A stretch of DNA of 64,000 nucleotides from Oscillospiraceae bacterium (GTDB taxonomy: Bacteria; Bacillota; Clostridia; Oscillospirales; Acutalibacteraceae): the NCBI GenBank assembly GCA_902796905.1, contig CADBQU010000024.1, positions 1 through 64,000 on the forward strand. The letters run 5' to 3'. The notes beneath the pieces are model-generated. The model did no database searches. It saw only the letters and a list, made by a program, of their open reading frames with translations, and was not told where the DNA came from. How positions within the stretch are numbered: position 1 is the first letter of the stretch; every line of letters begins with the position of its first letter. This document shows positions 1 through 64,000 of the stretch, one piece after another. A program made the translations under genes and the position numbers.

Positions 1-77
1 TATAATGTTCGCAGGCAATTGATGCTTTGCATCAATTATAAGCCTTTGGCTTTTGCAGCTTTCGCTGCGCCTGCTCC
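1..77 (+). repeat. Promoter-linked cloverleaf element, copy 1
   Basis: The window opens with TATAAT followed by GTTC and an outer stem GCAGGC (11-16) that pairs perfectly with GCCTGC (69-74). Between them lie three hairpins: 17-37 (stem AATTGATGC), 40-52 (stem AAGCC) and 55-68 (stem GCAGC, loop TTTC). Other copies have GCAGAC/GTCTGC, so this copy carries a compensated A-T to G-C change. The element continues as TCC-TTTGAAATTT and two small hairpins up to about position 125. It lies upstream of tsaE on the same strand. The start may lie before the window. Confidence 0.7.
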
Positions 78-140
78 TTTGAAATTTAAAAATCTTTTTG
101 CTTTGCAAAAAACAGCTTCCGCTGTGCAAAGCCTAAAAAA

Positions 141-216
141 CGGCAAAAACCCAAAACGGAACGTTTTGGTGCAAAAGCAAAGCTTTTGCCAAAGCCGAAG
201 GCTTTGGTTTTTGCCG
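141..216. repeat. Intergenic cloverleaf palindrome 1
   Basis: An outer stem of 11 bp (CGGCAAAAACC at 141-151 with GGTTTTTGCCG at 206-216) encloses three perfect hairpins: 151-169 (stem CCAAAACG), 171-189 (stem GCAAAAGC) and 190-206 (stem CAAAGCC). It ends 37 bases before the tsaE start codon, so it would be part of the 5' leader if transcription starts at the TATAAT at position 1. Confidence 0.8.
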
Positions 217-253
217 CAGCACATTTTACAGTACAACACAAAAGGAAATAAAA

Positions 254-670
254 ATGGAAACAATAACTTACTCCCGAGAAGAAACCGTTAATTTGGGCAA
301 AACCGTGGCAAAAAAATTAAACGGCAAAACGGTTATAGCTTTAAAGGGCGGTATGGGTATGGGCAAAACCGCTTTTTGCGAAGGCATAGCAAAAGGTCTT
401 GGCATAACCGACTATATTGTAAGCCCCACCTTTAACATTGTAAATATTTACTACGGAGATAAAACTCTTTACCATTTTGATATGTATAGGGTTTCGGGAT
501 TAGACGATTTGCTTTCTACCGGATATTTTGATTATCTTAACGACGAAAACGGGATTATGCTTATTGAATGGAGCGAAAACGTTTTAGATCTTTTACCCGA
601 ATATACTAAATTTATTACCATACAACGCATAAACGATTCTACCCGCAAATTTTCATCGGAGGATTTTTAG
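254..670 (+). CDS. tsaE: tRNA threonylcarbamoyladenosine biosynthesis ATPase TsaE
   Basis: TsaE is the P-loop ATPase of the bacterial TsaBDE complex that makes the universal t6A37 modification of ANN-decoding tRNAs in the cytoplasm. The 138-residue product has the family Walker A motif GGMGMGKT (residues 32-39), the SPTF segment near 57-60 and the HFDMYR motif (74-79), and its length is normal. An AAAGGA ribosome site lies 7 bases before the ATG. The tsaB gene follows after 9 bases, so the two are co-transcribed and act together. tsaD and rimI, often next in this operon, are not here. Confidence 0.95.
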   Translation: METITYSREETVNLGKTVAKKLNGKTVIALKGGMGMGKTAFCEGIAKGLGITDYIVSPTFNIVNIYYGDKTLYHFDMYRVSGLDDLLSTGYFDYLNDENGIMLIEWSENVLDLLPEYTKFITIQRINDSTRKFSSEDF

Positions 671-679
671 CAAAAATTT

Positions 680-1468
680 ATGAGAATTTTAAGTATTGAA
701 TGTTCGGCAGAGGCGGCTTCTGCCGCAGTAATTGAAAACGGATTGGTTTTAAAAGAAAATATAACTTTGGAAAAACGTACTCACAGCGAAACGCTTTTGC
801 CCATAACCGACAGCCTTTTAAAAGATTTAAACTTATCGTTGGACGATTTTGATATTTTTGCCGCGTCAAAAGGTCCCGGCTCTTTTACAGGCCTCAGAAT
901 AGGCCTTTCGTTAATAAAAGGCTTTGCTTTTAAAAACAATACGCCCTGCTTTTGCGGCAACACTTTAGATGTTATTGCTTATGGCGAAAAACTGCGATTG
1001 GAAAAAGAACTTAACACAAAAAAAGAAAATTCAAGTAAACCCGTATATGTTGTTTCGCTTATAGACGCAAGGGTTAACCGTTTTTATACCGCAGTTTATA
1101 AAATTTTAAATAATTCCGAAAATTCCGATAATTCTGATAATTCTGATTTTTTTGAAAAGCTGACCGACGATTCGGTTTTGCCTTTTGAAGAAATTTTTAA
1201 TCTTGTAAAAACCGTAACCGACGGCGATTTCGGTTCGGTAATTTTTGCCGGCGACGGAGCCCGGCAGTTTGTTTTAAAATGTAACGAAAGCTCTTTAAAT
1301 GCAAATATAAAATCTACGCAAATAGGCGATGTTCAAAAAGCTTCGGCTTTGGGACTTTTATGTTATAAAAACAAAACGCAAACCGTAACGCCAAACGCCG
1401 TAGCAGGATATTATTTAATAAAATCACAAGCCGAAAGAGAAAGATTAAAAAAGCTTAACGAAAAATAG
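680..1468 (+). CDS. tsaB: tRNA threonylcarbamoyladenosine biosynthesis protein TsaB
   Basis: TsaB is the inactive ASKHA-fold partner that scaffolds TsaD and TsaE in t6A synthesis. The 262-residue product starts with MRILSIECS and has the family signature GPGSFTGLRIG (65-75). An insertion around residues 146-155 is a low-complexity Asn-Ser-Asp repeat that looks like recent expansion of a TTCCGATAA-like unit. The only good ribosome site, GGAGGA at 658-663, lies inside the end of tsaE and 16 bases from the ATG, an unusually long spacing; no nearer in-frame start exists. Translation may be coupled to tsaE. Confidence 0.93.
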   Translation: MRILSIECSAEAASAAVIENGLVLKENITLEKRTHSETLLPITDSLLKDLNLSLDDFDIFAASKGPGSFTGLRIGLSLIKGFAFKNNTPCFCGNTLDVIAYGEKLRLEKELNTKKENSSKPVYVVSLIDARVNRFYTAVYKILNNSENSDNSDNSDFFEKLTDDSVLPFEEIFNLVKTVTDGDFGSVIFAGDGARQFVLKCNESSLNANIKSTQIGDVQKASALGLLCYKNKTQTVTPNAVAGYYLIKSQAERERLKKLNEK

Positions 1469-1523
1469 CTTAACAAACGGCAAAAAATCAAAAAAGCAAA
1501 ATAAAAATCTTTTTTATAATCCC

Positions 1524-1552
1524 TTGTAAATAAAAGCGTTTTGCTTTATAAT
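1524..1552 (+). promoter_or_regulatory. Sigma-A-type promoter for upp
   Basis: TTGTAA at 1524-1529 and TATAAT at 1547-1552 are separated by 17 bases. Transcription would start near 1559, about 50 bases before upp. This separates upp from the tsaE-tsaB unit. Confidence 0.75.
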
Positions 1553-1609
1553 ATTTTATGATATAAAGAGATTAAAAGAATAAAAGAATAAAGAAGGATG
1601 GAAAAATTT

Positions 1610-2242
1610 ATGGAAAATCAAGTATTTGTTATGGATCACCCGCTAATTCAGCACAAGCTTACACATTTAAGAGATATTCACACCGGCTCAAAACAATTCC
1701 GTGAGCTTGTAAGCGAAATTGCAAACCTTATGTGTTACGAAGCCACCAGGGATTTACCTTTAAAAGAAGTTGAAACCGAAACTCCTATTTGCAAATGCAA
1801 AACAAAGGTTATTGCCGGCAGAAAAATGGCGTTTGTTCCCATTCTTCGTGCAGGTCTTGGTATGGTAGACGGCGTTTTAAATTTAATTCCCGCCGCTAAA
1901 GTTGGCCACATAGGTATGTACAGAGATCCCGAAACTCACGAACCGGTAGATTACTATTGCAAATTGCCTCACGATTTGGAAAAACGCGACGTTATTGTTT
2001 TAGATCCTATGCTTGCTACTGGCGGAAGCGCTATTGACGCAGTTACAAAAATTAAAGATTTTCATCCTCGTTCAATTAAATTTATGTGCATAATTGCCGC
2101 TCCCGAAGGAATTGAAGCCTTTACAAAGGTTCATTCCGATGTTCCCGTTTACTGTGCCGGTTTAGATGAAAAATTAAATGACCACGCATACATTGTTCCG
2201 GGATTGGGCGATGCCGGAGACAGAATTTTCGGCACAAAATAA
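1610..2242 (+). CDS. upp: Uracil phosphoribosyltransferase
   Basis: The enzyme converts uracil and PRPP to UMP in pyrimidine salvage. The 210-residue product has the type I PRTase PRPP-binding segment [14 protein letters not shown], the uracil-binding C-terminus [12 protein letters not shown], and the family's usual length of about 209. I start it at 1610 because the GAAGGATGG sequence that serves as ribosome site overlaps an earlier in-frame ATG at 1598. The gene has its own 17-bp-spacer promoter and a strong terminator, so it is monocistronic. Confidence 0.96.
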
Positions 2243-2268
2243 AATTACAATAAATAATATAATAAATT

Positions 2269-2299
2269 AAAAAAGACCTATATTTTATAGGTCTTTTTT
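2269..2299 (+). terminator. Intrinsic terminator of upp
   Basis: GACCTATA (2275-2282) pairs with TATAGGTC (2286-2293) around a TTT loop; six Ts follow and six As precede, so it could also act on the minus strand for tadA. Confidence 0.9.
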
Positions 2300-2307
2300 G
2301 TTTGCCG

Positions 2308-2381
2308 CGCGCCAAGCCAAAACTATAGTTTTGGCAAAAGCCTTTGGCTTTTGAGAAAAGCTTTGCTTTTCTCTTGGCGCG
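2308..2381. repeat. Intergenic cloverleaf palindrome 2
   Basis: Outer stem CGCGCCAAG/CTTGGCGCG (2308-2316, 2373-2381) encloses hairpins with stems CCAAAACTA, CAAAAGCC and AGAAAAGC. It fills the gap between the convergent upp and tadA genes and ends 10 bases from the tadA stop. The CGCCAAG outer stem and the AGAAAAGC arm are shared only with the copy at 47152. Confidence 0.8.
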
Positions 2382-2390
2382 TTTGGCGCA

Positions 2391-2852
2391 TTATTTACTT
2401 TTAAAAAAGCTTTGCATTAAAGCTTTGCATTCTTTTTCCATTATTCCGCCGAAGCCTTGAGTTTTAAAACTTTTTTTATTATAAACCGAAGGCAAATCGA
2501 TTACGCTTTCTACAGCTCCCTCTTTGGGCTCGTAAGCGCCGAAATATATGTTTTTTATTCGGCTTTCTATAATGGCGCCGGCACACATAGGGCAAGGCTC
2601 TAAGGTTACATAAATATCGCAATTTGTAAGTCTGAAGTTTTTTAAAACTTTATTTGCCTTTTTTATTGCGTTTATTTCTGCATGAGATATTGAGCTTTGC
2701 TCTTTTTCTCTTTTGTTGCAGCCTTTTGCTATAATTTTATTGTTTTTTACTATAACCGCCCCTACGGGAATTTCTCCTGCTTTTTGCGCTTTTTCAGCTT
2801 CTTTTAACGCTTCTTTCATAAAGGCGATATTAAAATCAGGTATATTTTTCAT
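2391..2852 (-). CDS. tadA: tRNA-specific adenosine deaminase TadA
   Basis: TadA deaminates A34 of tRNA-Arg(ACG) to inosine. The 153-residue product is a normal-length cytidine-deaminase-fold protein with the zinc motif HAE (57-59, His ligand and catalytic Glu) and PCPMC (86-90, two Cys ligands). The start follows a purine-rich stretch without a clear Shine-Dalgarno sequence. Its 3' end meets the cloverleaf repeat at 2308-2381 and its 5' side meets another at 2917-3015, so it appears as an isolated gene between two such elements. Confidence 0.94.
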   Translation of the reverse strand: MKNIPDFNIAFMKEALKEAEKAQKAGEIPVGAVIVKNNKIIAKGCNKREKEQSSISHAEINAIKKANKVLKNFRLTNCDIYVTLEPCPMCAGAIIESRIKNIYFGAYEPKEGAVESVIDLPSVYNKKSFKTQGFGGIMEKECKALMQSFFKSK

Positions 2853-2916
2853 AATTTTTATTTTTTTATTTCTTTTTTTATTTACGGAGGTTTTTGTTTT
2901 TTATTATAAATTATAA

Positions 2917-3015
2917 GGCGAAAGCCTCCCCGAAAACAAAAATTGTTTTCGGAGCAAAAGCTTTTAAAAGGTTTTAAAAGCTTTTGCAAAGCCCAAGGGG
3001 CTTTGGGCTTTCGCC
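2917..3015. repeat. Intergenic cloverleaf palindrome 3
   Basis: Outer stem GGCGAAAGCC/GGCTTTCGCC (2917-2926, 3006-3015) encloses stems CCGAAAACAA, GCAAAAGCTTTTAAAA and AAAGCCC. Arm order here is A (CCGAAAAC), B (GCAAAAGC), C (AAAGCCC), the reverse of most copies. The gap is between two minus-strand genes. Confidence 0.85.
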
Positions 3016-3021
3016 GCAGAG

Positions 3022-3981
3022 TTAATACATTATTTGGCACAAAATTATCGAATATGCTTCGTACGCATAAAAAACAAACATAAGCGGACTTAGCAGTATG
3101 CTTTTTATTCTTTGATTTTGGCTTATGCTGTGCGGAGTATCTTTATATTCCGCAACGTTTTTATTGCTTTTAAAATATATTGCCGCACAAATTAAACCTG
3201 CCGCTATTGTTAAAATAAACATAGATATATTAATTATATTTAATAAATAATCCGGTATTTGGTTTTCGTAAACCGCAAAAAAGCAGGAAATAAAATTATT
3301 TGTAAAATGAATTAAAACCGCAATAAAAATATTTTCCGTTTCGGCAACCGCAAACCCTAAAAACAATCCAACAATAAAAGCAAACGGTATTTGCGATAAA
3401 TTTCCGTGCATAAGTGCAAATAAAACCGAGGACACAATTATTGCGGCATTTTTTGAAAACTTTTTTGCAGCCGTAAAAACGGCGCCTCTGTATAAAAATT
3501 CTTCCGTTAATGCCGGTATTGCCGCACTGCATATAATATATACTATTCTGCCGGATATTCCGCCCGGAATATCCATACTTACTCCCTTGGGTTCAAAAAT
3601 TGTATTTTTAAAAGCGTTAGACAGTATATTGCTTGCCATATTGCCCACGGTGCAAACCGCCAAGCCCATAAAAAGTAACAATACCGCGTTTTTGGCACTT
3701 GTTTCTTTTTTTACCAAAACTTCATTTGCTTTTGTTCTTTCCAACGCGTTTAAAACAGTTCCGCCCAAAATAAATCCAACAACGGTTATAACGGTGCTGT
3801 ACATAAGCCTAACCATACTGTCGTTTCGGTAAAGATTTAAAAATCCGGGAATATATATTGTTATTATCTGAGCCAAAAGTGCCAAAACCGGAACCGTTAA
3901 AACACCTATAGCAATATTAAACCCTGTTCTTCTTGCAGCCTTTTTTTCATAATATTGGGCTAAAAACTGCCGGTTATCCAT
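3022..3981 (-). CDS. CPBP family intramembrane glutamic endopeptidase
   Basis: This 319-residue polytopic membrane protein belongs to the CPBP (CAAX protease and bacteriocin-processing, Abi) family. It has the motif-1 glutamates and arginine EEFLYR (160-165), the motif-2 histidine in ALMHG (about residue 190) and the motif-3 HFTNN (about 227). Around eight hydrophobic segments are visible. The family includes prenyl-protein-type proteases and bacteriocin self-immunity proteins; substrate cannot be told here. AGAGGT precedes the ATG. No partner gene is adjacent. Confidence 0.85.
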   Translation of the reverse strand: MDNRQFLAQYYEKKAARRTGFNIAIGVLTVPVLALLAQIITIYIPGFLNLYRNDSMVRLMYSTVITVVGFILGGTVLNALERTKANEVLVKKETSAKNAVLLLFMGLAVCTVGNMASNILSNAFKNTIFEPKGVSMDIPGGISGRIVYIICSAAIPALTEEFLYRGAVFTAAKKFSKNAAIIVSSVLFALMHGNLSQIPFAFIVGLFLGFAVAETENIFIAVLIHFTNNFISCFFAVYENQIPDYLLNIINISMFILTIAAGLICAAIYFKSNKNVAEYKDTPHSISQNQRIKSILLSPLMFVFYAYEAYSIILCQIMY

Positions 3982-4035
3982 AAAAATACCTCTTATTTTC
4001 GGTTTTGATTTTTGTTTTTTTCTTATTGTATGTAG

Positions 4036-4123
4036 GGCGAAACGCCAAAAGCCCTTTGGGCTTTGGCAAAAGCTTTTTAAAGCTTTTGCCCCAAAAACAA
4101 GTTTGTTTTTGGGGCTTTTCGCC
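4036..4123. repeat. Intergenic cloverleaf palindrome 4
   Basis: Outer stem GGCGAA/TTCGCC closes stems AAAGCCC, GGCAAAAGCTTT and CCCCAAAAACAA (arm order C-B-A). It lies 15 bases after the gyrA stop codon on the minus strand and could shape the 3' end of the gyrBA transcript. Confidence 0.8.
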
Positions 4124-4137
4124 TTAAAGTGTTTTAA

Positions 4138-6699
4138 TTATTCTTCCGTTTCTTCGGCTACGGAATTATCTTTTTCCGTTTTTTCTTCATCCGTTACCGT
4201 TCCCGCGTCTTCATCGGGTGCGTCGGGATGATCCGTTACCTCTTCTTCATCGTGTACTACTTCCGCCAAAGCTAAAACTTTTTCGTTTTCTCCCGGACGC
4301 ATTACTCTAACGCCTTTTGCCGGACGTGCAAAGCTGCTTATTTCCATAACCGGAATTCTTATTATAACTCCGCTTGTAGAAATAATAATTACATCTTCGC
4401 CTTCGTTTGCTTTAATAATTCCGGCAACATCTCCGTATTTTGCACTTCTGTAGTTGGTTATGCCTTTTCCGCCTCTGGTTTGAAGTCTGTAATCCGTAGC
4501 CTTGCTTATTCTTCCGAATCCCGTTTCGGTTACTGTTAAAATATCGGTTTGTTCGTCGCAAACCTGCATTCCCACTACACTGTCGCCTTCGGACAATCTT
4601 ATTGCCCTAATACCTCTCGAAGTTCTTCCCGAAGGTCTTATATCGGTTTCTTTAAATTTAATGGCTTTTCCTTTTTTGGTGGCAACTAAAAGTTCACTGT
4701 TGTTTTTGGTTATATCAACAAAGCTTAACGCGTCGCCGTCATCCAAAGAAATTGCAATAACGCCGGTTTTTCTGGTGTGCTTAAAGGCTTCCAGACTTGT
4801 TCTTTTAATAATTCCGTTTTTCGTTCCCATTGTAACAAAATAACTGTCGTCTATTTCCAAAACAGGTAATATAACCGTTATTTTTTCGTTTGCCATTAAC
4901 GGAACTATATTTATAACATTCATTCCCTTAGAAGTTCTGGAGCCTTCCGGAATTTCGTACGCCTTTAATTTGTAAACTCTTCCCAGGTTGCTGAACAGCA
5001 TTATATTATCGTGAGCATGACAGGTAAACATTGTTTCCACATAATCGTCTTCCCTTGTGGTCATACCCATAATTCCTCTGCCGCCTCTGTGCTGAACTCC
5101 GTATGTATCGCTGGTTAAACGTTTAATATAACCCTCTTTTGTTCTGGTTATAATACATTCGTCATTGGGAATAAGGTCTTCTATATCCACTTCTCCCGTA
5201 ACGGCGGTAATTTCCGTACGGCGATCGTCCACAAATTTATCTCTTAAATTCAACGATTCCGTTTTAACAATATCCAAAATTCTTTCTTTGCTTGCTAAAA
5301 TTTCTTCGCATTCTTTAATAAAGTTGTGTTTTTCCAAAAGCTCGTCTTCTATTTTTTGCTTTTCCATTCCCGCAAGTTTTCCCAATTGCATTTGAACAAT
5401 TGCCGTTGCCTGAACATCGTCAAAATTAAACCTTGCACATAAAGCTTCTTTACTTTCTGCAATGGTTTTGGAAGCTCTTATTATATTTATAACCTCATCT
5501 ATAAAATCCAAAGCCACTTTTAACGCTTCTAATATATGCGCGCGTTCTTCGGCTTTATGCTTATCAAATAAAGTTCTTCTGGTTATAATTTCACATTGGA
5601 AATCTATGCAGTTCTGCAGCATTTCCTTTAGGGTTAATATTTGCGGCTTGCCGTTTACAATAGCAAGCAATATTGCACCAAAGGTTGTTTGCAGCTGCGT
5701 ATAAGAATATATTTTATTTAATACTACCTGAGCGTTTACGTCCTTTTTTAAATCAACGACAATTTTTATACCGCCGTCTCTTTTAGAAGAATAGTCAACA
5801 ACATCCTCTATTCCCTCTATTCGTTTTTCCGCCGCAAGGTCGTAAATATTTTTAACTAAATCTTTTTTCTTAACCTTGTAAGGTATTTCGGTTATAACTA
5901 TGCGGAATTTGCCGTTTTTGGTTTCTTCAATTTCGGCTTTTCCCCTTAAAGTTATTTTTCCGCGTCCGGTGGCGTATGCAGCTCTTATGCCGCTTCTGCC
6001 CATAATAATTCCGCCCGTAGGAAAATCCGGACCTTTAATAAACTGGCATATTTCATCCAATTCCGCTTCGGGATTATCTATAAGATGGCACATACCGTCT
6101 ATAACTTCTCCCAAATTATGCGGCGGAATTTCAGTTGCCATACCAACCGCTATACCGCTGGAGCCGTTAACCAAAAGCTGCGGAAATCTAACCGGTAAAA
6201 CCTCCGGTTCTTTTAAACGGTCATCGTAGTTGGGCATAAAATCAACGGTATCTTTATCTATATCATCTAACATATGTAAAGATAATCTGTTCATTTTGCT
6301 TTCCGTATAACGGTAAGCAGCCGCCGGGTAACCGTCTATGTTACCGAAGTTTCCGTGCCCGTCTATAAGAGGATATCTTAAAGAGAAATCCTGTGCCATA
6401 CGAACCATAGCATCGTAAACGGAAGCGTCTCCGTGCGGATGATATCTACCTAAAACCGTACCTACGGTATCGGCGCATTTGCGGTAGGCCTTTTCCGGCG
6501 TAAGTCCGTTTTCGTACATAGTGTAAAGTATTCTTCTGTGAACGGGTTTTAAACCGTCTCTAACGTCCGGCAAAGCTCTTCCTACCAAAACCGACATAGA
6601 ATACTGCAACATACTGTTTTTAACTTCGTTTGTTATTTCAACCGGCACTACAGTGGTTTCTTCTGTTAAAGGCCAGTATACGCTTTCATGTTTAGCCAT
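4138..6699 (-). CDS. gyrA: DNA gyrase subunit A
   Basis: GyrA is the breakage-reunion subunit of gyrase, which with GyrB introduces negative supercoils. I start it at the ATG of MAKHESVY (6699), 8 bases after AGGAGA, giving 853 residues; an upstream in-frame ATG lacks a ribosome site. The catalytic tyrosine is in AAYRYTES. The quinolone region reads HPHGDASVYD, with Ala where E. coli has Ser83. The C-terminal beta-pinwheel has QHRGGRG and the GyrA-box form QTRGGKG, which separates it from ParC. A 40-residue acidic tail follows. It starts 16 bases after gyrB. Confidence 0.95.
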   Translation of the reverse strand: MAKHESVYWPLTEETTVVPVEITNEVKNSMLQYSMSVLVGRALPDVRDGLKPVHRRILYTMYENGLTPEKAYRKCADTVGTVLGRYHPHGDASVYDAMVRMAQDFSLRYPLIDGHGNFGNIDGYPAAAYRYTESKMNRLSLHMLDDIDKDTVDFMPNYDDRLKEPEVLPVRFPQLLVNGSSGIAVGMATEIPPHNLGEVIDGMCHLIDNPEAELDEICQFIKGPDFPTGGIIMGRSGIRAAYATGRGKITLRGKAEIEETKNGKFRIVITEIPYKVKKKDLVKNIYDLAAEKRIEGIEDVVDYSSKRDGGIKIVVDLKKDVNAQVVLNKIYSYTQLQTTFGAILLAIVNGKPQILTLKEMLQNCIDFQCEIITRRTLFDKHKAEERAHILEALKVALDFIDEVINIIRASKTIAESKEALCARFNFDDVQATAIVQMQLGKLAGMEKQKIEDELLEKHNFIKECEEILASKERILDIVKTESLNLRDKFVDDRRTEITAVTGEVDIEDLIPNDECIITRTKEGYIKRLTSDTYGVQHRGGRGIMGMTTREDDYVETMFTCHAHDNIMLFSNLGRVYKLKAYEIPEGSRTSKGMNVINIVPLMANEKITVILPVLEIDDSYFVTMGTKNGIIKRTSLEAFKHTRKTGVIAISLDDGDALSFVDITKNNSELLVATKKGKAIKFKETDIRPSGRTSRGIRAIRLSEGDSVVGMQVCDEQTDILTVTETGFGRISKATDYRLQTRGGKGITNYRSAKYGDVAGIIKANEGEDVIIISTSGVIIRIPVMEISSFARPAKGVRVMRPGENEKVLALAEVVHDEEEVTDHPDAPDEDAGTVTDEEKTEKDNSVAEETEE

Positions 6700-6715
6700 T
6701 TTATTTCTCCTTTCC

Positions 6716-8671
6716 CTAAATATCCAAATCCGTAGCAAAAATTGCGTTTTCTTCTATAAATTTACGTCTGGGCTCAACTTCTTCTCCCATTAACATAGAA
6801 AAAGTAGCGTCTGCAAGCTCTGCGTCCTGCATAGTAACCTTTAACAATGTTCTGGTTTCAGGGTTAAGGGTAGTTTCCCAAAGCTGTTCGGGGTCCATTT
6901 CGCCTAAACCTTTATATCTCTGAACATCTGCCGTTCCGCCCAATTTTTCTATATATTCCGCTTTTTCTTCATCGGTAAAGGCGTCAAAGTGCTGTTTGCC
7001 CTTGCTTACCCTAAATAACGGCGGCTGAGCCAAATAAATGTGTCCTGTTTCTATAAGGTCGGGCATAAATCTAAAGAAAAACGTTAAAAGCAATGTTCTT
7101 ATGTGCGAGCCGTCAACGTCGGCATCCGCCATAATAACAATTTTGTCGTATCTTAATTTTTCAATATCAAAATTTTCGGCTATGCCGGTACCCAAAGCCA
7201 CTATTACCGGGGTTAGTTTATCGTTGCCGTAAACCTTATCCGCTCTTGCTTTTTCAACGTTAAGCATTTTACCCCATAACGGCAATATTGCCTGATAAGT
7301 ACTGTTTCTGCCTTCTACTGCGCTTCCGCCGGCGCTGTCTCCCTCAACAATAAATATTTCGGTTTTTGCGGCGTCGTTCGAAATACAGTCGGTCAGCTTT
7401 TCGGGCATACGGGTTTTTCCGCCTATACCCGATTTATTACGGCTGGTTTCTCTTGCCTTTTGAGCGGCTTCTCTTGCATTTGCCGCTGCAAGCGACTTTT
7501 TAACTATAATATCTCCGTCTGCCGGATTTTCCTCTAAATATTCCATAAGCTTTGTGGAAATAAGCCTGTTAACCATGGTTCTCATAGAGGTGTTTCCAAG
7601 CTTCGCCTTTGTTTGGCTTTCAAACTGAGCGTCTTTTAGCTTTACGGATATTACGGCTATTACGCCTTCTAAAATATCGTCCGCCTTTAGTTTGGGCTCG
7701 CTTTCTTTCATCTTTTTAAATTTAACGGCATAATTGTTTATTGTGCTTACCAAAGCCGTTCTAAAGCCTATTTCGTGCGTACCGCCGTCTACCGTATGCA
7801 TATTGTTTGCAAAGCTTATAATTTTAGTATCGTATCCGTTGTTAAAAAGAATTGCAACTTCCGCCGCGCTGTCATCGTTAGAAACAGAGCAGTAAATAGG
7901 TTTATCTATTATTCTTTGTTTGTTTGTTTTGGATAAAAGCCAGTCGCAATAGCTTTTTATTCCGCCCTCGTAATGGAAAATATCGTGTTTTTGCTCTCCG
8001 TCTTCTCCTCCTTCTCCGGGACGCAAATCCGTTAAAGATATTTTTGCCCCGGCATTTAAAAATGCCTGTTCTCTTAATCTTTGGGCTAAAATATCATAAT
8101 CGTAAACGGTAGTATCGGTAAAAATAGTGCCGTCCGGCTTAAAGGTTACGGTGGTTCCGGTGCTGTCGGCGTCTCCTATAACTTCAAGCTCCGTTACCTG
8201 AACACCTTTTTCAAAGCGCTGCTTATAGGTTTTTTTACCGTCTTTAACAACAACTTCAAGCCATTCCGACAAAGCATTAACAACCGAAGCGCCAACCCCG
8301 TGAAGTCCGCCGCTTACTTTATATCCGCTTCCGCCGAATTTACCGCCCGCGTGAAGTTTTGTAAAAACAACCGAAACGGTGCTTATGCCTTCTTTAGGAT
8401 GTATTCCTACGGGGATACCTCTTCCGTTGTCTTCAACCCTTATAATATTGTCCGGCAAAATATCAACCTTTATGTTATCGCAATAACCGGCCAAAGTTTC
8501 GTCTATGGCATTGTCCACAATTTCATAAACTAAGTGGTGAAGACCTCTTTCTCCTGTAGAACCTATGTACATACCGGGACGTTTTCTTACGGCTTCAAGT
8601 CCCTCTAAAACCTGAATACTGTTTTCGTCGTAGGCTTGTTCTACACGGGTGTTAATGTCCTGTTCGCTCAT
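6716..8671 (-). CDS. gyrB: DNA gyrase subunit B
   Basis: GyrB supplies the ATPase of gyrase. The 651-residue product has the GHKL fold (IVDNAIDE; GRGIPVGIHP; the GGLHGVGASVVNAL lid region), a Toprim domain with EGDSAGGSA, and the metal-binding ADVDGSHIRTLLL, and the C-terminal RYKGLGEM. The start ATG has AAGGAG 8 bases before it. It is the first gene of gyrBA but lies 240 bases after remB, separated by a cloverleaf repeat and a T-rich stretch, so it may have its own promoter. Confidence 0.97.
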   Translation of the reverse strand: MSEQDINTRVEQAYDENSIQVLEGLEAVRKRPGMYIGSTGERGLHHLVYEIVDNAIDETLAGYCDNIKVDILPDNIIRVEDNGRGIPVGIHPKEGISTVSVVFTKLHAGGKFGGSGYKVSGGLHGVGASVVNALSEWLEVVVKDGKKTYKQRFEKGVQVTELEVIGDADSTGTTVTFKPDGTIFTDTTVYDYDILAQRLREQAFLNAGAKISLTDLRPGEGGEDGEQKHDIFHYEGGIKSYCDWLLSKTNKQRIIDKPIYCSVSNDDSAAEVAILFNNGYDTKIISFANNMHTVDGGTHEIGFRTALVSTINNYAVKFKKMKESEPKLKADDILEGVIAVISVKLKDAQFESQTKAKLGNTSMRTMVNRLISTKLMEYLEENPADGDIIVKKSLAAANAREAAQKARETSRNKSGIGGKTRMPEKLTDCISNDAAKTEIFIVEGDSAGGSAVEGRNSTYQAILPLWGKMLNVEKARADKVYGNDKLTPVIVALGTGIAENFDIEKLRYDKIVIMADADVDGSHIRTLLLTFFFRFMPDLIETGHIYLAQPPLFRVSKGKQHFDAFTDEEKAEYIEKLGGTADVQRYKGLGEMDPEQLWETTLNPETRTLLKVTMQDAELADATFSMLMGEEVEPRRKFIEENAIFATDLDI

Positions 8672-8802
8672 TAATACCTTCTCCTTAACTTTTTATCTTT
8701 TTTATCTTTTTTATCTTTTGTTTTTTAATTTTTGGTTTTATTTATTTTTTTATATGTTTTTTATTTGCTTTTATTTGTTTTTATTTGTTTTTTATATTTC
8801 GG

Positions 8803-8888
8803 GGCGAAGAGCCCAAAGCCCAAAGGACTTTGCAAAAGCTTTGGCTTTTGCCCCAAAAACAAAAATTTGTTTTTGGGGGCTCTTCGCC
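8803..8888. repeat. Intergenic cloverleaf palindrome 5
   Basis: Perfect outer stem GGCGAAGAGCC/GGCTCTTCGCC encloses an imperfect AAAGCCC arm, a GCAAAAGC arm and a CCCCAAAAACAAA arm (order C-B-A). It sits between remB and gyrB inside the otherwise collinear dnaA-to-gyrA set, about 130 bases before gyrB. Confidence 0.9.
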
Positions 8889-8911
8889 TGTATATAAACC
8901 TTTTTAATAAT

Positions 8912-9163
8912 TTACAACCCTAATCTTTTTAAAATGGTTTTTGTTGAAATTTGAGAAATATATATTATTTTTTCGTTTCCTTTTTCTGCCACTATAAAGC
9001 TTTTGGGTAAATCTTCGCCTATAACCGTTACCGTCTTTTTTTCTTTTTCAGCCGAAAATAAAAAATTTCTGGTAGATTTTTTAACCGTTGCATTATCTAA
9101 ATCAAAAATACCTATTATGTTTTTTGTATTAATAACCGTATTTTGTCCTAAGTATAGGTACAT
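8912..9163 (-). CDS. remB: Extracellular matrix regulator RemB (DUF370, YaaB)
   Basis: The 83-residue product starts MYLYLGQNTVI and has the DUF370 pattern of the Bacillus YaaB/RemB protein, a small DNA-binding regulator relative of RemA. In Bacillus subtilis remB lies between recF and gyrB, exactly as here. It overlaps the 3' end of recF by 16 bases, so it is translated as part of that transcript. Its role in this organism is inferred only from family and position. Confidence 0.88.
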   Translation of the reverse strand: MYLYLGQNTVINTKNIIGIFDLDNATVKKSTRNFLFSAEKEKKTVTVIGEDLPKSFIVAEKGNEKIIYISQISTKTILKRLGL

Positions 9164-10230
9164 AATTCTCCCTTTTCTATTTTAAAAACCGTACCGCTTT
9201 TTAAAATATTTATATTTGCCGGGTCGCACGCAGTTAAAAAAACCTGCCAATCGGTTAAATGATTTAAAATAAAATGCTGTCGGTTAATATCCAGTTCACT
9301 TAAACAATCATCTAATAACGCCACCGGATTTTCATTTACGGCGTTTTTCATAATTTCGGCTTCTGCCAATTTTAAACAAAGAGCCGCCGAACGTTTTTGC
9401 CCCTGAGAACCGTAACTTTTGGCGCTTTTTTCGTTTATTAAAACCAAAATATCGTCTTTTTTGGGACCTATAGAAGTATTTTTATTTAAAATATCGTTAT
9501 TTCTGCTGTTTTTTAAACTTAAAAATATTTCTTCTTTTGTTGTATTTTTGTTAAAGTCCGAAATATATTCTAAAGTTAACTTTTCTTTATTGTTACTAAT
9601 GCCAAAATATAATTTTTGAGCCTCTTTTTCAAGTTTTTCACAATATTTTGACCTGTAATATACTATTTTTTGCGAAACCTCCGCCATTTTTATTTCAAAA
9701 GGCTCCAACAAACCAACGCTGCTTTTTTTTTCGGAAATTTGCTTTAACAGTGTATTTCTTTGTAATAAAATCCTGTTGTATTCTCTTAAATATTCTATAT
9801 ATTTAGGGGTAATACTTGAAATTGCCAAATTTAAAAATCTGCGCCTTTTTTCGCCCGAACCCGAAATTAAATTAAGATCTTGCGGAGAAAATACAACCGT
9901 ATGAAAATCTTTAGCCAAACTGCTGGGTCTTACGGGTTTATTTAAAAATTCGGCTTTTCTTTTTTCATCTATAATAATTGCCGAATTTTTTTGTATATTT
10001 TCACTTTCAAAAACACAAAAATTTTTACAAACGTTTTTATTAAACATAAGCATTTCTTTATCTTTTGCCTGTCTAAAGCTTTTAGCGCCGCAAAACAGCC
10101 AAATTGCTTCTAAAACATTTGTTTTTCCCTGTCCGTTTTCGCCGAAAATCAAATTCATTTTCGGTCCGGGATTTATCTCCATTTTTGTTATGTTTCGGAA
10201 ATTATTGATTTTTATATTTTTTATAATCAT
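9148..10230 (-). CDS. recF: DNA replication and repair protein RecF
   Basis: RecF is an SMC-like ATPase that loads RecA at gapped DNA with RecO and RecR. The 360-residue product has Walker A GENGQGKTN (30-38), the ABC signature SYGSQGQKR and Walker B ALLDDCLSELD near the C-terminus. Its 3' end overlaps remB. It is separated from yaaA by the cloverleaf repeat 10265-10352, which interrupts the classic dnaN-yaaA-recF order without breaking any frame. Confidence 0.95.
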   Translation of the reverse strand: MIIKNIKINNFRNITKMEINPGPKMNLIFGENGQGKTNVLEAIWLFCGAKSFRQAKDKEMLMFNKNVCKNFCVFESENIQKNSAIIIDEKRKAEFLNKPVRPSSLAKDFHTVVFSPQDLNLISGSGEKRRRFLNLAISSITPKYIEYLREYNRILLQRNTLLKQISEKKSSVGLLEPFEIKMAEVSQKIVYYRSKYCEKLEKEAQKLYFGISNNKEKLTLEYISDFNKNTTKEEIFLSLKNSRNNDILNKNTSIGPKKDDILVLINEKSAKSYGSQGQKRSAALCLKLAEAEIMKNAVNENPVALLDDCLSELDINRQHFILNHLTDWQVFLTACDPANINILKSGTVFKIEKGELCTYT

Positions 10231-10264
10231 CTATAATCTTCTTATAAATTTATAACTTTTTTGC

Positions 10265-10352
10265 GGCGAAGAGCCCAAAGCCCAAAGAGCTTTGCAAAAG
10301 CTTTGGCTTTTGCCCCAAAAAACAAAAATTTGTTTTTTTGGGGCTCTTCGCC
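10265..10352. repeat. Intergenic cloverleaf palindrome 6
   Basis: Outer stem GGCGAAGAGCCC/GGGGCTCTTCGCC encloses AAAGCCC-type, GCAAAAGC and CCCCAAAAAACAAA arms (order C-B-A). It is nearly identical to the copy at 8803 and lies between yaaA and recF, 5 bases from the yaaA stop and 34 bases from the recF start. Confidence 0.9.
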
Positions 10353-10357
10353 TTTTT

Positions 10358-10573
10358 TTAATAATCTTCTTTTTTAACGGATATTTCGTTACCGTTAATT
10401 TCTACAATATCTTTTTCTCTTATTTTTTTGCCTCTTAAAATGCAAACTTCTCCGTTTACTTTAACTTTTCCATTTTTTATTAATAATTTTGCTTCTCCGC
10501 CGGTACCTACTTCTCCGGCAAGTTTAAGTAAACTGTCTAATTTTATATAATCTTCTTTAATGTTTATTATCAT
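10358..10573 (-). CDS. yaaA: S4 domain RNA-binding protein YaaA
   Basis: The 71-residue product is almost entirely one S4 RNA-binding domain, with the pattern LDSLLKLAGEVGTGGEAK, then LIKNGKVKVNGEV. The Bacillus homologue YaaA (RlbA) lies between dnaN and recF, as here, and the family is linked to the ribosome, though its exact role is unclear. Its ATG overlaps the dnaN stop (ATGA-type, 4 bases), so translation is coupled to dnaN. Confidence 0.9.
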   Translation of the reverse strand: MIINIKEDYIKLDSLLKLAGEVGTGGEAKLLIKNGKVKVNGEVCILRGKKIREKDIVEINGNEISVKKEDY

Positions 10574-11670
10574 GATAACCTCATAGGCATTACTAAGTAT
10601 AAAAAGTCGTTAGTTTCTACCGGACTTATAACGGCTGCCGCAGCAGGACCGTTAAATTTTAAATAAATTTCTTCGCATTCCGTTGCTTTTAACGCTTCGG
10701 TTAAATATCTGGAATTAAATCCTATTGTAAATTCGTTGCCGTCGTAATCCACAGCCATTTCATCCGTGGCTCTTCCTATGCTTGAAACGCTTGTAAATAT
10801 TATTTTTCCCTTTTCAAATTTCATTCTTATAGGAGTTTTAATTTGATCGTTAATAATAAGAGAAATCCTGTCTATAGTGTTTAATATTTCTTTTACGTTA
10901 ACTTTTATGCTTACGGTTTCGCTTAAAGGTATAGAGCGTTTGTAATCTATATATTCTCCGTCTATTAATCTCGAAATTATAATATATCCGTTGTTTTCAA
11001 AACTTATGTGTTTTTTACCAACTCTTATTGTTATTTTTTCGTCTTCTTCGCCTATTGTTTTAACAGCTTCGTTAATAGCCCTGCTGCTTACAATAAATTC
11101 TGCGTCGTTAGTGGTTTCTATAATATTGTTTCTTATAGCCAATCTGCTGCCGTCTATAGCTATTAAAGACATTTTATTTCCGCTGAATTCAAATTTAATA
11201 CCCATTAAAATAGGTCTTGCATTTTCGCTTGTAGCCGCAGCAAACGCCGTTTGCCTTACCATATCTTTTAAAACTTCGCTGCTAACTGTTACTTCTTCGT
11301 TTTCGCTAACCGTAGGCATTTCCGGAAAATCTTCGCTGGTCATTCCCACAATATCAAAATTGGAAGCTCCGCAGGAAATATGAGCCATCATTTTTTCGTC
11401 AACATTTATTTCTACAATGTCTCCGTCCATTTTTCTTAAAATTTCCAATAAAATTTTAGCGTTTAAAACAATGTCTCCGTCTTCTTCAACTCTAACAGGT
11501 AAAACTTTTGTCATACCTATTTCCAAATTATATGCCATCATAGTAACAGCCGAGCCTTCGGCAGAAAACAGTATACCTTCCAAAACAGGTATTGCTGCCC
11601 TTGTTAAAACTGCTCTCGATAAATTAGAAACGGCTTCTAATAAATTTACTCTTTCAACTTTAATAAGCAT
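10570..11670 (-). CDS. dnaN: DNA polymerase III beta sliding clamp
   Basis: DnaN is the ring-shaped processivity clamp. The 366-residue product has three repeated clamp domains and ends in LVMPMRLS, the conserved C-terminal end that contributes to the partner-binding cleft. GAAGGA precedes the ATG. It is separated from dnaA by 477 bases of very AT-rich DNA that carries origin features and overlaps yaaA downstream. Confidence 0.97.
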   Translation of the reverse strand: MLIKVERVNLLEAVSNLSRAVLTRAAIPVLEGILFSAEGSAVTMMAYNLEIGMTKVLPVRVEEDGDIVLNAKILLEILRKMDGDIVEINVDEKMMAHISCGASNFDIVGMTSEDFPEMPTVSENEEVTVSSEVLKDMVRQTAFAAATSENARPILMGIKFEFSGNKMSLIAIDGSRLAIRNNIIETTNDAEFIVSSRAINEAVKTIGEEDEKITIRVGKKHISFENNGYIIISRLIDGEYIDYKRSIPLSETVSIKVNVKEILNTIDRISLIINDQIKTPIRMKFEKGKIIFTSVSSIGRATDEMAVDYDGNEFTIGFNSRYLTEALKATECEEIYLKFNGPAAAAVISPVETNDFLYLVMPMRLS

Positions 11671-12147
11671 AATTATCCTTCTTTCTTTTTTTAGGATTTT
11701 TTGTTTTTTTTAATAAATAAAGTTATATTTTTAGTTAAGTTTAAAAAAATTAAAATTAAAGATAAAAAATTTAATTTTTAAAATTATTTTTTTTATTTTG
11801 TTTAAAAAAAAATAAAAAATTCTTTTATTTTATATTATTAATTTTTAGTAGTATTAGTAGTAGTGTCAGTTTTGTTAAAAACTCTTAAATACGGCACGGT
11901 TAACACAAAAAAACGTTAACAATAAAAACTTTAATAAAATGTTAAAAAGTTAGTATTTTTTAAAATATTAACTTTTAGGTTTAAAACTAAAGGTTAATAA
12001 CTAAAAACTATGTTAAAAAGTAACGATTTATGTAAACTTGTGCAACTAAAAAAATATTTTGTTTTTTAAAAACTTTTTTGTATGTTTTATATAAAATAAA
12101 ATATACAACTTTTAATTTTTTAAATTTTAGCGTTTAAAATTTTTGTT
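11671..12147. other. dnaA-dnaN spacer, probable unwinding part of oriC
   Basis: This 477-base spacer has no ORF and very little G or C. In the dnaA-to-dnaN direction it holds three copies of TTTTTAACA (complement of TGTTAAAAA at 12011-12019, 11940-11948 and 11873-11881), a small GC cluster (CGGCACGG, 11892-11899), a TAG triplet tract (11846-11863) and a run of A/T from about 11700 to 11845. That order matches the unwinding side of the Bacillus subtilis origin. No canonical TTATCCACA box is present. The use as origin is inferred from position and pattern. Confidence 0.75.
11846..11863 (+). promoter_or_regulatory. DnaA-trio tract
   Basis: Six triplets read TAG TAG TAT TAG TAG TAG on the plus strand, i.e. 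3'-GAT-5' repeats moving away from the putative boxes toward dnaN. The DnaA-trio is the single-strand DnaA-binding motif described for Bacillus subtilis and widely seen in bacterial origins, and the strand and direction both fit. Confidence 0.75.
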
Positions 12148-13479
12148 TTAAATTTCCTGTTTTAAATTTTTTATAATTTCATCAACCATTTCTTTTTCAA
12201 AAGGATTATCTTTTAAATGTTTTTCAATTTTAGAAACGGTATAAAGAATTGTGGTATGGTCTTTTCCAAAACTTTCGCCTATAGCCTGGTAAGAAAGCTC
12301 GGTGGTTTCCCTTGCAATGTACATTGCAACCTGCCGTGCATAAACTACCGGAGCCGTACGGCGTTTGGATAAAATATCTTTTTCGGGAATGGAATAGTTT
12401 TGGCTTACGGCCCTTATTATTTCTTCTATTTTTATGGGTTCCGGCCGTTGGTCGTTTATAACTTCTTTAATAATATTTTGAACTACCGCCATTGTGGGAA
12501 CTTTGTTTTGTAAATCCATAAAGGCTTTTAATTTTTTAACAACGCCTTCCAGCTGACGGGTATTCATTTTTATATTTTCGGCTATGTAATAAACTATATT
12601 TTCACTTAAATCAATATTAAGCATTTCGGCTTTTGTTTTTATAATTCCAACTCTGGTTTCAAAATCCGGAGGAGTAATGTCTGCCAAAATACCGCTTTCC
12701 AATCTGCTCCTTATTCTTTCGTCAAAGGTTTTTAAATCTTTAGGCGGACGGTCGCTGGTAACAACTATTTGTTTTCCTGCCTGAAAAAGAACGTTTATTG
12801 TGTTAAAAAATTCTTCCATCATACTTTCTTTTCCGGCTATAAAATGTATATCATCCATAAGCAAAACATCCGTTTGCCTAAAACGATTTCTGAATTCTTC
12901 CATAGTAAGCTTGGACTGCAAAGAATTTATAAGCTGATTTCCAAATTCTTCTCCTCTTATGTAACAGATTTTTTTTGAGGGCCAAACAACCGACATTCTG
13001 TTTTTAATAGCCAATAAAAGATGGGTTTTTCCCACACCGGAATTGCCGTAAATAACCAAAGGATTATACAAATGAACGGAACTTGGATTTTCGGCTATGG
13101 CCATAGCCGTAGCGTGGGCAAATCTGTTGGAAGCGCCTACTATAAAATTATCAAAAGTGTAATTGGATTCAAAATCGGAATTTTCGTTTGTAATGGGTTT
13201 TATATCTATGGGTTCGTTGTTAAAATCATCCAACAATACAATGGTAAGTTTTGTAGGAATACCGAAAACTTCTTTTAAAGCGTTTTCCACCAATTCCATA
13301 TAATTCATTTCTATAATTTGTTTTTTATATTTTGAATAAATGGATACAACAAATTCTCCGGGTTTTATTTCACGCGGAGAAAGATCTTTAATCCAAACAT
13401 TAAAACTTACTTCGGTAATGTGCTTTTTTATTTCTTCACAAACGGCATCCCATATATCGTTAAGAGAATCAACCTTCAT
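12148..13479 (-). CDS. dnaA: Chromosomal replication initiator protein DnaA
   Basis: DnaA is the AAA+ initiator that opens the origin. I start it at MKVDSLND (13479), with AGGA 8 bases upstream, giving 443 residues; an upstream ATG adds 14 unlikely residues. Domain I is followed by an AAA+ domain with Walker A YGNSGVGKTHL and Walker B LLMDDIHFI. Domain IV keeps the KRR arginine but reads SYQAIGESFGKDHTT where Bacillus and E. coli have SLP(K/E)IG and FGGRDHTT: the LP pair is YQ and one residue is missing before DHTT. These positions touch the DnaA box, so altered box recognition is possible. Confidence 0.96.
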   Translation of the reverse strand: MKVDSLNDIWDAVCEEIKKHITEVSFNVWIKDLSPREIKPGEFVVSIYSKYKKQIIEMNYMELVENALKEVFGIPTKLTIVLLDDFNNEPIDIKPITNENSDFESNYTFDNFIVGASNRFAHATAMAIAENPSSVHLYNPLVIYGNSGVGKTHLLLAIKNRMSVVWPSKKICYIRGEEFGNQLINSLQSKLTMEEFRNRFRQTDVLLMDDIHFIAGKESMMEEFFNTINVLFQAGKQIVVTSDRPPKDLKTFDERIRSRLESGILADITPPDFETRVGIIKTKAEMLNIDLSENIVYYIAENIKMNTRQLEGVVKKLKAFMDLQNKVPTMAVVQNIIKEVINDQRPEPIKIEEIIRAVSQNYSIPEKDILSKRRTAPVVYARQVAMYIARETTELSYQAIGESFGKDHTTILYTVSKIEKHLKDNPFEKEMVDEIIKNLKQEI

Positions 13480-13773
13480 TAAAAAAGTCCTTTCGTTTTT
13501 ACATCTTTTTTTGTTATACAAAGCAACCGTTGTACCCCGATTGCTTTGTATATTTTTTTAAAAAATTATAATAAAAAAGTTAATATTAATATAAAATAAA
13601 CGGTGGAAAAGTTTAAAAACAATACTTTCCCTAAATACTATATTATTATATCATAAAAGTATAAAAAATACAAGAAAAATCCTTGCAAAAAAGCAGGTTA
13701 AAAAGTTAAAAATCAACGGTTTTATTTTTAAAAAAGAAAATACAAAATTATAGAAAATTTAAAAAAGGTATGT
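13480..13773. other. dnaA upstream region
   Basis: This AT-rich region holds no ORF. A single weak DnaA-box-like CTTTTCCACC (complement of 13602-13611) and a TTTTTAACC (complement of GGTTAAAAA at 13697-13705) are the only box-like sequences seen. The inverted pair TTATACAAAGCAA and TTGCTTTGTATA (13514-13526, 13540-13551) is a hairpin around the dnaA leader and could be an operator or attenuator. Confidence 0.4.
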
Positions 13774-13853
13774 TATAATATTCGCAGACAAAACAAAGCG
13801 GAAGCTTTGCTTTAAAAAACGTTGTTTTTGCGGCATTCGCCGCGTCTGCTCTA
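13774..13853 (+). repeat. Promoter-linked cloverleaf element, copy 2
   Basis: TATAAT (13774-13779) is followed by TTCGCAGAC; GCAGAC (13784-13789) pairs with GTCTGC (13844-13849). Inside are hairpins with stems CAAAGC, an A/T arm around AAAAACG-TT-GTTTTT, and GCGGC (loop ATTC). It is the first unit of a tandem set of three cloverleaves between dnaA and the RluA-type gene. Confidence 0.75.
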
Positions 13854-13858
13854 TTGAA

Positions 13859-13931
13859 ATTTCAAAATTATTTTTTGCGTTGCAAAAATACGGCATACGC
13901 CGTTAAAGCCTTTGGCTTTAAATTTTGAAAT
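13859..13931. repeat. Linking cloverleaf between two promoter-linked copies
   Basis: A perfect 11-bp outer stem (ATTTCAAAATT at 13859-13869, AATTTTGAAAT at 13921-13931) encloses three perfect hairpins: TTTTTGC/GCAAAAA, ACGGC/GCCGT and TAAAGCC/GGCTTTA. It exactly fills the space between element copies 2 and 3; the right outer stem shares its last T with the next TATAAT. Confidence 0.75.
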
Positions 13932-14014
13932 ATAATATTCGCAAACAAAGCAAAGCGGAAGCTTTGTTTTAAAAAATGTTGTTTTTTGCGGCATTCGCCG
14001 CGTTTTTATATTGA
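13931..14014 (+). repeat. Promoter-linked cloverleaf element, copy 3 (degenerate)
   Basis: TATAAT at 13931-13936 is followed by ATTCGCAAAC. The outer stem GCAAAC pairs only partly with GTTTTT (14002-14007). Hairpins with stems CAAAGC and GCGGC match copy 2. It ends TATTGAATGGC, as does the copy at 50580. The RluA-type gene starts about 155 bases downstream on the same strand. Confidence 0.6.
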
Positions 14015-14169
14015 ATGGCTAAAACCTTTTTAGGCAAAGCCTAAAAAATATTCTTAAAAAAAGTAAAAATTTTAAAAAAGTTTTTCTTTTTGCAATATTT
14101 GTTAAGTTTTTCTCTATAAAATTTAAAAATCATTATTTATAAATATTTAAAAACAAAAAAAGGAAAAAA

Positions 14170-15138
14170 ATGAAGGAATTTAAAGTTTTAAAAAATGACG
14201 CCGATATGCGAATAGATAAGCTTTTACAAAAGCTTATGCCCTCTATGCCGAAAAATTTAATGTATAAGTTTATAAGAACCAAAAAAATTAAAGTGAACAA
14301 AAAAAGGACGGAAATTTCTTATAAAACAAAAGAGGGAGATATAATTTCGGCTTTTGTAAAAGATGAATTTTTTGAGGAAAAGCCTAAGCACTACGATTTT
14401 TTAAATTGTCCCGATAAAATAGATATTGTTTACGAAGACGAAAACATAATGCTTATAAACAAACCGCAGGGACTTTTATGCCATCCGGATAAAGAAGAAT
14501 ACCGCGATACGCTTCTTTCAAGAATAGCTCACTATTTATATAATAAAAAAGAATACGACCCTAAAAGCGAACAGTCCTTTGCGCCGGCTTTGTGCAACCG
14601 CATAGACCGCAATACCTGCGGAATTGTTATTGCCGCAAAAAATGCGGCGGCGCTTAAAATAATGTGCGAAAAAATAAAAAACAGAGAAATAGACAAAAGA
14701 TATAAAACAATAGTTCACGGAATTATGCCTAAAAACGAAGATGTTTTGCAGGGTTTTTTATTTAAAGACGAAGCAAAAAACCGAGTTTTTATTAACAGTA
14801 AAAAAAGCGAAAAAAACCGTACGATTACAACAAAATATAAGGTTTTAAAAACCAAAAACAATTTATCCCTTTTAGAAATAGAATTGGTTACGGGAAGAAC
14901 TCATCAAATAAGGGCTCATTTGGCAAGTATAAATCATCCTATTTTAGGCGACGGCAAATACGGAAAAATAAGCCCCGGAGAACCCACAAGGCAGGCTCTT
15001 TGCTCTTATAAATTAACCTTTAAATTTAATGTAAAAAAAGAAGAACAAAACCAAACGGAAAATTTATTGGATTATTTAAACAGCAAAAGCTTTGAAATAA
15101 AAAATATATGGTTTGAAAAAGAGTATTTCGGGAATTAA
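14170..15138 (+). CDS. RluA-family pseudouridine synthase with S4 domain
   Basis: The 322-residue product has an N-terminal S4 RNA-binding domain (about 13-70; MRIDKLLQKL) and an RluA-type catalytic domain with the active-site Asp in NRIDRNTCG (HRLDxxTSG in most family members), INKPQGLLCHP, and VTGRTHQIRAHL. It isomerises uridines of rRNA, most likely large-subunit rRNA like RluC/RluD, but the site cannot be told. AAAGGA precedes the ATG. It occupies the place beside dnaA where rpmH usually lies in Firmicutes. Confidence 0.9.
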   Translation: MKEFKVLKNDADMRIDKLLQKLMPSMPKNLMYKFIRTKKIKVNKKRTEISYKTKEGDIISAFVKDEFFEEKPKHYDFLNCPDKIDIVYEDENIMLINKPQGLLCHPDKEEYRDTLLSRIAHYLYNKKEYDPKSEQSFAPALCNRIDRNTCGIVIAAKNAAALKIMCEKIKNREIDKRYKTIVHGIMPKNEDVLQGFLFKDEAKNRVFINSKKSEKNRTITTKYKVLKTKNNLSLLEIELVTGRTHQIRAHLASINHPILGDGKYGKISPGEPTRQALCSYKLTFKFNVKKEEQNQTENLLDYLNSKSFEIKNIWFEKEYFGN

Positions 15139-15181
15139 ACAAAACAAAAATGTTAATAACTTTAATAAAAAGGAAAACAAA

Positions 15182-15679
15182 ATGAAAGAAAAAAAAGAAT
15201 ATAAAAAAATTTTAAAGGGCTTAAATATTTTAATTTTGTTTTTATTGATTAGCTGTTTAACATTAAGTTTAAACGCTTGCAAAAAAAATAAAAATAACAA
15301 TAACAAAAATTTAAGTAAAAAAACTTACAGTTATGTGCCGCCTGCCAAAACCGAAAGAAAAAGTTATATAAGCGGAAACAATGTTATATATAAAAGCACT
15401 ACGGGAGAAAACTATATAAACATAACTTACAAATTTTCGGGAAGCGATTTAAAAAGTGCAGAGGTAGAACAAAAATTTGAATCGGAAGATCTTGCAAAAA
15501 GGTCTTGTGATACGTGTATAGGTCAAAATAAATATGCAAGCCAAGAATTGTTTAAAAATATACGCTCTAAAGGTAAAATGTTTTATTGTGAGGTTACGGA
15601 GTTTGGGTTGCAGCAGTATAAAGGATTAACAAAAGAAGAACTCTGCAAAAAACTTGACGCCGAAACACCCGTACATTAA
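15182..15679 (+). CDS. Small lipoprotein of unknown function
   Basis: The 165-residue product has a charged N-terminus, a hydrophobic segment (about 13-32) and a lipobox SLNAC, so it should be lipidated at that Cys by Lgt and anchored outside the membrane. A Lys/Asn-rich linker and a roughly 110-residue compact domain follow, with two Cys residues in RSCDTCIG. No family is recognised. I start it at the ATG at 15182 with AGGA 7 bases upstream; the longer frame overlapping the previous gene has no ribosome site. It likely shares a transcript with the upstream synthase. Confidence 0.8.
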   Translation: MKEKKEYKKILKGLNILILFLLISCLTLSLNACKKNKNNNNKNLSKKTYSYVPPAKTERKSYISGNNVIYKSTTGENYINITYKFSGSDLKSAEVEQKFESEDLAKRSCDTCIGQNKYASQELFKNIRSKGKMFYCEVTEFGLQQYKGLTKEELCKKLDAETPVH

Positions 15680-15731
15680 TTTATTTTATAAAAATAAAAA
15701 ATTAAAATTAAAAAAGTTAAAATATTAAAAT

Positions 15732-15766
15732 AAAAAGGACGGAAATTTTCCGTCCTTTTGTTTTTA
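15732..15766. terminator. Bidirectional terminator
   Basis: GGACGGAAA pairs with TTTCCGTCC across one base, flanked by A and T runs on both sides. It serves the convergent lipoprotein gene and the HAD phosphatase gene. Confidence 0.85.
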
Positions 15767-15779
15767 TAAAAATTACAAT

Positions 15780-16472
15780 TTACAAAATGTTTTTTATTTC
15801 CGACAAATTTTCAACTTCAAAAGTAAAGGGAATGTTGTTGATGTTTTCGTTTTTTAGTATGTTAACAAAAACAGTGTCTATTCCGGAATTTTTTCCGCCC
15901 AAAATATCGCTGGATAAACTGTCGCCAATAATTAAACATTCTTCTTTTTTGGCACCTATATCATTTAAAACAAAATCAAAAAATTCTTTTTGCGGTTTTT
16001 GAAATCCCAATTCTTCGGAAATATAAAGCTTTTTAAAATACTTTTTAATTCCGGATTTTTCAAGTCTCATTTTTTGGGTAACTGCCACGCCGTTTGTTAT
16101 AACAAAAAGGGGATATTTTTTTTGCAAGTAATCCAAAAGCTCTGTGGCTCCCGGTATTAAACAGTCGGTTTCCCTTAGGTTATAAAAGTAACGTTGGTTC
16201 ATTTCCATAGGTTTAATATTGCTGTTAAGCGTTTTTAAAAACTCCGTAAACCTTTTTGGAAAAATTTCTTCCCTTTTAATTTCTCCCTTTTCAAACTGTT
16301 TCCAACAACGGTCGTTTATTTTGCTGTAAGTTTCTATTGTGGCGTCGTCGCTCGGCAGATTATACTTAATTAAAACATTTTTTAAAGCATTGTGCTCACA
16401 AAGCTTAAAATCCATAAGAGTATCGTCTACATCCAAAAGAATATATTTATATTTTTTTAATTTGTTTTCCAT
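15780..16472 (-). CDS. YjjG-family HAD nucleotidase
   Basis: The 230-residue product is a HAD-superfamily phosphatase with motif I DVDDTLMDF (nucleophile and acid Asp), motif II FVITNG, a Lys in GFQKPQKEFF (motif III) and motif IV IIGDSLSSDI. The C1-type cap and the overall pattern match the YjjG family of noncanonical pyrimidine nucleotidases, which dephosphorylate non-standard nucleoside monophosphates. GAGGAA precedes the ATG. It stands alone, ending at a shared terminator. Substrate is inferred from family only. Confidence 0.85.
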   Translation of the reverse strand: MENKLKKYKYILLDVDDTLMDFKLCEHNALKNVLIKYNLPSDDATIETYSKINDRCWKQFEKGEIKREEIFPKRFTEFLKTLNSNIKPMEMNQRYFYNLRETDCLIPGATELLDYLQKKYPLFVITNGVAVTQKMRLEKSGIKKYFKKLYISEELGFQKPQKEFFDFVLNDIGAKKEECLIIGDSLSSDILGGKNSGIDTVFVNILKNENINNIPFTFEVENLSEIKNIL

Positions 16473-16643
16473 AAATTCCTCAAAAAATGTTTAAAAACGT
16501 AAACGGTTAAAAACTTTAAAAATTTAAAATTAAAAACTTAAAAATTAAAAACTTAAAAATTTAAAAAATTGTGCCGAAGCTTTGGTTTTTATATTTTTAT
16601 GTTTATTTTTTATGTTTCTATGCGTTTGGGTTTATACCAAAAA

Positions 16644-17519
16644 CTAAAGATTTTTGCTTATTTCTTTTAAATAGGCTTTTAATTCGTCTTTGGTTTCGGG
16701 ATGATTTAAACCTACTTCTATATTGGCTTTAAGCATACCGAATTTATTGCCCATATCGTATCTTGTTCCGGTAAAATCCACGCCGGTCATACCCTTTGTT
16801 TTTGCCAGGGTTTTCATAGCGTCGGTCAATTGCAGTTCGTTGCCGGCGCCCAAAGGCGTTTTCTTTAAAATGTCAAAAATTTCGGGAGTTAAAACACATC
16901 TGCCCAAAATAGAGTATAAAGATAAAATTTCGGCGTCGGTTTTGGGTTTTTCAACCATATCGGTAACGTTATAAACATTGTCTTTAATGTTTTCAACTTT
17001 AAGAGAAGAATATTTTTTAATTTGTTCTTTTGTAACTTCTTTTATGCCTACAACGCCTTTTCCGTATTCTTCGTATGCTCTTAAAAGCTGTGCTATTGCC
17101 GGGTCTTCGCCTATAATAACGTCGTCGCCGTAAAGAACGGCAAAAGGTTCGTTACCTATAAACTGTTCGGCCCTTAAAATGGCGTCTCCCAAGCCTTTTG
17201 TTTCTTTTTGGCGTATAAAATAAATATTTGCCAAAGAGGCAGGGGACTGAACTTCTTTTAAAATATCGGCTTTATCGGGATTTTTTGAAAGATTGGATTC
17301 AAGCTCAAAAGAATGGTCAAAATGGTCCTCTATTGCGCCTTTACCCCTGTTTGTAATTATTAAAATATCGGTAATGCCTGCTTTTACGGCTTCTTCTACT
17401 ATGTACTGAATTGCAGGTTTATCAACAATATTTAACATTTCTTTGGGTATAGATTTACTTGCCGGCAAAACTCTGGTGCCTAAACCCGCTGCCGGAATTA
17501 CCGCTTTTTTGATTTTCAT
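16644..17519 (-). CDS. galU: UTP-glucose-1-phosphate uridylyltransferase
   Basis: GalU makes UDP-glucose from UTP and glucose-1-phosphate for envelope glycans and glycolipids. The 291-residue product has the nucleotide-binding GLGTRVLPASKSIPKEML near residue 12, the metal/substrate motif LYGDDV, and VEKPK. GGAGGA precedes the ATG. The GT4 glycosyltransferase encoded at 20308 is a plausible user of UDP-glucose. The 170-base region after its stop is a degenerate TTAAAAACTTAAAAAT repeat without a visible terminator. Confidence 0.96.
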   Translation of the reverse strand: MKIKKAVIPAAGLGTRVLPASKSIPKEMLNIVDKPAIQYIVEEAVKAGITDILIITNRGKGAIEDHFDHSFELESNLSKNPDKADILKEVQSPASLANIYFIRQKETKGLGDAILRAEQFIGNEPFAVLYGDDVIIGEDPAIAQLLRAYEEYGKGVVGIKEVTKEQIKKYSSLKVENIKDNVYNVTDMVEKPKTDAEILSLYSILGRCVLTPEIFDILKKTPLGAGNELQLTDAMKTLAKTKGMTGVDFTGTRYDMGNKFGMLKANIEVGLNHPETKDELKAYLKEISKNL

Positions 17520-17606
17520 AAGGTCTTCCTCCGATTTTTATTTAAGGGTATTTAAGTTATTTAAGTTATTTAAGGTTTTTATTTTTTGGTTTAAGGTTGA
17601 TGTTAA

Positions 17607-17681
17607 GGCGAAGCCCCAAAGCCGCAGGCTTTGGCAAAAGCTTTAGCTTTTGCCCCAAAACAAAAGTTTTGGGGCTTCGCC
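17607..17681. repeat. Intergenic cloverleaf palindrome 7 (most compact)
   Basis: At 75 bases this is the cleanest copy. Outer stem GGCGAAGCC/GGCTTCGCC encloses AAAGCC-GCA-GGCTTT, GGCAAAAGCT-TT-AGCTTTTGCC and CCAAAAC-AAAA-GTTTTGG with no unpaired bases between arms except two Cs, a true four-way junction. It lies between the galU start and the RING/DUF2628 stop. Confidence 0.92.
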
Positions 17682-17711
17682 GCAGTATACACCGTTAAAA
17701 TTATATTTAAC

Positions 17712-18878
17712 CTATATCATCGCCATAATTATGGCTTCTATCCAGTTAACTGCAAATAAAGCCAAAACGCCTAAAAATATATTTATTCCGCCTTGCTTTA
17801 GGTAAAGCAGCTTTTGCTCTTCTATAGGCTGTTCTTTAATTGTTTTTGCAGTTTTTACAGACCTTTTTTTGTAAATATAATCGCCGAATAACGCCGCAAA
17901 AACCCTGGTTAACAAAGAAACGAACGCCCCAATAGATACCAATATAACAACGGAAGGATACTTTTGAAAAATCTCAAGCATAGCGCCTCCCAGTTGGTAA
18001 TAGTTTTTATATTCGTTTCCGCTTATAAGCATCATAGGCGAAATGCTTAAAACCCCGCAAGCGGTAATTAAGCTGAAAAATATACTTCCCATACCGTACA
18101 TTTTTCTTAAAAAGAACCAGCATTGAGGGAACAAAAACGCTGCCCAGTTCCAAGAAAAACGGTTTTTCTTGTTTAATTTAAAAAATTTGGGAATATATCT
18201 TTGAGAATTAACTCCCACAACATTTTTTAATTCTTCCGCGGTAACGCCTTCGGTTTTTGCGTTTTTATCAACTCCGCCTAAGGGGTCTACCGCAAACGGA
18301 GCCGTAAATCCGTAAGGCATTCCGCCCGGAAAATTCCGGTTATTATAATTTCCGTTATAGTTTCCATTATAATTTCCGTTATAATTTTCGTTATAATTTT
18401 CGTTAAAGTTTCCGCCGTTATTTCCGTTATTTTCGTTGCTTCCGTTATTTCCGTTACCGAAATTGTTCCCGAAAAAAGGATTTTCAAACGGATTGTTGGG
18501 ATTGCCGTTGGGATTACCGTTATTGTTATTTGAATTGTTGTAATTGTTGTTATAATTGTTTTGATTATAAGGATTGTTGTACGGATTTTGATTGTCCGCA
18601 GGGTTTCCCGTATTGTTTGGGTTTTCCGTATGATTTTCGTTTTGTGCGGTAAAATTTTGATTTTCCGCTCCGTTAACGTTTGTATCGGAATTTGATTTTT
18701 CCAGACGCTTATATTCCATATCCGTTCCGTGATATTTTTCCAAAGCGCAATGTCCTATGCTTTTGTAGCATTCCCTGTGGTGCGGAGCGCCGCATATAGG
18801 GCAAAAAACAATGTCTTCATCATCAAACATATAGCTGTGGCAAACAGGACATTTTTCGCCTTCAACCGAAACACTCAT
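17712..18878 (-). CDS. RING-finger / DUF2628 membrane protein
   Basis: The 388-residue product has an N-terminal zinc-binding prokaryotic RING-like domain (about 9-52: CPVCHSYM, CPICGAPHH, C, C), a 110-residue Asn/Gly-rich linker (Asn-Tyr-Asn-Gly repeats), then a DUF2628-like region starting at FSWNWAAFLFPQCWFFLRKM and three to four membrane segments. It should sit in the membrane with the zinc domain in the cytoplasm. Function is unknown. It overlaps the Nudix gene by 4 bases (ATGA) and has a strong AGGAGG site, so it is the last gene of a three-gene operon. Confidence 0.8.
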   Translation of the reverse strand: MSVSVEGEKCPVCHSYMFDDEDIVFCPICGAPHHRECYKSIGHCALEKYHGTDMEYKRLEKSNSDTNVNGAENQNFTAQNENHTENPNNTGNPADNQNPYNNPYNQNNYNNNYNNSNNNNGNPNGNPNNPFENPFFGNNFGNGNNGSNENNGNNGGNFNENYNENYNGNYNGNYNGNYNNRNFPGGMPYGFTAPFAVDPLGGVDKNAKTEGVTAEELKNVVGVNSQRYIPKFFKLNKKNRFSWNWAAFLFPQCWFFLRKMYGMGSIFFSLITACGVLSISPMMLISGNEYKNYYQLGGAMLEIFQKYPSVVILVSIGAFVSLLTRVFAALFGDYIYKKRSVKTAKTIKEQPIEEQKLLYLKQGGINIFLGVLALFAVNWIEAIIMAMI

Positions 18879-19414
18879 ACTTTAACCTCCTTTTTGTTTT
18901 GTTGGTCTTTTTTCTTTAATTTTATGCTTTTTGCAAAATTAAAAATAATATTAAAATAATCTCTGCCGTAATTGTGAAATTCACCTTTTTTAACCATTTT
19001 TTCAAGGTTTTGGGCGCTAACCCATTTAGCACAGGCAACTTCGCTTTTTTGCAGTTTTAAACTGTCTACCGTACATTTTACTTCCGCCCCCCAAATATCT
19101 ATAAAAGAATTGCGGCGCTTAATACGTTTAATAAATTTAATTTCGGGTTCTAAGCCAAGCTCTTCTTTAAGCTCTCTTTTGGCGGCGGTAAAAGAATCTT
19201 CTCCCGCCATGGCGGCGCCGCCGGTAGCCGCCCATTCGCCGGGCATAAGCTTTTTTTTAAAACTTCGGCGCTGAATTAAAAATGCGCCGTCTTTAGAAAC
19301 CGGCCAAATATGTACAACTAAATGATATTCCCCGCTTTTAAGCACATATCCGCCGCGTTTTATTTTTTTACCCGTTGGAACTCCCGAATCCGTAAGCACA
19401 TCCCAAAGCTCCAT
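18875..19414 (-). CDS. Nudix hydrolase
   Basis: The 179-residue product carries a complete Nudix box, from GGAAMAGEDSF to RELKEELGL (residues about 59-82), with the catalytic REL-EE. The N-terminus (MELWDVLTDSG) matches Nudix proteins related to isopentenyl-diphosphate isomerase-like and 7,8-dihydroneopterin or sugar-nucleotide hydrolases; substrate is not evident. It lies 3 bases after the beta-helix gene and overlaps the next by 4 bases. Confidence 0.85.
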   Translation of the reverse strand: MELWDVLTDSGVPTGKKIKRGGYVLKSGEYHLVVHIWPVSKDGAFLIQRRSFKKKLMPGEWAATGGAAMAGEDSFTAAKRELKEELGLEPEIKFIKRIKRRNSFIDIWGAEVKCTVDSLKLQKSEVACAKWVSAQNLEKMVKKGEFHNYGRDYFNIIFNFAKSIKLKKKDQQNKKEVKV

Positions 19415-19417
19415 TTT

Positions 19418-20092
19418 TTACCTGCTTTCTTTAATAACTATTTGAGAAGCGTTTTTAAATATGCAGTTTTGGGGAACAACGCCTCTAACCGAAGAAAGAG
19501 GGTATATATTGCAGTTTTTTTCTATAACGGTACCGGGATTTAAAACGCTGGAGCAGCCTACTTCAACAAAATCGCCTAAAATTGCTCCGAATTTTTTAAG
19601 ACCGGTATTTATTTTTTCGTTTTTATAAGCTACGCAAACTTTTGTTTTATCGCTTTTAACGTTGCTTGTTATACTTCCCGCTCCCATGTGCGAGCGATAG
19701 CCTAAAATGCTGTCTCCTACATAATTGTAGTGCGGAACCTGAACGTTGTTAAAAATAATAACGTTTTTAAGCTCGGTGGAATTGCCCACAACGCAGTTTT
19801 CGCCCACAAAGGCATTGCCTCTTATAAAGGCACAGTGCCTTACCTCGGTGTTTTCGCCTATAACCGTAGGTCCCGCAATAAAAGCGGTTTTTGCAATTTT
19901 TGCCGTTTTTGCCACAAAAACATCCGGCGCTATTTCTTCGTAATTCGGATTGTTTTTTAAGGTTTTTATATACTCTTTAATAAAATCCGAAATTAACGGC
20001 AAAGCCTCCCAAATGTTGTTAAAGCCCTTCAAAAATTCTTCGGCTTTTGTGTTGCCGCTTTCAAAAAGTCTTTCAAAATTAAAATTTTCCAT
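19418..20092 (-). CDS. Left-handed beta-helix acyltransferase-like protein
   Basis: The 224-residue product has hexapeptide repeats ([LIV]-G-x4) over about residues 60-200 (TAFIAGPTVIG, NAFVGENCVVG, SVLNPGTVIE). It resembles the C-terminal helix of GlmU-like nucleotidyl/acetyltransferases but lacks the pyrophosphorylase domain; the helix interior has GAGS as in acetyl-CoA-binding members. A hexapeptide acyltransferase of a sugar nucleotide is likely. First gene of the operon with the Nudix and RING/DUF2628 genes. Confidence 0.8.
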   Translation of the reverse strand: MENFNFERLFESGNTKAEEFLKGFNNIWEALPLISDFIKEYIKTLKNNPNYEEIAPDVFVAKTAKIAKTAFIAGPTVIGENTEVRHCAFIRGNAFVGENCVVGNSTELKNVIIFNNVQVPHYNYVGDSILGYRSHMGAGSITSNVKSDKTKVCVAYKNEKINTGLKKFGAILGDFVEVGCSSVLNPGTVIEKNCNIYPLSSVRGVVPQNCIFKNASQIVIKESR

Positions 20093-20236
20093 TTTTTTCT
20101 CCGTTTTAACAATTAATACAAAGTATAGTATTAAACAATATATTAATTATTATTTTTTTGTTAAAAATATTTTAAATTTAATACTATAATATTACATCTA
20201 TATTGTACCAAAAAAAAGACCGATATACAAGAGTAA

Positions 20237-20265
20237 AAAGCAGACGATGTAAATTCGTCTGCTTT
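20237..20265 (-). terminator. Terminator of the GT4 gene
   Basis: AAAGCAGACGA pairs with TCGTCTGCTTT around a 7-base loop, with a T run on the minus strand. It lies 43 bases after the GT4 stop and separates that gene from the operon below. Confidence 0.85.
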
Positions 20266-20307
20266 ATTTTTACGCAAAATAAAATTTAAAACAAAAAAGG
20301 TTTGTTT

Positions 20308-21318
20308 TTATTTATCCAGTTCTATAGCAAATTTATAAATTTCTCCCAATTTAACGCCTATATCGGTTATGGAGCGTTCCGTTACGGTTTTATATCCGTT
20401 TTCGATTATTTCCGAATTATCGGAATTTAAAATTTTATTTAAAAGCAAAGAAAAATCGTTTACATCTTTTCCTATATAGCAATTGTATCCGTTTTTCATC
20501 CAGCCGGAATAAACGGGAATATCCCTTATTAAAATTGGAACCCGGCTTGCAAGGGCTTCTAAAATAACTATGCCTTCCGTTTCCTCCAAAGAAGGAAAAA
20601 AGAAAAGGTCGGCGCCGGTAAACGAGCCTTCAAAAACATCTCCGCTCATATATCCGGGAAAAATACAGTTTTTGGGATGATTTTTAAAAACCAGCCTTCG
20701 TATTTTAGGCGGAATTATGTAAGGATTGGTTCTTCCGAACCAAATAAATTTAATATCGGGTTCTTTTTTTGCCAGTTCCACAAAATCGAAAATGCCTTTT
20801 CTTTTTATCCAAAGACCTGCCGAAACCACTACCTTATCGTCTTTTGACAAATTAAAATAATTTCTGAAAATTTCCGCTTTTTCCTGCGACTTTTTAAAAC
20901 GGTTTAAGTTAACGCCGTTTGAAAGAGGAAAAATGGGTTTTGTAATTCCGTGTTTTATAAGCAGGCTTTTGGAGTATTCCGTGGGCGTTATAACCACATC
21001 CGCCAAATTATAAATATGTACTAAATATTTTTTTAATAAAGGCGTTACTATGTTAGAGCCTATAAAGGAATTCCTTGTGTCTTCGGGGGTGGAATGTGCG
21101 TGGTATATAACCTTTGCGCCTTTTTTTCTTGCTTTTTTTATGGTGGAAATACTTTTAAAAAATATGGTGTTTATATGTAAAATATCATAGTCGTCGTTAG
21201 GGTTAAACGTATAGTCTATTCCTAAACTTTCCAAAGCTTTTACTTGGTGCTGACGGGCTTTTCCCACGCCCGACTGCTTTACGTTTTCGTAATTTTCAAA
21301 GTATAAACAAACTTTCAT
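20308..21318 (-). CDS. GT4-family glycosyltransferase
   Basis: The 336-residue product is a GT-B fold retaining glycosyltransferase of family 4: an N-terminal acceptor domain with HINTIFF and HAHSTPED, then a donor domain with SNGVNLNRF, SAGLWIKRKG and the EX7E motif EETEGIVILE (about 241-250). It resembles diacylglycerol glucosyltransferases of Gram-positive bacteria, which use UDP-glucose, but the acceptor is not proven. It is monocistronic, with a terminator after it. Confidence 0.85.
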   Translation of the reverse strand: MKVCLYFENYENVKQSGVGKARQHQVKALESLGIDYTFNPNDDYDILHINTIFFKSISTIKKARKKGAKVIYHAHSTPEDTRNSFIGSNIVTPLLKKYLVHIYNLADVVITPTEYSKSLLIKHGITKPIFPLSNGVNLNRFKKSQEKAEIFRNYFNLSKDDKVVVSAGLWIKRKGIFDFVELAKKEPDIKFIWFGRTNPYIIPPKIRRLVFKNHPKNCIFPGYMSGDVFEGSFTGADLFFFPSLEETEGIVILEALASRVPILIRDIPVYSGWMKNGYNCYIGKDVNDFSLLLNKILNSDNSEIIENGYKTVTERSITDIGVKLGEIYKFAIELDK

Positions 21319-21393
21319 TTTTTTGTCCCCTATAAATCGGTTTTTAAAAAATTTTGCCGCCTTTTTTTGTTTTTATTTTTATTTTATGCCCGG

Positions 21394-21481
21394 CGGCGAG
21401 ACCCAAAGCCCGTTGGGCTTTGGCAAAAGCAAATTTTTTGCTTTTGCCCCAAAAACACTTTGTGTTTTTGGGGGCTCGCCG
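21394..21481. repeat. Intergenic cloverleaf palindrome 8
   Basis: Outer stem CGGCGAG/CTCGCCG encloses AAAGCCC, GGCAAAAGCAAA and CCCCAAAAACAC-like arms (order C-B-A). It lies 8 bases after the rlmH stop. Confidence 0.88.
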
Positions 21482-21489
21482 TTTTAGTT

Positions 21490-21969
21490 TTATTTATGGT
21501 ATTTAGAGCCTTCCGCTATTTTATATCCGCGGTAAATTTGCTCTAAAAGCATAATTTTAAAAAGTCTGTGCGGAAAAGTCATTTTAGAAAAAGAAATTTT
21601 TGCGTCCGCCGAATTTTTTACCGAAGGATGCAAGCCATAAGAGCTTCCTATTATAAAATTGACCATACTGCTTTTTTGCGCGCTGTTTAAAATCAATTCT
21701 CCGAAATCTTCGCTTTTAAGCTCTTTTCCCTCTATACAAAGGGCCACGGTAAATCCCGGATTTAAATTTAAAGCTTTTTTTATTTTTTCGGCTTCCTTAA
21801 GCAAAGCTTTTTCTACTAAAGCGGGGCTTTCGTTTAAAAGATTTTCCGCCGGTATTTCCGTTATTTTTAAGCTGCAAAATTTTTTAAGCCGCTTTTCGTA
21901 TTCTTCCGAAGCCTTGTTAAAATATTCTTCTTTTTGTTTTCCCACTAAAAAAATATTTATTTTTTGCAT
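21490..21969 (-). CDS. rlmH: 23S rRNA pseudouridine-1915 N3-methyltransferase RlmH
   Basis: RlmH is a SPOUT-fold methyltransferase acting on helix 69 of assembled 70S ribosomes. The 159-residue product has the SAM-binding knot with FIIGSSYGL and the conserved C-terminal KMTFPHRLFKIMLLEQIYR and GSKYHK. Length is exactly typical. It lies 29 bases after walJ-like and is likely co-transcribed; the same rlmH/walJ closeness is common in Firmicutes. Confidence 0.95.
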   Translation of the reverse strand: MQKINIFLVGKQKEEYFNKASEEYEKRLKKFCSLKITEIPAENLLNESPALVEKALLKEAEKIKKALNLNPGFTVALCIEGKELKSEDFGELILNSAQKSSMVNFIIGSSYGLHPSVKNSADAKISFSKMTFPHRLFKIMLLEQIYRGYKIAEGSKYHK

Positions 21970-21998
21970 TAAAAATACCCTTTATGCCTTTTGTGTTT

Positions 21999-22790
21999 TT
22001 AAAAAAATACCTTTCCGCCGTTTTCTTTTGGGGAAATATAAAGCATATAATCTTCGTTTAAAACTGCCCCTTTGCTTTTTAAAGAGGCTACCGCCGTGCT
22101 TTTTGCCAAAACAGGCAAATTGTTTTCAACCGATAAATGTCCCAATATAAATTTTTTTGTTCCGCTTTTTAAAAGATCGGGTAATTCCGCTGCGCACGAA
22201 ACATTGCTTAAATGCCCGTTTTCGCTTAAAACCCTTTTTTTAAGAGGCGGAGGATACGGCCCTGTAGAAAGCTTTGCTATATCGTGATTGCTTTCTATAT
22301 AGCACACATCGGAATTTATTATGCCTTTTCTTACTTCATCCGTTACAACACCTAAATCGGTGCAAAATGCCACAGAGTTTTTTCCGTTTGAAAATCTGTA
22401 ACCGCAAGACCCTGCGCAATCGTGCTTTGTATTAAAAAAATCCACCGAAATAAAGTTTATTTTTTCTCGGTCCGAAGAACTTTCAACACTTAAAAACTTT
22501 TGGTCCGAAGATAAAAAGTTTTGCAAATATTCTATGGTTTTATTTGTTGCAATTATGGGAACCTTTATTTTTTTAGTTAAGTTTTTTAAAGCCGAAATAT
22601 GGTCGGTGTGCGCGTGCGTAATAAATATTCCCGAAAGCTCGTTTAAGAGCACCTCGTTTGCTTCCAAATATGTGCATATTTTTTTAGCGCTTGCTCCGGC
22701 GTCTACCAAAAAAGAGGTATCGCCGAAAGATATGTATACGCTGTTGCCGCTGCTGGACGACAATAGCGGACAAATTTTGCCCAAAATCAT
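21999..22790 (-). CDS. WalJ/YycJ-type MBL-fold hydrolase
   Basis: The product (263 residues from the ATG at 22790) is a metallo-beta-lactamase-fold hydrolase with THAHTDH, then GH(L/C) ligands (GHLSN; NH; LGHLS), and the N-terminal PLLSSSSGNS typical of YycJ/WalJ, linked to cell-wall and replication control. The longer frame runs back into the cloverleaf at 22813-22904 and is not used. GGGGGA lies only 2 bases before the ATG; a TTG two codons on (22784) has better spacing and may be the true start. Confidence 0.87.
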   Translation of the reverse strand: MILGKICPLLSSSSGNSVYISFGDTSFLVDAGASAKKICTYLEANEVLLNELSGIFITHAHTDHISALKNLTKKIKVPIIATNKTIEYLQNFLSSDQKFLSVESSSDREKINFISVDFFNTKHDCAGSCGYRFSNGKNSVAFCTDLGVVTDEVRKGIINSDVCYIESNHDIAKLSTGPYPPPLKKRVLSENGHLSNVSCAAELPDLLKSGTKKFILGHLSVENNLPVLAKSTAVASLKSKGAVLNEDYMLYISPKENGGKVFF

Positions 22791-22812
22791 TCCCCCGAAT
22801 TTTTTTAGTTTA

Positions 22813-22904
22813 GGGCGGCAAAGCCCAAAGTCCTTTGGGCTTTGCAAAAGCTTAAAAGCTTTTGCCCCAAAAACAAAAAATTTGTTTTTGGGGGCTTGCC
22901 GCCC
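22813..22904. repeat. Intergenic cloverleaf palindrome 9
   Basis: Outer stem GGGCGGCAaAGCCC / GGGGGCTTGCCGCCC encloses AAAGTCC-type, GCAAAAGCTT and CCCCAAAAACAAA arms (order C-B-A). It lies between the TrxR-like gene stop and the MBL start. Confidence 0.9.
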
Positions 22905-22943
22905 GCAGTAGCCGTAAATTTTAATAAAAAATAAAAATAAATT

Positions 22944-24113
22944 TTAATTTAAATATTCTGTTATGGATTTTGCGGCAATTCTTCCGTCGTTTGCTGCTTT
23001 TATTATTTGGTTTTCGCCTTCGGTGCAGTCGCCGGCGGCAAAAATTCCGTTTACGTTTGTTTTGCCGTTAAGGGTTTTTATTTTGCCGGCAATTTGCGAT
23101 ATGCCCAGCTTTTGGGCAAAATCTATTGCCCCGGCAGAGCCTAATGCCAAAAAAACACCGTCTGCAAAAACAAAACGATTAACATTAATATTATTATCGC
23201 GGATTTCGATACTTTTGTTATTTTTACCGCAATTTATTTTGTCGTCAAAATTAATCTTTAAACCCGTATCGGTTTTTTCTATATTTTTTATTTTTTCTTT
23301 AAAAACTTTTAAATTTTTATATTCTTCTACATTAAATTTTAAATCTTTTCCGTTTAAAAGTAAATAGATATTTTTGGCAAATAAAAGATGTTCCGTTTCG
23401 CTTTTGGCGTATTCTCCGTTTCCTATAACGGCAACGGTTTTGTTTTTATAAAAAAATCCGTCGCAAACGGCGCAAACCGAAACCCCTTTGCCTATTAATT
23501 CTTCGGCGCCTTTAATTAAAGAAGTTCCGTTTGGCTTTGACCCCGTTGCAAGCAAAACGCTTTTTGTAATAAATTCTTTTTTTGTTCCCTTTACTTTAAA
23601 TGCGTTTTTTGTTTTTAAAACAAACGGCTCTATTTCGGTAATTTCATCTAAAAAAATATCAACGCCTAAATTTTCGGCTCCCTTTAATCCGTTTAAATAT
23701 ATTTCTTCTCCGCTTAAAGGATTTCCGTAAAAGTTTTCTATTTTTTTGGCTTTTAAAAGAGAAGAACCGGAGTGATGAACCACCAAAATGTTTTTATTTG
23801 CTCTTTTTAAATAAAGTGCGGCGGAAATTCCGGCGGGTCCCGCACCTATAATTAAACAATCCAACAAACAGTCCGAACTGTCAGAGCCGGAGCAATTTGA
23901 AAAATCCGAACGCTTTGAGCAGTTTGCACATTTTGAACCACCGGAACGGTCAAAAGTGTTTTTTAAAACCGTTTTGCTTTTTATATTTTCAGCGTTTTCA
24001 GTGTTTTCAATGTTTTCAGCGGCTTCAATGCTTTCGGTGCTTTTGATGCTTTCGGTGCTTTTAATATTTTCGGTATTTTCTATATTCTGTTTTTGTTTTT
24101 TAAGTTTTTCCAT
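22944..24113 (-). CDS. Thioredoxin-reductase-like FAD oxidoreductase with N-terminal extension
   Basis: From residue about 80 the product is a class II pyridine-nucleotide disulfide oxidoreductase: FAD motif IIGAGPAGISAALYLKRA, the redox pair in SVCAVCDG (CAVC, usual CATC), an NAD(P)H-site VIGNGEYAKSE, and the second FAD motif GIFAAGDCTEG. It should reduce a thioredoxin or related protein. Unusually, about 80 residues precede it: a Glu-Asn-Ile/Ser-Thr repeat and a Cys/Ser-rich stretch with CANC and two more Cys. The ATG has AGAGGT before it, so the extension is real. Length 389 versus about 310 usual. Confidence 0.85.
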   Translation of the reverse strand: MEKLKKQKQNIENTENIKSTESIKSTESIEAAENIENTENAENIKSKTVLKNTFDRSGGSKCANCSKRSDFSNCSGSDSSDCLLDCLIIGAGPAGISAALYLKRANKNILVVHHSGSSLLKAKKIENFYGNPLSGEEIYLNGLKGAENLGVDIFLDEITEIEPFVLKTKNAFKVKGTKKEFITKSVLLATGSKPNGTSLIKGAEELIGKGVSVCAVCDGFFYKNKTVAVIGNGEYAKSETEHLLFAKNIYLLLNGKDLKFNVEEYKNLKVFKEKIKNIEKTDTGLKINFDDKINCGKNNKSIEIRDNNINVNRFVFADGVFLALGSAGAIDFAQKLGISQIAGKIKTLNGKTNVNGIFAAGDCTEGENQIIKAANDGRIAAKSITEYLN

Positions 24114-24142
24114 TTATACCTCTTAAATATAAAAATAAAAAA

Positions 24143-24985
24143 TTATTTTTTTATACAAGAATTGTTTTCGTAATTTTCCAAAAAGCTGTGCTTTACGCCG
24201 TCTTTTTTATATTCTATAATTTGGTCTAAATTTACTCCGTGCGCACTTTTAAAAATATTTATATCCACAAGGGAATTATCCTTTTTTAATTCTTTAATAA
24301 GGTTTTTAACCTTAAGGCGGTAGCTGCTTTGTTCGCCGTTTAAAGCCGTAGCTTTTGTAAGGCGGCAGGCGCAGGCAATAAACTGTAAATTGTTATATTT
24401 TGCCCAAGAAATTATGCTTTCTTCTTTAACGCAGTATAAAGGTCTTATAAGTTCCATTCCTTCAAAATTTGCAGAATGAAGCTTTGGCATCATGGTGTTA
24501 AACTGACCGCTGTACAGCATACCCATTAAAACGGTTTCTATCATATCGTTAAAATGATGTCCCAAGGCTATTTTGTTGCAGCCTAAGCTTTTGGCGTAGT
24601 TATAAAGGTGTCCTCTTCTCATTCTGGCGCACATATAACAAGGGTTATCGCCCATGTTTTCCGTAACGGCAAATATGTCGCTTTCAAAAATTTTAACGGG
24701 CAGTTTTAAAATTTCGGCGTTTTCTTTTATTTTGTCCGAATTTTCTTTATTATAACCGGGATTCATAACTATATATTCCAAACTAAAAGGAGTATGTCCG
24801 TGTTTTTGCAATTCTTCTAAAAGCTTTGCCATTAAAAAACTGTCTTTTCCACCCGAAATACAAACGGCAATTTTATCGTTTTTGTTTATAAGCTTGTATT
24901 TTGTTACGGCCTCTATAAACTTGTTCCAAATATCTTTACGGTATTTTTTAATTATGCTTCTTTCAATTCCTGCGGTTCTGTCCAT
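24143..24985 (-). CDS. ttcA: TtcA-type tRNA 2-thiolation protein
   Basis: The 280-residue product is a PP-loop ATPase with SGGKDSFLMAKLL near residue 46, the CYMCARMRR Cys pair and a third Cys in ACACRLT, the set that binds a [4Fe-4S] cluster in TtcA, which makes s2C32 in tRNA. GHHFNDMIETVLMGML is also typical. It lies 29 bases before the flavoprotein gene and would be transcribed with it. TtuA-like relatives use similar motifs, so the exact base is not certain. Confidence 0.82.
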   Translation of the reverse strand: MDRTAGIERSIIKKYRKDIWNKFIEAVTKYKLINKNDKIAVCISGGKDSFLMAKLLEELQKHGHTPFSLEYIVMNPGYNKENSDKIKENAEILKLPVKIFESDIFAVTENMGDNPCYMCARMRRGHLYNYAKSLGCNKIALGHHFNDMIETVLMGMLYSGQFNTMMPKLHSANFEGMELIRPLYCVKEESIISWAKYNNLQFIACACRLTKATALNGEQSSYRLKVKNLIKELKKDNSLVDINIFKSAHGVNLDQIIEYKKDGVKHSFLENYENNSCIKK

Positions 24986-25029
24986 AGTATTCCTCTTGGT
25001 AATGTGTAGTTTTTGTATTTTGCTTTAAG

Positions 25030-25111
25030 GCGGCGAGCCCAAAGCCCTTTGGGCTTTGGTAAAAGCTTTAGCTTTTACCCCAAAAACAAAGTTGTTTTTG
25101 GGGCTCGCCGC
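25030..25111. repeat. Intergenic cloverleaf palindrome 10
   Basis: Perfect outer stem GCGGCGAGCCC/GGGCTCGCCGC (11 bp) encloses AAAGCCC, GGTAAAAGCT and CCCCAAAAACAA-type arms (order C-B-A). In the middle arm, the usual GGCAAAAG/CTTTTGCC is GGTAAAAG/CTTTTACC, a compensated C-G to T-A change. Confidence 0.9.
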
Positions 25112-25238
25112 GGTATATTTTGTATTTTTTCTTTTACTTTTGTTTTATGAATTTTTTTCGGCTTTTAAGCCAATACTAATATAAATAAAATTTTACTTAA
25201 ATATTGTTTAAAACTTTATAAAACAAAAGGAGAAAATT

Positions 25239-25919
25239 ATGATAAAAGTTTTGCTTCGCACACTTATATCTTATATTGCCATTATAGTTTCCATAAGGCT
25301 TATGGGTAAAAGACAAATAGGCGATATGCAACCTACCGAATTGGTGGTTACCCTTTTAATAGGCGAGCTCATAGCTATAAGCCTGCAAGATTTGGGCGAG
25401 CCCATTCTTTTAAGCTTAAGCTCTATTTTTATTTTAGTTTTTTTGGAAGTTGCCGTTTCTTTTGTTTGCTCAAAAGTTCCGTTTATAAAAAGACTTTTGG
25501 GAGGAAAACCCATAGTTTTAATAAATAAAGGAGTTATAGACCAAAAGGCTATGGCGGAGGTTAGAATGAGCAGTGAGGATTTGCTTAACCTTTTGCACTC
25601 TTTCGGTACTTTTGATATAGAAGATGTTTACTGTGCGGTTTTGGAAGTAAACGGTACGCTTTCGGTAAATCTTAAAAAAGAAGCCCAGCCGTTAACCTTA
25701 AAAGCTCCCCAAAATTCACTTCCGCTTTTGGTGGTAAGCAACGGCAAACTAATTACGACTTCTATTAAATATTTAGGTCTAAAAAAGCAGGATTTTATGC
25801 TTCTTTTAAAAAACAAAAAGGCAAATTTAAAAGATATTTACTTTATGACTTTGGATTCCGGAGGAAATACCGTAATTATAAATAAAACCCAAACCCCAAA
25901 AAAGGAGAATGTTCAATGA
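25239..25919 (+). CDS. DUF421 membrane protein (YetF-like)
   Basis: The 226-residue product has two to three N-terminal membrane segments, the family motif RLMGKRQIGDMQPTELVV (about 20-37), then a soluble DUF421 domain. YetF/YdfR-type proteins are linked to spores and membrane stress in Bacillus; no function is established. AAAGGAGA precedes the ATG. The DUF4363 gene follows with a 4-base overlap, a pairing common in Clostridia, which suggests a two-protein membrane complex. Confidence 0.87.
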   Translation: MIKVLLRTLISYIAIIVSIRLMGKRQIGDMQPTELVVTLLIGELIAISLQDLGEPILLSLSSIFILVFLEVAVSFVCSKVPFIKRLLGGKPIVLINKGVIDQKAMAEVRMSSEDLLNLLHSFGTFDIEDVYCAVLEVNGTLSVNLKKEAQPLTLKAPQNSLPLLVVSNGKLITTSIKYLGLKKQDFMLLLKNKKANLKDIYFMTLDSGGNTVIINKTQTPKKENVQ

Positions 25920-26296
25920 AACATTTAGTTGCAAGCTTTTTAATTTTTGCGTTGGTTTTAACCGTTTGTTTTATGGGCTCCGGTACCATAGTTTGCGGCA
26001 CAAACGAATTAACCCAAAAAACAGATGCCGTTATACAAAACGTAAACGACGATAATTATTCCGACGCATTAAAAAATCTTAATGGGTTGGTGGAATTCTG
26101 GGATAAAACCCAAAACAAATTTATACCGTTTATAAATATGGAACGAGTAGACGAAATAAGCGAAAAACTGAATTCCATACAATCTTTTTGCAACAAAGAA
26201 AACAAACCGCATATGTTGGCGGAGCTTTCCTCCGTAAAATTTTTAATACAGGATTTAAAAGAAGCCGAAGAATTCAGCATTTTTTCTTTGGTATAA
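25916..26296 (+). CDS. DUF4363 family protein
   Basis: The 126-residue product has a signal-anchor helix (about 5-28) and an extracytoplasmic, mostly helical domain. It matches the DUF4363 proteins found after DUF421 genes. Start overlaps the previous stop (ATGA), with AAAGGAGAA upstream. Role unknown; likely works with the DUF421 protein. Confidence 0.75.
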   Translation: MKHLVASFLIFALVLTVCFMGSGTIVCGTNELTQKTDAVIQNVNDDNYSDALKNLNGLVEFWDKTQNKFIPFINMERVDEISEKLNSIQSFCNKENKPHMLAELSSVKFLIQDLKEAEEFSIFSLV

Positions 26297-26345
26297 AAAA
26301 TCGGTGCAAAAAATAAAAATAAAAGAAAAAAGAAAATTTTTAAAT

Positions 26346-27017
26346 TTATTTTTTAAAAATTTTTGTTTGGAATTTTTTATAAGAAAAATAAATTAAATTT
26401 CCAAAAGAAATCAAACTTAAAAATTCTCCTGCTGCCACATAAAGCGCCAAAAGCCAAAAAGCGGTTTTTTCGGTTCCGAAACAAAATTTTAATTCCAAAC
26501 CCACTATTATGCCGTTTATAACGCTTGGAAAAACAATAAATAAAAACGGATAATTTTTTATTTTAATATTTTTAAACAAGTAAATTAATGCGGCGCTTAA
26601 AAATGTTGCCAAAGAGCCGAAAATAACGTCCGCCATTCCCATAGGGCTGAAAAGATTGGAAATTATACACCCTACGGTTAAACCTGGTATGGCGGCGGGG
26701 GTAAATAAAGCCAAAGCGCAAAAGCCTTCGGATATTCTTAGCTGCACCGAGCCGAAAGAAAGCGGAGCCAAAGCCAAAGTTACCGCTGCGTATAAAGCGG
26801 CTATAACTGCGCCCTCTATTAAAAAATAAGTGTTTTTTTTAACGTTAACTTTATTTTTTTTAAGGTTAACGTTATTTGTTTTTTCTTTTTCCGTTTTTTC
26901 GTTTGTTCTTTCGTTTGCCTTTTCGTCTATTTTTGAATTTGTTTCGGTGTTTGCTTTTTCGGCGGTTTTGTTTTGTGTTTTTTCTTTTGTTAAAAAATCT
27001 TTTTCTTTTTTGTTCAT
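26346..27017 (-). CDS. queT: QueT family preQ1/queuosine-precursor transporter
   Basis: The last 160 residues are a QueT (DUF988) ECF-type S component with five to six membrane segments (YFLIEGAVIAALYAAVTLAL; SFGSVQLRISEGFCAL). QueT takes up a queuosine precursor with the ECF module. A preQ1-I riboswitch precedes the gene directly, confirming the ligand. The first 65 residues are a Lys/Glu/Asn/Thr-rich tail not seen in usual QueT proteins (total 223 versus about 160-170). Ribosome site AAAGGA lies inside the riboswitch tail. Confidence 0.93.
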   Translation of the reverse strand: MNKKEKDFLTKEKTQNKTAEKANTETNSKIDEKANERTNEKTEKEKTNNVNLKKNKVNVKKNTYFLIEGAVIAALYAAVTLALAPLSFGSVQLRISEGFCALALFTPAAIPGLTVGCIISNLFSPMGMADVIFGSLATFLSAALIYLFKNIKIKNYPFLFIVFPSVINGIIVGLELKFCFGTEKTAFWLLALYVAAGEFLSLISFGNLIYFSYKKFQTKIFKK

Positions 27018-27025
27018 TTTTTAGC

Positions 27026-27068
27026 TTCCTTTAGTTTTTATTATTGTCGGGATTTTGCGAACCGACAG
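27026..27068 (-). promoter_or_regulatory. preQ1-I riboswitch of queT
   Basis: On the minus strand a stem TGTCGG/CCGACA (27062-27067 with 27045-27050) has the loop TTCGCAAAATC, and the tail reads AATAAAAACTAAAGGAA, matching the preQ1-I consensus GGTTC...CCC followed by AAAAACTAA. The AAAGGA ribosome site is in the tail, so preQ1 binding would form the pseudoknot that hides it, a translational switch. It ends 9 bases before the queT start codon. Confidence 0.9.
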
Positions 27069-27224
27069 AAAAATTACTTTTCCTTTATAATTTTATCATA
27101 TTTTTAATAAAAAACAATAGTATTTAAACAATAGATCTTAAATAATAAGTATTTAAAAGTTTAAGATATTGTTTTTTGTGATTTTTGCACTTGTTTTTTG
27201 CGCTGTTTTTATTGATTTTTGGGG

Positions 27225-27252
27225 TTGCTTTTTAATATTGTTGTGCTATAAT
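27225..27252 (+). promoter_or_regulatory. Promoter of a short transcript
   Basis: TTGCTT (27225-27230) and TATAAT (27247-27252) are separated by 16 bases, predicting a start near 27259. Confidence 0.6.
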
Positions 27253-27258
27253 AAAAGC

Positions 27259-27304
27259 GGAGAAAAGGAGAGGCAAAGTACCTGAGGCGCTTTGCATCTT
27301 TTTT
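27259..27304 (+). ncRNA. Candidate short RNA with its own terminator
   Basis: From the predicted start the transcript would be about 45 bases and end in GCAAAG(27273-27278)...CTTTGC(27290-27295) followed by ATCTTTTTTG, a terminator form. It has no start codon-like ORF. It lies between queT (opposite strand) and a promoter-linked element. It may be an sRNA or attenuator of the polysaccharide deacetylase; not recognised as a known family. Confidence 0.35.
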
Positions 27305-27327
27305 GTTTAGAAAATATCATAGGTTTT

Positions 27328-27418
27328 TATAAAATGTTCGCAGACCAAACAAAGCAAAGCTTTGTTTTAAAAAGCTTTTGCCAAGGCTTTGCCTTTCGGA
27401 CTTCGTCCGGCCTGCTCC
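27328..27418 (+). repeat. Promoter-linked cloverleaf element, copy 4
   Basis: TATAAA replaces TATAAT; then ATGTTCGCAGACC. GCAGACC pairs with GGCCTGC (27407-27415 area) with one A-C mismatch. Hairpins inside have stems AAACAAAGC, AAGGC and CGGAC (loop TTCG). It lies 39 bases before the polysaccharide deacetylase start on the same strand. Confidence 0.65.
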
Positions 27419-27457
27419 GTTAAACAAAACAACCGAAAATTAAGCGGAGGAATAAAC

Positions 27458-28081
27458 GTGGAAAAGAAATATTGTGCAATAACTTTTGATGACGGACCCA
27501 ACGAATTTACGGTTGCCATAACGGATAAGTTTATAGAATACGGCGGCAAAGCCTCGTTTATGGTTATGGGAGACAGAATTAACGACCAAACCGAAAAATA
27601 TCTTAAATATGCAATAGATAAAGGCTTTTTATTGGCCTCGCATTCCTAAACGCATGCGCATTTGGAATTTTTATCGTATGATGAAGCCAAAAATGAACTT
27701 ACGGCTCCCGTAAAAGAGCTTAAAAAAAGATTTAACTATTCTACCTGCTATGCAAGGGTTCCATACATAATATACAGCAATAAATCTTTAAAAGCCGCAA
27801 AAGACGCAGGGCTTATTTTGTGCGGCACCGATATAGACGGCGGAGCGGATTGGGACCCGAACGTTACACCCGAACACATAGCAAAACATGTTTTAAGTTA
27901 TTTTGCAGACGGTGCCATAGCCTGTTTGCATGTAACCGAAAACACTTTAAAAGCGTTGGATATAATTTTGCCGGAGCTTAAAAACAGGGGGTTTGAGTTT
28001 TTAACGGTGGATGATCTTTTAAAGGTTAAAAACAAAAAGGCTCCGTTTGGCATTAATATAGATAACGTTAACGATTTATAG
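27458..28081 (+). pseudogene. Polysaccharide deacetylase, broken by an in-frame stop
   Basis: A GTG start with GGAGGA 6 bases upstream opens a NodB-type deacetylase. Motif 1 TFDDGP (residues about 9-14) is intact. At 27647-27649 TAA replaces the Tyr of the zinc motif: the peptide reads ASHS, stop, THAHLEFL in the same frame, so His-Ser-x-Thr-His is interrupted. The same frame continues to 28081 with ARVPY and LCGTDIDGG-type motifs. The single substitution abolishes a full-length product unless read through; family enzymes de-acetylate cell-wall or chitin-like polymers. No other damage is seen, so it may be recent or a sequencing error. Confidence 0.88.
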
Positions 28082-28093
28082 ATTTTTATAAAC

Positions 28094-28178
28094 GGCGGGT
28101 TTGTTAAACCTTTGGTTTAACAAACGCCGAAAGCAAAGCTTTCGGCGTTTTAAAAGGCAAAGCCTTTTAAAAACCGCC
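28094..28178. repeat. Intergenic cloverleaf palindrome 11 (divergent arms)
   Basis: Outer stem GGCGGgTTT/AAACCGCC encloses GTTAAACC, ACGCCGAAAGC and TTTTAAAAGGC arms. The architecture is the same but none of the three arms has the usual sequence, so it is the fold that recurs. Confidence 0.78.
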
Positions 28179-28209
28179 TTAGGCAAAAAAAAATAAAAGA
28201 GGTATTATT

Positions 28210-29070
28210 ATGAAAATTACCGTTACAAACAGTGTTTTTCCTGTTGAAAGCGAAATGTGCGGCACTATTGAGCGTTTGGCAAAAATAGGCTTCGGCGGTG
28301 TGGATTTGTGTTTAGACCAATGCACAAACCCCAATCATCCTTTTAACACCGATGAATCGCAAAACTATGTAAACAAATTAAACGATGTAATTAAAAAAAC
28401 GGGAGTGGATTGCCCCATTAGCCATTTGTTCGGCGAAGCCGACCAATCTCCCAAAAGATTTGAACCTATTATAAAAGCTATAAGCCAAATAGGAACAAAA
28501 ATTTCCGTTTTGCACCCCATTTGGAGAATAGACGATAAAGTAATACATAACGACGAACAGTTTTTGGAAATAAACTATAAAGCTTTTAAAGAACATTTAA
28601 AAACGGCGGAATATTACGGCGTTATGCTTTGCACCGAAAATATTTTGTGGGGCTCAAGCGCAAAACCGGTAATAGCCGATAAACTTGTAGAGGAAATAGG
28701 CAGCGAGTATTTCGGCTGGTGTTTCGATACGGGCCACGCAAATATTTTTGATATAAAACCCAAGGATATTGTAGGTTTAAAACATACGCCTGCTTTACTT
28801 CATATTCACGATAACCACGGCTCGCCCGAATGGGATAAAATTAATATGCACGCAAGCGTAGGGGTAGACGAACACTTAATTCCCTACGACGGAATTATTA
28901 ATTGGGGCGAATTTTTAAAAACTTTAAAAGAAATAAACTATAAAGGCGTATTTAATTTGGAAGCTTCTCATCAGGCTTATAACGCACCCGACGAAGAAAA
29001 AGACGCCATTTTAAAACAACTTTTAACGCGCGCCGAAAAAATGGTGGAAGAGTATAATTCTTTAAAATAA
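28210..29070 (+). CDS. Sugar phosphate isomerase/epimerase-like TIM barrel protein
   Basis: The 286-residue product is an AP-endonuclease-2/xylose-isomerase-like TIM barrel (MKITVTNSVF, then GFGGVDLCLDQ). Metal-ligand candidates are HPIW, CTENILWG, CFDTGHANIF, HIHDN and NLEASH. It likely acts on a sugar or cyclitol; substrate not known. AGAGGT precedes the ATG. The PHP gene follows after 28 bases, so both likely form an operon. Confidence 0.8.
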   Translation: MKITVTNSVFPVESEMCGTIERLAKIGFGGVDLCLDQCTNPNHPFNTDESQNYVNKLNDVIKKTGVDCPISHLFGEADQSPKRFEPIIKAISQIGTKISVLHPIWRIDDKVIHNDEQFLEINYKAFKEHLKTAEYYGVMLCTENILWGSSAKPVIADKLVEEIGSEYFGWCFDTGHANIFDIKPKDIVGLKHTPALLHIHDNHGSPEWDKINMHASVGVDEHLIPYDGIINWGEFLKTLKEINYKGVFNLEASHQAYNAPDEEKDAILKQLLTRAEKMVEEYNSLK

Positions 29071-29098
29071 AATTTTTATAAGAAAAGAGAAATTTTTT

Positions 29099-30088
29099 AT
29101 GAAAAAATACCTGTTGCCGAAAACCGGATTTTTTTACAAAGCCAATATGCATTGCCATACAACGCTGTCAGACGGCAAGCTAACCCCACAAGAAATTAAA
29201 GAACATTACAAAAACAAAGGATATTCCGTTGTAGCCTTTACCGACCACGATATTTTTATTCCGCATCCCGAACTTAAAGACGATAATTTTTTACCGCTTA
29301 ACGGCTTTGAAGTTGAAATTAACCAGGAAAACACAGAAAATATCCACGCCGCAAAAACGTGCCACATTTGTTTTGTGGCATTAAACGAAAACATAACGGA
29401 ACAACCTATGTGGAATCCCGAATACTTGTTTGGCAATGCGCCTAAAAACGCAAAACTTGTAAAATATAATGCTAACGAGCCGTTTTTTAAAAGACCCTAC
29501 GGCAGCCAAACAATAAGTAAAATGATGCACATAGGCAAACAAAAAGGCTTTTTTGTAACATATAATCATCCGGTTTGGTCTTTGGAAAATTACGGAGATT
29601 ATATTAACTATACCGGCATGGACGCCGTAGAAATTTTAAATTACAGTTGTGCCAGAATAGGTTTAACCGATTCCGTTACGGTTTACGACGATTTATTGCG
29701 AGCCGGAAATAAAATTTATGCCTTAGCAACGGACGACTGCCACACCGAACCCGATATAGGCGGCGGATTTATTGTAATTAAAGCCGAAGCCTTAACGTAT
29801 TCGGCTGTTGCAAGCGCTTTAAAAAACGGAAATTTTTATGCTTCAAGCGGACCGGAAATAAAAGAGCTTTATTTTGAAAACAACACATTATATTACAAAT
29901 GCTCCGAAGCGCTTTCGGTAACATTTACCACCGATGTGCGCTGGGCCGACGCCCACACCGCAAAAACCGATTTAGTTACCGAAGGACATTTTGAAGTTCC
30001 CGATTGCTGCAATTATTTTCGTTTAACCGTAACCGACAGCCACGGAAAACAAGCGCACAGCAACGCTTATTTTACAAAAGACCTATAA
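29099..30088 (+). CDS. PHP-domain phosphoesterase
   Basis: The 329-residue product has an N-terminal PHP domain with metal-ligand motifs NMHCHTTLSDG (about 17-27) and FTDHDIFIPH, plus later TYNHPVW and ATDDCH. This fits trinuclear-metal phosphoesterases of the PHP family; a C-terminal beta domain of about 75 residues follows. The substrate is unknown. Co-transcribed with the upstream TIM barrel gene. Confidence 0.82.
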   Translation: MKKYLLPKTGFFYKANMHCHTTLSDGKLTPQEIKEHYKNKGYSVVAFTDHDIFIPHPELKDDNFLPLNGFEVEINQENTENIHAAKTCHICFVALNENITEQPMWNPEYLFGNAPKNAKLVKYNANEPFFKRPYGSQTISKMMHIGKQKGFFVTYNHPVWSLENYGDYINYTGMDAVEILNYSCARIGLTDSVTVYDDLLRAGNKIYALATDDCHTEPDIGGGFIVIKAEALTYSAVASALKNGNFYASSGPEIKELYFENNTLYYKCSEALSVTFTTDVRWADAHTAKTDLVTEGHFEVPDCCNYFRLTVTDSHGKQAHSNAYFTKDL

Positions 30089-30103
30089 AATAAAAAAAAA
30101 AAT

Positions 30104-30153
30104 AAAAAAACATCTCGTTCAAACGCAGTTTTTGTTTGAACGAGATGTTTTTT
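30104..30153. terminator. Bidirectional terminator
   Basis: CATCTCGTTCAAAC (30111-30124) pairs with GTTTGAACGAGATG (30134-30147), 14 bp, flanked by seven As and six Ts. It ends both the PHP gene and the convergent rny gene. Confidence 0.95.
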
Positions 30154-30161
30154 ATAGGTTT

Positions 30162-31712
30162 TTATTTTGCTATATCGCTTACTCTGTTTTCTCTTATAAC
30201 GTTTACTTTTATTTGTCCCGGATATTCCATTTCGTTTTCTATTCTTTGGGCTATGTCATGCGCCATAATAGTCATTTGGTCGTCTGAAATAAGTTCGGGT
30301 TTTACAATTATTCTTATTTCGCGTCCGGCTTGAATAGCATACGAATTTTCAACTCCCGTAAAGGAATTTGCTATTTCTTCAAGTTTTTCTAAACGCTTAA
30401 TGTAGTTTTCAATGTTTTCTCTTCTGGCTCCCGGTCTTGCAGCCGAAATGGCATCCGCCGCCTGTACCAAACAGGCGATAACGGTTTTGGCTTCAACCTC
30501 TCCGTGGTGAGCGTGAATAGCGTGTATAATCTCTTCGCTTTCTTTGCAGCGCTTTGCAACTTCTACGCCCAATTGAATATGCGAGCCTTCCTGTTCGTGG
30601 TCTATGGCTTTGCCTATATCGTGAAGCAGTCCGGCGCGTTTTGCCAAAGTAACGTTCGCACCTATTTCGCTTGCCATAAGACCTGCCAAATGGCAAACCT
30701 CAAGCGAATGGTTAAGTACGTTTTGACCGTAGCTGGTGCGGTAGTAAAGCTTACCTAAAAGACGAACAAGTTCGGGATTGAGTCCGTGAATACCGGCGCT
30801 TAAACAAGCTTTTTCGCCTTCTCTTGCTATAACCTTTTCTACTTCCGCCGTGGCTTTTGTAACGGTTTCTTCTATTCTTGCCGGATGAATGCGTCCGTCC
30901 ATAATAAGTTTTTCCAAAGAAAGCCTTGCAATTTCTCTGCGTATGGGATCGAAACTCGAAATGGTAATGGCTTCGGGAGTATCGTCTATAATAAGATCTA
31001 CGCCCGTAGCGGTTTCTATAGCCCTTATGTTCCTTCCCTCTCGGCCTATAATTCTGCCTTTCATTTCGTCGCTGGGAAGCTCAACAACCGAAATCGTAGC
31101 TTCACTGGAATGGTCTGCGGCGCAGCGCTGAATGGCTTCGCCGATAATTTTTTGAGCTATCTCTTCGGAATTGTCTTTTATTTGTTTTTGGTACATTTCA
31201 ATTTTTAAGGCTTTTTCGTGGTTTAGTTCGCCGTCAAGCAAACTAAGCAAATGGTCTTTTGCCTGAGAAGCCGTAAAACCCGAAATCCTTTCAAGCATTT
31301 CAAGCTGACTTTTTTTAATTTGTTCGCTTTCGGCGTTTCTGGCGTCAACCTCTTTTTGCTTTTTGGCAATGTCTTCTTCCTTTTTTTCAAGGTTTAAAAG
31401 CTTGCGGTCCATAGCTTCTTCTTTTTGCTGAAATCTGTTTTCCTGACGCTGAACCTCGCGTCTGCGTTCTTTAATTTCATTGTCGGCTTCGGTTCTAAGC
31501 CTGTGAATTTCATCTTTAGCTTCAATTAAAGCTTCTTTCTTTTTTGCCTCCGCCGTATTAACTGCGTCGCTCAAAATTTTTCTGGCTTGTTCGTCCGCAG
31601 AGCCTAAAATTGTAGCGTCTGCCTTTTTTCTGTAAAAAGAGCCTATTAAAAATCCAACAACGGCTAAAATAACGGCAATAATAATGGTAACAATAATAAT
31701 AACGTCGTGCAA
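30162..31712 (-). CDS. rny: Ribonuclease Y
   Basis: RNase Y is the membrane-anchored endoribonuclease that starts mRNA decay in many Firmicutes. From the TTG at 31712, 8 bases after AAGGAGG, the product has 516 residues, the family length; an ATG 14 codons earlier lies before the ribosome site and is not used. It has an N-terminal membrane helix (about 3-24), a long coiled coil to about 195, a KH domain ([15 protein letters not shown]) and an HD domain ([12 protein letters not shown]). Confidence 0.95.
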
Positions 31713-32589
31713 AAATAGCACCTCCTTATAATTAACCGCCTTTAAAAAAATCACCGTTAGGTTTGGTTAATTTAAGAAAGTGCTTAAAATTTTGTTTAAA
31801 AGAAGCGTTGGCTTAAGCGTTGGCATTTTTAAAGCTTTAAATTTAAACCCAAATAAAAAACCAAAAATAAAAACACAAAATTTTTAACCGCATAAAATAA
31901 AAAACCAAAACGGTAAATTTAAGCGTAAAAGCAAAAAACAAAATTTTAAAAAACTTAAATTGAATTTTAAATTAAATTTTGTACGGCTTTACGGTTTTGT
32001 TTTTGTTTTTAGGTATTTTTATTAATTTTTAAAATGTAAAAATGTTTTTAAAGCTTGAAAAAATACAACCTTAAAAAGTATATTAAAACGCATTAAACAT
32101 AAAATAAGCCCTTTAACCTAAAGTTAAATTTTTAAACAAATAAAAATAAATCCAAACTTATATACCGGCTTATTAATTGCTTAAAATAAAAGCAAAAAAA
32201 GCTAAGTTAAATATAAATTTTTAAAACAAGATTTTATGTTATTTGTTAGGGGTGGCGGGTAAACCCATGAAACGATTGTTTTATATTTTATTTTAATATT
32301 TTATTTTAATAATTAAGTAAAAAGTATTTATAAAATAAATTTAAAATTTAAAATAAATTAAAAATGCTTTAGGCGTTAAACTAATCCTTTTCACAAATAT
32401 ATTTTATAACCTTTTAAATATATTGTCAAGAAAAATTAGTGTACATATTTACAGAAAATGTATAAACCGTTCCGTAAATTGGTTATTTTGTACAATGCGT
32501 TACAAAAAAATAAAGCATTTAAGCCTTTTGTGTTTTTTTTAAAATGCAAAAAATGTCAAAATTGAAAGATGAAAACTTTTAAAAATTAC
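31713..32589. other. AT-rich region without genes
   Basis: This 877-base gap has no ORF of note and no clear hairpin. It consists of short A/T words such as AAATTTTAAA. One 30-base island (32246-32275, core GGGGTGGCGGGTAAACCC) stands out by its G and C content and contains the short hairpin GGGTAAACCC; its role is unknown. The rny promoter should be in the left part but I cannot place it. Confidence 0.5.
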
Positions 32590-32618
32590 TTGAGGTTTTG
32601 TGAAAAATTTGTTATAAT
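32590..32618 (+). promoter_or_regulatory. Promoter of the SPKTG surface protein gene
   Basis: TTGAGG (32590-32595) and TATAAT (32613-32618) with a 17-base spacer; start near 32625, about 76 bases upstream of the ATG. Confidence 0.75.
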
Positions 32619-32700
32619 CTCATTTGCCTAAAGGTGTGTCCGCCGCCTAAAATAAAAAGCGGAAAATAAAACCAAAAACAAAACAAAGAGGAGAAGAGAA

Positions 32701-34358
32701 ATGAAAAAAAGACTATTTGCAATTTTGCTGTGTCTGGTTATGGTTGCGGAATTATTGCCTACCGCGGTATTTGCACAAACGGCATACGGCTTGTATGTAA
32801 ACGGCGAGCAATTTACAAGCGAAAAGCTTTCCGTGGCGTGCGGAGAAGGTACGGCAACCTTTGACCCGGAAACAGAAACGCTGACTCTTAACAACGCCGA
32901 AATTACAAAAGGCGGCAAAAGCGACGAAAGCCCAAAATACGGTATAAGAGTGGTTGGAGACGCAGACTTAACCATTAAACTTTCGGGAACAAACAGTATA
33001 CTTTAAATAACGGAAATATCGGCGGCGGAATTTTTGCCGACGGCGATAAAGTTAATTACAATATTACAGGCAACGGTAAGCTTGTTATTAATGTAAAGTG
33101 GGACGCGCTATATACTCTTAACGGCAACATCAGTATAGCCGACGGCGCAGATGTTGATATAACGTCAACGGACGGCTGCGGTATTATTTCTTATAATAAA
33201 GGAAATATTTCCATAAATAACGCAAAAGTAAAAACCACAGCATTATACTCTGCTTTAAACGCCAAAGAATTAGAAATTAAAAACGGAAGCGAAGTTGTGT
33301 TGGAAGCCAAAGGAGATTACTTTAACGCGGCTTATATGGGCGATGAAAACGGTGCAGGCAGCATTAAAATTACAAATTCCAAGCTTAAAGCAAAAAGCTA
33401 TTATCCCGCTTTATTTACCGAAGGCGATTTAACGGTAGACGGCGGCGAGGCAGATTGTACTTCTACTGATGACAGCGCAATTTGGACTAAGGGAGATATT
33501 TTATTTAAAGGCGATACAAAAATAATTACCGACGGTAAATACCCCATGGGCGGCAAAAGCATTACCGTTGAGGCTGCCGAGGTTGACGCCAAAAACACAA
33601 ACGAAAATAACATTCCGGCAATTTTTGACGAATGCGTACCCGTAATAGCCGACGGCTTTATACTTAAGTATGCAAAAGCGGTAGACTCCGAAAACGCGGA
33701 ATTTGATTTGCTTCCCAGCGTCACCCAATACTTTGCCCTTTACAAAAACGTTCATTTTATAACAAAGGCGGTTTACTATGTTACTTTTGCGGTAACGCCT
33801 GCGGATTTAACCAATGCGGTTATTAAAGTAAACGGCGAAAAGGTTACGGGCTCCGTTAAGTTAGAGGCAGGAACGTATCCTATTGAAGTTACAGCCGATA
33901 ATTGTAAAACCTACAAGGGTGATATTACCGTTACAGCCGACCCCGCAACTCATACTCAAATTATAGTTATGACTTATTTGTCGGCGGATTACAGTAAGGT
34001 TGACGAAGCCATAGCCAAGGTTAACAAGCTTAACAAAAACGATTATAAAGATTTTACAGCTGTAGAAAATGCCGTTAAAGCGGTTGTACGCGACAAAAAC
34101 ATTACCGAACAGGCAGAAGTGGACAAAATGGCAAAAGCTATTGAAGACGCCGTTGCGGCTTTGGAGAAAAAGCCTGCCGGTACAAATACCGGAGCAACCG
34201 GAACCGCAAACACCGAAGGTACAACCGGCTCTGCCGGCAAAAGCCCTAAAACCGGCGAAAAAAATAACCTTGCTTTGTGGTTTGCATTGCTGTTTTTAAG
34301 CGGTTGCGCAGCCGTAGGCGTAACGGTTAAAACCAAAAAGAAAACGTACAGCAAATAA
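32701..34358 (+). pseudogene. SPKTG-anchored surface protein, frameshifted
   Basis: A signal peptide (1-26, cut after VFAQ) begins the first part, which ends at TAA 33004-33006. From 33003 the next frame continues NNGNIGGG without a break to 34358, so one base has been lost near 33002 (net -1). The joined product of about 552 residues would have a parallel beta-helix-type carbohydrate-binding region, a beta-sandwich (about residues 360-420), a FIVAR-like helical repeat (YSKVDEAIAKVNKL) and a C-terminal SPKTGEKNN motif, membrane helix and KTKKK tail: a sortase signal of the (S/P)PxTG type. No slippery heptamer sits at the shift. A GAGGAGAA site precedes the ATG. Confidence 0.82.
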
Positions 34359-34372
34359 TTTAAAAATTAAGC

Positions 34373-34452
34373 TAGACAATACAATAAGGGCAACAATGCC
34401 GATAACGGCGCCGTTTTTTCAAAAAAGTATTGTATCCTGATTGTATTGTCTA
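34373..34452. repeat. Long inverted repeat with inner hairpins
   Basis: TAGACAATACAAT (34373-34385) pairs perfectly with ATTGTATTGTCTA (34440-34452), 13 bp. Inside lie GGCA-ACAA-TGCC, the palindrome AACGGCGCCGTT and a T6/A6 hairpin: again an outer stem with three arms, though the sequences differ from the other families. One arm (ATTGTATTGTCTAA) recurs alone at 49668-49681. Confidence 0.6.
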
Positions 34453-34492
34453 AACGGTTTTTAAACATTTTTTAAATATTTTAAATTTAAAC

Positions 34493-34532
34493 AAAAAGCG
34501 TTGTATTATATTTACAGCGCTTTTTATTTTTT
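34493..34532 (+). terminator. Terminator of the SPKTG protein gene
   Basis: AAAAAGCGTTGTA pairs with TACAGCGCTTTTT (13 bp, one wobble) around a 7-base loop, followed by ATTTTTTTAT. Confidence 0.85.
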
Positions 34533-34789
34533 TATATGTTTAACAAAATAATAATTAATAATATACGGTAAATATACGGTAAAAACAATAAAAATAATAT
34601 ACGGTGTTTTTTATAAAAAATAAAAAACGGTACCGATATTTTGGTTTATTAAATATTTTAATTTATTAAAGCCGCAATTTTAAGTAATGATTGCTTTGGT
34701 AAAATAAAGTTTAAAGTGTTGTAGGGCTTTGCGGCAATAAAAAACATTTTTTGCCTAAAAAACCTTTGTTTTTATCAATTTTAATACTA

Positions 34790-34818
34790 TTTACAATGTA
34801 AAATATTTTTGGTATAAT
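34790..34818 (+). promoter_or_regulatory. Promoter of the dnaD-dnaC operon
   Basis: TTTACA (34790-34795) and TATAAT (34813-34818) with a 17-base spacer. It lies about 25 bases before the TTG start of dnaD. Upstream, 34559-34606 holds three copies of ATATACGGTA of unknown role. Confidence 0.8.
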
Positions 34819-34842
34819 GTTGTTTAAAAGGGAGGGTATCGC

Positions 34843-35856
34843 TTGAATTATAAAATTAACCCTTTAAAGTTAACGTCCGCCTTTATGCTGCCGGCGGAAT
34901 TAACCGAAAAACACTTAAAGCTTATAGGTGAAATTCCGCTCAAAGTTATGCTTTGGGTTTATAAAAATGCGGGTTTTGACCCAATAGACCAAAAAAAAAT
35001 AAGCAAGGCGCTTAATATTTCCGAAAGCGATGTTGGCGACTCTTTGGGCTTTTTGGCAGAACTGGGATATTTAAATGCCGAAGCTTTAAACGCAAAAGAA
35101 TTAAATACCGGCGTAAATTCCGCTTTGGGAGTTGCCGAAAACGAAGAAAAAAATGCGGTTTTAAAAAATAAAAAACCCACAAGGGAAGATATATTAAACC
35201 TTGCGGCAAACGACGAAAACGTCAAATTTATTTTAGCCGAGGCCCAAACGAAATTCGGCAGGCTTTTGCGCCAAAACGAAATTGCCACTTTGGTTTGGCT
35301 TTATGCGGACGAGGGTATGGATACGGCAGTTTTGCTTATGGCTATAGATTACGCCGTTAACAGCGGCAAAGGTACTATAGGATATATTGAAAAACTGGCG
35401 GTGGACTGGATAAATAACGGAGTGGATACCATTTCCGCAGCGGAGGAAAGAATATCGCTACTTTTGGCTAAAAAGGACGCCTGGCGAACCATAAGCGGCG
35501 TTTTTGGATTTAAATCGCGCAATCCAAGCAAAAAAGAGAACGAGCTTAGTTACAAATGGGTTTATACATATTCTTTTGATAAAAAGGTTTTAAAAGAGGC
35601 ATACGACAGAACGGTAGACAGCCTTTCGGAATTTAACATTAAATATGTTGATAAAATTTTAGAAAACTGGCACAAAGCAGGTCTTAAAACCTTAACCGAC
35701 ATTTTAAACTACGAAGAAAAAGAAAAGGAACAAAAAGGAAAAAATAAGCCTACCGAAAAAAGCAAAGAGAACGCAAAAAAAATTAAAACGGATAAAACCT
35801 ACGCTTCTTACAATAAAGAAAAATTTAAAAATAAATTAAGCGAAGATTATAATTAA
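34843..35856 (+). CDS. dnaD: DnaD-family primosome protein
   Basis: DnaD/DnaB-type proteins of Firmicutes help DnaC/DnaI load the replicative helicase. The 337-residue product starts with TTG (GGGAGGG 8 bases upstream), has an N-terminal winged-helix region (about 1-85) and two DnaB_2/DnaD C-terminal-type repeats (about 118-195 and 225-285; the second contains YKWVYTYSFDKKVLKEAYDR), then a Lys-rich tail. The DnaC loader follows after 12 bases. Confidence 0.88.
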   Translation: MNYKINPLKLTSAFMLPAELTEKHLKLIGEIPLKVMLWVYKNAGFDPIDQKKISKALNISESDVGDSLGFLAELGYLNAEALNAKELNTGVNSALGVAENEEKNAVLKNKKPTREDILNLAANDENVKFILAEAQTKFGRLLRQNEIATLVWLYADEGMDTAVLLMAIDYAVNSGKGTIGYIEKLAVDWINNGVDTISAAEERISLLLAKKDAWRTISGVFGFKSRNPSKKENELSYKWVYTYSFDKKVLKEAYDRTVDSLSEFNIKYVDKILENWHKAGLKTLTDILNYEEKEKEQKGKNKPTEKSKENAKKIKTDKTYASYNKEKFKNKLSEDYN

Positions 35857-35868
35857 GGAGGGATTTTT

Positions 35869-36840
35869 ATGTATAAAAAAGCCGTATACGAAAAGGCGGT
35901 TGACGAAATAGTTAAAAATGCCAAGCATAAAAAAGCGTTATACAACGAACAAAAATTAAATATTTACAAAGAAAATCCCGAACTTTCCGAAATAGATGAG
36001 ATTTTATTGGCGTTGGGACCGAAAATAGGTTTGGCGGCAATTTCGGGGAATAAAAAATTACTTACGGAATACAAAGAAAAAGCCAAAGCGCTTTCCGATA
36101 AAAAAGAAGCGGTGCTTAAAAAATATCCGGATTTTAAAATGGTTTATAATTGCAAAAAATGCGAGGATACGGGATATATTAACGGCGCTTACTGCTTTTG
36201 CGTTTACGAAAAAGCAAAGCAGATTGCAAAGGAAGAATTTTTGGCGGAAAACTGTTGTGAAGAGTTTACTTTTGAAAATTTTGATTTAAAATATTATCCC
36301 GAAACGGTACGCGCGGGAGTAACAAAAATTTTTGAGTTTGTAAAAAATTACGCTTTAAACTTTAATACTTTTGGTAAAAACTCAAAAGAAAGCCAAGGCA
36401 AAAGCTCTGCCCCCAGCGGAAATCTTTTATTTATGGGCGGAACGGGATTAGGCAAAACGCATCTTTCTTTAAGTATTGCAAATGTTGTAATAAACAAAGG
36501 GTACGGTGTTTTATACGGCTCGGCGGATAATCTTTTAAGAGGCGCCGAAAAAGAATATTTCAGTTTTTCAAACAACAGCGAAAAAACGGATGAGCTTTTA
36601 AATACCGATTTGCTTATAATAGATGATTTGGGAGCGGAATTTAAAACAAAGTATACTCAAAGCATAGTGTACAATGTTATAAACACAAGAATTTTAAAGA
36701 AAAAGCCCACGGTTATAAGCACAAATTTAACCATAGATGAATTGGAAGAAATATACACGCCGAGAATTGCCTCCAGAATTATAGGTAATTTTACGGTTAA
36801 AGAATTACGGGGCGAAGATATTCGTCAGTTAAAACTGTAA
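35869..36840 (+). CDS. dnaC: DnaC/DnaI-type helicase loader
   Basis: The 323-residue product has a zinc-binding N-terminal region with CKKCEDTG and CFC (about 87-107), an AAA+ ATPase domain with Walker A MGGTGLGKTH, Walker B LLIIDDLGAEF and sensor STNLTIDEL. This is the pattern of the DnaI/DnaC helicase loader rather than an IstB transposition protein, as no transposase is near. It is co-transcribed with dnaD, its functional partner. Confidence 0.88.
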   Translation: MYKKAVYEKAVDEIVKNAKHKKALYNEQKLNIYKENPELSEIDEILLALGPKIGLAAISGNKKLLTEYKEKAKALSDKKEAVLKKYPDFKMVYNCKKCEDTGYINGAYCFCVYEKAKQIAKEEFLAENCCEEFTFENFDLKYYPETVRAGVTKIFEFVKNYALNFNTFGKNSKESQGKSSAPSGNLLFMGGTGLGKTHLSLSIANVVINKGYGVLYGSADNLLRGAEKEYFSFSNNSEKTDELLNTDLLIIDDLGAEFKTKYTQSIVYNVINTRILKKKPTVISTNLTIDELEEIYTPRIASRIIGNFTVKELRGEDIRQLKL

Positions 36841-36844
36841 ATAA

Positions 36845-36941
36845 GGGCGGCGAAGCCCCCAAAAACAATTTTTGTTTTTGGGGCAAAAGCTTTTTTAAAA
36901 AAAGCTTTTGCAAAGCCCAAAGGGCTTTGGGCTTGCCGCCC
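36845..36941. repeat. Intergenic cloverleaf palindrome 12
   Basis: Outer stem GGGCGGC...AAGCCC / GGGCTTGCCGCCC encloses CCCAAAAACAA, GCAAAAGCTTTTTT and AAAGCCC arms in the reversed order A-B-C. It begins 5 bases after the dnaC stop. Confidence 0.9.
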
Positions 36942-37063
36942 GTAACGCAAAAAAATAAATATAATTACAAATAAAAACAAAAATAAAAATAAAAAGTACA
37001 ATAAATTTAAAACTATAAAATTATATTACAGAATTATACTATAAAACTAAAAAATTATGCATT

Positions 37064-37990
37064 ATGAAAAGATATTATTCCGCAAACGATTATTTTAAAA
37101 AAGTTTTTGTTAATAAAGAAAACGGGGTTAAAAACAACCCTCAAAAAATTTATAAAATTGCAATAAACGCGGGCTTTACCTGCCCTAACAGAGACGGAAC
37201 AAAGGCTTACGGCGGATGTATTTTTTGCAAAAACGGTTCGGGAGATTTTGCAAAAAGCGGAACGGATATAAAAACACAAATAAAAGAAGCCAAAGCGCTT
37301 ATAAATAAAAAAGCGGGACAAAACGCAAAATATATTTGTTATTTGCAGGCATTCAGCAATACTTACAGCAGTATAGAACATTTAGAAAAAATTTACAGGG
37401 AATGTTTAAGCGACGAAGAAACCGTTGCGATTTCAATTGCCACAAGACCCGATTGCATAAGCCGAGAAACAGCAAACCTTTTAGGCGCCTTAAACAAAGA
37501 AAAGCCTATATTTGTTGAATTGGGACTTCAAACTTCAAACGAAGAAACCGCAAAAATAATAAACCGTAATTTTACAAACGAAGAATATGTTTCGGCGGTA
37601 AAGCTTTTAAAAGAAAACGGTATAAACGTAATTACCCACATTATTATAGGTCTTTTAAACGAAACGGCAGAGGACAATTTAAAAACGCTTAAGTTTGTAA
37701 CCGATAATAAAAGCGACGGAGTTAAATTTCAGCTTTTACATATTTTAAAAGGTACGCCCTTAGAAAAAATGCAGCAAAAAACGCTTTCAAAAGAAGAATA
37801 TTTTTATATTTTGGGAGTTTTAATAAATCATACGCCTAAAAATACGGTAATACACCGTTTAACGGGCGACGGCAATAAAAAGTACTTACTGGCTCCTTTA
37901 TGGAGCGCAAATAAAAAGGACGTTTTAAACAGCTTAAATATTTATTTGGAGCAAAATAACATAATACAGGGAAAAGATTATGTTGAATAA
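37064..37990 (+). CDS. TIGR01212-family radical SAM protein (YhcC-like)
   Basis: The 308-residue product has a radical-SAM cluster motif in the TIGR01212 form, C(x11)C(x2)C: TCPNRDGT...GGCIFC (about 42-57), then YLQAFSNTYS and GLQTSNEETA. The family's reaction is unknown. The ribosome site is weak. The QueG-like gene overlaps its last 11 bases. Confidence 0.85.
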   Translation: MKRYYSANDYFKKVFVNKENGVKNNPQKIYKIAINAGFTCPNRDGTKAYGGCIFCKNGSGDFAKSGTDIKTQIKEAKALINKKAGQNAKYICYLQAFSNTYSSIEHLEKIYRECLSDEETVAISIATRPDCISRETANLLGALNKEKPIFVELGLQTSNEETAKIINRNFTNEEYVSAVKLLKENGINVITHIIIGLLNETAEDNLKTLKFVTDNKSDGVKFQLLHILKGTPLEKMQQKTLSKEEYFYILGVLINHTPKNTVIHRLTGDGNKKYLLAPLWSANKKDVLNSLNIYLEQNNIIQGKDYVE

Positions 37991-38840
37991 CAACGATAAA
38001 AATCAAAAAAATCAAAAAAATCAAAACATTAAAATTGCCGAATGCAGGGAAAGCCAAAACAATAAAAAAATTAAAGAGCTTTATGAAGAAATAAGCAAAA
38101 AAGTAGACTTGCCTTTTGGTTTTTGCAGTATTAAAAATATAGGAACACCTAAAATTGTAAGAAGCAAAAGAGGAGATTTTATAAGCGCCGTTTTGTTTTT
38201 GTTTCCCTATAAAGTAAAAAACGAAAGGCCTAAAAATATTTCCCGTTATGCGGCAGTACCGGATTATCATAATTATATAATTCCGTTTTTAAAAGAAATC
38301 GCAACGGATTTAAATATAAAATTTGCTCCTTTTAATTTTAAAGCGTACAGCGATTATACTCCGGTTTTAGAAGCTAAGGCCGCAGGATTTGCGGGACTTG
38401 GAAGTATAGGAAAAAACGGATTGCTTATAAACGAAAAATACGGCAGTTTTTGCTTTATAGGCAGTATTTTAACGGATATGGATTTGCCGAACAGTAAAAG
38501 CGGTTTAACCTATTGCAACAATTGCGGTTTATGTTTAAAAAACTGTCCGGTAAACTTAAATAAAGAAATTTGCGTTTCGGATATTTCACAAAAAAAGCAG
38601 GATTTAACGGACTCGGAAATTAAGCTTTTAAAAAAAGCGGGGTCTTGCTTTGGGTGCGATATTTGCCAAGAGGTTTGCCCTTTAAATAAAAATACCAAAC
38701 TTACTAAAATAAGCTTTTTTATAAACGGTTATAGGGATGAATATATTTTAAACGAAGACAGCGCCGGCAGAGCTTACAATTGGCGAAGCGAGGATATAAT
38801 AAAAAGGAATTTTAAATTACTGGCAAAAAAAACGCCGTAG
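37980..38840 (+). CDS. QueG-like 4Fe-4S reductase
   Basis: The 286-residue product resembles the epoxyqueuosine reductase QueG: DYTPVLEAKAAGFAGLGSIGKNG (key Asp and the cobalamin-binding region), then two ferredoxin clusters CNNCGLCLKNCP and CFGCDICQEVCP. It is shorter than QueG (about 380) and lacks the C-terminal HEAT part. With queT and its riboswitch in this window, a role in queuosine making is likely but a related QueG-like reductase cannot be excluded. The N-terminus has three 9-base AAAAATCAA repeats giving NQKNQKNQN. Confidence 0.78.
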   Translation: MLNNNDKNQKNQKNQNIKIAECRESQNNKKIKELYEEISKKVDLPFGFCSIKNIGTPKIVRSKRGDFISAVLFLFPYKVKNERPKNISRYAAVPDYHNYIIPFLKEIATDLNIKFAPFNFKAYSDYTPVLEAKAAGFAGLGSIGKNGLLINEKYGSFCFIGSILTDMDLPNSKSGLTYCNNCGLCLKNCPVNLNKEICVSDISQKKQDLTDSEIKLLKKAGSCFGCDICQEVCPLNKNTKLTKISFFINGYRDEYILNEDSAGRAYNWRSEDIIKRNFKLLAKKTP

Positions 38841-38848
38841 GCGTTTTA
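38831..38848 (+). terminator. Terminator overlapping the QueG-like stop
   Basis: AACGCC-GTA-GGCGTT, followed by TTTAAT; the TAG stop codon of the gene lies in its loop and stem. Confidence 0.7.
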
Positions 38849-38983
38849 ATGATAATATTTTTTGTTTTGCGTCAAAAGGGTTTTCGGTCCGATTTGCCGT
38901 AAAAAAACAAGAAACAAAAAATACAAAACACAGAATATAAAAATATAAAAAATAATACAAAAATAAAAAATAAGGAATAAAAA

Positions 38984-39439
38984 ATGGAACCTATTAAAAA
39001 AATAACCTCCTTTACGGTAGACCATACCAAGCTTTTAGAAGGAATGTATATAAGCCGTAAAGACGGAGATATAACCACATTCGATTTAAGAACCCGCAAG
39101 CCCAACAAAGGCGATTATATGGATAACTTAACAATGCATTCGGTGGAGCATATGTTGGCTACTTTTTTAAGGAACGGAGAACTGAAAGACGATATTATAT
39201 ATTTCGGTCCCATGGGGTGCTGCACCGGCTTTTATTTGCTGGTAAAAAATGCGGAGCCCGAAAAAGTAAAAGAGGTTTTAATAAAAGCTTTAAAAGATAC
39301 AACGGAATTTAACGGAGAGGTTTTCGGCGCAAGCGAAAAGGAATGCGGAAATTACAAAATGCTAAGCCTTAAAGCCGCAAAAACCGAAGCCGAAAGGTAT
39401 TTAAAAATTTTAGAAAACACAAATACGTTTAATTATTAA
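38984..39439 (+). CDS. luxS: S-ribosylhomocysteine lyase LuxS
   Basis: LuxS cleaves S-ribosylhomocysteine to homocysteine and DPD, the precursor of autoinducer 2. The 151-residue product has metal ligands HSVEH (about 55-59) and the Cys in KECGNY (about 126), and the catalytic Cys in GPMGCCTGF. Length is typical. AAGGA precedes the ATG. It is followed by alr after 31 bases, perhaps in one transcript. Confidence 0.96.
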   Translation: MEPIKKITSFTVDHTKLLEGMYISRKDGDITTFDLRTRKPNKGDYMDNLTMHSVEHMLATFLRNGELKDDIIYFGPMGCCTGFYLLVKNAEPEKVKEVLIKALKDTTEFNGEVFGASEKECGNYKMLSLKAAKTEAERYLKILENTNTFNY

Positions 39440-39470
39440 TTAAAAAAACAAACCAAAGGAGATTTTAAAT

Positions 39471-40637
39471 ATGCAGGGAAAACGCACCTGGGCCGAAATA
39501 GATTTAGACGCTTTAAATTATAATGTTTCGGAAATAAAAAAACATATAAAAACCGGGGAGTTTATGGCGGTGGTTAAGGCCGACGCCTACGGACACGGAG
39601 CGGCGGTTGTTGCCCCCTATTTGGAAAAATTGGGTATAAATTATTTTGCGGTTTCAAATATAGAAGAGGCCGAAGAATTAAGAAGAGCCGGCGTGGTGGG
39701 CGAAATTTTAATTTTGGGTTATACCGACGTTGACCTTGCCATAGAGCTTTTTGAACAAAATATTATTCAATCGGTTTTTTCGCTTTCTTACGCCAAAGCT
39801 TTAAATGCCGCGGCAAAAAAGGTGGGCGTTAAAATTTCGGTGCATTTAAAAATAGACAGCGGTATGGGCAGAATAGGCTTTAACTGCCGAAACGAGGAAA
39901 TCATAAATTCTTCTTCCGACGAAATGGCGGAGGTTGCAAAGCTTTCCAATTTGGTGGTAAAAGGAGCGTTTACTCATTTTTCGGTTGCGGACAGCGAAGA
40001 GCCCGAAAACAAGCAATATACAAAAATGCAGTACAATAACTTTTTAAAGGGAGCCGAAAGCTTTAAAGTAAAAACCGGCAAAAATATTATTCTGCATTGC
40101 TGTAATTCTGCCGGTACGGTTTTAAATACCGATATGCAGCTTAGCTTAAACCGTATAGGAATAATTATGTACGGCTTAACTCCCGATGTTTCTTTAAATT
40201 TACCTTTAAATTTAAAACCCGTTATGAGTTTTCATACGGTAATTTCGCAAATAAAACATATTTCAAAAGGAGATTTTATAAGCTACGGACGCACCTTTAA
40301 AGCCGAAAAAGATATGGTTTTGGCTACTGTTCCCGTAGGTTATGCCGATGGCTTCAGAAGAGAATTAAGCAATAAAGGATATGTTTTAATAAACGGCAAA
40401 AAAGCAAATATTGTAGGCAGAATTTGCATGGATCAGGCTATGGTTGATATAACTGAAATTAAGGCTGACGAAGGCGATAATGTTACGATTTTCGGTAAAG
40501 ATTTACCGGTAGAGCAAATAGCAGATTGGTGCCATACAATAAATTATGAAATTGTTTGCGGAATTTCAAGAAGGGTTCCGAGATTATATTTAAAACATGG
40601 AAAAATTGTAAGAATAGAAAATTATATTATAGGGTAA
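39471..40637 (+). CDS. alr: Alanine racemase
   Basis: Alr makes D-alanine for peptidoglycan. The 388-residue product has the PLP-lysine motif AVVKADAYGHGA (Lys about 35), GRIGFNCR, RIGIIMYG, GYADGFRR and the C-terminal catalytic Tyr region VGRICMDQ. AAAGGAG precedes the ATG. Two adjacent cloverleaf repeats follow it. Confidence 0.97.
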   Translation: MQGKRTWAEIDLDALNYNVSEIKKHIKTGEFMAVVKADAYGHGAAVVAPYLEKLGINYFAVSNIEEAEELRRAGVVGEILILGYTDVDLAIELFEQNIIQSVFSLSYAKALNAAAKKVGVKISVHLKIDSGMGRIGFNCRNEEIINSSSDEMAEVAKLSNLVVKGAFTHFSVADSEEPENKQYTKMQYNNFLKGAESFKVKTGKNIILHCCNSAGTVLNTDMQLSLNRIGIIMYGLTPDVSLNLPLNLKPVMSFHTVISQIKHISKGDFISYGRTFKAEKDMVLATVPVGYADGFRRELSNKGYVLINGKKANIVGRICMDQAMVDITEIKADEGDNVTIFGKDLPVEQIADWCHTINYEIVCGISRRVPRLYLKHGKIVRIENYIIG

Positions 40638-40651
40638 ACAGTTGATTTTCT

Positions 40652-40739
40652 GCCGAACGCACAAAATCTAAAATTGTATTTTAGATTTTGCCGAAAAGCT
40701 TTGCTTTTCGGTTAACCCTTTGGGTTAAGTGCGTTCGGC
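40652..40739. repeat. Intergenic cloverleaf palindrome 13 (divergent arms)
   Basis: Perfect 11-bp outer stem GCCGAACGCAC/GTGCGTTCGGC encloses AAAATCTAAAAT, GCCGAAAAGC and TTAACCC arms. The sequence differs from the main group but the fold is the same. TTTTG follows, so it may end the alr transcript. Confidence 0.85.
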
Positions 40740-40784
40740 TTTTGTTTTTTAAAAATAAGGAATAAAAAATAAGGGTTTAGTAAT

Positions 40785-40872
40785 GCGGCGAGCCGCCGAA
40801 AACAAAAATTGTTTTCGGCGCAAAAGCTTTAAAAGCTTTTGCCAAAGCCCTACGGGCTTTGGGGCTCGCCGC
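40785..40872. repeat. Intergenic cloverleaf palindrome 14
   Basis: Outer stem GCGGCGAGCC/GGCTCGCCGC encloses CCGAAAACAA, GCAAAAGCTTT and AAAGCCC arms (order A-B-C). It lies 45 bases from copy 13, so this is the closest pair of the main family. Confidence 0.88.
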
Positions 40873-40883
40873 CCGGCGTAAAA

Positions 40884-40920
40884 CCAAAAAAATCTCCCCG
40901 ATTAAATTTAATCGGGGAGA
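40884..40920 (-). terminator. Terminator of the hydrogenase locus
   Basis: A perfect 28-base palindrome (TCTCCCCGATTAAA and its complement, 40893-40920) is followed on the minus strand by seven Ts (40886-40892). Confidence 0.9.
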
Positions 40921-40923
40921 AAA

Positions 40924-40979
40924 TTTTTATGGGTTTGTTTTTATGGGTTTGTTTTTATGGGTTTATATTTATGGGTTTA
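40924..40979. repeat. 14-bp tandem repeat (4 units)
   Basis: TTTTTATGGGTTTG occurs twice, then TTTTTATGGGTTTA and TATTTATGGGTTTA, end to end. The last unit overlaps the hndD stop codon. It lies between that stop and the terminator, so it belongs to the 3' untranslated end. Confidence 0.85.
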
Positions 40980-42725
40980 TTTTTCAAAATCCTTTGAACG
41001 GTCTACATAAGAAGTATGCAAAATCTCGTGAGCTCTGTGGCTTCCGGGTTTTTCCAAATATTCTTCGTAAAGCTTTTTAATCATGGGATTTTCGTGGGAT
41101 TTTCTTATTTTGTTTGCCGCGTCGTCGTTATATAACGCTTTGGCTCTTAAAGCTTTCAAATCCGTAAAGTTTCTTACCGAAGCCGGCTGGGTAGGCTGTC
41201 CGCCGCCGTTTACGCAGCCGCCGGGGCAACCCATAATTTCAATAAAGTGGAACTGTTCGCCACCTTTTACTCTTTCAAGTAAAACGTTTGCCGCCGCCGC
41301 GCCCGAAGCCACGGCAACTTTAATATCCGTTCCGTTAACATTAAGGGTGGCTTCTTTAATGGGAGCCGTGCCTCTTACAACGTCAAAATCAACATTTTCC
41401 AACGGTTTGTTTGTAAGCGTTTCAACTGCCGTTCTTAAAGCGGCTTCCATAACGCCGCCGGTAGCGCCGAATATAACGCCGGCGCCCGAAGATTCTCCCA
41501 AAGGATTATCAAAGTCTTCGTCCGGTAATAAGTTAAAATTAATACCGGCTTTGTTAATCATTCTTGCAAGCTCTCTGGTTGTAAGCGATATATCAACATC
41601 CGGAATACCGTTTCCGGCAGCGGATTGGTCATCTCTTCCAACTTCAAACTTTTTGGCGGTACAAGGCATTATGGATACCGAGAAAATATTTTTCGGGTCT
41701 ATGCCGTTCTTTTCGGCATACCAGGTTTTTATAATTGCACCGAACATCTGTTGCGGAGATTTACAGCTTGAAAGATTTTCAAGTAATTCGGGATGGTAAA
41801 TTTCGCAGAATTTTATCCAGCCCGGAGAACAGGAAGTAATAAGCGGAAGCTTGCCGCCGTTTTTAACCCTTTCAATAAATTCGTGGGCCTCTTCCATAAT
41901 TGTAAGGTCAGCAGAAAAGTCTGTATCAAAAACCTTGTCAAAGCCTAATCTTCTTAAAGCGGAAACCATTTTCCCCGTAACGTTTGTGCCTACGGGGTTA
42001 TCAAAGCATTCGCCCAAAGTAGCCCTTATAGAAGGCGCGGTTTGTACAATTACAACCTTTTCGGGGTCGGCTATGGCGTTAAACACCTCTTGGGTTTGGT
42101 CTTTTTCGTATAATGCTCCGGTAGGACAGGAAACTATGCACTGTCCGCAGGAAATACAGGCGGAAGTATTTAAATCTTCTTCAAAGGCACAGCCTATAGA
42201 GGTGTTAAAGCCTCTGTTTCGGGTGCCTATAACACCTACATACTGATTGCGGCAGGCGCCTACGCATCTGCGGCATAAAATACATTTGTTGTTGTCTCTT
42301 ACCATATGCGGCGCCGAAGTATCCAATTTGTAATGATTTCTAACGCCGTCGTATTTCATTTCGTTTTCAACGCCCAAATCGTGAGATAAGCTTTGAAGCT
42401 CGCATTTGCCGCTTCTTACGCAAGAAAGACATTTGCGTTCGTGTATTGATAAAAGCAATTCCAAAGTTTTTTTGCGTGATTCCAAAACCTTAGGTGTATT
42501 TGTAAAAACTTCCATTCCTTCGTTTACGGGGTAAACGCAGGCGGCTACCAAAGAACGCGCGCCTTTAACCTCTACAACGCACATTCTGCACGCGCCTATT
42601 TCGTTTATATCCTTTAAATAGCATAAAGTGGGAATATCTATTCCGCAGGAACGCGCGGCTTCTAAAATTGTGCTGCCCTCGGGTACAGAAAGGGGCATAC
42701 CGTTTATTTTAATATTTACTGCCAT
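40977..42725 (-). CDS. hndD: Catalytic [FeFe] hydrogenase subunit (HndD/HydA type)
   Basis: The 582-residue product has an N-terminal [2Fe-2S] domain (CGIDIPTLCYL...CRMC), a His-Cys3 cluster segment, two [4Fe-4S] clusters (CILCRRCVGAC; CISCGQCIVSCP) and an H-cluster domain with TSCSPGW, MPCTAKKFE and EIMGCPGGCVNGGG: all three signature motifs are intact. It makes or consumes H2 and in the family works with NADH and ferredoxin in an electron-bifurcating complex with the next two genes. AAGGAG precedes the ATG. Confidence 0.95.
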   Translation of the reverse strand: MAVNIKINGMPLSVPEGSTILEAARSCGIDIPTLCYLKDINEIGACRMCVVEVKGARSLVAACVYPVNEGMEVFTNTPKVLESRKKTLELLLSIHERKCLSCVRSGKCELQSLSHDLGVENEMKYDGVRNHYKLDTSAPHMVRDNNKCILCRRCVGACRNQYVGVIGTRNRGFNTSIGCAFEEDLNTSACISCGQCIVSCPTGALYEKDQTQEVFNAIADPEKVVIVQTAPSIRATLGECFDNPVGTNVTGKMVSALRRLGFDKVFDTDFSADLTIMEEAHEFIERVKNGGKLPLITSCSPGWIKFCEIYHPELLENLSSCKSPQQMFGAIIKTWYAEKNGIDPKNIFSVSIMPCTAKKFEVGRDDQSAAGNGIPDVDISLTTRELARMINKAGINFNLLPDEDFDNPLGESSGAGVIFGATGGVMEAALRTAVETLTNKPLENVDFDVVRGTAPIKEATLNVNGTDIKVAVASGAAAANVLLERVKGGEQFHFIEIMGCPGGCVNGGGQPTQPASVRNFTDLKALRAKALYNDDAANKIRKSHENPMIKKLYEEYLEKPGSHRAHEILHTSYVDRSKDFEK

Positions 42726-42742
42726 TATTTTAAGCTCCTTTC

Positions 42743-44539
42743 TTATTTCTTCTCAATTGCCGAGAACTTACATTTTTCCATACAAGCTCCGCATTTGATA
42801 CATTTGTTGCTGTTAATTTTGTGAGGAGTTTTAACCGCTCCTTCTATGGCTCCTACGGGACATACTCTGGCGCATGCCGTACAACCTTTACATTTATCTT
42901 CTATAATTACATAGTTGAGTAATTTTTTGCAAACTCCCGCGGGACATCTCTTTTCTTTAACGTGAGCCAAGTATTCATCGTAAAAATAGTTTAAAGTAGA
43001 AAGTACGGGGTTTGGCGCCGTTTGACCTAATCCGCAAAGAGAGTTTTCTTTTATGTAATAGCAAAGCTCTTTCATATCTTCAAGGTCCTGCATAGTGCCT
43101 TTGCCTTCGGTTATTTTTGTAAGCATTTCCAAAAGCCTTCTGGTACCTACGCGGCAGGGCGTACATTTGCCGCAGGATTCGTCAACCGTAAATTCCAAAA
43201 AGAATTTTGCAATATCTACCATACAGTTGTCTTCGTCCATAACTATAAGTCCGCCGGAGCCCATCATAGAGCCGATGGATATTAAGTTGTCGTAATCTAT
43301 CGGAATATCAAAATGCTCTGCCGGAATACATCCGCCCGAAGGTCCGCCGGTTTGCGCCGCTTTAAATTTTTTGCCGTTCGGTATACCGCCGCCTATATCT
43401 TCAACAACCTCTCTTAAAGTTGTTCCCATAGGAATTTCAACCAATCCGGTATTTTTAATTTTTCCGCCCAAAGCAAAAACCTTTGTTCCTTTGGATTTTT
43501 CGGTACCCATGGAAGCAAACCATTCTGCGCCTTTTAAAATAATTTGCGGAATATTTGCCAAGGTTTCAACATTGTTTAAAATTGTGGGTTTGCCAAAAAG
43601 ACCTTTTAATGCCGGGAACGGCGGACGCGGTCTGGGCTCGCCTCTTTTGCCTTCTATACTTGTCATTAAAGCGGTTTCTTCGCCGCAAACGAAAGCTCCG
43701 GCGCCTAAACGGATATCAATATCAAAATCAAAGCCGGAACCGAATATATCCTTGCCCAAAAGACCTAAATCTCTGGCTTGTTTAATAGCTACCTTTAAGC
43801 GTTGTACGGCTATAGGATATTCCGCCCTTACATAAATATAACCTTGGCTTGCGCCTATGGCATATCCGGCAATGGTCATAGCTTCTAAAACTACGTGCGG
43901 ATCGCCTTCCAAAACCGAGCGGTCCATAAACGCTCCGGGGTCGCCTTCGTCAGCGTTACAGCAAACATATTTTTGGTCCGCTTTGTTTGCCGCGGCAAAT
44001 TTCCATTTTAAACCGGTTGGGAATCCGGCGCCGCCTCTTCCTCTTAAACCGGCGTCCAAAAGTATTTGAATAACATCTTCGGGTTTAAGCTCCGTTAAAA
44101 CCTTACCCAAAGCCGCGTAGCCGTCCATAGCTATGTATTCTTCTATATTTTCGGGGTCTATAACACCGCAGTTCCTTAAAGCAACACGGTGCTGCTTTTT
44201 GTAAAAAGCGGTATCGTTTAAAGAAACATTTCCCAAATGGTCCAAATCTTCGTGGGTTTCGTTATAAACCAAACGTTCAACAATTCTTCCCTTTAATAAA
44301 TGCTCTTCTACAATTTCGGTAACATTTTCGGGGGTAACGCGACTGTAAAAGGTTCCGTCGGGATAAACTATAACAACGGGACCGAGTGCGCAAAGTCCGA
44401 AACAACCTGTTTGTACCAATTTTACTTCTTCGGTTAAATTGTATTTTTCAAGGTTTTCTTTAAAAGCCTTTTGAATATCTTTACTTCCCGATGAAGTACA
44501 ACCGGTACCTCCGCAGATAAGTACGTGTGCACGAATCAT
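42743..44539 (-). CDS. hndC: NuoF-like flavin subunit of the hydrogenase (HndC/HydB type)
   Basis: The 598-residue product has a thioredoxin-like [2Fe-2S] N-terminus (CGGTGCTSSG, then CFGLC), the FMN/NADH site GLRGRGGAGFPTGLKW and NADEGDPGAFMDRS, the [4Fe-4S] site SCGKCTPCRVG and a C-terminal two-cluster ferredoxin domain (CKGCTACARVCP; CIKCGACMEKC). It oxidises or reduces NADH at FMN. GGAGGT precedes the ATG. It starts 188 bases after the hndB stop and is followed by hndD after 17 bases. Confidence 0.95.
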   Translation of the reverse strand: MIRAHVLICGGTGCTSSGSKDIQKAFKENLEKYNLTEEVKLVQTGCFGLCALGPVVIVYPDGTFYSRVTPENVTEIVEEHLLKGRIVERLVYNETHEDLDHLGNVSLNDTAFYKKQHRVALRNCGVIDPENIEEYIAMDGYAALGKVLTELKPEDVIQILLDAGLRGRGGAGFPTGLKWKFAAANKADQKYVCCNADEGDPGAFMDRSVLEGDPHVVLEAMTIAGYAIGASQGYIYVRAEYPIAVQRLKVAIKQARDLGLLGKDIFGSGFDFDIDIRLGAGAFVCGEETALMTSIEGKRGEPRPRPPFPALKGLFGKPTILNNVETLANIPQIILKGAEWFASMGTEKSKGTKVFALGGKIKNTGLVEIPMGTTLREVVEDIGGGIPNGKKFKAAQTGGPSGGCIPAEHFDIPIDYDNLISIGSMMGSGGLIVMDEDNCMVDIAKFFLEFTVDESCGKCTPCRVGTRRLLEMLTKITEGKGTMQDLEDMKELCYYIKENSLCGLGQTAPNPVLSTLNYFYDEYLAHVKEKRCPAGVCKKLLNYVIIEDKCKGCTACARVCPVGAIEGAVKTPHKINSNKCIKCGACMEKCKFSAIEKK

Positions 44540-44727
44540 AAATTTACCTCCAATATTTTGCCTTAAATACTTTACTTATTTTACTTTTACTTTTGCTTTT
44601 TGTTTGGTAAGTTAATACCGATAAAAATTCAAAAGAATAATTTTTTAATTTGTTTGTTTTTTTATTTATTTGTTTTTAAATTTTTAAAAAATCCCCCAAA
44701 ATTTTAAAAAGGGTTTTAAAATTAAAT

Positions 44728-45099
44728 TTAAGCTTTATGGGCGGCAATGGTATATTCCGATATAACCCTGCCGTTTTTTAAATGCTGTTCAACAACTTTT
44801 TTTGCCTTTTCGGCAGTCATTTTAACATAAGTTACTTTTTCTTTTCCGGCTTCAAAAATTTCAACTACCGGCTCGTATTGGCAAATGCCTATACATCCCG
44901 TTTGCGAAACCGTAACCTTTTTGGAAAGATTTTGATTTTGAACCTCTTCAACAAAGGTGTTTAAAACCGGTCTGGCGCCGGCTGCAATTCCGCAGGTAGC
45001 CATACCTACCACAACCCTTATATCTCCGGTGCCTTCCCTTAAAACCACTTTGTTTTGCATTTTTTCTTTAATTGCCTGTAATTCTGCCAATGATTTCAT
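44728..45099 (-). CDS. hndB: Thioredoxin-like [2Fe-2S] subunit (HndB type)
   Basis: The 123-residue product is a thioredoxin-like ferredoxin with four Cys (TCGIAAG; QTGCIGICQ), as in the HndB subunit of NADP-reducing hydrogenases. It forms an electron-transfer arm of the complex with HndC. AT-rich 188-base spacer on the downstream side and a cloverleaf on the upstream side. Confidence 0.88.
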   Translation of the reverse strand: MKSLAELQAIKEKMQNKVVLREGTGDIRVVVGMATCGIAAGARPVLNTFVEEVQNQNLSKKVTVSQTGCIGICQYEPVVEIFEAGKEKVTYVKMTAEKAKKVVEQHLKNGRVISEYTIAAHKA

Positions 45100-45150
45100 A
45101 TTTTCCGTCCTTTCGTAATATAAAGAATGAATTTTGTTTTATATTGTTAC

Positions 45151-45242
45151 GGCGACGAGCCAAATTTAAAAAATTTGGCTTTGCAAAAGCTTTTTTAAAG
45201 CTTTTGCGCCGAAAACATTTTTGTTTTCGGCGGCTCGTCGCC
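45151..45242. repeat. Intergenic cloverleaf palindrome 15
   Basis: Perfect 11-bp outer stem GGCGACGAGCC/GGCTCGTCGCC encloses CAAATTT, GCAAAAGCTTT and CCGAAAACA arms. It lies between the HATPase and hndB genes in the hydrogenase locus, in a 240-base spacer. Confidence 0.9.
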
Positions 45243-45339
45243 TTGTTTTGCAAAAATTATACAAATTATACAAATTATAAAAACTATAAAAATAAACAAA
45301 CCGAATACAAATAAAACAAATGTTTATTTAAAGGTTTTA

Positions 45340-45915
45340 TTATTTATCAACCGCCTCTTTATAAGATTCCGTTAAAAAGTCTTTTATCCAGGTTATAACT
45401 TCAAAGCTGTTTAACGGAATATCTTTGCCTAAAATTTTACGCAATTCTTCGGTTTTTAAAACAGCCGATTCTTTTTTGTTTTTTGTATGAATAAAAATAA
45501 AATCCGTTTCGGGATGCCCCTGTATTAACGTAACAACGGTAGAAACTATATCGCCCAGGGGAGTAAAATCTATATGGTTTTTATTAAAGCAGGCAGTAAC
45601 CGCAGTTCCGTGATTTGTTTTTTCTTCTTCTTTGCTTTTGGAAACTATTTTTAAATTTCCGCCGGTCTGCTCTGCGGCAAGTTTTAAAAACGGCAATCCC
45701 AAGCCTACCTTCCTGGTAGTTCTTGTGGTGTAAAACGGATCGGTTACATTTTTTAAAACCTCTTCGGTCATACCGCAGCCGTTATCCGAAATTGTTATTT
45801 TTAAAGTGTTTTCTTTTTCGTTTTCCGTTTCGTCTATTAAAATTTTAACAACGGTAGCTTTGGCTTTAACGGAATTTTCGGCTATATCTAAAATGTTTAA
45901 AGAAAGCTCTTTCAT
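45340..45915 (-). CDS. HATPase-domain ATP-binding protein
   Basis: The 191-residue product has an HATPase_c fold (N box LDIAENSVKA, G1 ISDNGCGM, G2 GLGLPFLKLAAEQ) but no HisKA dimer domain or sensor, so it is not a classic histidine kinase. It overlaps the upstream PHP gene by 4 bases. Small ATPases of this kind accompany sensory [FeFe] hydrogenases in Clostridia; it may phosphorylate a partner in that relay. This is inference from context. Confidence 0.75.
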   Translation of the reverse strand: MKELSLNILDIAENSVKAKATVVKILIDETENEKENTLKITISDNGCGMTEEVLKNVTDPFYTTRTTRKVGLGLPFLKLAAEQTGGNLKIVSKSKEEEKTNHGTAVTACFNKNHIDFTPLGDIVSTVVTLIQGHPETDFIFIHTKNKKESAVLKTEELRKILGKDIPLNSFEVITWIKDFLTESYKEAVDK

Positions 45916-46649
45916 TTGCGGGTTCCTTTTAAAATTTCCAAAAGCTCTTTTCTTACGGCGTTTGGATTTTTTTTATTTGCGTTAAACAAATAATAATTTT
46001 CTTTGTCTTTTAAATCGGTTAAATAATGGGCGTCGGAGCTTATAACTATATTTTTTTCTTTTAAAGAATGTTCTTCCAAGGTTTTTAAAACCGCTTCTTT
46101 ACGGTTTATCTCAACGGTTTTAAAATCCATACTTTGGGGTACCGTACCCAAAACCGAAATTATACCGTTGCTTTGCCTGTCTATATGAGCGGGATATGCC
46201 GTACCGCCGAAGCTTTCGGCTAAAGGCTTTACTTCTTCGCAGGTAACGGTTGTGGCGTTAGAAAGCAAATATTCTTCGGTTTTTACAATATTGTCGTTTT
46301 CGTCCAAAATATACTGATTACCGAAAATATCCTCTCGGTTTTTAATTAATGTACGCTTTTTATCTATATAATCGTTAAATTTTAAAGCGTTTTCCAAATG
46401 TTCAAAAATACAAATTATGTGTATGTCCTCCGCGGTGGTAAGTTCCATTCCGGCAACCGGAATTATATTGTACCTTTCCGCCGCTTTAAAAAAAGCAGGG
46501 CAGTTCCTTGCAGAGTTATGGTCGCATAAAGCTAAAATATCTATTTTGCACAAATGCGCCATACCGCAAAGGTTATTGGGGGTATTATCGTTATCGGCGC
46601 AAGGCGAAAGCGAAGAATGGGTGTGTAAATCGTAATATAGTTTATTCAT
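45912..46649 (-). CDS. PHP-domain phosphoesterase
   Basis: The 245-residue product has the PHP metal motifs DLHTHSSLSP (about 7-16), CDHNSARN and AHIDR, SSDAHYLTD. It lies in the hydrogenase locus between a DRTGG protein and the HATPase, an arrangement frequent in Clostridia. It could hydrolyse a phosphorylated small molecule or protein-bound phosphate; its substrate is unknown. Confidence 0.8.
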   Translation of the reverse strand: MNKLYYDLHTHSSLSPCADNDNTPNNLCGMAHLCKIDILALCDHNSARNCPAFFKAAERYNIIPVAGMELTTAEDIHIICIFEHLENALKFNDYIDKKRTLIKNREDIFGNQYILDENDNIVKTEEYLLSNATTVTCEEVKPLAESFGGTAYPAHIDRQSNGIISVLGTVPQSMDFKTVEINRKEAVLKTLEEHSLKEKNIVISSDAHYLTDLKDKENYYLFNANKKNPNAVRKELLEILKGTRK

Positions 46650-46677
46650 TGTATATTACCCTTTGTGGGTTGTTTTA

Positions 46678-46756
46678 GGCGGCGCCCGAAAAAATATTTT
46701 ATTTTTTCGGGGCAAAGCCTTTGGCTTTGCCGCAAACAAAAATTTGCGGCGCCGCC
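46678..46756. repeat. Intergenic cloverleaf palindrome 16
   Basis: Outer stem GGCGGCGCC/GGCGCCGCC (itself self-complementary) encloses CCGAAAAAATA, GGCAAAGCC and GCAAA arms. Confidence 0.85.
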
Positions 46757-46788
46757 ATAATATAAACTTTAATTTTTATATCAAAAAA

Positions 46789-47118
46789 TCATTTTAAAAG
46801 CCGGCTAATTTTTATTGCCGCTTCGTATGCTGTTAAATTTGTTAAAATCAAATTTATTTGTTTTTGCTTTGCGGCGGTAAGTAAATCATCGTCCGGCGTT
46901 ACGCCTTCGGCTAAAATTACAGCCGAAACATCTGCCAAAGAGGCAACCGCAGCTACATTAATGTTAGACATTATGGTTATCCATAAATCGTTTTCTTTGG
47001 CTCTTCCCATAACAAAGCTTAATAGATCTCCTATGTAGCAGCCGGTAACGGCTCGGTTTTTGTCCGCCGCATTTAATGCCGTAAAGTCTTCTTTTTGTAA
47101 TAAATCCAAAACGGTCAT
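46789..47118 (-). CDS. DRTGG-domain protein (short)
   Basis: From MTVLDLLQK (47118) the product has 109 residues and one DRTGG-type domain (AVTGCYIGDLLSFVM). The longer frame runs into the cloverleaf at 47152-47221 and has no ribosome site; AAAGG lies 11 bases before the ATG. DRTGG domains occur in phosphotransacetylase and in small proteins next to sensory hydrogenases. A ligand-binding role is assumed. Confidence 0.75.
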   Translation of the reverse strand: MTVLDLLQKEDFTALNAADKNRAVTGCYIGDLLSFVMGRAKENDLWITIMSNINVAAVASLADVSAVILAEGVTPDDDLLTAAKQKQINLILTNLTAYEAAIKISRLLK

Positions 47119-47151
47119 TTTTATATTAACCTTTCTTTTTGGTTTGCCGCA

Positions 47152-47221
47152 CGCCAAGCCAAAACTTTTGTTTTGGCAAAAGCCTTCGGCTTTTGAGAAA
47201 AGCAAAGCTTTTCTCTTGGCG
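47152..47221. repeat. Intergenic cloverleaf palindrome 17
   Basis: Outer stem CGCCAAG/CTTGGCG encloses CCAAAAC, CAAAAGCC and AGAAAAGC arms. This matches palindrome 2 almost base for base, although 45 kb away. Confidence 0.85.
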
Positions 47222-47295
47222 AGGTATTTGCTTTTGCGTATTTTATCGGTGTTTTATTTTTTTAAAGGCTTGGTTTTTATTCTTTGTTTTTGTTT

Positions 47296-48591
47296 TTATT
47301 TTTGGCTTTCGCAATTTTTATTTTCGTCTTTTAAATATATATCCAAAAGCGGACATCTTAAAGTTTTTCCGCTTTTGCTTTTTTCTTTAACTGCGTCTTC
47401 GGCAAATGCCCGGCAGTTCGGTGCACCGCAGGCACCGCAATCTATTCCCGGTAAAGAATCCCTAAGCTTTTGAATATCTCTCATCATTCTCATGGATTCC
47501 GCCATATTGTTTGAAAGTCTTGAAATAGGATCATATTCCGGTAAATTGTTAAAAAAATAGGTTTCGGGAATGTACTGCTCGTTTTTGTTTAAAAAATTTT
47601 GAGAAACCGGTAAGTATCTTCGTAAAGACTGCAATCTTGCTTTTGCAATAAACGGATTTTGCATTGCCATAACTCCGCCTACGCATCCGCCGGGACAGGC
47701 GTTTAACTCCACAAACTCCAAAGGCGGAATATTGCCGTTTTCAATTTGGTCCAAAACCCTTATGCAGTTTTCTATTCCGTCCGCCGCCAAATAATTTTCG
47801 TTAAATATAGCCGTAGATTCTCCGCCGGAACTTGCCCAGCCTACGCCTATCATTCCCGATTCCAGCATATAATCTAAATTTTCGTTGTTTAAATGCTTCA
47901 TTTCGTTTATAAGCAAAAAGTAAATATCGTTTATCGAAACCACAACGTCCACTTTGCTTTTATAGTCCGAAAATCCGTTTTTAACATAGCTTACTTTAGC
48001 GGGACACGGCGAAATAAAACAAACTCCTATATCTTCGTCCGTTAATTCGGGGTGTTTTTCTTTTGCTCTTTTTCTTGCCTTTGCCGCGGCTATTTCCATT
48101 GGCGGCAAAAGCTTTAAAATATTATCGTTTAAAGACGGAAAGCGTAAGCCTATTAACCTTATTATAACAGGACAAGCCGAGCTTATTGCGGGTATTTTTA
48201 CGCCTTCGGTTTTTAAATAAAGCCTTGTGTAAGCCGATACGAACTCGGCGGCTTTGCTAACCTCGTAAACATCGTCAAATCCTATTTTTAATAATCCGTT
48301 TAAAACGTAATCAACATCTTCCAAATTTTCAAATTGAGCGTAAAGCGTGGGTGCCGGCAATGCAATTTTATATTTAAATTTTTGCATATCTTCAAGCTTG
48401 CCCGAAACCGCTTTTTTTGCTTTGTGCGGACATTGCCTTATACATTCGCCGCAGTCTATGCATCTTTTTTGGTCTATAACCGAATGCCCGTTTTTAATTC
48501 TTATGGCTTCGGTGGGGCAATGGTGCAAACAGGTAGTACAACCGGTACATTTGCGTTCGTCCAGCAAAACCGAATGTTCGTAAACTTTCAT
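47296..48591 (-). CDS. Sensory-type [FeFe] hydrogenase domain protein
   Basis: The 431-residue product has two N-terminal [4Fe-4S] clusters (CTGCTTCLHHCP; CIDCGECIRQCP), an H-cluster domain with altered motifs (SSACPVI for TSCCPxW; SPCPAKVS for MPCxxK; LNACPGGCVGG for EIMGCPGGC) and a C-terminal [4Fe-4S] motif CGACGAPNC. Ala replaces the proton-relay Cys of motif 1, as in the HydS class of sensory hydrogenases, while the cluster Cys remain. It probably senses hydrogen or redox state rather than turning over H2 fast. Confidence 0.85.
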   Translation of the reverse strand: MKVYEHSVLLDERKCTGCTTCLHHCPTEAIRIKNGHSVIDQKRCIDCGECIRQCPHKAKKAVSGKLEDMQKFKYKIALPAPTLYAQFENLEDVDYVLNGLLKIGFDDVYEVSKAAEFVSAYTRLYLKTEGVKIPAISSACPVIIRLIGLRFPSLNDNILKLLPPMEIAAAKARKRAKEKHPELTDEDIGVCFISPCPAKVSYVKNGFSDYKSKVDVVVSINDIYFLLINEMKHLNNENLDYMLESGMIGVGWASSGGESTAIFNENYLAADGIENCIRVLDQIENGNIPPLEFVELNACPGGCVGGVMAMQNPFIAKARLQSLRRYLPVSQNFLNKNEQYIPETYFFNNLPEYDPISRLSNNMAESMRMMRDIQKLRDSLPGIDCGACGAPNCRAFAEDAVKEKSKSGKTLRCPLLDIYLKDENKNCESQK

Positions 48592-48773
48592 ACTTACCCA
48601 CCGCCTAAAACATTTTGATTATATAAAAACAGTTGTGTTTATATAATGTATAAAAAATATATAATATAAAAAATTATAAAATTATAAATTATAAAATATA
48701 AAAAGGTATGCACAAAAAAGTAAAGAATAAAACCGATTTAAATAAAAAACGTACAATTAAATTTGCAAAAAAA

Positions 48774-49196
48774 TTATAAATTAATTCGCATAAAAACCGT
48801 AGTTCCTACGCCCACTTCCGAAGTTATTTTCATTTCGTCCGTATATCGTTTCATATTGGGCAGCCCCATTCCGGCGCCGAACCCCAAAGAACGTATGTTA
48901 TCGGGAGCGGTGGAAAAACCCTCCTGCATGGCTTGCTCTATGTTTTTAATTCCCGGCCCGGTATCTTTTAAAACTATATCAATACAGTTCTCTTCAACCG
49001 TAACAGTGGCTTCGCCGCCGCCGGCATGAATTACCATATTAATTTCCCCCTCGTACATAGCAATAGACACCCTGCGTATTATTTCGGGAGAAATACCCAG
49101 CTGCCGCAAATTTTTTTTAACGTTAACCGAAGCCTGACCGGCGGAGGTAAAGTCCTCACCGTCTACATTAAAGTTAAAAACTACGTTGTTGTTCAT
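48774..49196 (-). CDS. RsbW/RsbT-like serine kinase ATPase
   Basis: The 140-residue product is an HATPase fold like anti-sigma factor kinases: N box YEGEINMVIH, G1 DTGPGI and G2 LGFGAGMGLPNMKR. It is preceded by the second DRTGG gene at 12 bases. It may work as a switch protein in the sensory branch; no cognate sigma factor or STAS protein is in the window. Confidence 0.8.
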   Translation of the reverse strand: MNNNVVFNFNVDGEDFTSAGQASVNVKKNLRQLGISPEIIRRVSIAMYEGEINMVIHAGGGEATVTVEENCIDIVLKDTGPGIKNIEQAMQEGFSTAPDNIRSLGFGAGMGLPNMKRYTDEMKITSEVGVGTTVFMRINL

Positions 49197-49208
49197 TTTT
49201 ACACTCTC

Positions 49209-49562
49209 TTATTTTTTTACCTTGTTGCCTACAAGACCGTTTGCATAAAGAATTCCGCAGGCCTCGTACATACGTTTGTCGGTTGCCATTAAAACTATGC
49301 CGCTGTCTTTTGCCAGCTGAATCATCTGCTCGGTAGGCTCTTTGCTTCTTACAAAAACAATGCATACCATATCCATCATTTCGGCAGTTCTTATAACCTG
49401 AGGGTTAACAAGGCCGGTAAGTAAAACCGCCTGGTCTTTTACATAAGCCAAAACGTCGCTCATCATATCGCTTCCGCAGGCAGAATAAACGTGCTTGCCC
49501 AAAAGTTCTTCGTTGCATATAACTTTAGCGTTTAAAAGCTCTTGCATAGTACAAATTTTCAT
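49209..49562 (-). CDS. DRTGG-domain protein
   Basis: The 117-residue product has a DRTGG-type fold with YSACGSDMMSDVLAYV (about 26-41). It is the second gene of the hydrogenase locus as read from hndA, followed at 12 bases by the ATPase gene. GAGGGA precedes the ATG. It is paralogous to the protein at 46789. Confidence 0.78.
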   Translation of the reverse strand: MKICTMQELLNAKVICNEELLGKHVYSACGSDMMSDVLAYVKDQAVLLTGLVNPQVIRTAEMMDMVCIVFVRSKEPTEQMIQLAKDSGIVLMATDKRMYEACGILYANGLVGNKVKK

Positions 49563-49667
49563 ACTTTTCCCTCAGTTTCGGTAAATATAATATAAGTAGT
49601 ATAAGTAAAGTGAGTAATATATTTTATTTGAATAAATATATTTTAAGTGTTTGTATTTTTATAAGTA

Positions 49668-49681
49668 ATTGTATTGTCTAA
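49668..49681. repeat. Single arm of the 34373 inverted repeat
   Basis: ATTGTATTGTCTAA is identical to 34440-34453. Here it stands alone in the spacer between hndA and the DRTGG gene, without the partner arm. Confidence 0.5.
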
Positions 49682-49722
49682 GCCGTACAACATTAGCATT
49701 GGTATATATTACAAATCGGTTA

Positions 49723-50217
49723 TCAGTCTTTGTATTTTTCCAAAATACCGTCTATATCGTCAACGGTCAATCTTCCGTAAACATCGTCGTTAACGGTTAA
49801 AACCGGAGCCAATCCGCAGGCGCCTATACATCTGCAGGCCTCAACCGAAAATTTTCCGTCCGCCGTGCATCCGCCGTCTTCAACTCCTAATTTTTCCAAA
49901 AGCTTTTTAAAAATATCGCCGGAGCCTTTTACATAACAGGCTGTACCCAAGCAAACGGAAATTTTGTATTTTCCTTTAGGATTAAGCGAGAAAAACGAAT
50001 AAAAAGTTGCAACGCCGTAAACTTCCTGTAACGGAATGTTTAAACCGTTTGCAACCATTCTTTGAACTTCATAAGGCAAATAACCGTAAATTTCCTGAGC
50101 TTTTTGCAATACGGGAATTAATGCGCCTTTTTCGCCTTTTTCTTCTTCAATTACTTTTAAAAGCTGTGCTTCCTGTTCTTTAGAACCGGCAAAAGGGATA
50201 TTGCTTTTTGTGGACAT
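49723..50217 (-). CDS. hndA: NuoE-like [2Fe-2S] subunit (HndA/HydC type)
   Basis: The 164-residue product is the thioredoxin-like NuoE subunit with four Cys ligands (CLGTAC, then CRCIGACG) and the helical N-terminus typical of NADH-oxidoreductase subunit E. It is the first gene of the hydrogenase locus; GGAGGA precedes the ATG. It forms the NADH-side arm with HndC. Confidence 0.94.
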   Translation of the reverse strand: MSTKSNIPFAGSKEQEAQLLKVIEEEKGEKGALIPVLQKAQEIYGYLPYEVQRMVANGLNIPLQEVYGVATFYSFFSLNPKGKYKISVCLGTACYVKGSGDIFKKLLEKLGVEDGGCTADGKFSVEACRCIGACGLAPVLTVNDDVYGRLTVDDIDGILEKYKD

Positions 50218-50272
50218 AGCTTTTTCCTCCTTGGAATTTTTATAAAAACAGTTGTTTTTAAATTTTAAAGGT

Positions 50273-50328
50273 ATAAGATAAATTTAGTATTAACGTTCTT
50301 TTGCAAACGTTAATACTTATTATCTTAT
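50273..50328. promoter_or_regulatory. Long inverted repeat upstream of hndA
   Basis: GTATTAACGTT (50287-50297) pairs with AACGTTAATAC (50306-50316), and outside it ATAAGATAA (50273-50281) pairs with TTATCTTAT (50320-50328). It lies 56-111 bases upstream of the hndA start. It has no T-run on either side, so an operator or a leader hairpin is more likely than a terminator. Confidence 0.6.
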
Positions 50329-50579
50329 ATCTAAAGTTTATTTTAACATATAAGAAAAATAAAATCTATCAAAAAGCATTTTTATAAGTGTAGATTATTT
50401 AACCAATTTTTTGTGCAATTTATATAAAAATATGTTTTAAAATATACTATTTTAGAATAAAAAAGTATACTTTTTTAGTATATATTATCGTTTTTTGCAG
50501 GAAATAGCCATAAACGCCGAAGTTAAAAAACAAATTATATTTTATTGTATGAAATCTTTATTTTTATATTAATATGTGT
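50329..50579. other. AT-rich spacer with two short palindromes
   Basis: TAAAATATACTATTTTA (about 50437-50453) and AAAAAGTATACTTTTT (about 50460-50475) are near-perfect palindromes one helical turn or so apart, candidates for regulator binding between the divergent hydrogenase locus and the yfmF leader. No gene. Confidence 0.4.
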
Positions 50580-50656
50580 TATAATGTTCGCAGACAATTG
50601 ATGCTTTGCATCAATTAAAAGCCTTCGGCTTTTGCAACTTTCGTTGTGTCTGCTCC
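50580..50656 (+). repeat. Promoter-linked cloverleaf element, copy 5
   Basis: TATAAT (50580-50585), GTTCGCAGAC, then GTCTGC at 50648-50653. The three hairpins are AATTGATGC, AAAAGCC and GCAAC (loop TTTC) stems. It is nearly identical to copy 1 but its outer stem and third arm differ by compensated changes (GCAAC/GTTGT here, GCAGC/GCTGC there). Confidence 0.75.
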
Positions 50657-50666
50657 ATTGAATGGC

Positions 50667-50730
50667 CAAAAGCAAAATTCTTACGAATTTTAAAACGGCC
50701 GTTGCCGTTTTAAGCTGCGCTTTGCTTTTG
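50667..50730. repeat. Linking cloverleaf between copies 5 and 6
   Basis: Outer stem CAAAAGCAAA/TTTGCTTTTG (50667-50676, 50721-50730) encloses AAATTC-TTAC-GAATTT, TAAAACGGC-CGTT-GCCGTTTTA and AGC-TGC-GCT. The position is the same as at 13859-13931, though the sequences differ. Confidence 0.65.
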
Positions 50731-50733
50731 TGA

Positions 50734-50812
50734 TATAATGTTCGCAGACCAAACAAAACAAAGTTTTGTTTGCAAATGCTTCGCATTTTGCAGCTTTCGC
50801 CGCGTCTGCTCC
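50734..50812 (+). repeat. Promoter-linked cloverleaf element, copy 6
   Basis: TATAAT (50734-50739), GTTCGCAGAC (GCAGAC 50744-50749) with GTCTGC at 50804-50809. Hairpins: CAAACAAAAC/GTTTTGTTTG, CAAATGC and GCAGC arms. It ends CTCCGTTGAAATTTAAAAATC as in copy 1. The yfmF gene begins 160 bases downstream on the same strand. Confidence 0.72.
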
Positions 50813-50970
50813 GTTGAAATTTAAAAATCTTTTTGCGTTGCAAAAAATGCAGCTTACGCTACCCAAAGCCTTAAAATAACGGCTGTGCCGTACGCAAACA
50901 AAGCTTTTACAGGTTTTTATTAAACCTTTTTATAAATTCATAAACTTAAAAAAATATTTCGGAGAATAAT

Positions 50971-52230
50971 ATGTGCAACAAAGAAGAAATTTTAAAAAAT
51001 GTAAAAATAATATACAACAAAACCGAAAAATTCAATACCACGCGCATAGCTTTTAATTTTATTTTGCCGCTTAACGAAAAAGAAATTGCGGCAAATGCAT
51101 TGGTCCCGTATTTGTTAACCTCCTGCGGAAAAAATTATCCCGATTTTCAAAAACTTAATTTAAAGCTTTTGGATTTATACAATGCCGATATAGGCGCCGT
51201 ATGCGACTTTAACGGAGACAATCAGCTTTTAAAAATTTATTGTTCGTTTTTAAACGACGAAGTTACCGAAGAAAAAAACGAAGAAAAAGCGGTTAATCTT
51301 TTGTTGGACCTTATTTTTAATCCAAGGGTTGAAAACGGTGCGTTTTTAAAAGAAGACGTAGAAAGAGAAAAACATTTAACGGCCGAAAAAATAAAAGCGT
51401 TATTTAACGAAAAACGCAAGTACGCTTTGGCGGTTACGGTTAAAGATATGTTTAAAAACGAGCCTTACGGAAATTTTGTAAGCGGCAACTTGGAAGATGT
51501 TTTGGCTTTAACGGGAGAAACGCTTTACAACGCCTACATTAATATTTTAAAGAAATCCACAATATTAATTAATGTAATAGGCAGCAAAGAGCCGGCGGGT
51601 ATTAAAGAAAAAGTGCTGGAGCGTTTAAGCAAAATAGATCGCGACCCGGCAGAATTAAACGAAACAAAAACAGAAAACGGCGGAAAAGTAAACGAAATTA
51701 CGGAATACGCCGAAATTGCCCAGGCAAAAATGGTTTTGGGCTTTAAAGGCGAAAAGCCGTATAATATTTTGGAAAGCGCCGCGCTTTCGTTATTTACCGA
51801 TATTTTAGGCGGCGGACCGTATTCCAAATTGTTTACGGTTGTAAGAGAAAAAATGTCGCTTTGCTATTATTGCGCCGCAAGAAGCAAAAGGAGCAAAGGA
51901 TATTTTACAATAGATTGCGGCGTAGACGTAGCCAATATAGAAAAAGCCAAAGCCGAAATATTAAATCAGCTGGAGCTTATAAAAAAAGGCGAAATTTCTT
52001 TGGATGAAATTTTAAGCAGTAAAACGGCGTTAAAAGAATCGCTTTATTCTTTAAACGATTCGCAATCGGCAATAGAAAATTGGATAACCGTTAACGAAAA
52101 TTATAAACATATACCCACAAATCAAGACGTTATGGCAAGAATAGATAAAGTTAATATAAACGATATTGTAAATATAGCCAAAACCTTTAAGCTAAGCACG
52201 GTTTATTTGCTGCTTCCCAAACAGAAATAA
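50971..52230 (+). CDS. yfmF: M16-family protein YfmF
   Basis: The 419-residue product has two M16 peptidase-type domains but lacks the HxxEH zinc motif, as does YfmF, the inactive partner of YfmH. In Bacillus subtilis the pair is linked to 5-aminopentanol modification of EF-P and to processing of peptides. GGAGA precedes the ATG. The YfmH gene follows after 33 bases. Confidence 0.88.
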   Translation: MCNKEEILKNVKIIYNKTEKFNTTRIAFNFILPLNEKEIAANALVPYLLTSCGKNYPDFQKLNLKLLDLYNADIGAVCDFNGDNQLLKIYCSFLNDEVTEEKNEEKAVNLLLDLIFNPRVENGAFLKEDVEREKHLTAEKIKALFNEKRKYALAVTVKDMFKNEPYGNFVSGNLEDVLALTGETLYNAYINILKKSTILINVIGSKEPAGIKEKVLERLSKIDRDPAELNETKTENGGKVNEITEYAEIAQAKMVLGFKGEKPYNILESAALSLFTDILGGGPYSKLFTVVREKMSLCYYCAARSKRSKGYFTIDCGVDVANIEKAKAEILNQLELIKKGEISLDEILSSKTALKESLYSLNDSQSAIENWITVNENYKHIPTNQDVMARIDKVNINDIVNIAKTFKLSTVYLLLPKQK

Positions 52231-52263
52231 TTTTATTTACCGGCTTAAAAGGAGAACAAAAAA

Positions 52264-53508
52264 ATGAAATTTAAAACAACCGAAATTAACGGAAAACAAT
52301 TATTGTCCTTTACACATAAATCGGGGTTGGAAGTTTTTATTTATAAAATGGAGGACTTCAGAACAACATATACTGTTTTCGGAACCCGTTACGGCTCTAT
52401 AGACAACTGTTTTTCGGCCGACGGAGAAACCGTTACGGTACCTGCCGGAATAGCGCATTTTTTAGAGCATAAAATGTTTGAATGCGAAGACGGAGACGCC
52501 TTTTTAAAATTTGCAAAAACAGGTGCGTACAGCAATGCGTATACTTCGTTTGACAGAACCTGCTATTTATTTAACTCTACAAATTTGTTTGAAGAAAATT
52601 TAAAAATACTTTTAAACTTTGTAAGCGTTCCGTATTTTACAAAAGAAACGGTGGAAAAAGAGCAAGGCATAATAGGACAGGAAATAACCATGTACGACGA
52701 TATGCCGAATTGGAGAGTTTTTCATAATCTTTTAAATGCTCTTTACAAAGAACATCCCATAAAAATAGATATTCCCGGAACAAAAGAAACAATAGCAAAA
52801 ATTACGGATAAGCTTTTATACAGCTGTTATAACACGTTTTATACGCCTTCGAATATGTTTTTGGTTATTTGCGGAGACGTAGATGAAAATACCGTGGCAA
52901 AAATTGCGGACCAAGAAATTTTGCAGGTAAAAAAAGAACCGGCAAAGGCAATTTTTAAAGAAGAACCCAAAAGTGTTTGTAAAAATTTTATTTCGCAAAA
53001 AATGGAAGTTTTAAAACCTTTGTTTGCAATAGGCTTTAAAGATATGGCAAATAAAACCTTAAAACAAACAACCGCAATGGATATATTGGTTAAAATTTTG
53101 GCGGGAGAAACTTCAAATATGTACAAACGCCTTATAGACGAAAAGCTTATAGACGATGATTTTACGGCGGAATATAATTCCGGAAGAGGCTTTGCTTTTG
53201 TTTCGTTAGAAGGCGCTTCCGACAACGTAAACCGTGTTTGCGAAATAGTTTTGGACGAAATAGAGAAAGCAAAGCAAAACGGCATAAGCGAAGAAGAATT
53301 TAACACCGTAAAAAAAGGCGTTACGGGAATTATTTTAAAACAGTTTAATAATCCGGAGCAAGTGGCTTCGATGTTGGTGGATTGCGCCGTTAAAAAAGTG
53401 GATTTGGCGGAAGAGCTTAAAATTATAAAAGAAATTACATTAAAAGACGTAACCGACTGTTTGGAAGTGTTTAAAAAAGAAAACTATGCGCTTAGCATAA
53501 TAGAATAA
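52264..53508 (+). CDS. yfmH: M16-family zinc peptidase YfmH
   Basis: The 414-residue product has the inverted zinc motif HFLEH (about 69-73) followed by the Glu region of M16 peptidases, and the segment NAYTSFDRTCYLF. It should pair with YfmF as an intracellular or surface insulinase-type peptidase. AAAGGAG precedes the ATG. Substrate not determined. Confidence 0.9.
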   Translation: MKFKTTEINGKQLLSFTHKSGLEVFIYKMEDFRTTYTVFGTRYGSIDNCFSADGETVTVPAGIAHFLEHKMFECEDGDAFLKFAKTGAYSNAYTSFDRTCYLFNSTNLFEENLKILLNFVSVPYFTKETVEKEQGIIGQEITMYDDMPNWRVFHNLLNALYKEHPIKIDIPGTKETIAKITDKLLYSCYNTFYTPSNMFLVICGDVDENTVAKIADQEILQVKKEPAKAIFKEEPKSVCKNFISQKMEVLKPLFAIGFKDMANKTLKQTTAMDILVKILAGETSNMYKRLIDEKLIDDDFTAEYNSGRGFAFVSLEGASDNVNRVCEIVLDEIEKAKQNGISEEEFNTVKKGVTGIILKQFNNPEQVASMLVDCAVKKVDLAEELKIIKEITLKDVTDCLEVFKKENYALSIIE

Positions 53509-53561
53509 AAGCATAGATAAAGCATAAATACGGTTTAATAAATTAAAAATTTGGCAGCTAC

Positions 53562-53643
53562 GGCGAAAAACCCAAAACAAAACTTTTGTTTTGGGCAAAA
53601 GCCTTGGCTTTTGCAAAGCCCGCAGGGCTTTGAGTTTTTCGCC
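53562..53643. repeat. Intergenic cloverleaf palindrome 18
   Basis: Outer stem GGCGAAAAAC/GTTTTTCGCC encloses CCCAAAACAAAA, GCAAAAGCC and AAAGCCC arms (order A-B-C). Confidence 0.85.
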
Positions 53644-53727
53644 TTATGGTTTTTCTAAAACACAAAACATAAAAAGCAAAAAAACATAAAATTTTATAAA
53701 TAAAGTATACATAAATATATAGAATGA

Positions 53728-54750
53728 ATGGATGAGTTTATGGAAAGCATAACAATTTTCGGTTTAACCTTTAAAATTAATCCCATAGCATTTACCATTC
53801 CGTTTTTAAATTGGGATATTTACTGGTACGGCATTTTAATAACCGTCGGCTTTTTGCTTGCCGTTATTTTTGCCGCAAAAAATGCAAAACGGTTTGATTT
53901 AACATTTGACCAAATAACCGATTGTCTTATTATAGTTTTGCCCATAGCAATTATTTGCGCAAGGCTTTATTATATGATTTTTGACGGCACTCCCATAACT
54001 CAGTTCTTCAGTTTTTCATCCGGACACGGTTTTTCGGGTCTTGCCATATACGGCGGAGTTATAGGAACGTTTGTAGCTTTGTTTTTTGTTTGCAAGTTTA
54101 AAAAGATTAATATTTTAGATATAATAGATATTACTTCTTTGGGATTTTTAATAGGACAGGGTATAGGCAGATGGGGAAACTTTTGTAACCAGGAGGCCTA
54201 CGGCGCCGCTACCGGCAGCAGCTGGTTTGGAATGACCGGAAGCATTATAGAAAGAGAAATGGGCAAAGGTGTTTTGGTTCATCCCTGCTTTTTGTACGAA
54301 TCCGTTTGGTGTTTGCTTTCGTTTTTTATAATAAACAAAATAACCAAAAAACGTAAATTTAAAGGCGAAGCGGTTTTGCTTTATTTGGCGTTTTACGGAT
54401 TTGAAAGAACAATTGTTGAAGGCTTTAGGACCGATAGCCTAATGCTTGGAAATATAAGGGTTTCTCAGCTTTTATCGGCGTTGCTTTGCATAGCGTCGGT
54501 TACGGCTTTAATTATTATATGTAAAAAAATAAATTCAAAAGCCGAAAACGATAAACTGAGCGCTGCTTCTATAATTACCGGAGAAACGCCGGAAGTTATA
54601 AACGAAACGGAAGAAAAAGCAAAATTAAAAGAGGATACGGATATAAAAACCGTAAAAACCCAAAACGAAGCTTTTGAAGATACCGAAAATAAAAATGATG
54701 AAAAGAACAAAGAAAAAAATAAAGAAGAAAACAAAGAAGATTTAAGTTAG
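53728..54750 (+). CDS. lgt: Prolipoprotein diacylglyceryl transferase
   Basis: Lgt adds the diacylglyceryl group to lipobox Cys residues. The 340-residue product has seven membrane segments, the family signature GRWGNFCNQEAYG and the active-site regions HGFSGLAIYGG (for HGGL) and ERTIVEGFRTDSL. A 60-residue Lys/Glu-rich cytoplasmic tail is longer than normal. The ATG at 53728 has a weak ribosome site; the in-frame ATG at 53740 (MESI) follows GGATGAG and may be the true start. Confidence 0.92.
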   Translation: MDEFMESITIFGLTFKINPIAFTIPFLNWDIYWYGILITVGFLLAVIFAAKNAKRFDLTFDQITDCLIIVLPIAIICARLYYMIFDGTPITQFFSFSSGHGFSGLAIYGGVIGTFVALFFVCKFKKINILDIIDITSLGFLIGQGIGRWGNFCNQEAYGAATGSSWFGMTGSIIEREMGKGVLVHPCFLYESVWCLLSFFIINKITKKRKFKGEAVLLYLAFYGFERTIVEGFRTDSLMLGNIRVSQLLSALLCIASVTALIIICKKINSKAENDKLSAASIITGETPEVINETEEKAKLKEDTDIKTVKTQNEAFEDTENKNDEKNKEKNKEENKEDLS

Positions 54751-54801
54751 TTTTAGTTTGAAAAGTTTATTAAAATTTTATTTGCGGCAATAAACAAAAA
54801 A

Positions 54802-54886
54802 GCGGCGGCAAAAACGCCAAGGCGTTTTAAAGCCAAAACTTAAAGTTTTGGCTTTGGGACAAAATAAATTTTGTCCCTGCCGCCGC
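54802..54886. repeat. Intergenic cloverleaf palindrome 19 (divergent arms)
   Basis: Outer stem GCGGCGGCA/TGCCGCCGC encloses AAAACGCC, AAAGCCAAAACTT and GGGACAAAAT arms. It lies 31 bases upstream of the folD start, so it would be in its leader. Confidence 0.8.
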
Positions 54887-54916
54887 AAATATAAAAAACC
54901 TAACGGGAGAGAGTAA

Positions 54917-56053
54917 ATGAAAGATAATATATTAAGCGGAAAAGAAATATCGGCGGCGGTTAAAGAAAAATTAAAACTTAAAACCGAAAACTTAAAAAAA
55001 CAGGGCATTAATCCGGGTTTGGCAGTAATAATTGTAGGCGAAGATCCTGCAAGCAAGGTTTATGTAAACAATAAAAAGAAAACTGCCGAAAGCTTAGGGA
55101 TTTATTCCGAAATTTACGAGCTTCCCGAAAACACCGAACAGTCGGAGCTTTTAAAATTGGTTGAAGCTTTAAATAAAAGGGACGATATAAACGGAATTTT
55201 ATGCCAGCTTCCGTTACCCAAACATTTAAACGAAAAAGAAGTTATAAATAAAATAGATAAAAATAAAGATGTAGACGCTTTTCATCCCGAAAACGTAGGT
55301 AAAATAATGTTGGGCGAGCCTTTGTTTTTGCCTTGTACTCCGGCGGGAGTTATGGAAATGCTTAAATATAAAAACATAAATATACAGGGTAAGCACTGTG
55401 TGGTTGTAGGCAGAAGCAATATTGTAGGCAAACCGATGGCCATGCTTTTATTAAAAGAAAACGGAACGGTTACCGTTTGCCACAGCAAAACCGAAAACCT
55501 TAAAAAAATATGCAAATCGGCAGATATTTTAGTGGCGGCAGTGGGCAGACCTTTGTTTATCACAAAAGATATGGTTAAAAAAGGCGCGGTTGTTATAGAT
55601 GTTGGAATTAACCGCTTAAAAGACGGCAAACTTTGCGGAGATGTGGATTTTGAAAAAGTTTGCAAAAAAGCCGAATACATTACTCCCGTGCCGGGCGGCG
55701 TGGGCGTAATGACCGTTACCATGCTTATGCAAAACACCCTAAAAGCGGCGGAGCTTCAGTTTAATGAAAAAATCAACGAGAAAAAATTAAAAGAAGCCCC
55801 TAAAGCAAAAATAAAAACAGAAATTAAAGCCAAAACCGAAAGCGCAAAAAAAGCAATAAAAAAAGCGGTAACTTCCGCCGCAAAAAAACAAAAAACGGAA
55901 GCCGAAAAAATAAAGGCCAAAGCAAAAGCATTAGCCTCAACAAAAGAAAAAATAAAAGATAAAGCAAAAGATAAAGCAAAAGATAAGGAAAAAGAAAAAG
56001 TAGAAGAAATAAAAACCGAAAACCAAACGGAGAGTAAAAATGAAAACAGTTAA
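54917..56053 (+). CDS. folD: Bifunctional methylenetetrahydrofolate dehydrogenase/cyclohydrolase with Lys-rich tail
   Basis: FolD oxidises methylene-THF and hydrolyses methenyl-THF. Residues 1-283 are complete: YVNNKKKTAE (substrate lysine), QLPLPKH, KDVDAFHPENVGK, GRSNIVGKPMAMLL. The 95-residue C-terminal tail, nearly all Lys, Ala and Glu (KDKAKDKAKDKEKEK), is not part of FolD; total 378 versus about 285. GGGAGAG precedes the ATG. The next gene overlaps its last 14 bases. Confidence 0.93.
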   Translation: MKDNILSGKEISAAVKEKLKLKTENLKKQGINPGLAVIIVGEDPASKVYVNNKKKTAESLGIYSEIYELPENTEQSELLKLVEALNKRDDINGILCQLPLPKHLNEKEVINKIDKNKDVDAFHPENVGKIMLGEPLFLPCTPAGVMEMLKYKNINIQGKHCVVVGRSNIVGKPMAMLLLKENGTVTVCHSKTENLKKICKSADILVAAVGRPLFITKDMVKKGAVVIDVGINRLKDGKLCGDVDFEKVCKKAEYITPVPGGVGVMTVTMLMQNTLKAAELQFNEKINEKKLKEAPKAKIKTEIKAKTESAKKAIKKAVTSAAKKQKTEAEKIKAKAKALASTKEKIKDKAKDKAKDKEKEKVEEIKTENQTESKNENS

Positions 56054-56801
56054 AAAATTTTTTTGTGTGGTTTTTTCTGCAATATTTTTAACCTTAAACT
56101 GTTTGGCTTTTAGCAATAAAGATTTAAATTTAAGCTTTACAACCCCTAACGGATATACGGAACTAAACCAAAAAAACGCAAAGAAAAATCCGGAGCTTTT
56201 AGAGCTTTTGGGACACAGCAAAGAATCGTTTGCCAAATATTTGGAGGATAACGATATTTGCTATTTTGCGCTTACACCTAAAAACAAGGAACAAATAATA
56301 ATAAAAACCTTTGAAACCGATTTTTCAAAAGAGCTTAAAGACCTTTCCGCCGGCGACGAAAACGATGAAACTTTAGTAAAGGCAATAGTGCCTAAAGACG
56401 CTTCGGCTTATTCGGTTGTAACGCTTCAGGGCACAAAGTATTTTCAAATAATTTTTAAAAATACCGACAGCGGCGGAGCTTTTACCGCCGTTCAGTATTT
56501 AACGGTAAGGAATAAAAAATTTTACAGTATTTGTTTTAATTTTTCCGAGAAAAACCTATCTCGGGAAACCTTGAATAATTCTTTTAATATGGCAAAAAGC
56601 CTAAAAATTAAAAACACTTTGGCGGCGGCGGTTTGGTCCGCACAGGATATTTTAATTTTAATGCTTATAGTTTTGGGCATAATAGGTATAACCGTTATAA
56701 TAGGTTTAATTATTTATTCTTTTGTAAAGGATATTATGCAAAAAAAGAAGCAAATAGAAACCGGCGGAGATATAAAAATAGAACGCAGACGGTTTAAGTA
56801 A
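56040..56801 (+). CDS. Secreted single-pass membrane protein of unknown function
   Basis: The 253-residue product has an N-terminal signal sequence (about 1-24), an extracytoplasmic domain of about 170 residues with a mixed alpha/beta look, and a C-terminal membrane helix (about 200-228) with a short Lys-rich tail inside. No family is recognised. It overlaps folD by 14 bases with CGGAGAG inside folD, so translation is coupled. Confidence 0.6.
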   Translation: MKTVKKFFCVVFSAIFLTLNCLAFSNKDLNLSFTTPNGYTELNQKNAKKNPELLELLGHSKESFAKYLEDNDICYFALTPKNKEQIIIKTFETDFSKELKDLSAGDENDETLVKAIVPKDASAYSVVTLQGTKYFQIIFKNTDSGGAFTAVQYLTVRNKKFYSICFNFSEKNLSRETLNNSFNMAKSLKIKNTLAAAVWSAQDILILMLIVLGIIGITVIIGLIIYSFVKDIMQKKKQIETGGDIKIERRRFK

Positions 56802-56966
56802 TACTGTTTTTTATATTTTAAATTTCAAATTTGTTAATGATTTATTAATTTTTTAAAATAAAAAATATAAACTTTATATTGTAGTATAATGGCAAAGAAA
56901 AGATAAAAAGCATATTTTAGATATGTTTTTTATTTTAAAATTCTATATAAATCGGGAGAGTTAAAA

Positions 56967-58559
56967 GTGGATAATTTTAATAATACCAATCCATTGGAAA
57001 ATAACAATCAGAATAACAATCAAAATAACAATCAAAACGATAATCAAAACGATAACCCCAATACCGAGGTTATTAAAGAAAATAATGCGGACGCAAACGG
57101 ATATACCGTTACACCGAACGGAAGTTTTTTTAATGCCGAAAATCCGGTTAAAGCCGAAAAAGCCGTTGATACAACCGAAAAAGCAAATACCGAAAACAAC
57201 GGAAATTTTGAAAACGTTTTAAATGCAAACGAAAATGATGTGCAAAATAAAAACGAAAATCAAAATATAAATATAAATTCGGCGCAAAACGGTTTTAATT
57301 ATCAAAACGTTAACGGAACTTCGAACCAACCTCAAAATAATATGAATTCGTTTTTCCCGAACGGTCAGTACAGCTATATGCCGCCCAAACCCGAAACACC
57401 CAAAAAGAAAAAGAAAAGCGGAAAGTTCAGCTTTGCAACCGTTATAGTTTCGGCTGTAGTAGCTGCGGTTATAGGCGCTTCAAGCGCGGCGGTTTGTTTG
57501 TATACGGCAGGCTACAATTCTTCAAATAACAATAGCTCTTCTTCGGCTTCCCTTCAAACGGCGTCGGCGTCAAACAGTAAAATCACCATTGAATCCACCG
57601 CCTCAAATGCAGTGGAAGCGGTAGCAACCAAAGCGGGACCTTCGGTTGTAGGTATAAGAACCACGGCGTCCGTTGCAAGCTTTTTCGGAAATTCAAGCGA
57701 ACAATCGGATGAAGGCAGCGGAATTATATATACTGCCGACGGTTATATAATTACAAACTATCATGTAATAAGCCCGGCGTTAGAATCCAGAAGTTCTAAA
57801 ATAGAAGTTTATCTTTCAAGCGACCAAAAAACCGCAATATCGGCTTCGGTAGTAGGTTATAACATTACTTCCGATTTAGCTGTTATAAAAATAAACAAAA
57901 CCGGATTAACGCCTATAGAGCTTGCGGATTCTTCCAAGCTTAAGGTAGGTCAGTATGCAATAGCAATAGGAAATCCCGGAGGACTTGAATTTATGAATTC
58001 CGTAAGCTACGGAATTATAAGCGGATTAAACAGAAGTGTTTCTACCGGAACAGGCACTTCCATGGCGCTTATTCAAACCGACGCCGCCATAAACCCCGGA
58101 AACTCCGGCGGAGCTTTGCTTAACACCGAAGGCAAATTAATAGGCGTAAACAGCGCAAAGCTTGTAGATACCAGTTTTGAAGGTATGGGATTTGCAATTC
58201 CCGTTAACAGCGTAAAAGAAATTTGCAATAAAATTATATCCAAACAAAACGACCCGACACCGTATATAGGTATAGAAATAAGCCAAACTTATACAGCCGA
58301 AGCGCTTAAAAATTTGGGATACCCCGAAGGCGCGGTTGTTAACGGTGTAACATCCGGCGGACCCGCAAGCGAAAGCGGAATAAGAAGAGGAGATATTATA
58401 ACCGAATTTAACGGCAAAACAATTTCTTCTTACAAAGCCTTGGAGGACGCTATTAAAGACAGTAAGGTAGGCGATACCGTAACGGTTAAGCTTTACCGTT
58501 CCGGAAGATTTTATTCTACAAATATTACCGTTGCAAGCAACACTTCCAACACAAAATAA
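56967..58559 (+). CDS. htrA: HtrA-type serine protease
   Basis: The 530-residue product starts with GTG (GGGAGAG upstream). Residues 1-150 are Asn-rich and cytoplasmic, then a membrane helix (about 155-177) and a Ser/Asn linker lead to a trypsin-like domain with His in TNYHVIS, Asp in TSDLAVIKI and Ser in NPGNSGGALL, then one PDZ domain (PEGAVVNGVTSGGPASESGI). It acts on misfolded envelope proteins. Own gene, ended by a cloverleaf repeat. Confidence 0.94.
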   Translation: MDNFNNTNPLENNNQNNNQNNNQNDNQNDNPNTEVIKENNADANGYTVTPNGSFFNAENPVKAEKAVDTTEKANTENNGNFENVLNANENDVQNKNENQNININSAQNGFNYQNVNGTSNQPQNNMNSFFPNGQYSYMPPKPETPKKKKKSGKFSFATVIVSAVVAAVIGASSAAVCLYTAGYNSSNNNSSSSASLQTASASNSKITIESTASNAVEAVATKAGPSVVGIRTTASVASFFGNSSEQSDEGSGIIYTADGYIITNYHVISPALESRSSKIEVYLSSDQKTAISASVVGYNITSDLAVIKINKTGLTPIELADSSKLKVGQYAIAIGNPGGLEFMNSVSYGIISGLNRSVSTGTGTSMALIQTDAAINPGNSGGALLNTEGKLIGVNSAKLVDTSFEGMGFAIPVNSVKEICNKIISKQNDPTPYIGIEISQTYTAEALKNLGYPEGAVVNGVTSGGPASESGIRRGDIITEFNGKTISSYKALEDAIKDSKVGDTVTVKLYRSGRFYSTNITVASNTSNTK

Positions 58560-58566
58560 AATATAT

Positions 58567-58661
58567 GGGCGGCAGCCCCGCCAAAAACAAAAATTGTTTT
58601 TGGCGTAAAAAGCTTTTAAAAAAGCTTTTTAAAAGCCCTTCGGGCTTTGGGCGTGCCGCCC
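58567..58661. repeat. Intergenic cloverleaf palindrome 20
   Basis: Outer stem GGGCGGCA/TGCCGCCC encloses GCCAAAAACAA, TAAAAAGCTTTT and AAAGCCC arms (order A-B-C). It begins 7 bases after the htrA stop. Confidence 0.85.
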
Positions 58662-58749
58662 GCAAAAAAACCTATCCCGTTCGCTGCCTAAAATCTCTCC
58701 ATAAAAGTTTTTTACACATTTTTACATATATTTAAATTCTACATACAGT

Positions 58750-58829
58750 TATAATAAAATAAGTAATATATAAGGTAGCGAAGTTATTATAAAGGAGGAA
58801 ACTTTAAAAGTTTTCTCCTTATTTTTATT
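58750..58829 (+). ncRNA. Candidate short transcript with terminator
   Basis: A TATAAT box at 58750-58755 (no clear -35) would start RNA near 58762. About 30 bases later AAGGAGGAAAC...GTTTTCTCCTT (58792-58820, 12-14 bp) and ATTTTTATTTTT form a terminator. The hairpin covers an AAAGGAGG ribosome-site-like sequence. No ORF. It may be an sRNA or a leader fragment; no known family seen. Confidence 0.3.
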
Positions 58830-59093
58830 TTTAAAATAAAACAAACAAAAATTTTACGAATTTAAAATTAATACATTAACACAAAAACATAAGATTATTT
58901 CGGTTGTATAAAATAGCTAAAAACATAATATAATTTTGTTAAAAATTCCAAATTGCAAATAACTGATTAAGCGGTTAAAATGGCAAGTGCAAAAGATAGA
59001 ATATTGATAAAATAATTATTTTTATACTTTTTGCAAAGTAATTTGCAAATTTAAAAAACAAAAGTTAAAGTACGGCGGAAGAAGAGAAGCTAT
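58830..59093. other. Leader region of the GH92 gene
   Basis: The 264-base AT-rich region has no gene. Two TTTGCAAA palindromes (59030-59037, 59042-59049) lie 12 bases apart, within 65 bases of the GH92 ATG, and could be an operator for a sugar regulator. No -35/-10 pair with normal spacing was found. Confidence 0.4.
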
Positions 59094-61325
59094 ATGAAAA
59101 AAGTAAAATATGTTGACCCTATAATAGGTACGGTCGGCGATGAACAGGCAATTGCAAAAACCGTGCACGGCGGCGGAAAAACTCACCCCGGAGCCTGCGT
59201 GCCGGGAGGAATGGTACAGCTTTCGCCCGATACCGTAACGGGAGGCGATAATACAACCGGATATAATTATTGCCACAATACAATAGAGGGTTTTAGCTTT
59301 AATCATATGAGCGGCTGCGGCTGGTACGGCGATTTGGGTAATTTGCAGGTTATGCCCATAACCGGGAAAACAGATTTGCGCAGCGGAAGCAACGAAGAAC
59401 TTCCGTTTAAAAAAGGTGCTATTGGGTGGAAGTCGCCTTTTTCACACAAAAAGGAATGGGCAAAAGCAGGATATTATGCCGTGGAATTAGAGCGCTACGG
59501 AATTTTGGCGGAAGCTACCGTTGCGGAACATACTGGAATGCTGCGGTTTACTTATCCCCAAAACGAACGGTCCAGCATAATATTTAATTTTTCAAGACGA
59601 ATTGCCGGGCATGCGGATTTTGAACATATAGATATTATAAGTAACAGCAGGTTGGAAGGATACATACGCTGTACGCCTGCCGGAGGCGGTTTCGGCCGCG
59701 GAGCCGGAAATATTTCGTATATGCTTTATTTTGTATTTGAGTTCTCAAAACCGGCGGAAAATTTTAGGTTTTTCGGTAACGAAGAATATGCGGAAGAAAA
59801 TTTAAGAAGCTTTGAGGGCGAAGACGTAGGATTGACTGCAAGGTTTTCTACCGAAAAGGGAGAGAAAATTTTAATAAGGTGCGGAATTTCTTATGTGGAT
59901 TTAGAAGGCGCACGCAATAATCTTTTGTGCGAATGTAACCATTTTAATTTTGAAAAATTAAAAAATGAAGCGGAGGAAAAGTGGGAGCAGGCCTTTAACT
60001 GCGTGGAAGTTGCAGGCGAAAACGAAGTGGATTTAACGCTTTTTTATACCTGCTTGTATCATACTTTGCTTGATCCCAGAATTTTTACGGACAGGGACGG
60101 AAGGTTTCGCACCCCGAACGGCGAAATTCATTGTACGGATTATACACAGTATACTCAGCGTACTATGTTTAGCGGTTGGGACGTTTACAGAAGCGAATTT
60201 CCGTTACTTACCGTTTTGCGTCCGGATATTGTAAACGACGAAGTGAATTCGCTTATTAAATTAGCCGAAATAAAAAATTCGGCTTTCCCAAGGTGGGAGC
60301 TGGTAGGAAACGATTCCCGCTGTATGGTGGGCGACCCCGGACTTCTTGTAATTGCCGACGCTTATTTAAAAGGAATTTGCAATTTTGATGTACCAAAAAC
60401 ATATAAAATTGCGCTTGCTTCCTGCAAATCGGCGGAAACACTAAATCAAAAGCCTTTTTCGTCGCTAAGACCAAAAACAAAGCAATATATTAACGATGCC
60501 TATGTGCCGTTAAATTTAAGCGAAACTTTGGAATTTTTATATGCGGATTATGTTATGTCTTGCTTTGCTAAAGCCGTAGGGCAGGAAAAAGACGCGGAGT
60601 ATTTTATTGCGCGCTCAAAAAAATACCGTGAAAATTTTAATTCCAAAACCGGATTTATGGGACCGAGAGATTCTGAGGGGAATTTTGTACCGGTAAATAA
60701 CGAGTACGATGAAAACGGTTGTGTAGAAAGCAATATTTTTCAGCAGTCTTGGTTTGTGCCGTATGATATTAAGGGGCTTAGCGAATTGTTCGGTTGCGAG
60801 CGTACAATTGAATTGTTGGAGAGATTGTTTGAAAAAGCCGATTTTACCGCTATGTGGAATATTAATTATAATCATTCCAACGAACCGTGCCATAATATTA
60901 CTCATTATTTTAACGAGTTGGGACAGTCATATCGTACACAGTACTGGACAAGACGGGTGCAGAAAGAGGCATACCGTTTAAGTGCGTTCGGATTTTGCGG
61001 AAACGAAGATGTAGGTCAGCTTTCTGCATGGTATGTGCTTTCTGCAATAGGCTTTGCACAAATTTGTATGGGCAGTAACCGTTTCAGCATAAATACCCCT
61101 CTTTTTAAAAAAGTAAGTGTACGGCTGAATAAAAAATATCATTCCTGCAAAAACTCCGATACATTTAAAATTGAATGTGATAAAAATCCCCTTGAGTATC
61201 CGTATATTAAGGAGATATATTTAAACGGTAAAAAGCTTGACAGGAATTATTTAATGTACAAGGAAATTACAAACGGCGGAGAGCTTAAATTTGTATTATC
61301 CAAAACTCCTTGTAAAAATATATAG
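59094..61325 (+). CDS. GH92-family alpha-mannosidase
   Basis: The 743-residue product is a complete GH92 enzyme (VDPIIGTVG, PGACVPGGMVQLSPDT, GWDVYRSEFPLL, NEPCHNITHYFNE with the acid Glu, GNEDVGQLSAWYVLSAIGF). GH92 enzymes are Ca-dependent exo-alpha-mannosidases cleaving alpha-1,2, 1,3, 1,4 or 1,6 links. No signal peptide is seen, so it acts in the cytoplasm on imported mannosides. It is followed by the GH95 gene after 319 bases. Confidence 0.93.
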   Translation: MKKVKYVDPIIGTVGDEQAIAKTVHGGGKTHPGACVPGGMVQLSPDTVTGGDNTTGYNYCHNTIEGFSFNHMSGCGWYGDLGNLQVMPITGKTDLRSGSNEELPFKKGAIGWKSPFSHKKEWAKAGYYAVELERYGILAEATVAEHTGMLRFTYPQNERSSIIFNFSRRIAGHADFEHIDIISNSRLEGYIRCTPAGGGFGRGAGNISYMLYFVFEFSKPAENFRFFGNEEYAEENLRSFEGEDVGLTARFSTEKGEKILIRCGISYVDLEGARNNLLCECNHFNFEKLKNEAEEKWEQAFNCVEVAGENEVDLTLFYTCLYHTLLDPRIFTDRDGRFRTPNGEIHCTDYTQYTQRTMFSGWDVYRSEFPLLTVLRPDIVNDEVNSLIKLAEIKNSAFPRWELVGNDSRCMVGDPGLLVIADAYLKGICNFDVPKTYKIALASCKSAETLNQKPFSSLRPKTKQYINDAYVPLNLSETLEFLYADYVMSCFAKAVGQEKDAEYFIARSKKYRENFNSKTGFMGPRDSEGNFVPVNNEYDENGCVESNIFQQSWFVPYDIKGLSELFGCERTIELLERLFEKADFTAMWNINYNHSNEPCHNITHYFNELGQSYRTQYWTRRVQKEAYRLSAFGFCGNEDVGQLSAWYVLSAIGFAQICMGSNRFSINTPLFKKVSVRLNKKYHSCKNSDTFKIECDKNPLEYPYIKEIYLNGKKLDRNYLMYKEITNGGELKFVLSKTPCKNI

Positions 61326-61644
61326 CATAAAAACAGAGTGTTTACGAATAATTAAAGCAAAAAATAAAAAGTAAAAAATTAGCCTTTTGGGGAAATAAGC
61401 GGCAGCTTTAAAAATCGCAAAACAAATTTTATGCTCTTTTACCGCTTTTATAAAAAATTTGCAAACAAAAATGCAAAACATTTTAAAAAGCTTTTGGCAG
61501 TATAAACCGTAAAACAAAAGTTAAAAAACAAATAATAAAAACCGACAAAAATAAATAATAAAAATAAATAATAAAGAGAAATAATAAAAATAAATAATAC
61601 AGAAAGGGTATTGTACGGCAAAGCGGTACAGTACAAAAATAATA
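61326..61644. other. AT-rich spacer between GH92 and GH95 genes
   Basis: 319 bases with no gene, no cloverleaf and no terminator seen. From about 61550 to 61605 it is an imperfect AAAATAAATAATA repeat. It may be the GH95 leader. Confidence 0.4.
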
Positions 61645-63987
61645 ATGACCGTGCATGATATTTACCAAAATAAACCGGCGTTTGGCTTAGGGCAGCGCTG
61701 GATGGATTGCACCCCTATAGGAAACGGCTGTACGGGCGCCGCCTTTTACGGAGGAACGGCGGAGGATATTTTGGCTGTAAGCCGCGCAGATTTGTGGTGG
61801 AACGGCAGGGAATCTTCCGTTCCGGATGTTTCGCATATTTTGTACAAAATGCGCGCATTGCAAAAAGAAGGCAATTTGGAAGAAGCCTGCAATATGATGT
61901 ACGACGCACTTCAAGATGCAAATTATAATACAAACGTGGCAAATATGCGCACACTGGGCTGTGTAAAATTCAGTTTTGAATGCAGCGGTATTTATAATAA
62001 TTATAAAAGAGTAACGCACATGAATACCGGCGAAGCGCAAATTAAATATTGTTTAGGCAAAAGCAAATTTGAGCGCAGCTGTTTTGTTTCAAGGAAAAGA
62101 GATGTTATTATAATGCGTTTGGCAAGCGAAGAACCGTCAGGATTTTCGCTAAGCCATGGATTTTACGACAGTTACGAGGGTACCGACGGAGAAAAAACTT
62201 TAAAAGATACCGACGGTAAATTTGCGCAGTATAAAACGGCGGACGACTGTATGATATATTCTTCTTCCAACGAAGGAAAGTTTTTCGGAATAGTAACCAA
62301 AGCGATTTCCGACGGTTTGGTTAAAACGGAAGAAAACCGTATATCCGTGTCGGGTGCAAAGGACAGTCTTTTAATAATAAAAGCTTTTTCGGGGGCGAAA
62401 AACCGAAAATCGGCAGAGCGTGCCGCAGTAAAAGCGGTAAACAGTTGTCCTTTAGAGTATAAAAAACTGTTTAAAGAGCATAAAAGCTTGCATGCAAGAT
62501 TATATAACAAAGCCGATATAAAATTATATTTCGGAAGAACATATCATTCAAACGAGGAATTGCTGGCAAACGCAAGAGAAAAAGAATGTTCTGCCGAGCT
62601 TTCCGAAAAACTTTGGCGCTACGGACGGTATTTGTTTATAAGCGGCGTAAATAAAAACGGACTTCCGTTTCCGCTTTACGGTTTATGGCCTTGCGGATAC
62701 GAACGGGTGTGGTCGCAGCATGTTGGAAACGAAAATGTTGAAATTATACATTGGCATGCCGCCGTTGGCGGACTGAGCGAGTTAATTGTACCTTTAATTA
62801 AATTTTACTGCGGCAAAACGGAAAAGTTTAAAGAAAACGCAAAAATGTTATACGGATGTAACGGTATATTTGTAGGGGCTTATTTGTCGCCCGAAAACTC
62901 TTTGGCTACGCCGCATGTTCCGGTAATTCTTCATTTTTTGGGGGTTGCCGGGTGGCTTTCAAGACATTTTTACGAGTATTACCTATGCACAAAGGATGAA
63001 AAAACATTTGAGGAAAATATTTTGCCGTTTATGACGGAAGCGGCAAATTTTTACGAAGATTATGTTTACGAAGACAAAAACGGTATGATAGAGCTTTACC
63101 CTGCGGTATCGCCCGAAAACACTCCGTTAGAATACATTGATGTAAAACGTAGGACCGCAAACGGTAATGCAATGCCTGTTACGAAAAATCCCACGATTGA
63201 ATTTGCAATTATGAAAGAACTGCTTAATAATCTTGTGGAGATTTCAAAAACTCATCCGGCTTTAAATAACCGTGTGCCAAAATGGAAAAAAATGCTTTCC
63301 AAAATACCCGAGTATATGATAAACGAGAGCGGCGCCGTTGCAGAGTGGATGGATAAATCGGAACACGATTATTATGCGCATCGCCACCTATCGCATTTAT
63401 ATCCGCTGTTTCCGGGCACCGAGATAGAAGACAGCCAAAGGCTTGATTTAATTCCGGCGTTTAAAAAGGCAGTTGATATGCGGGAAATGGGATTTATGAC
63501 CGGATGGTCGCTGGCACATATGTCGGCAATTTATGCCAGACTTAAAGACGGCGAAAAGGTGTTTGAATCGCTTAATATGTTAGCCAAGGTTTGTTTGTTG
63601 GATAACTTTTTTACATTGCATAACGATTATCGCGGTATGGGTATAACAGCAACGGATATGGGAAACGAAACCTTTGCGCCGGTGCAGCTGGACGCGTTAA
63701 TGGGAGCGGTTAACGCCGTACAGGAAATGCTTATATTTGTGTCGCATAAAAAGGTTAAGCTTTTGCCGGCATGTCCCAAAAACTTTGCAAAAGGCAAGGC
63801 AAAACTGCATTTTTTTGACGGCACGGTAAATATGCGTTGGGATTTAAAAACGGAAAATTGCAGGGCGGAATTTACGGCAATAAGAGATACCGCTTTTACG
63901 GTGGAGCTGCCCTTTAATAAGGGAATAAAAAAGATTATTTTAAAAGCAAAAGAAAAATATATTGTTGATACCAAAAGCGGCTTTTAA
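61645..63987 (+). CDS. GH95-family glycoside hydrolase
   Basis: The 780-residue product resembles GH95 enzymes (inverting alpha-L-fucosidases or alpha-L-galactosidases). Visible are the N-terminal beta-domain start TPIGNGCTGAAFYGG, the NxN pair in HVGNENVEI, the acid Glu in AVSPENTPLE, and HRHLSHLYPLFPG and MTGWSLAHMSAIYARLKDG near the C-terminus. No signal peptide, so it works inside the cell. Start has a weak ribosome site. The stop lies 13 bases before the window end. Confidence 0.9.
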   Translation: MTVHDIYQNKPAFGLGQRWMDCTPIGNGCTGAAFYGGTAEDILAVSRADLWWNGRESSVPDVSHILYKMRALQKEGNLEEACNMMYDALQDANYNTNVANMRTLGCVKFSFECSGIYNNYKRVTHMNTGEAQIKYCLGKSKFERSCFVSRKRDVIIMRLASEEPSGFSLSHGFYDSYEGTDGEKTLKDTDGKFAQYKTADDCMIYSSSNEGKFFGIVTKAISDGLVKTEENRISVSGAKDSLLIIKAFSGAKNRKSAERAAVKAVNSCPLEYKKLFKEHKSLHARLYNKADIKLYFGRTYHSNEELLANAREKECSAELSEKLWRYGRYLFISGVNKNGLPFPLYGLWPCGYERVWSQHVGNENVEIIHWHAAVGGLSELIVPLIKFYCGKTEKFKENAKMLYGCNGIFVGAYLSPENSLATPHVPVILHFLGVAGWLSRHFYEYYLCTKDEKTFEENILPFMTEAANFYEDYVYEDKNGMIELYPAVSPENTPLEYIDVKRRTANGNAMPVTKNPTIEFAIMKELLNNLVEISKTHPALNNRVPKWKKMLSKIPEYMINESGAVAEWMDKSEHDYYAHRHLSHLYPLFPGTEIEDSQRLDLIPAFKKAVDMREMGFMTGWSLAHMSAIYARLKDGEKVFESLNMLAKVCLLDNFFTLHNDYRGMGITATDMGNETFAPVQLDALMGAVNAVQEMLIFVSHKKVKLLPACPKNFAKGKAKLHFFDGTVNMRWDLKTENCRAEFTAIRDTAFTVELPFNKGIKKIILKAKEKYIVDTKSGF

Positions 63988-64000
63988 AGTTTTTAAAAAG

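Follow-up and report, generated by a model that had tools for sequence, protein, structure and literature searches.

A probable chromosomal origin with a DnaA-trio and A/T-drifted DnaA boxes in the dnaA–dnaN spacer of an Oscillospiraceae bacterium

The gap between dnaA and dnaN in this Oscillospiraceae bacterium contains a clear DnaA-trio and no canonical DnaA box, TTATCCACA; in its place, the word TTTTTAACA occurs three times. This raises the question of whether the spacer is the chromosomal origin and, if so, what its DnaA boxes are. The most probable answer (probability of roughly 0.87), judged from sequence comparison, is that the spacer is the chromosomal oriC, that the TTTTTAACA words are the ordinary boxes of the family drifted toward A/T, and that opening is driven by the trio.

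The stretch of DNA analyzed here (the window) covers the opening 64 kb of a contig of 101,394 bases, which belongs to a draft genome of 1.64 Mb in 53 contigs. Metagenome bins of uncultured Clostridia/Oscillospiraceae are the nearest relatives. On the minus strand, from right to left, dnaA is followed by a 477-bp spacer (11671–12147; G+C 14%), dnaN, a small S4-domain gene, recF, remB, gyrB, and a gyrase-A-like ORF. A gene order of the dnaA-dnaN-recF-gyrB type is the usual origin neighborhood in Firmicutes. The anatomy of the locus is directly established, and the features that bear on the question are as follows.

10570–11670, minus strand: dnaN, beta clamp
11720–11845, no strand assigned: A/T run toward dnaN, seen in the sequence; presumed DNA unwinding element
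11846–11863, plus strand: DnaA-trio tract TAGTAGTATTAGTAGTAG, complement CTACTACTAATACTACTA (sequence, shuffles, genome pattern search)
11864–11872, minus strand: AAACTGACA, abutting the trio; probable degenerate tandem box (alignment with relatives)
11873–11881, minus strand: putative DnaA box C, TTTTTAACA, the trio-proximal strong box (alignment, matrix)
11940–11948, minus strand: putative DnaA box B, TTTTTAACA (alignment, matrix)
11992–12000, minus strand: weaker box-like word TTATTAACC (matrix score 6.3)
12011–12019, minus strand: putative DnaA box A, TTTTTAACA (alignment, matrix)
12028–12037, minus strand: GTTTACATAA, conserved element shortly upstream of the distal box A (alignment)
12148–13479, minus strand: dnaA, initiator of 443 aa (TIGR00362, 447 bits)
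13602–13610, minus strand: near-canonical single box TTTTCCACC, about 130 bp upstream of dnaA (matrix/word search)

Two other elements lie near these features. Between the S4-domain gene and recF (10265–10352, minus strand) there is a strong, branched hairpin with an energy of −47 kcal/mol and a z of −4.8, whose closing stem of 12 bp starts GGCGAAGAGCCC; an Rfam search of 8500–16000 matched no family, this hairpin included. A 56-nt repeat with the palindromic core CAAAGCGGAAGCTTTG is present in two copies, 93% identical (13774–13829 and 13931–13986), between dnaA and a divergent pseudouridine synthase gene, and its core has no further exact copy within the 64-kb window.

The trio is the plainest element of the spacer. 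The first-pass annotation had described it, with Bacillus polarity, in the dnaA–dnaN gap, and this description holds. As in B. subtilis, the strand reads as GAT repeats in the 3′→5′ direction, which leads from the boxes to dnaN. Six trios are present, five GAT and one TAT, compared with a minimum of three for the BUS, an arrangement of tandem DnaA boxes, a GC-rich spacer, and DnaA-trios (3′-NAN-5′) (PMC8287927). None of 2000 dinucleotide-shuffled versions of the spacer contained the pattern, and its uniqueness is directly established, since a pattern search of the 1.64-Mb genome returned this single copy.

The boxes are less obvious. As had been reported, TTATCCACA is absent from both dnaA flanks; it is also absent from the entire 101-kb contig, and the 9 copies that a pattern search returned genome-wide are scattered, compared with 13 for a reversed control word. 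The three TTTTTAACA words were also located correctly, 67 and 71 bases apart on the dnaA-coding strand. Their reported agreement at six of nine positions is correct for TTATCCACA but does not apply to the standard E. coli consensus, TTWTNCACA (PMC7561715), from which TTTTTAACA differs at position 6 only (8/9). The spacer holds four TTWTNAACA words and no TTWTNCACA, and it has no box-like word whose sixth base is C. Of 2000 shuffled spacers, none had three TTTTTAACA copies on one strand (the mean was 0.33 copies over both strands), and 0.35% had at least three on either strand, for a test word chosen after the fact; a thrice-repeated 9-mer containing C or G is not rare, being found in 30% of shuffles. 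Over the 64-kb window, the frequency of TTTTTAACA is close to that expected by chance (12 copies against 8.4), and the contig contains 18 copies. Because thrice-repeated 9-mers are not rare and TTTTTAACA is near chance over the window, the case for the boxes is carried by comparative evidence. Box density was dropped as an origin detector: the spacer falls within the top 1–6% of 300-bp windows along the contig, which is not decisive.

Of 80 related genomes, 75 yielded a DnaA, as did 13 loci of a second collection, and the dnaA–dnaN spacer was excised for most of these. In an alignment of spacer 11671–12147 with ten sister spacers, all three TTTTTAACA words coincide with box positions of the relatives, so that their positional homology is directly established. 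Box A is represented by TTTTCCACA (L040, L007), TTATCCACA (L039), TTTTCAACA (L010), and TTATTCACA (L009); box B by TTATCCACA (L040, L008), TTATTCACA (L004, L005), TTATTAACA (L012), and TTTTCCACA (L010); and box C by TTTTTCACA (L040), TTATCCACA (L009), and TTATTAACC (L005). The spacings are also kept, with 70–73 bases between A and B and 65–76 between B and C in the aligned relatives (71 and 67 here). A position matrix trained on 60 other spacers only gave its top scores in this spacer to the three TTTTTAACA words. The proposal that these words are the DnaA boxes of this organism is thus supported, and the conservation in related species that had been named as its check is present.

Strand bias in the 60 relatives points in the same direction. 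Counts on the dnaA-coding strand and on its complement are 78 and 23 for TTWTNAACA, 77 and 17 for TTWTNCACA, and 13 and 3 for exact TTTTTAACA. Since chance A/T words would show no such bias, the words with A at position 6 are probably working boxes across the order and not chance words. The absence of canonical boxes, which the first-pass annotation had implied to be an oddity, is shared by most relatives: TTATCCACA is missing from 49 of 60 sister spacers of the order, and any TTWTNCACA from 17 of 60. By this comparison, a missing canonical word is the rule in the order, with this spacer at its A/T-rich end. The boxes appear to be of the ordinary family type; they carry A at position 6 and T at both position 3 and position 5, and the spacer around them has a G+C content of 14%.

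The position of TTTTCCACC upstream of dnaA is not conserved among the sisters, and a search of the sisters for a conserved box cluster upstream of dnaA found none. The form GTTTMCATAA of the GTTTACATAA element is present in seven family members (L007, L010, L011 as GTTTCCATAA, L012, L016, L039, and L040) and was not found in the aligned congeners L004–L006, L008, and L009; the element may serve as a site for a regulator or represent a weak box in inverted orientation (TTATGTAAA). In L007, about 300 additional bases made up of short repeats (GCGAAGC, CATAAC) occupy the first 300 bases of the spacer, separating the dnaA end from the box cluster, and the origin itself is intact despite this insertion.

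Strand composition, suggested earlier as a way to confirm the origin, gave a divided result. For the contig, raw cumulative GC skew reaches its minimum at 32166 and not at dnaA, but raw skew follows gene direction, and a gene-strand-corrected skew at fourfold-degenerate sites fits a switch near dnaA. The G fraction at these sites is 0.44 in leading and 0.34 in lagging genes, assuming a start at dnaA. A leading/lagging switch at dnaA is 13.6 log units better than no switch and trails the best point by at most 0.4 log units, in a broad best region of about 10–35 kb; these values describe one contig of a draft assembly that cannot be ordered. Orientation-corrected skew of three congeneric contigs showed no clear switch at dnaA. 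In a closed genome of the family (G014), the skew stays positive over some 1.1 Mb following dnaA, and most samples of the other half are negative. The corrected skew and the unique trio support the dnaA–dnaN spacer as the origin, short of proof for this draft genome.

The junction between box and trio is where this spacer departs from its relatives. Trio tracts are plain in most of them, and the tandem arrangement is readable in most of those compared, typically as box, box, a gap of about 4 bases that is usually C-rich, and CTA repeats. Like this spacer, those of the same family (L040, L007, L012, L039, and L010) and genus (L004–L006, L008, and L009) have homologous box positions, spacings, and the trio; unlike it, most of them retain one or more boxes in which position 6 is C, and their trio is preceded by a gap that contains C. 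In L040, the order is TTTTTCACA-CAACTCACA-CCCC-CTACTACTA, whereas here it is TTTTTAACA-AAACTGACA-CTACTACTAATACTACTA, where AAACTGACA is the counterpart of CAACTCACA, which CCCC follows. The usual short, often C-rich gap is absent, or its place is taken by an extra CTA, and spacer 11671–12147 has no short GC-rich gap between box and trio. Gaps other than GC are also found in several relatives, e.g., GACA or TAAT. In the BUS, a GC-rich box–trio gap averaging about 4 bp is typical but no requirement, as the published search rule permits 0–16 bp (PMC8287927), so that a missing gap is within the known range. The lost gap is the one remaining local peculiarity of the spacer.

Opening from a trio has been reconstituted for seven species, B. 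subtilis among them (PMC8287927). By analogy, DnaA binding, filament growth, unwinding, and helicase loading most likely proceed here as follows. DnaA would occupy at least three double-stranded TTTTTAACA boxes (A to C), all in the same orientation. From box C (11873–11881), and aided by the degenerate AAACTGACA, ATP-DnaA would pass onto the TAG trios of the plus strand, where it would stretch open the A/T-rich tract toward dnaN, and the helicase would load at the opened tract.

Among the alternatives, the one that survives best is possible, though doubtful as a full account: the origin may have decayed to low-affinity sites, with weak TTTTTAACA boxes that need trio-side cooperativity and very high A/T content and with no high-affinity anchor. 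That the spacer has no words bearing C at position 6 is consistent with such decay, as is the fall in affinity of the E. coli and M. tuberculosis proteins with any deviation from TTATNCACA (PMC5043019). However, affinity depends on the DnaA of the species itself, and the 17 of 60 relatives without TTWTNCACA share this condition. This reading refines the preferred one, i.e., ordinary family boxes drifted toward A/T, and both can hold together.

A true change in DnaA specificity, with A preferred at position 6 and coupled to domain IV substitutions and a loop deletion in a real origin, is unlikely. The protein itself has an AAA+ domain and an HTH with R399 and the DHT signature, as in the DnaA family, and a domain IV match (PF08299, 89.5 bits). 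Residue numbers are those of E. coli, as obtained by alignment with the E. coli sequence. The main DNA-contacting residues are kept, as directly observed and in keeping with the preferred reading: domain IV retains R399, the R407-Q408 pair, and D433-H434-T435-T436 (DHTT). It differs from E. coli in P423 (Q here), R432 (K), and H439 (Y), and one glycine is deleted from the signature loop (FGGRDHTT to FGKDHTT). Positions 423, 432, and 439 are among the listed DNA contacts of domain IV (PMC5043019), and these replacements, together with the four TTWTNAACA words in a spacer free of TTWTNCACA, speak for a changed preference. Yet the loop deletion occurs both in the close clade and, sporadically, in other parts of the order, along with replacements of P423, R432, and H439, and TTATCCACA is retained by relatives showing the deletion and K432 (L009, L006, and L040), while L071 combines the deletion with four TTATCCACA words. 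The deletion is thus ruled out as the cause of box drift, and since the deletion and K432 are common to species carrying TTATCCACA, no residue change seen accounts for the drift. Moreover, A6 boxes accompany many different DnaA signatures, and the near-canonical TTTTCCACC survives upstream of dnaA. The A6-box fraction shows only a modest increase with falling spacer G+C (Spearman −0.34), and its correlation with dnaA GC3 is not significant; A+T content alone was likewise rejected as the cause of drift. A combined version, in which domain IV has shifted to A at position 6 and the trio has invaded the gap, with the filament loading from the box edge without a GC clamp, seems a little less likely still.

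Finally, that the TTTTTAACA words are chance products of an A/T-rich spacer and the origin lies elsewhere, e.g., upstream of dnaA or near 32 kb, is very improbable, as the raw skew minimum and the near-chance frequency of TTTTTAACA over the window are outweighed by the column-for-column homology with sister boxes, the trio unique in the genome, the corrected skew, and the strand-biased words of the relatives.

For origin searches in this order, exact-word searches for TTATCCACA miss most origins (49 of the 60 spacers sampled), whereas the geometry of trio and tandem boxes stays readable where TTATCCACA fails. The family provides a natural series of box variants on one conserved geometry, useful for testing the limits of DnaA-box drift and the need for a GC gap before the trio.

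Among the closest known systems is the B. subtilis BUS (PMC8287927), which shares with this spacer the dnaA–dnaN location, the polarity, tandem boxes beside trios, and the A/T tract beyond. Here, by comparison, there is no TTATCCACA, the second box is degenerate, and the 4-nt GC gap is absent, so that the trio directly follows the second box. The BUS rule places a box within 16 bp of the first trio, with at most two mismatches to the standard box of the species and four for the second box (PMC8287927). TTTTTAACA is 9 bp from the trio, with three mismatches to TTATCCACA, one to TTWTNCACA, and none if the species box is TTTTTAACA itself; the 2021 BUS program rule, with TTATCCACA as the standard and at most two mismatches for the better box, would miss the module for its three mismatches. 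In Clostridioides difficile oriC2 (PMC7561715), a trio (CTACTACTATTACTACTA) likewise lies in the dnaA–dnaN gap before the unwinding region, with boxes clustered upstream; unlike here, its boxes are TTWTNCACA, CAC precedes the trio, and a second box cluster is present upstream of dnaA, where only one clear box was found in this genome. A literature search for TTTTTAACA as a DnaA box returned no relevant title among the matches listed. The putative box TTATTAACA of Mycoplasma hominis, M. arthritidis, and M. mobile (PMC2751442) is A/T-drifted and carries, as here, T and A at positions 5 and 6, respectively, although those of M. hominis lie upstream of dnaA and its dnaA–dnaN gap has none, whereas here they lie in the dnaA–dnaN spacer. 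The locus belongs to the known tandem-box/DnaA-trio type of origin, here with A/T-drifted boxes and a lost gap.
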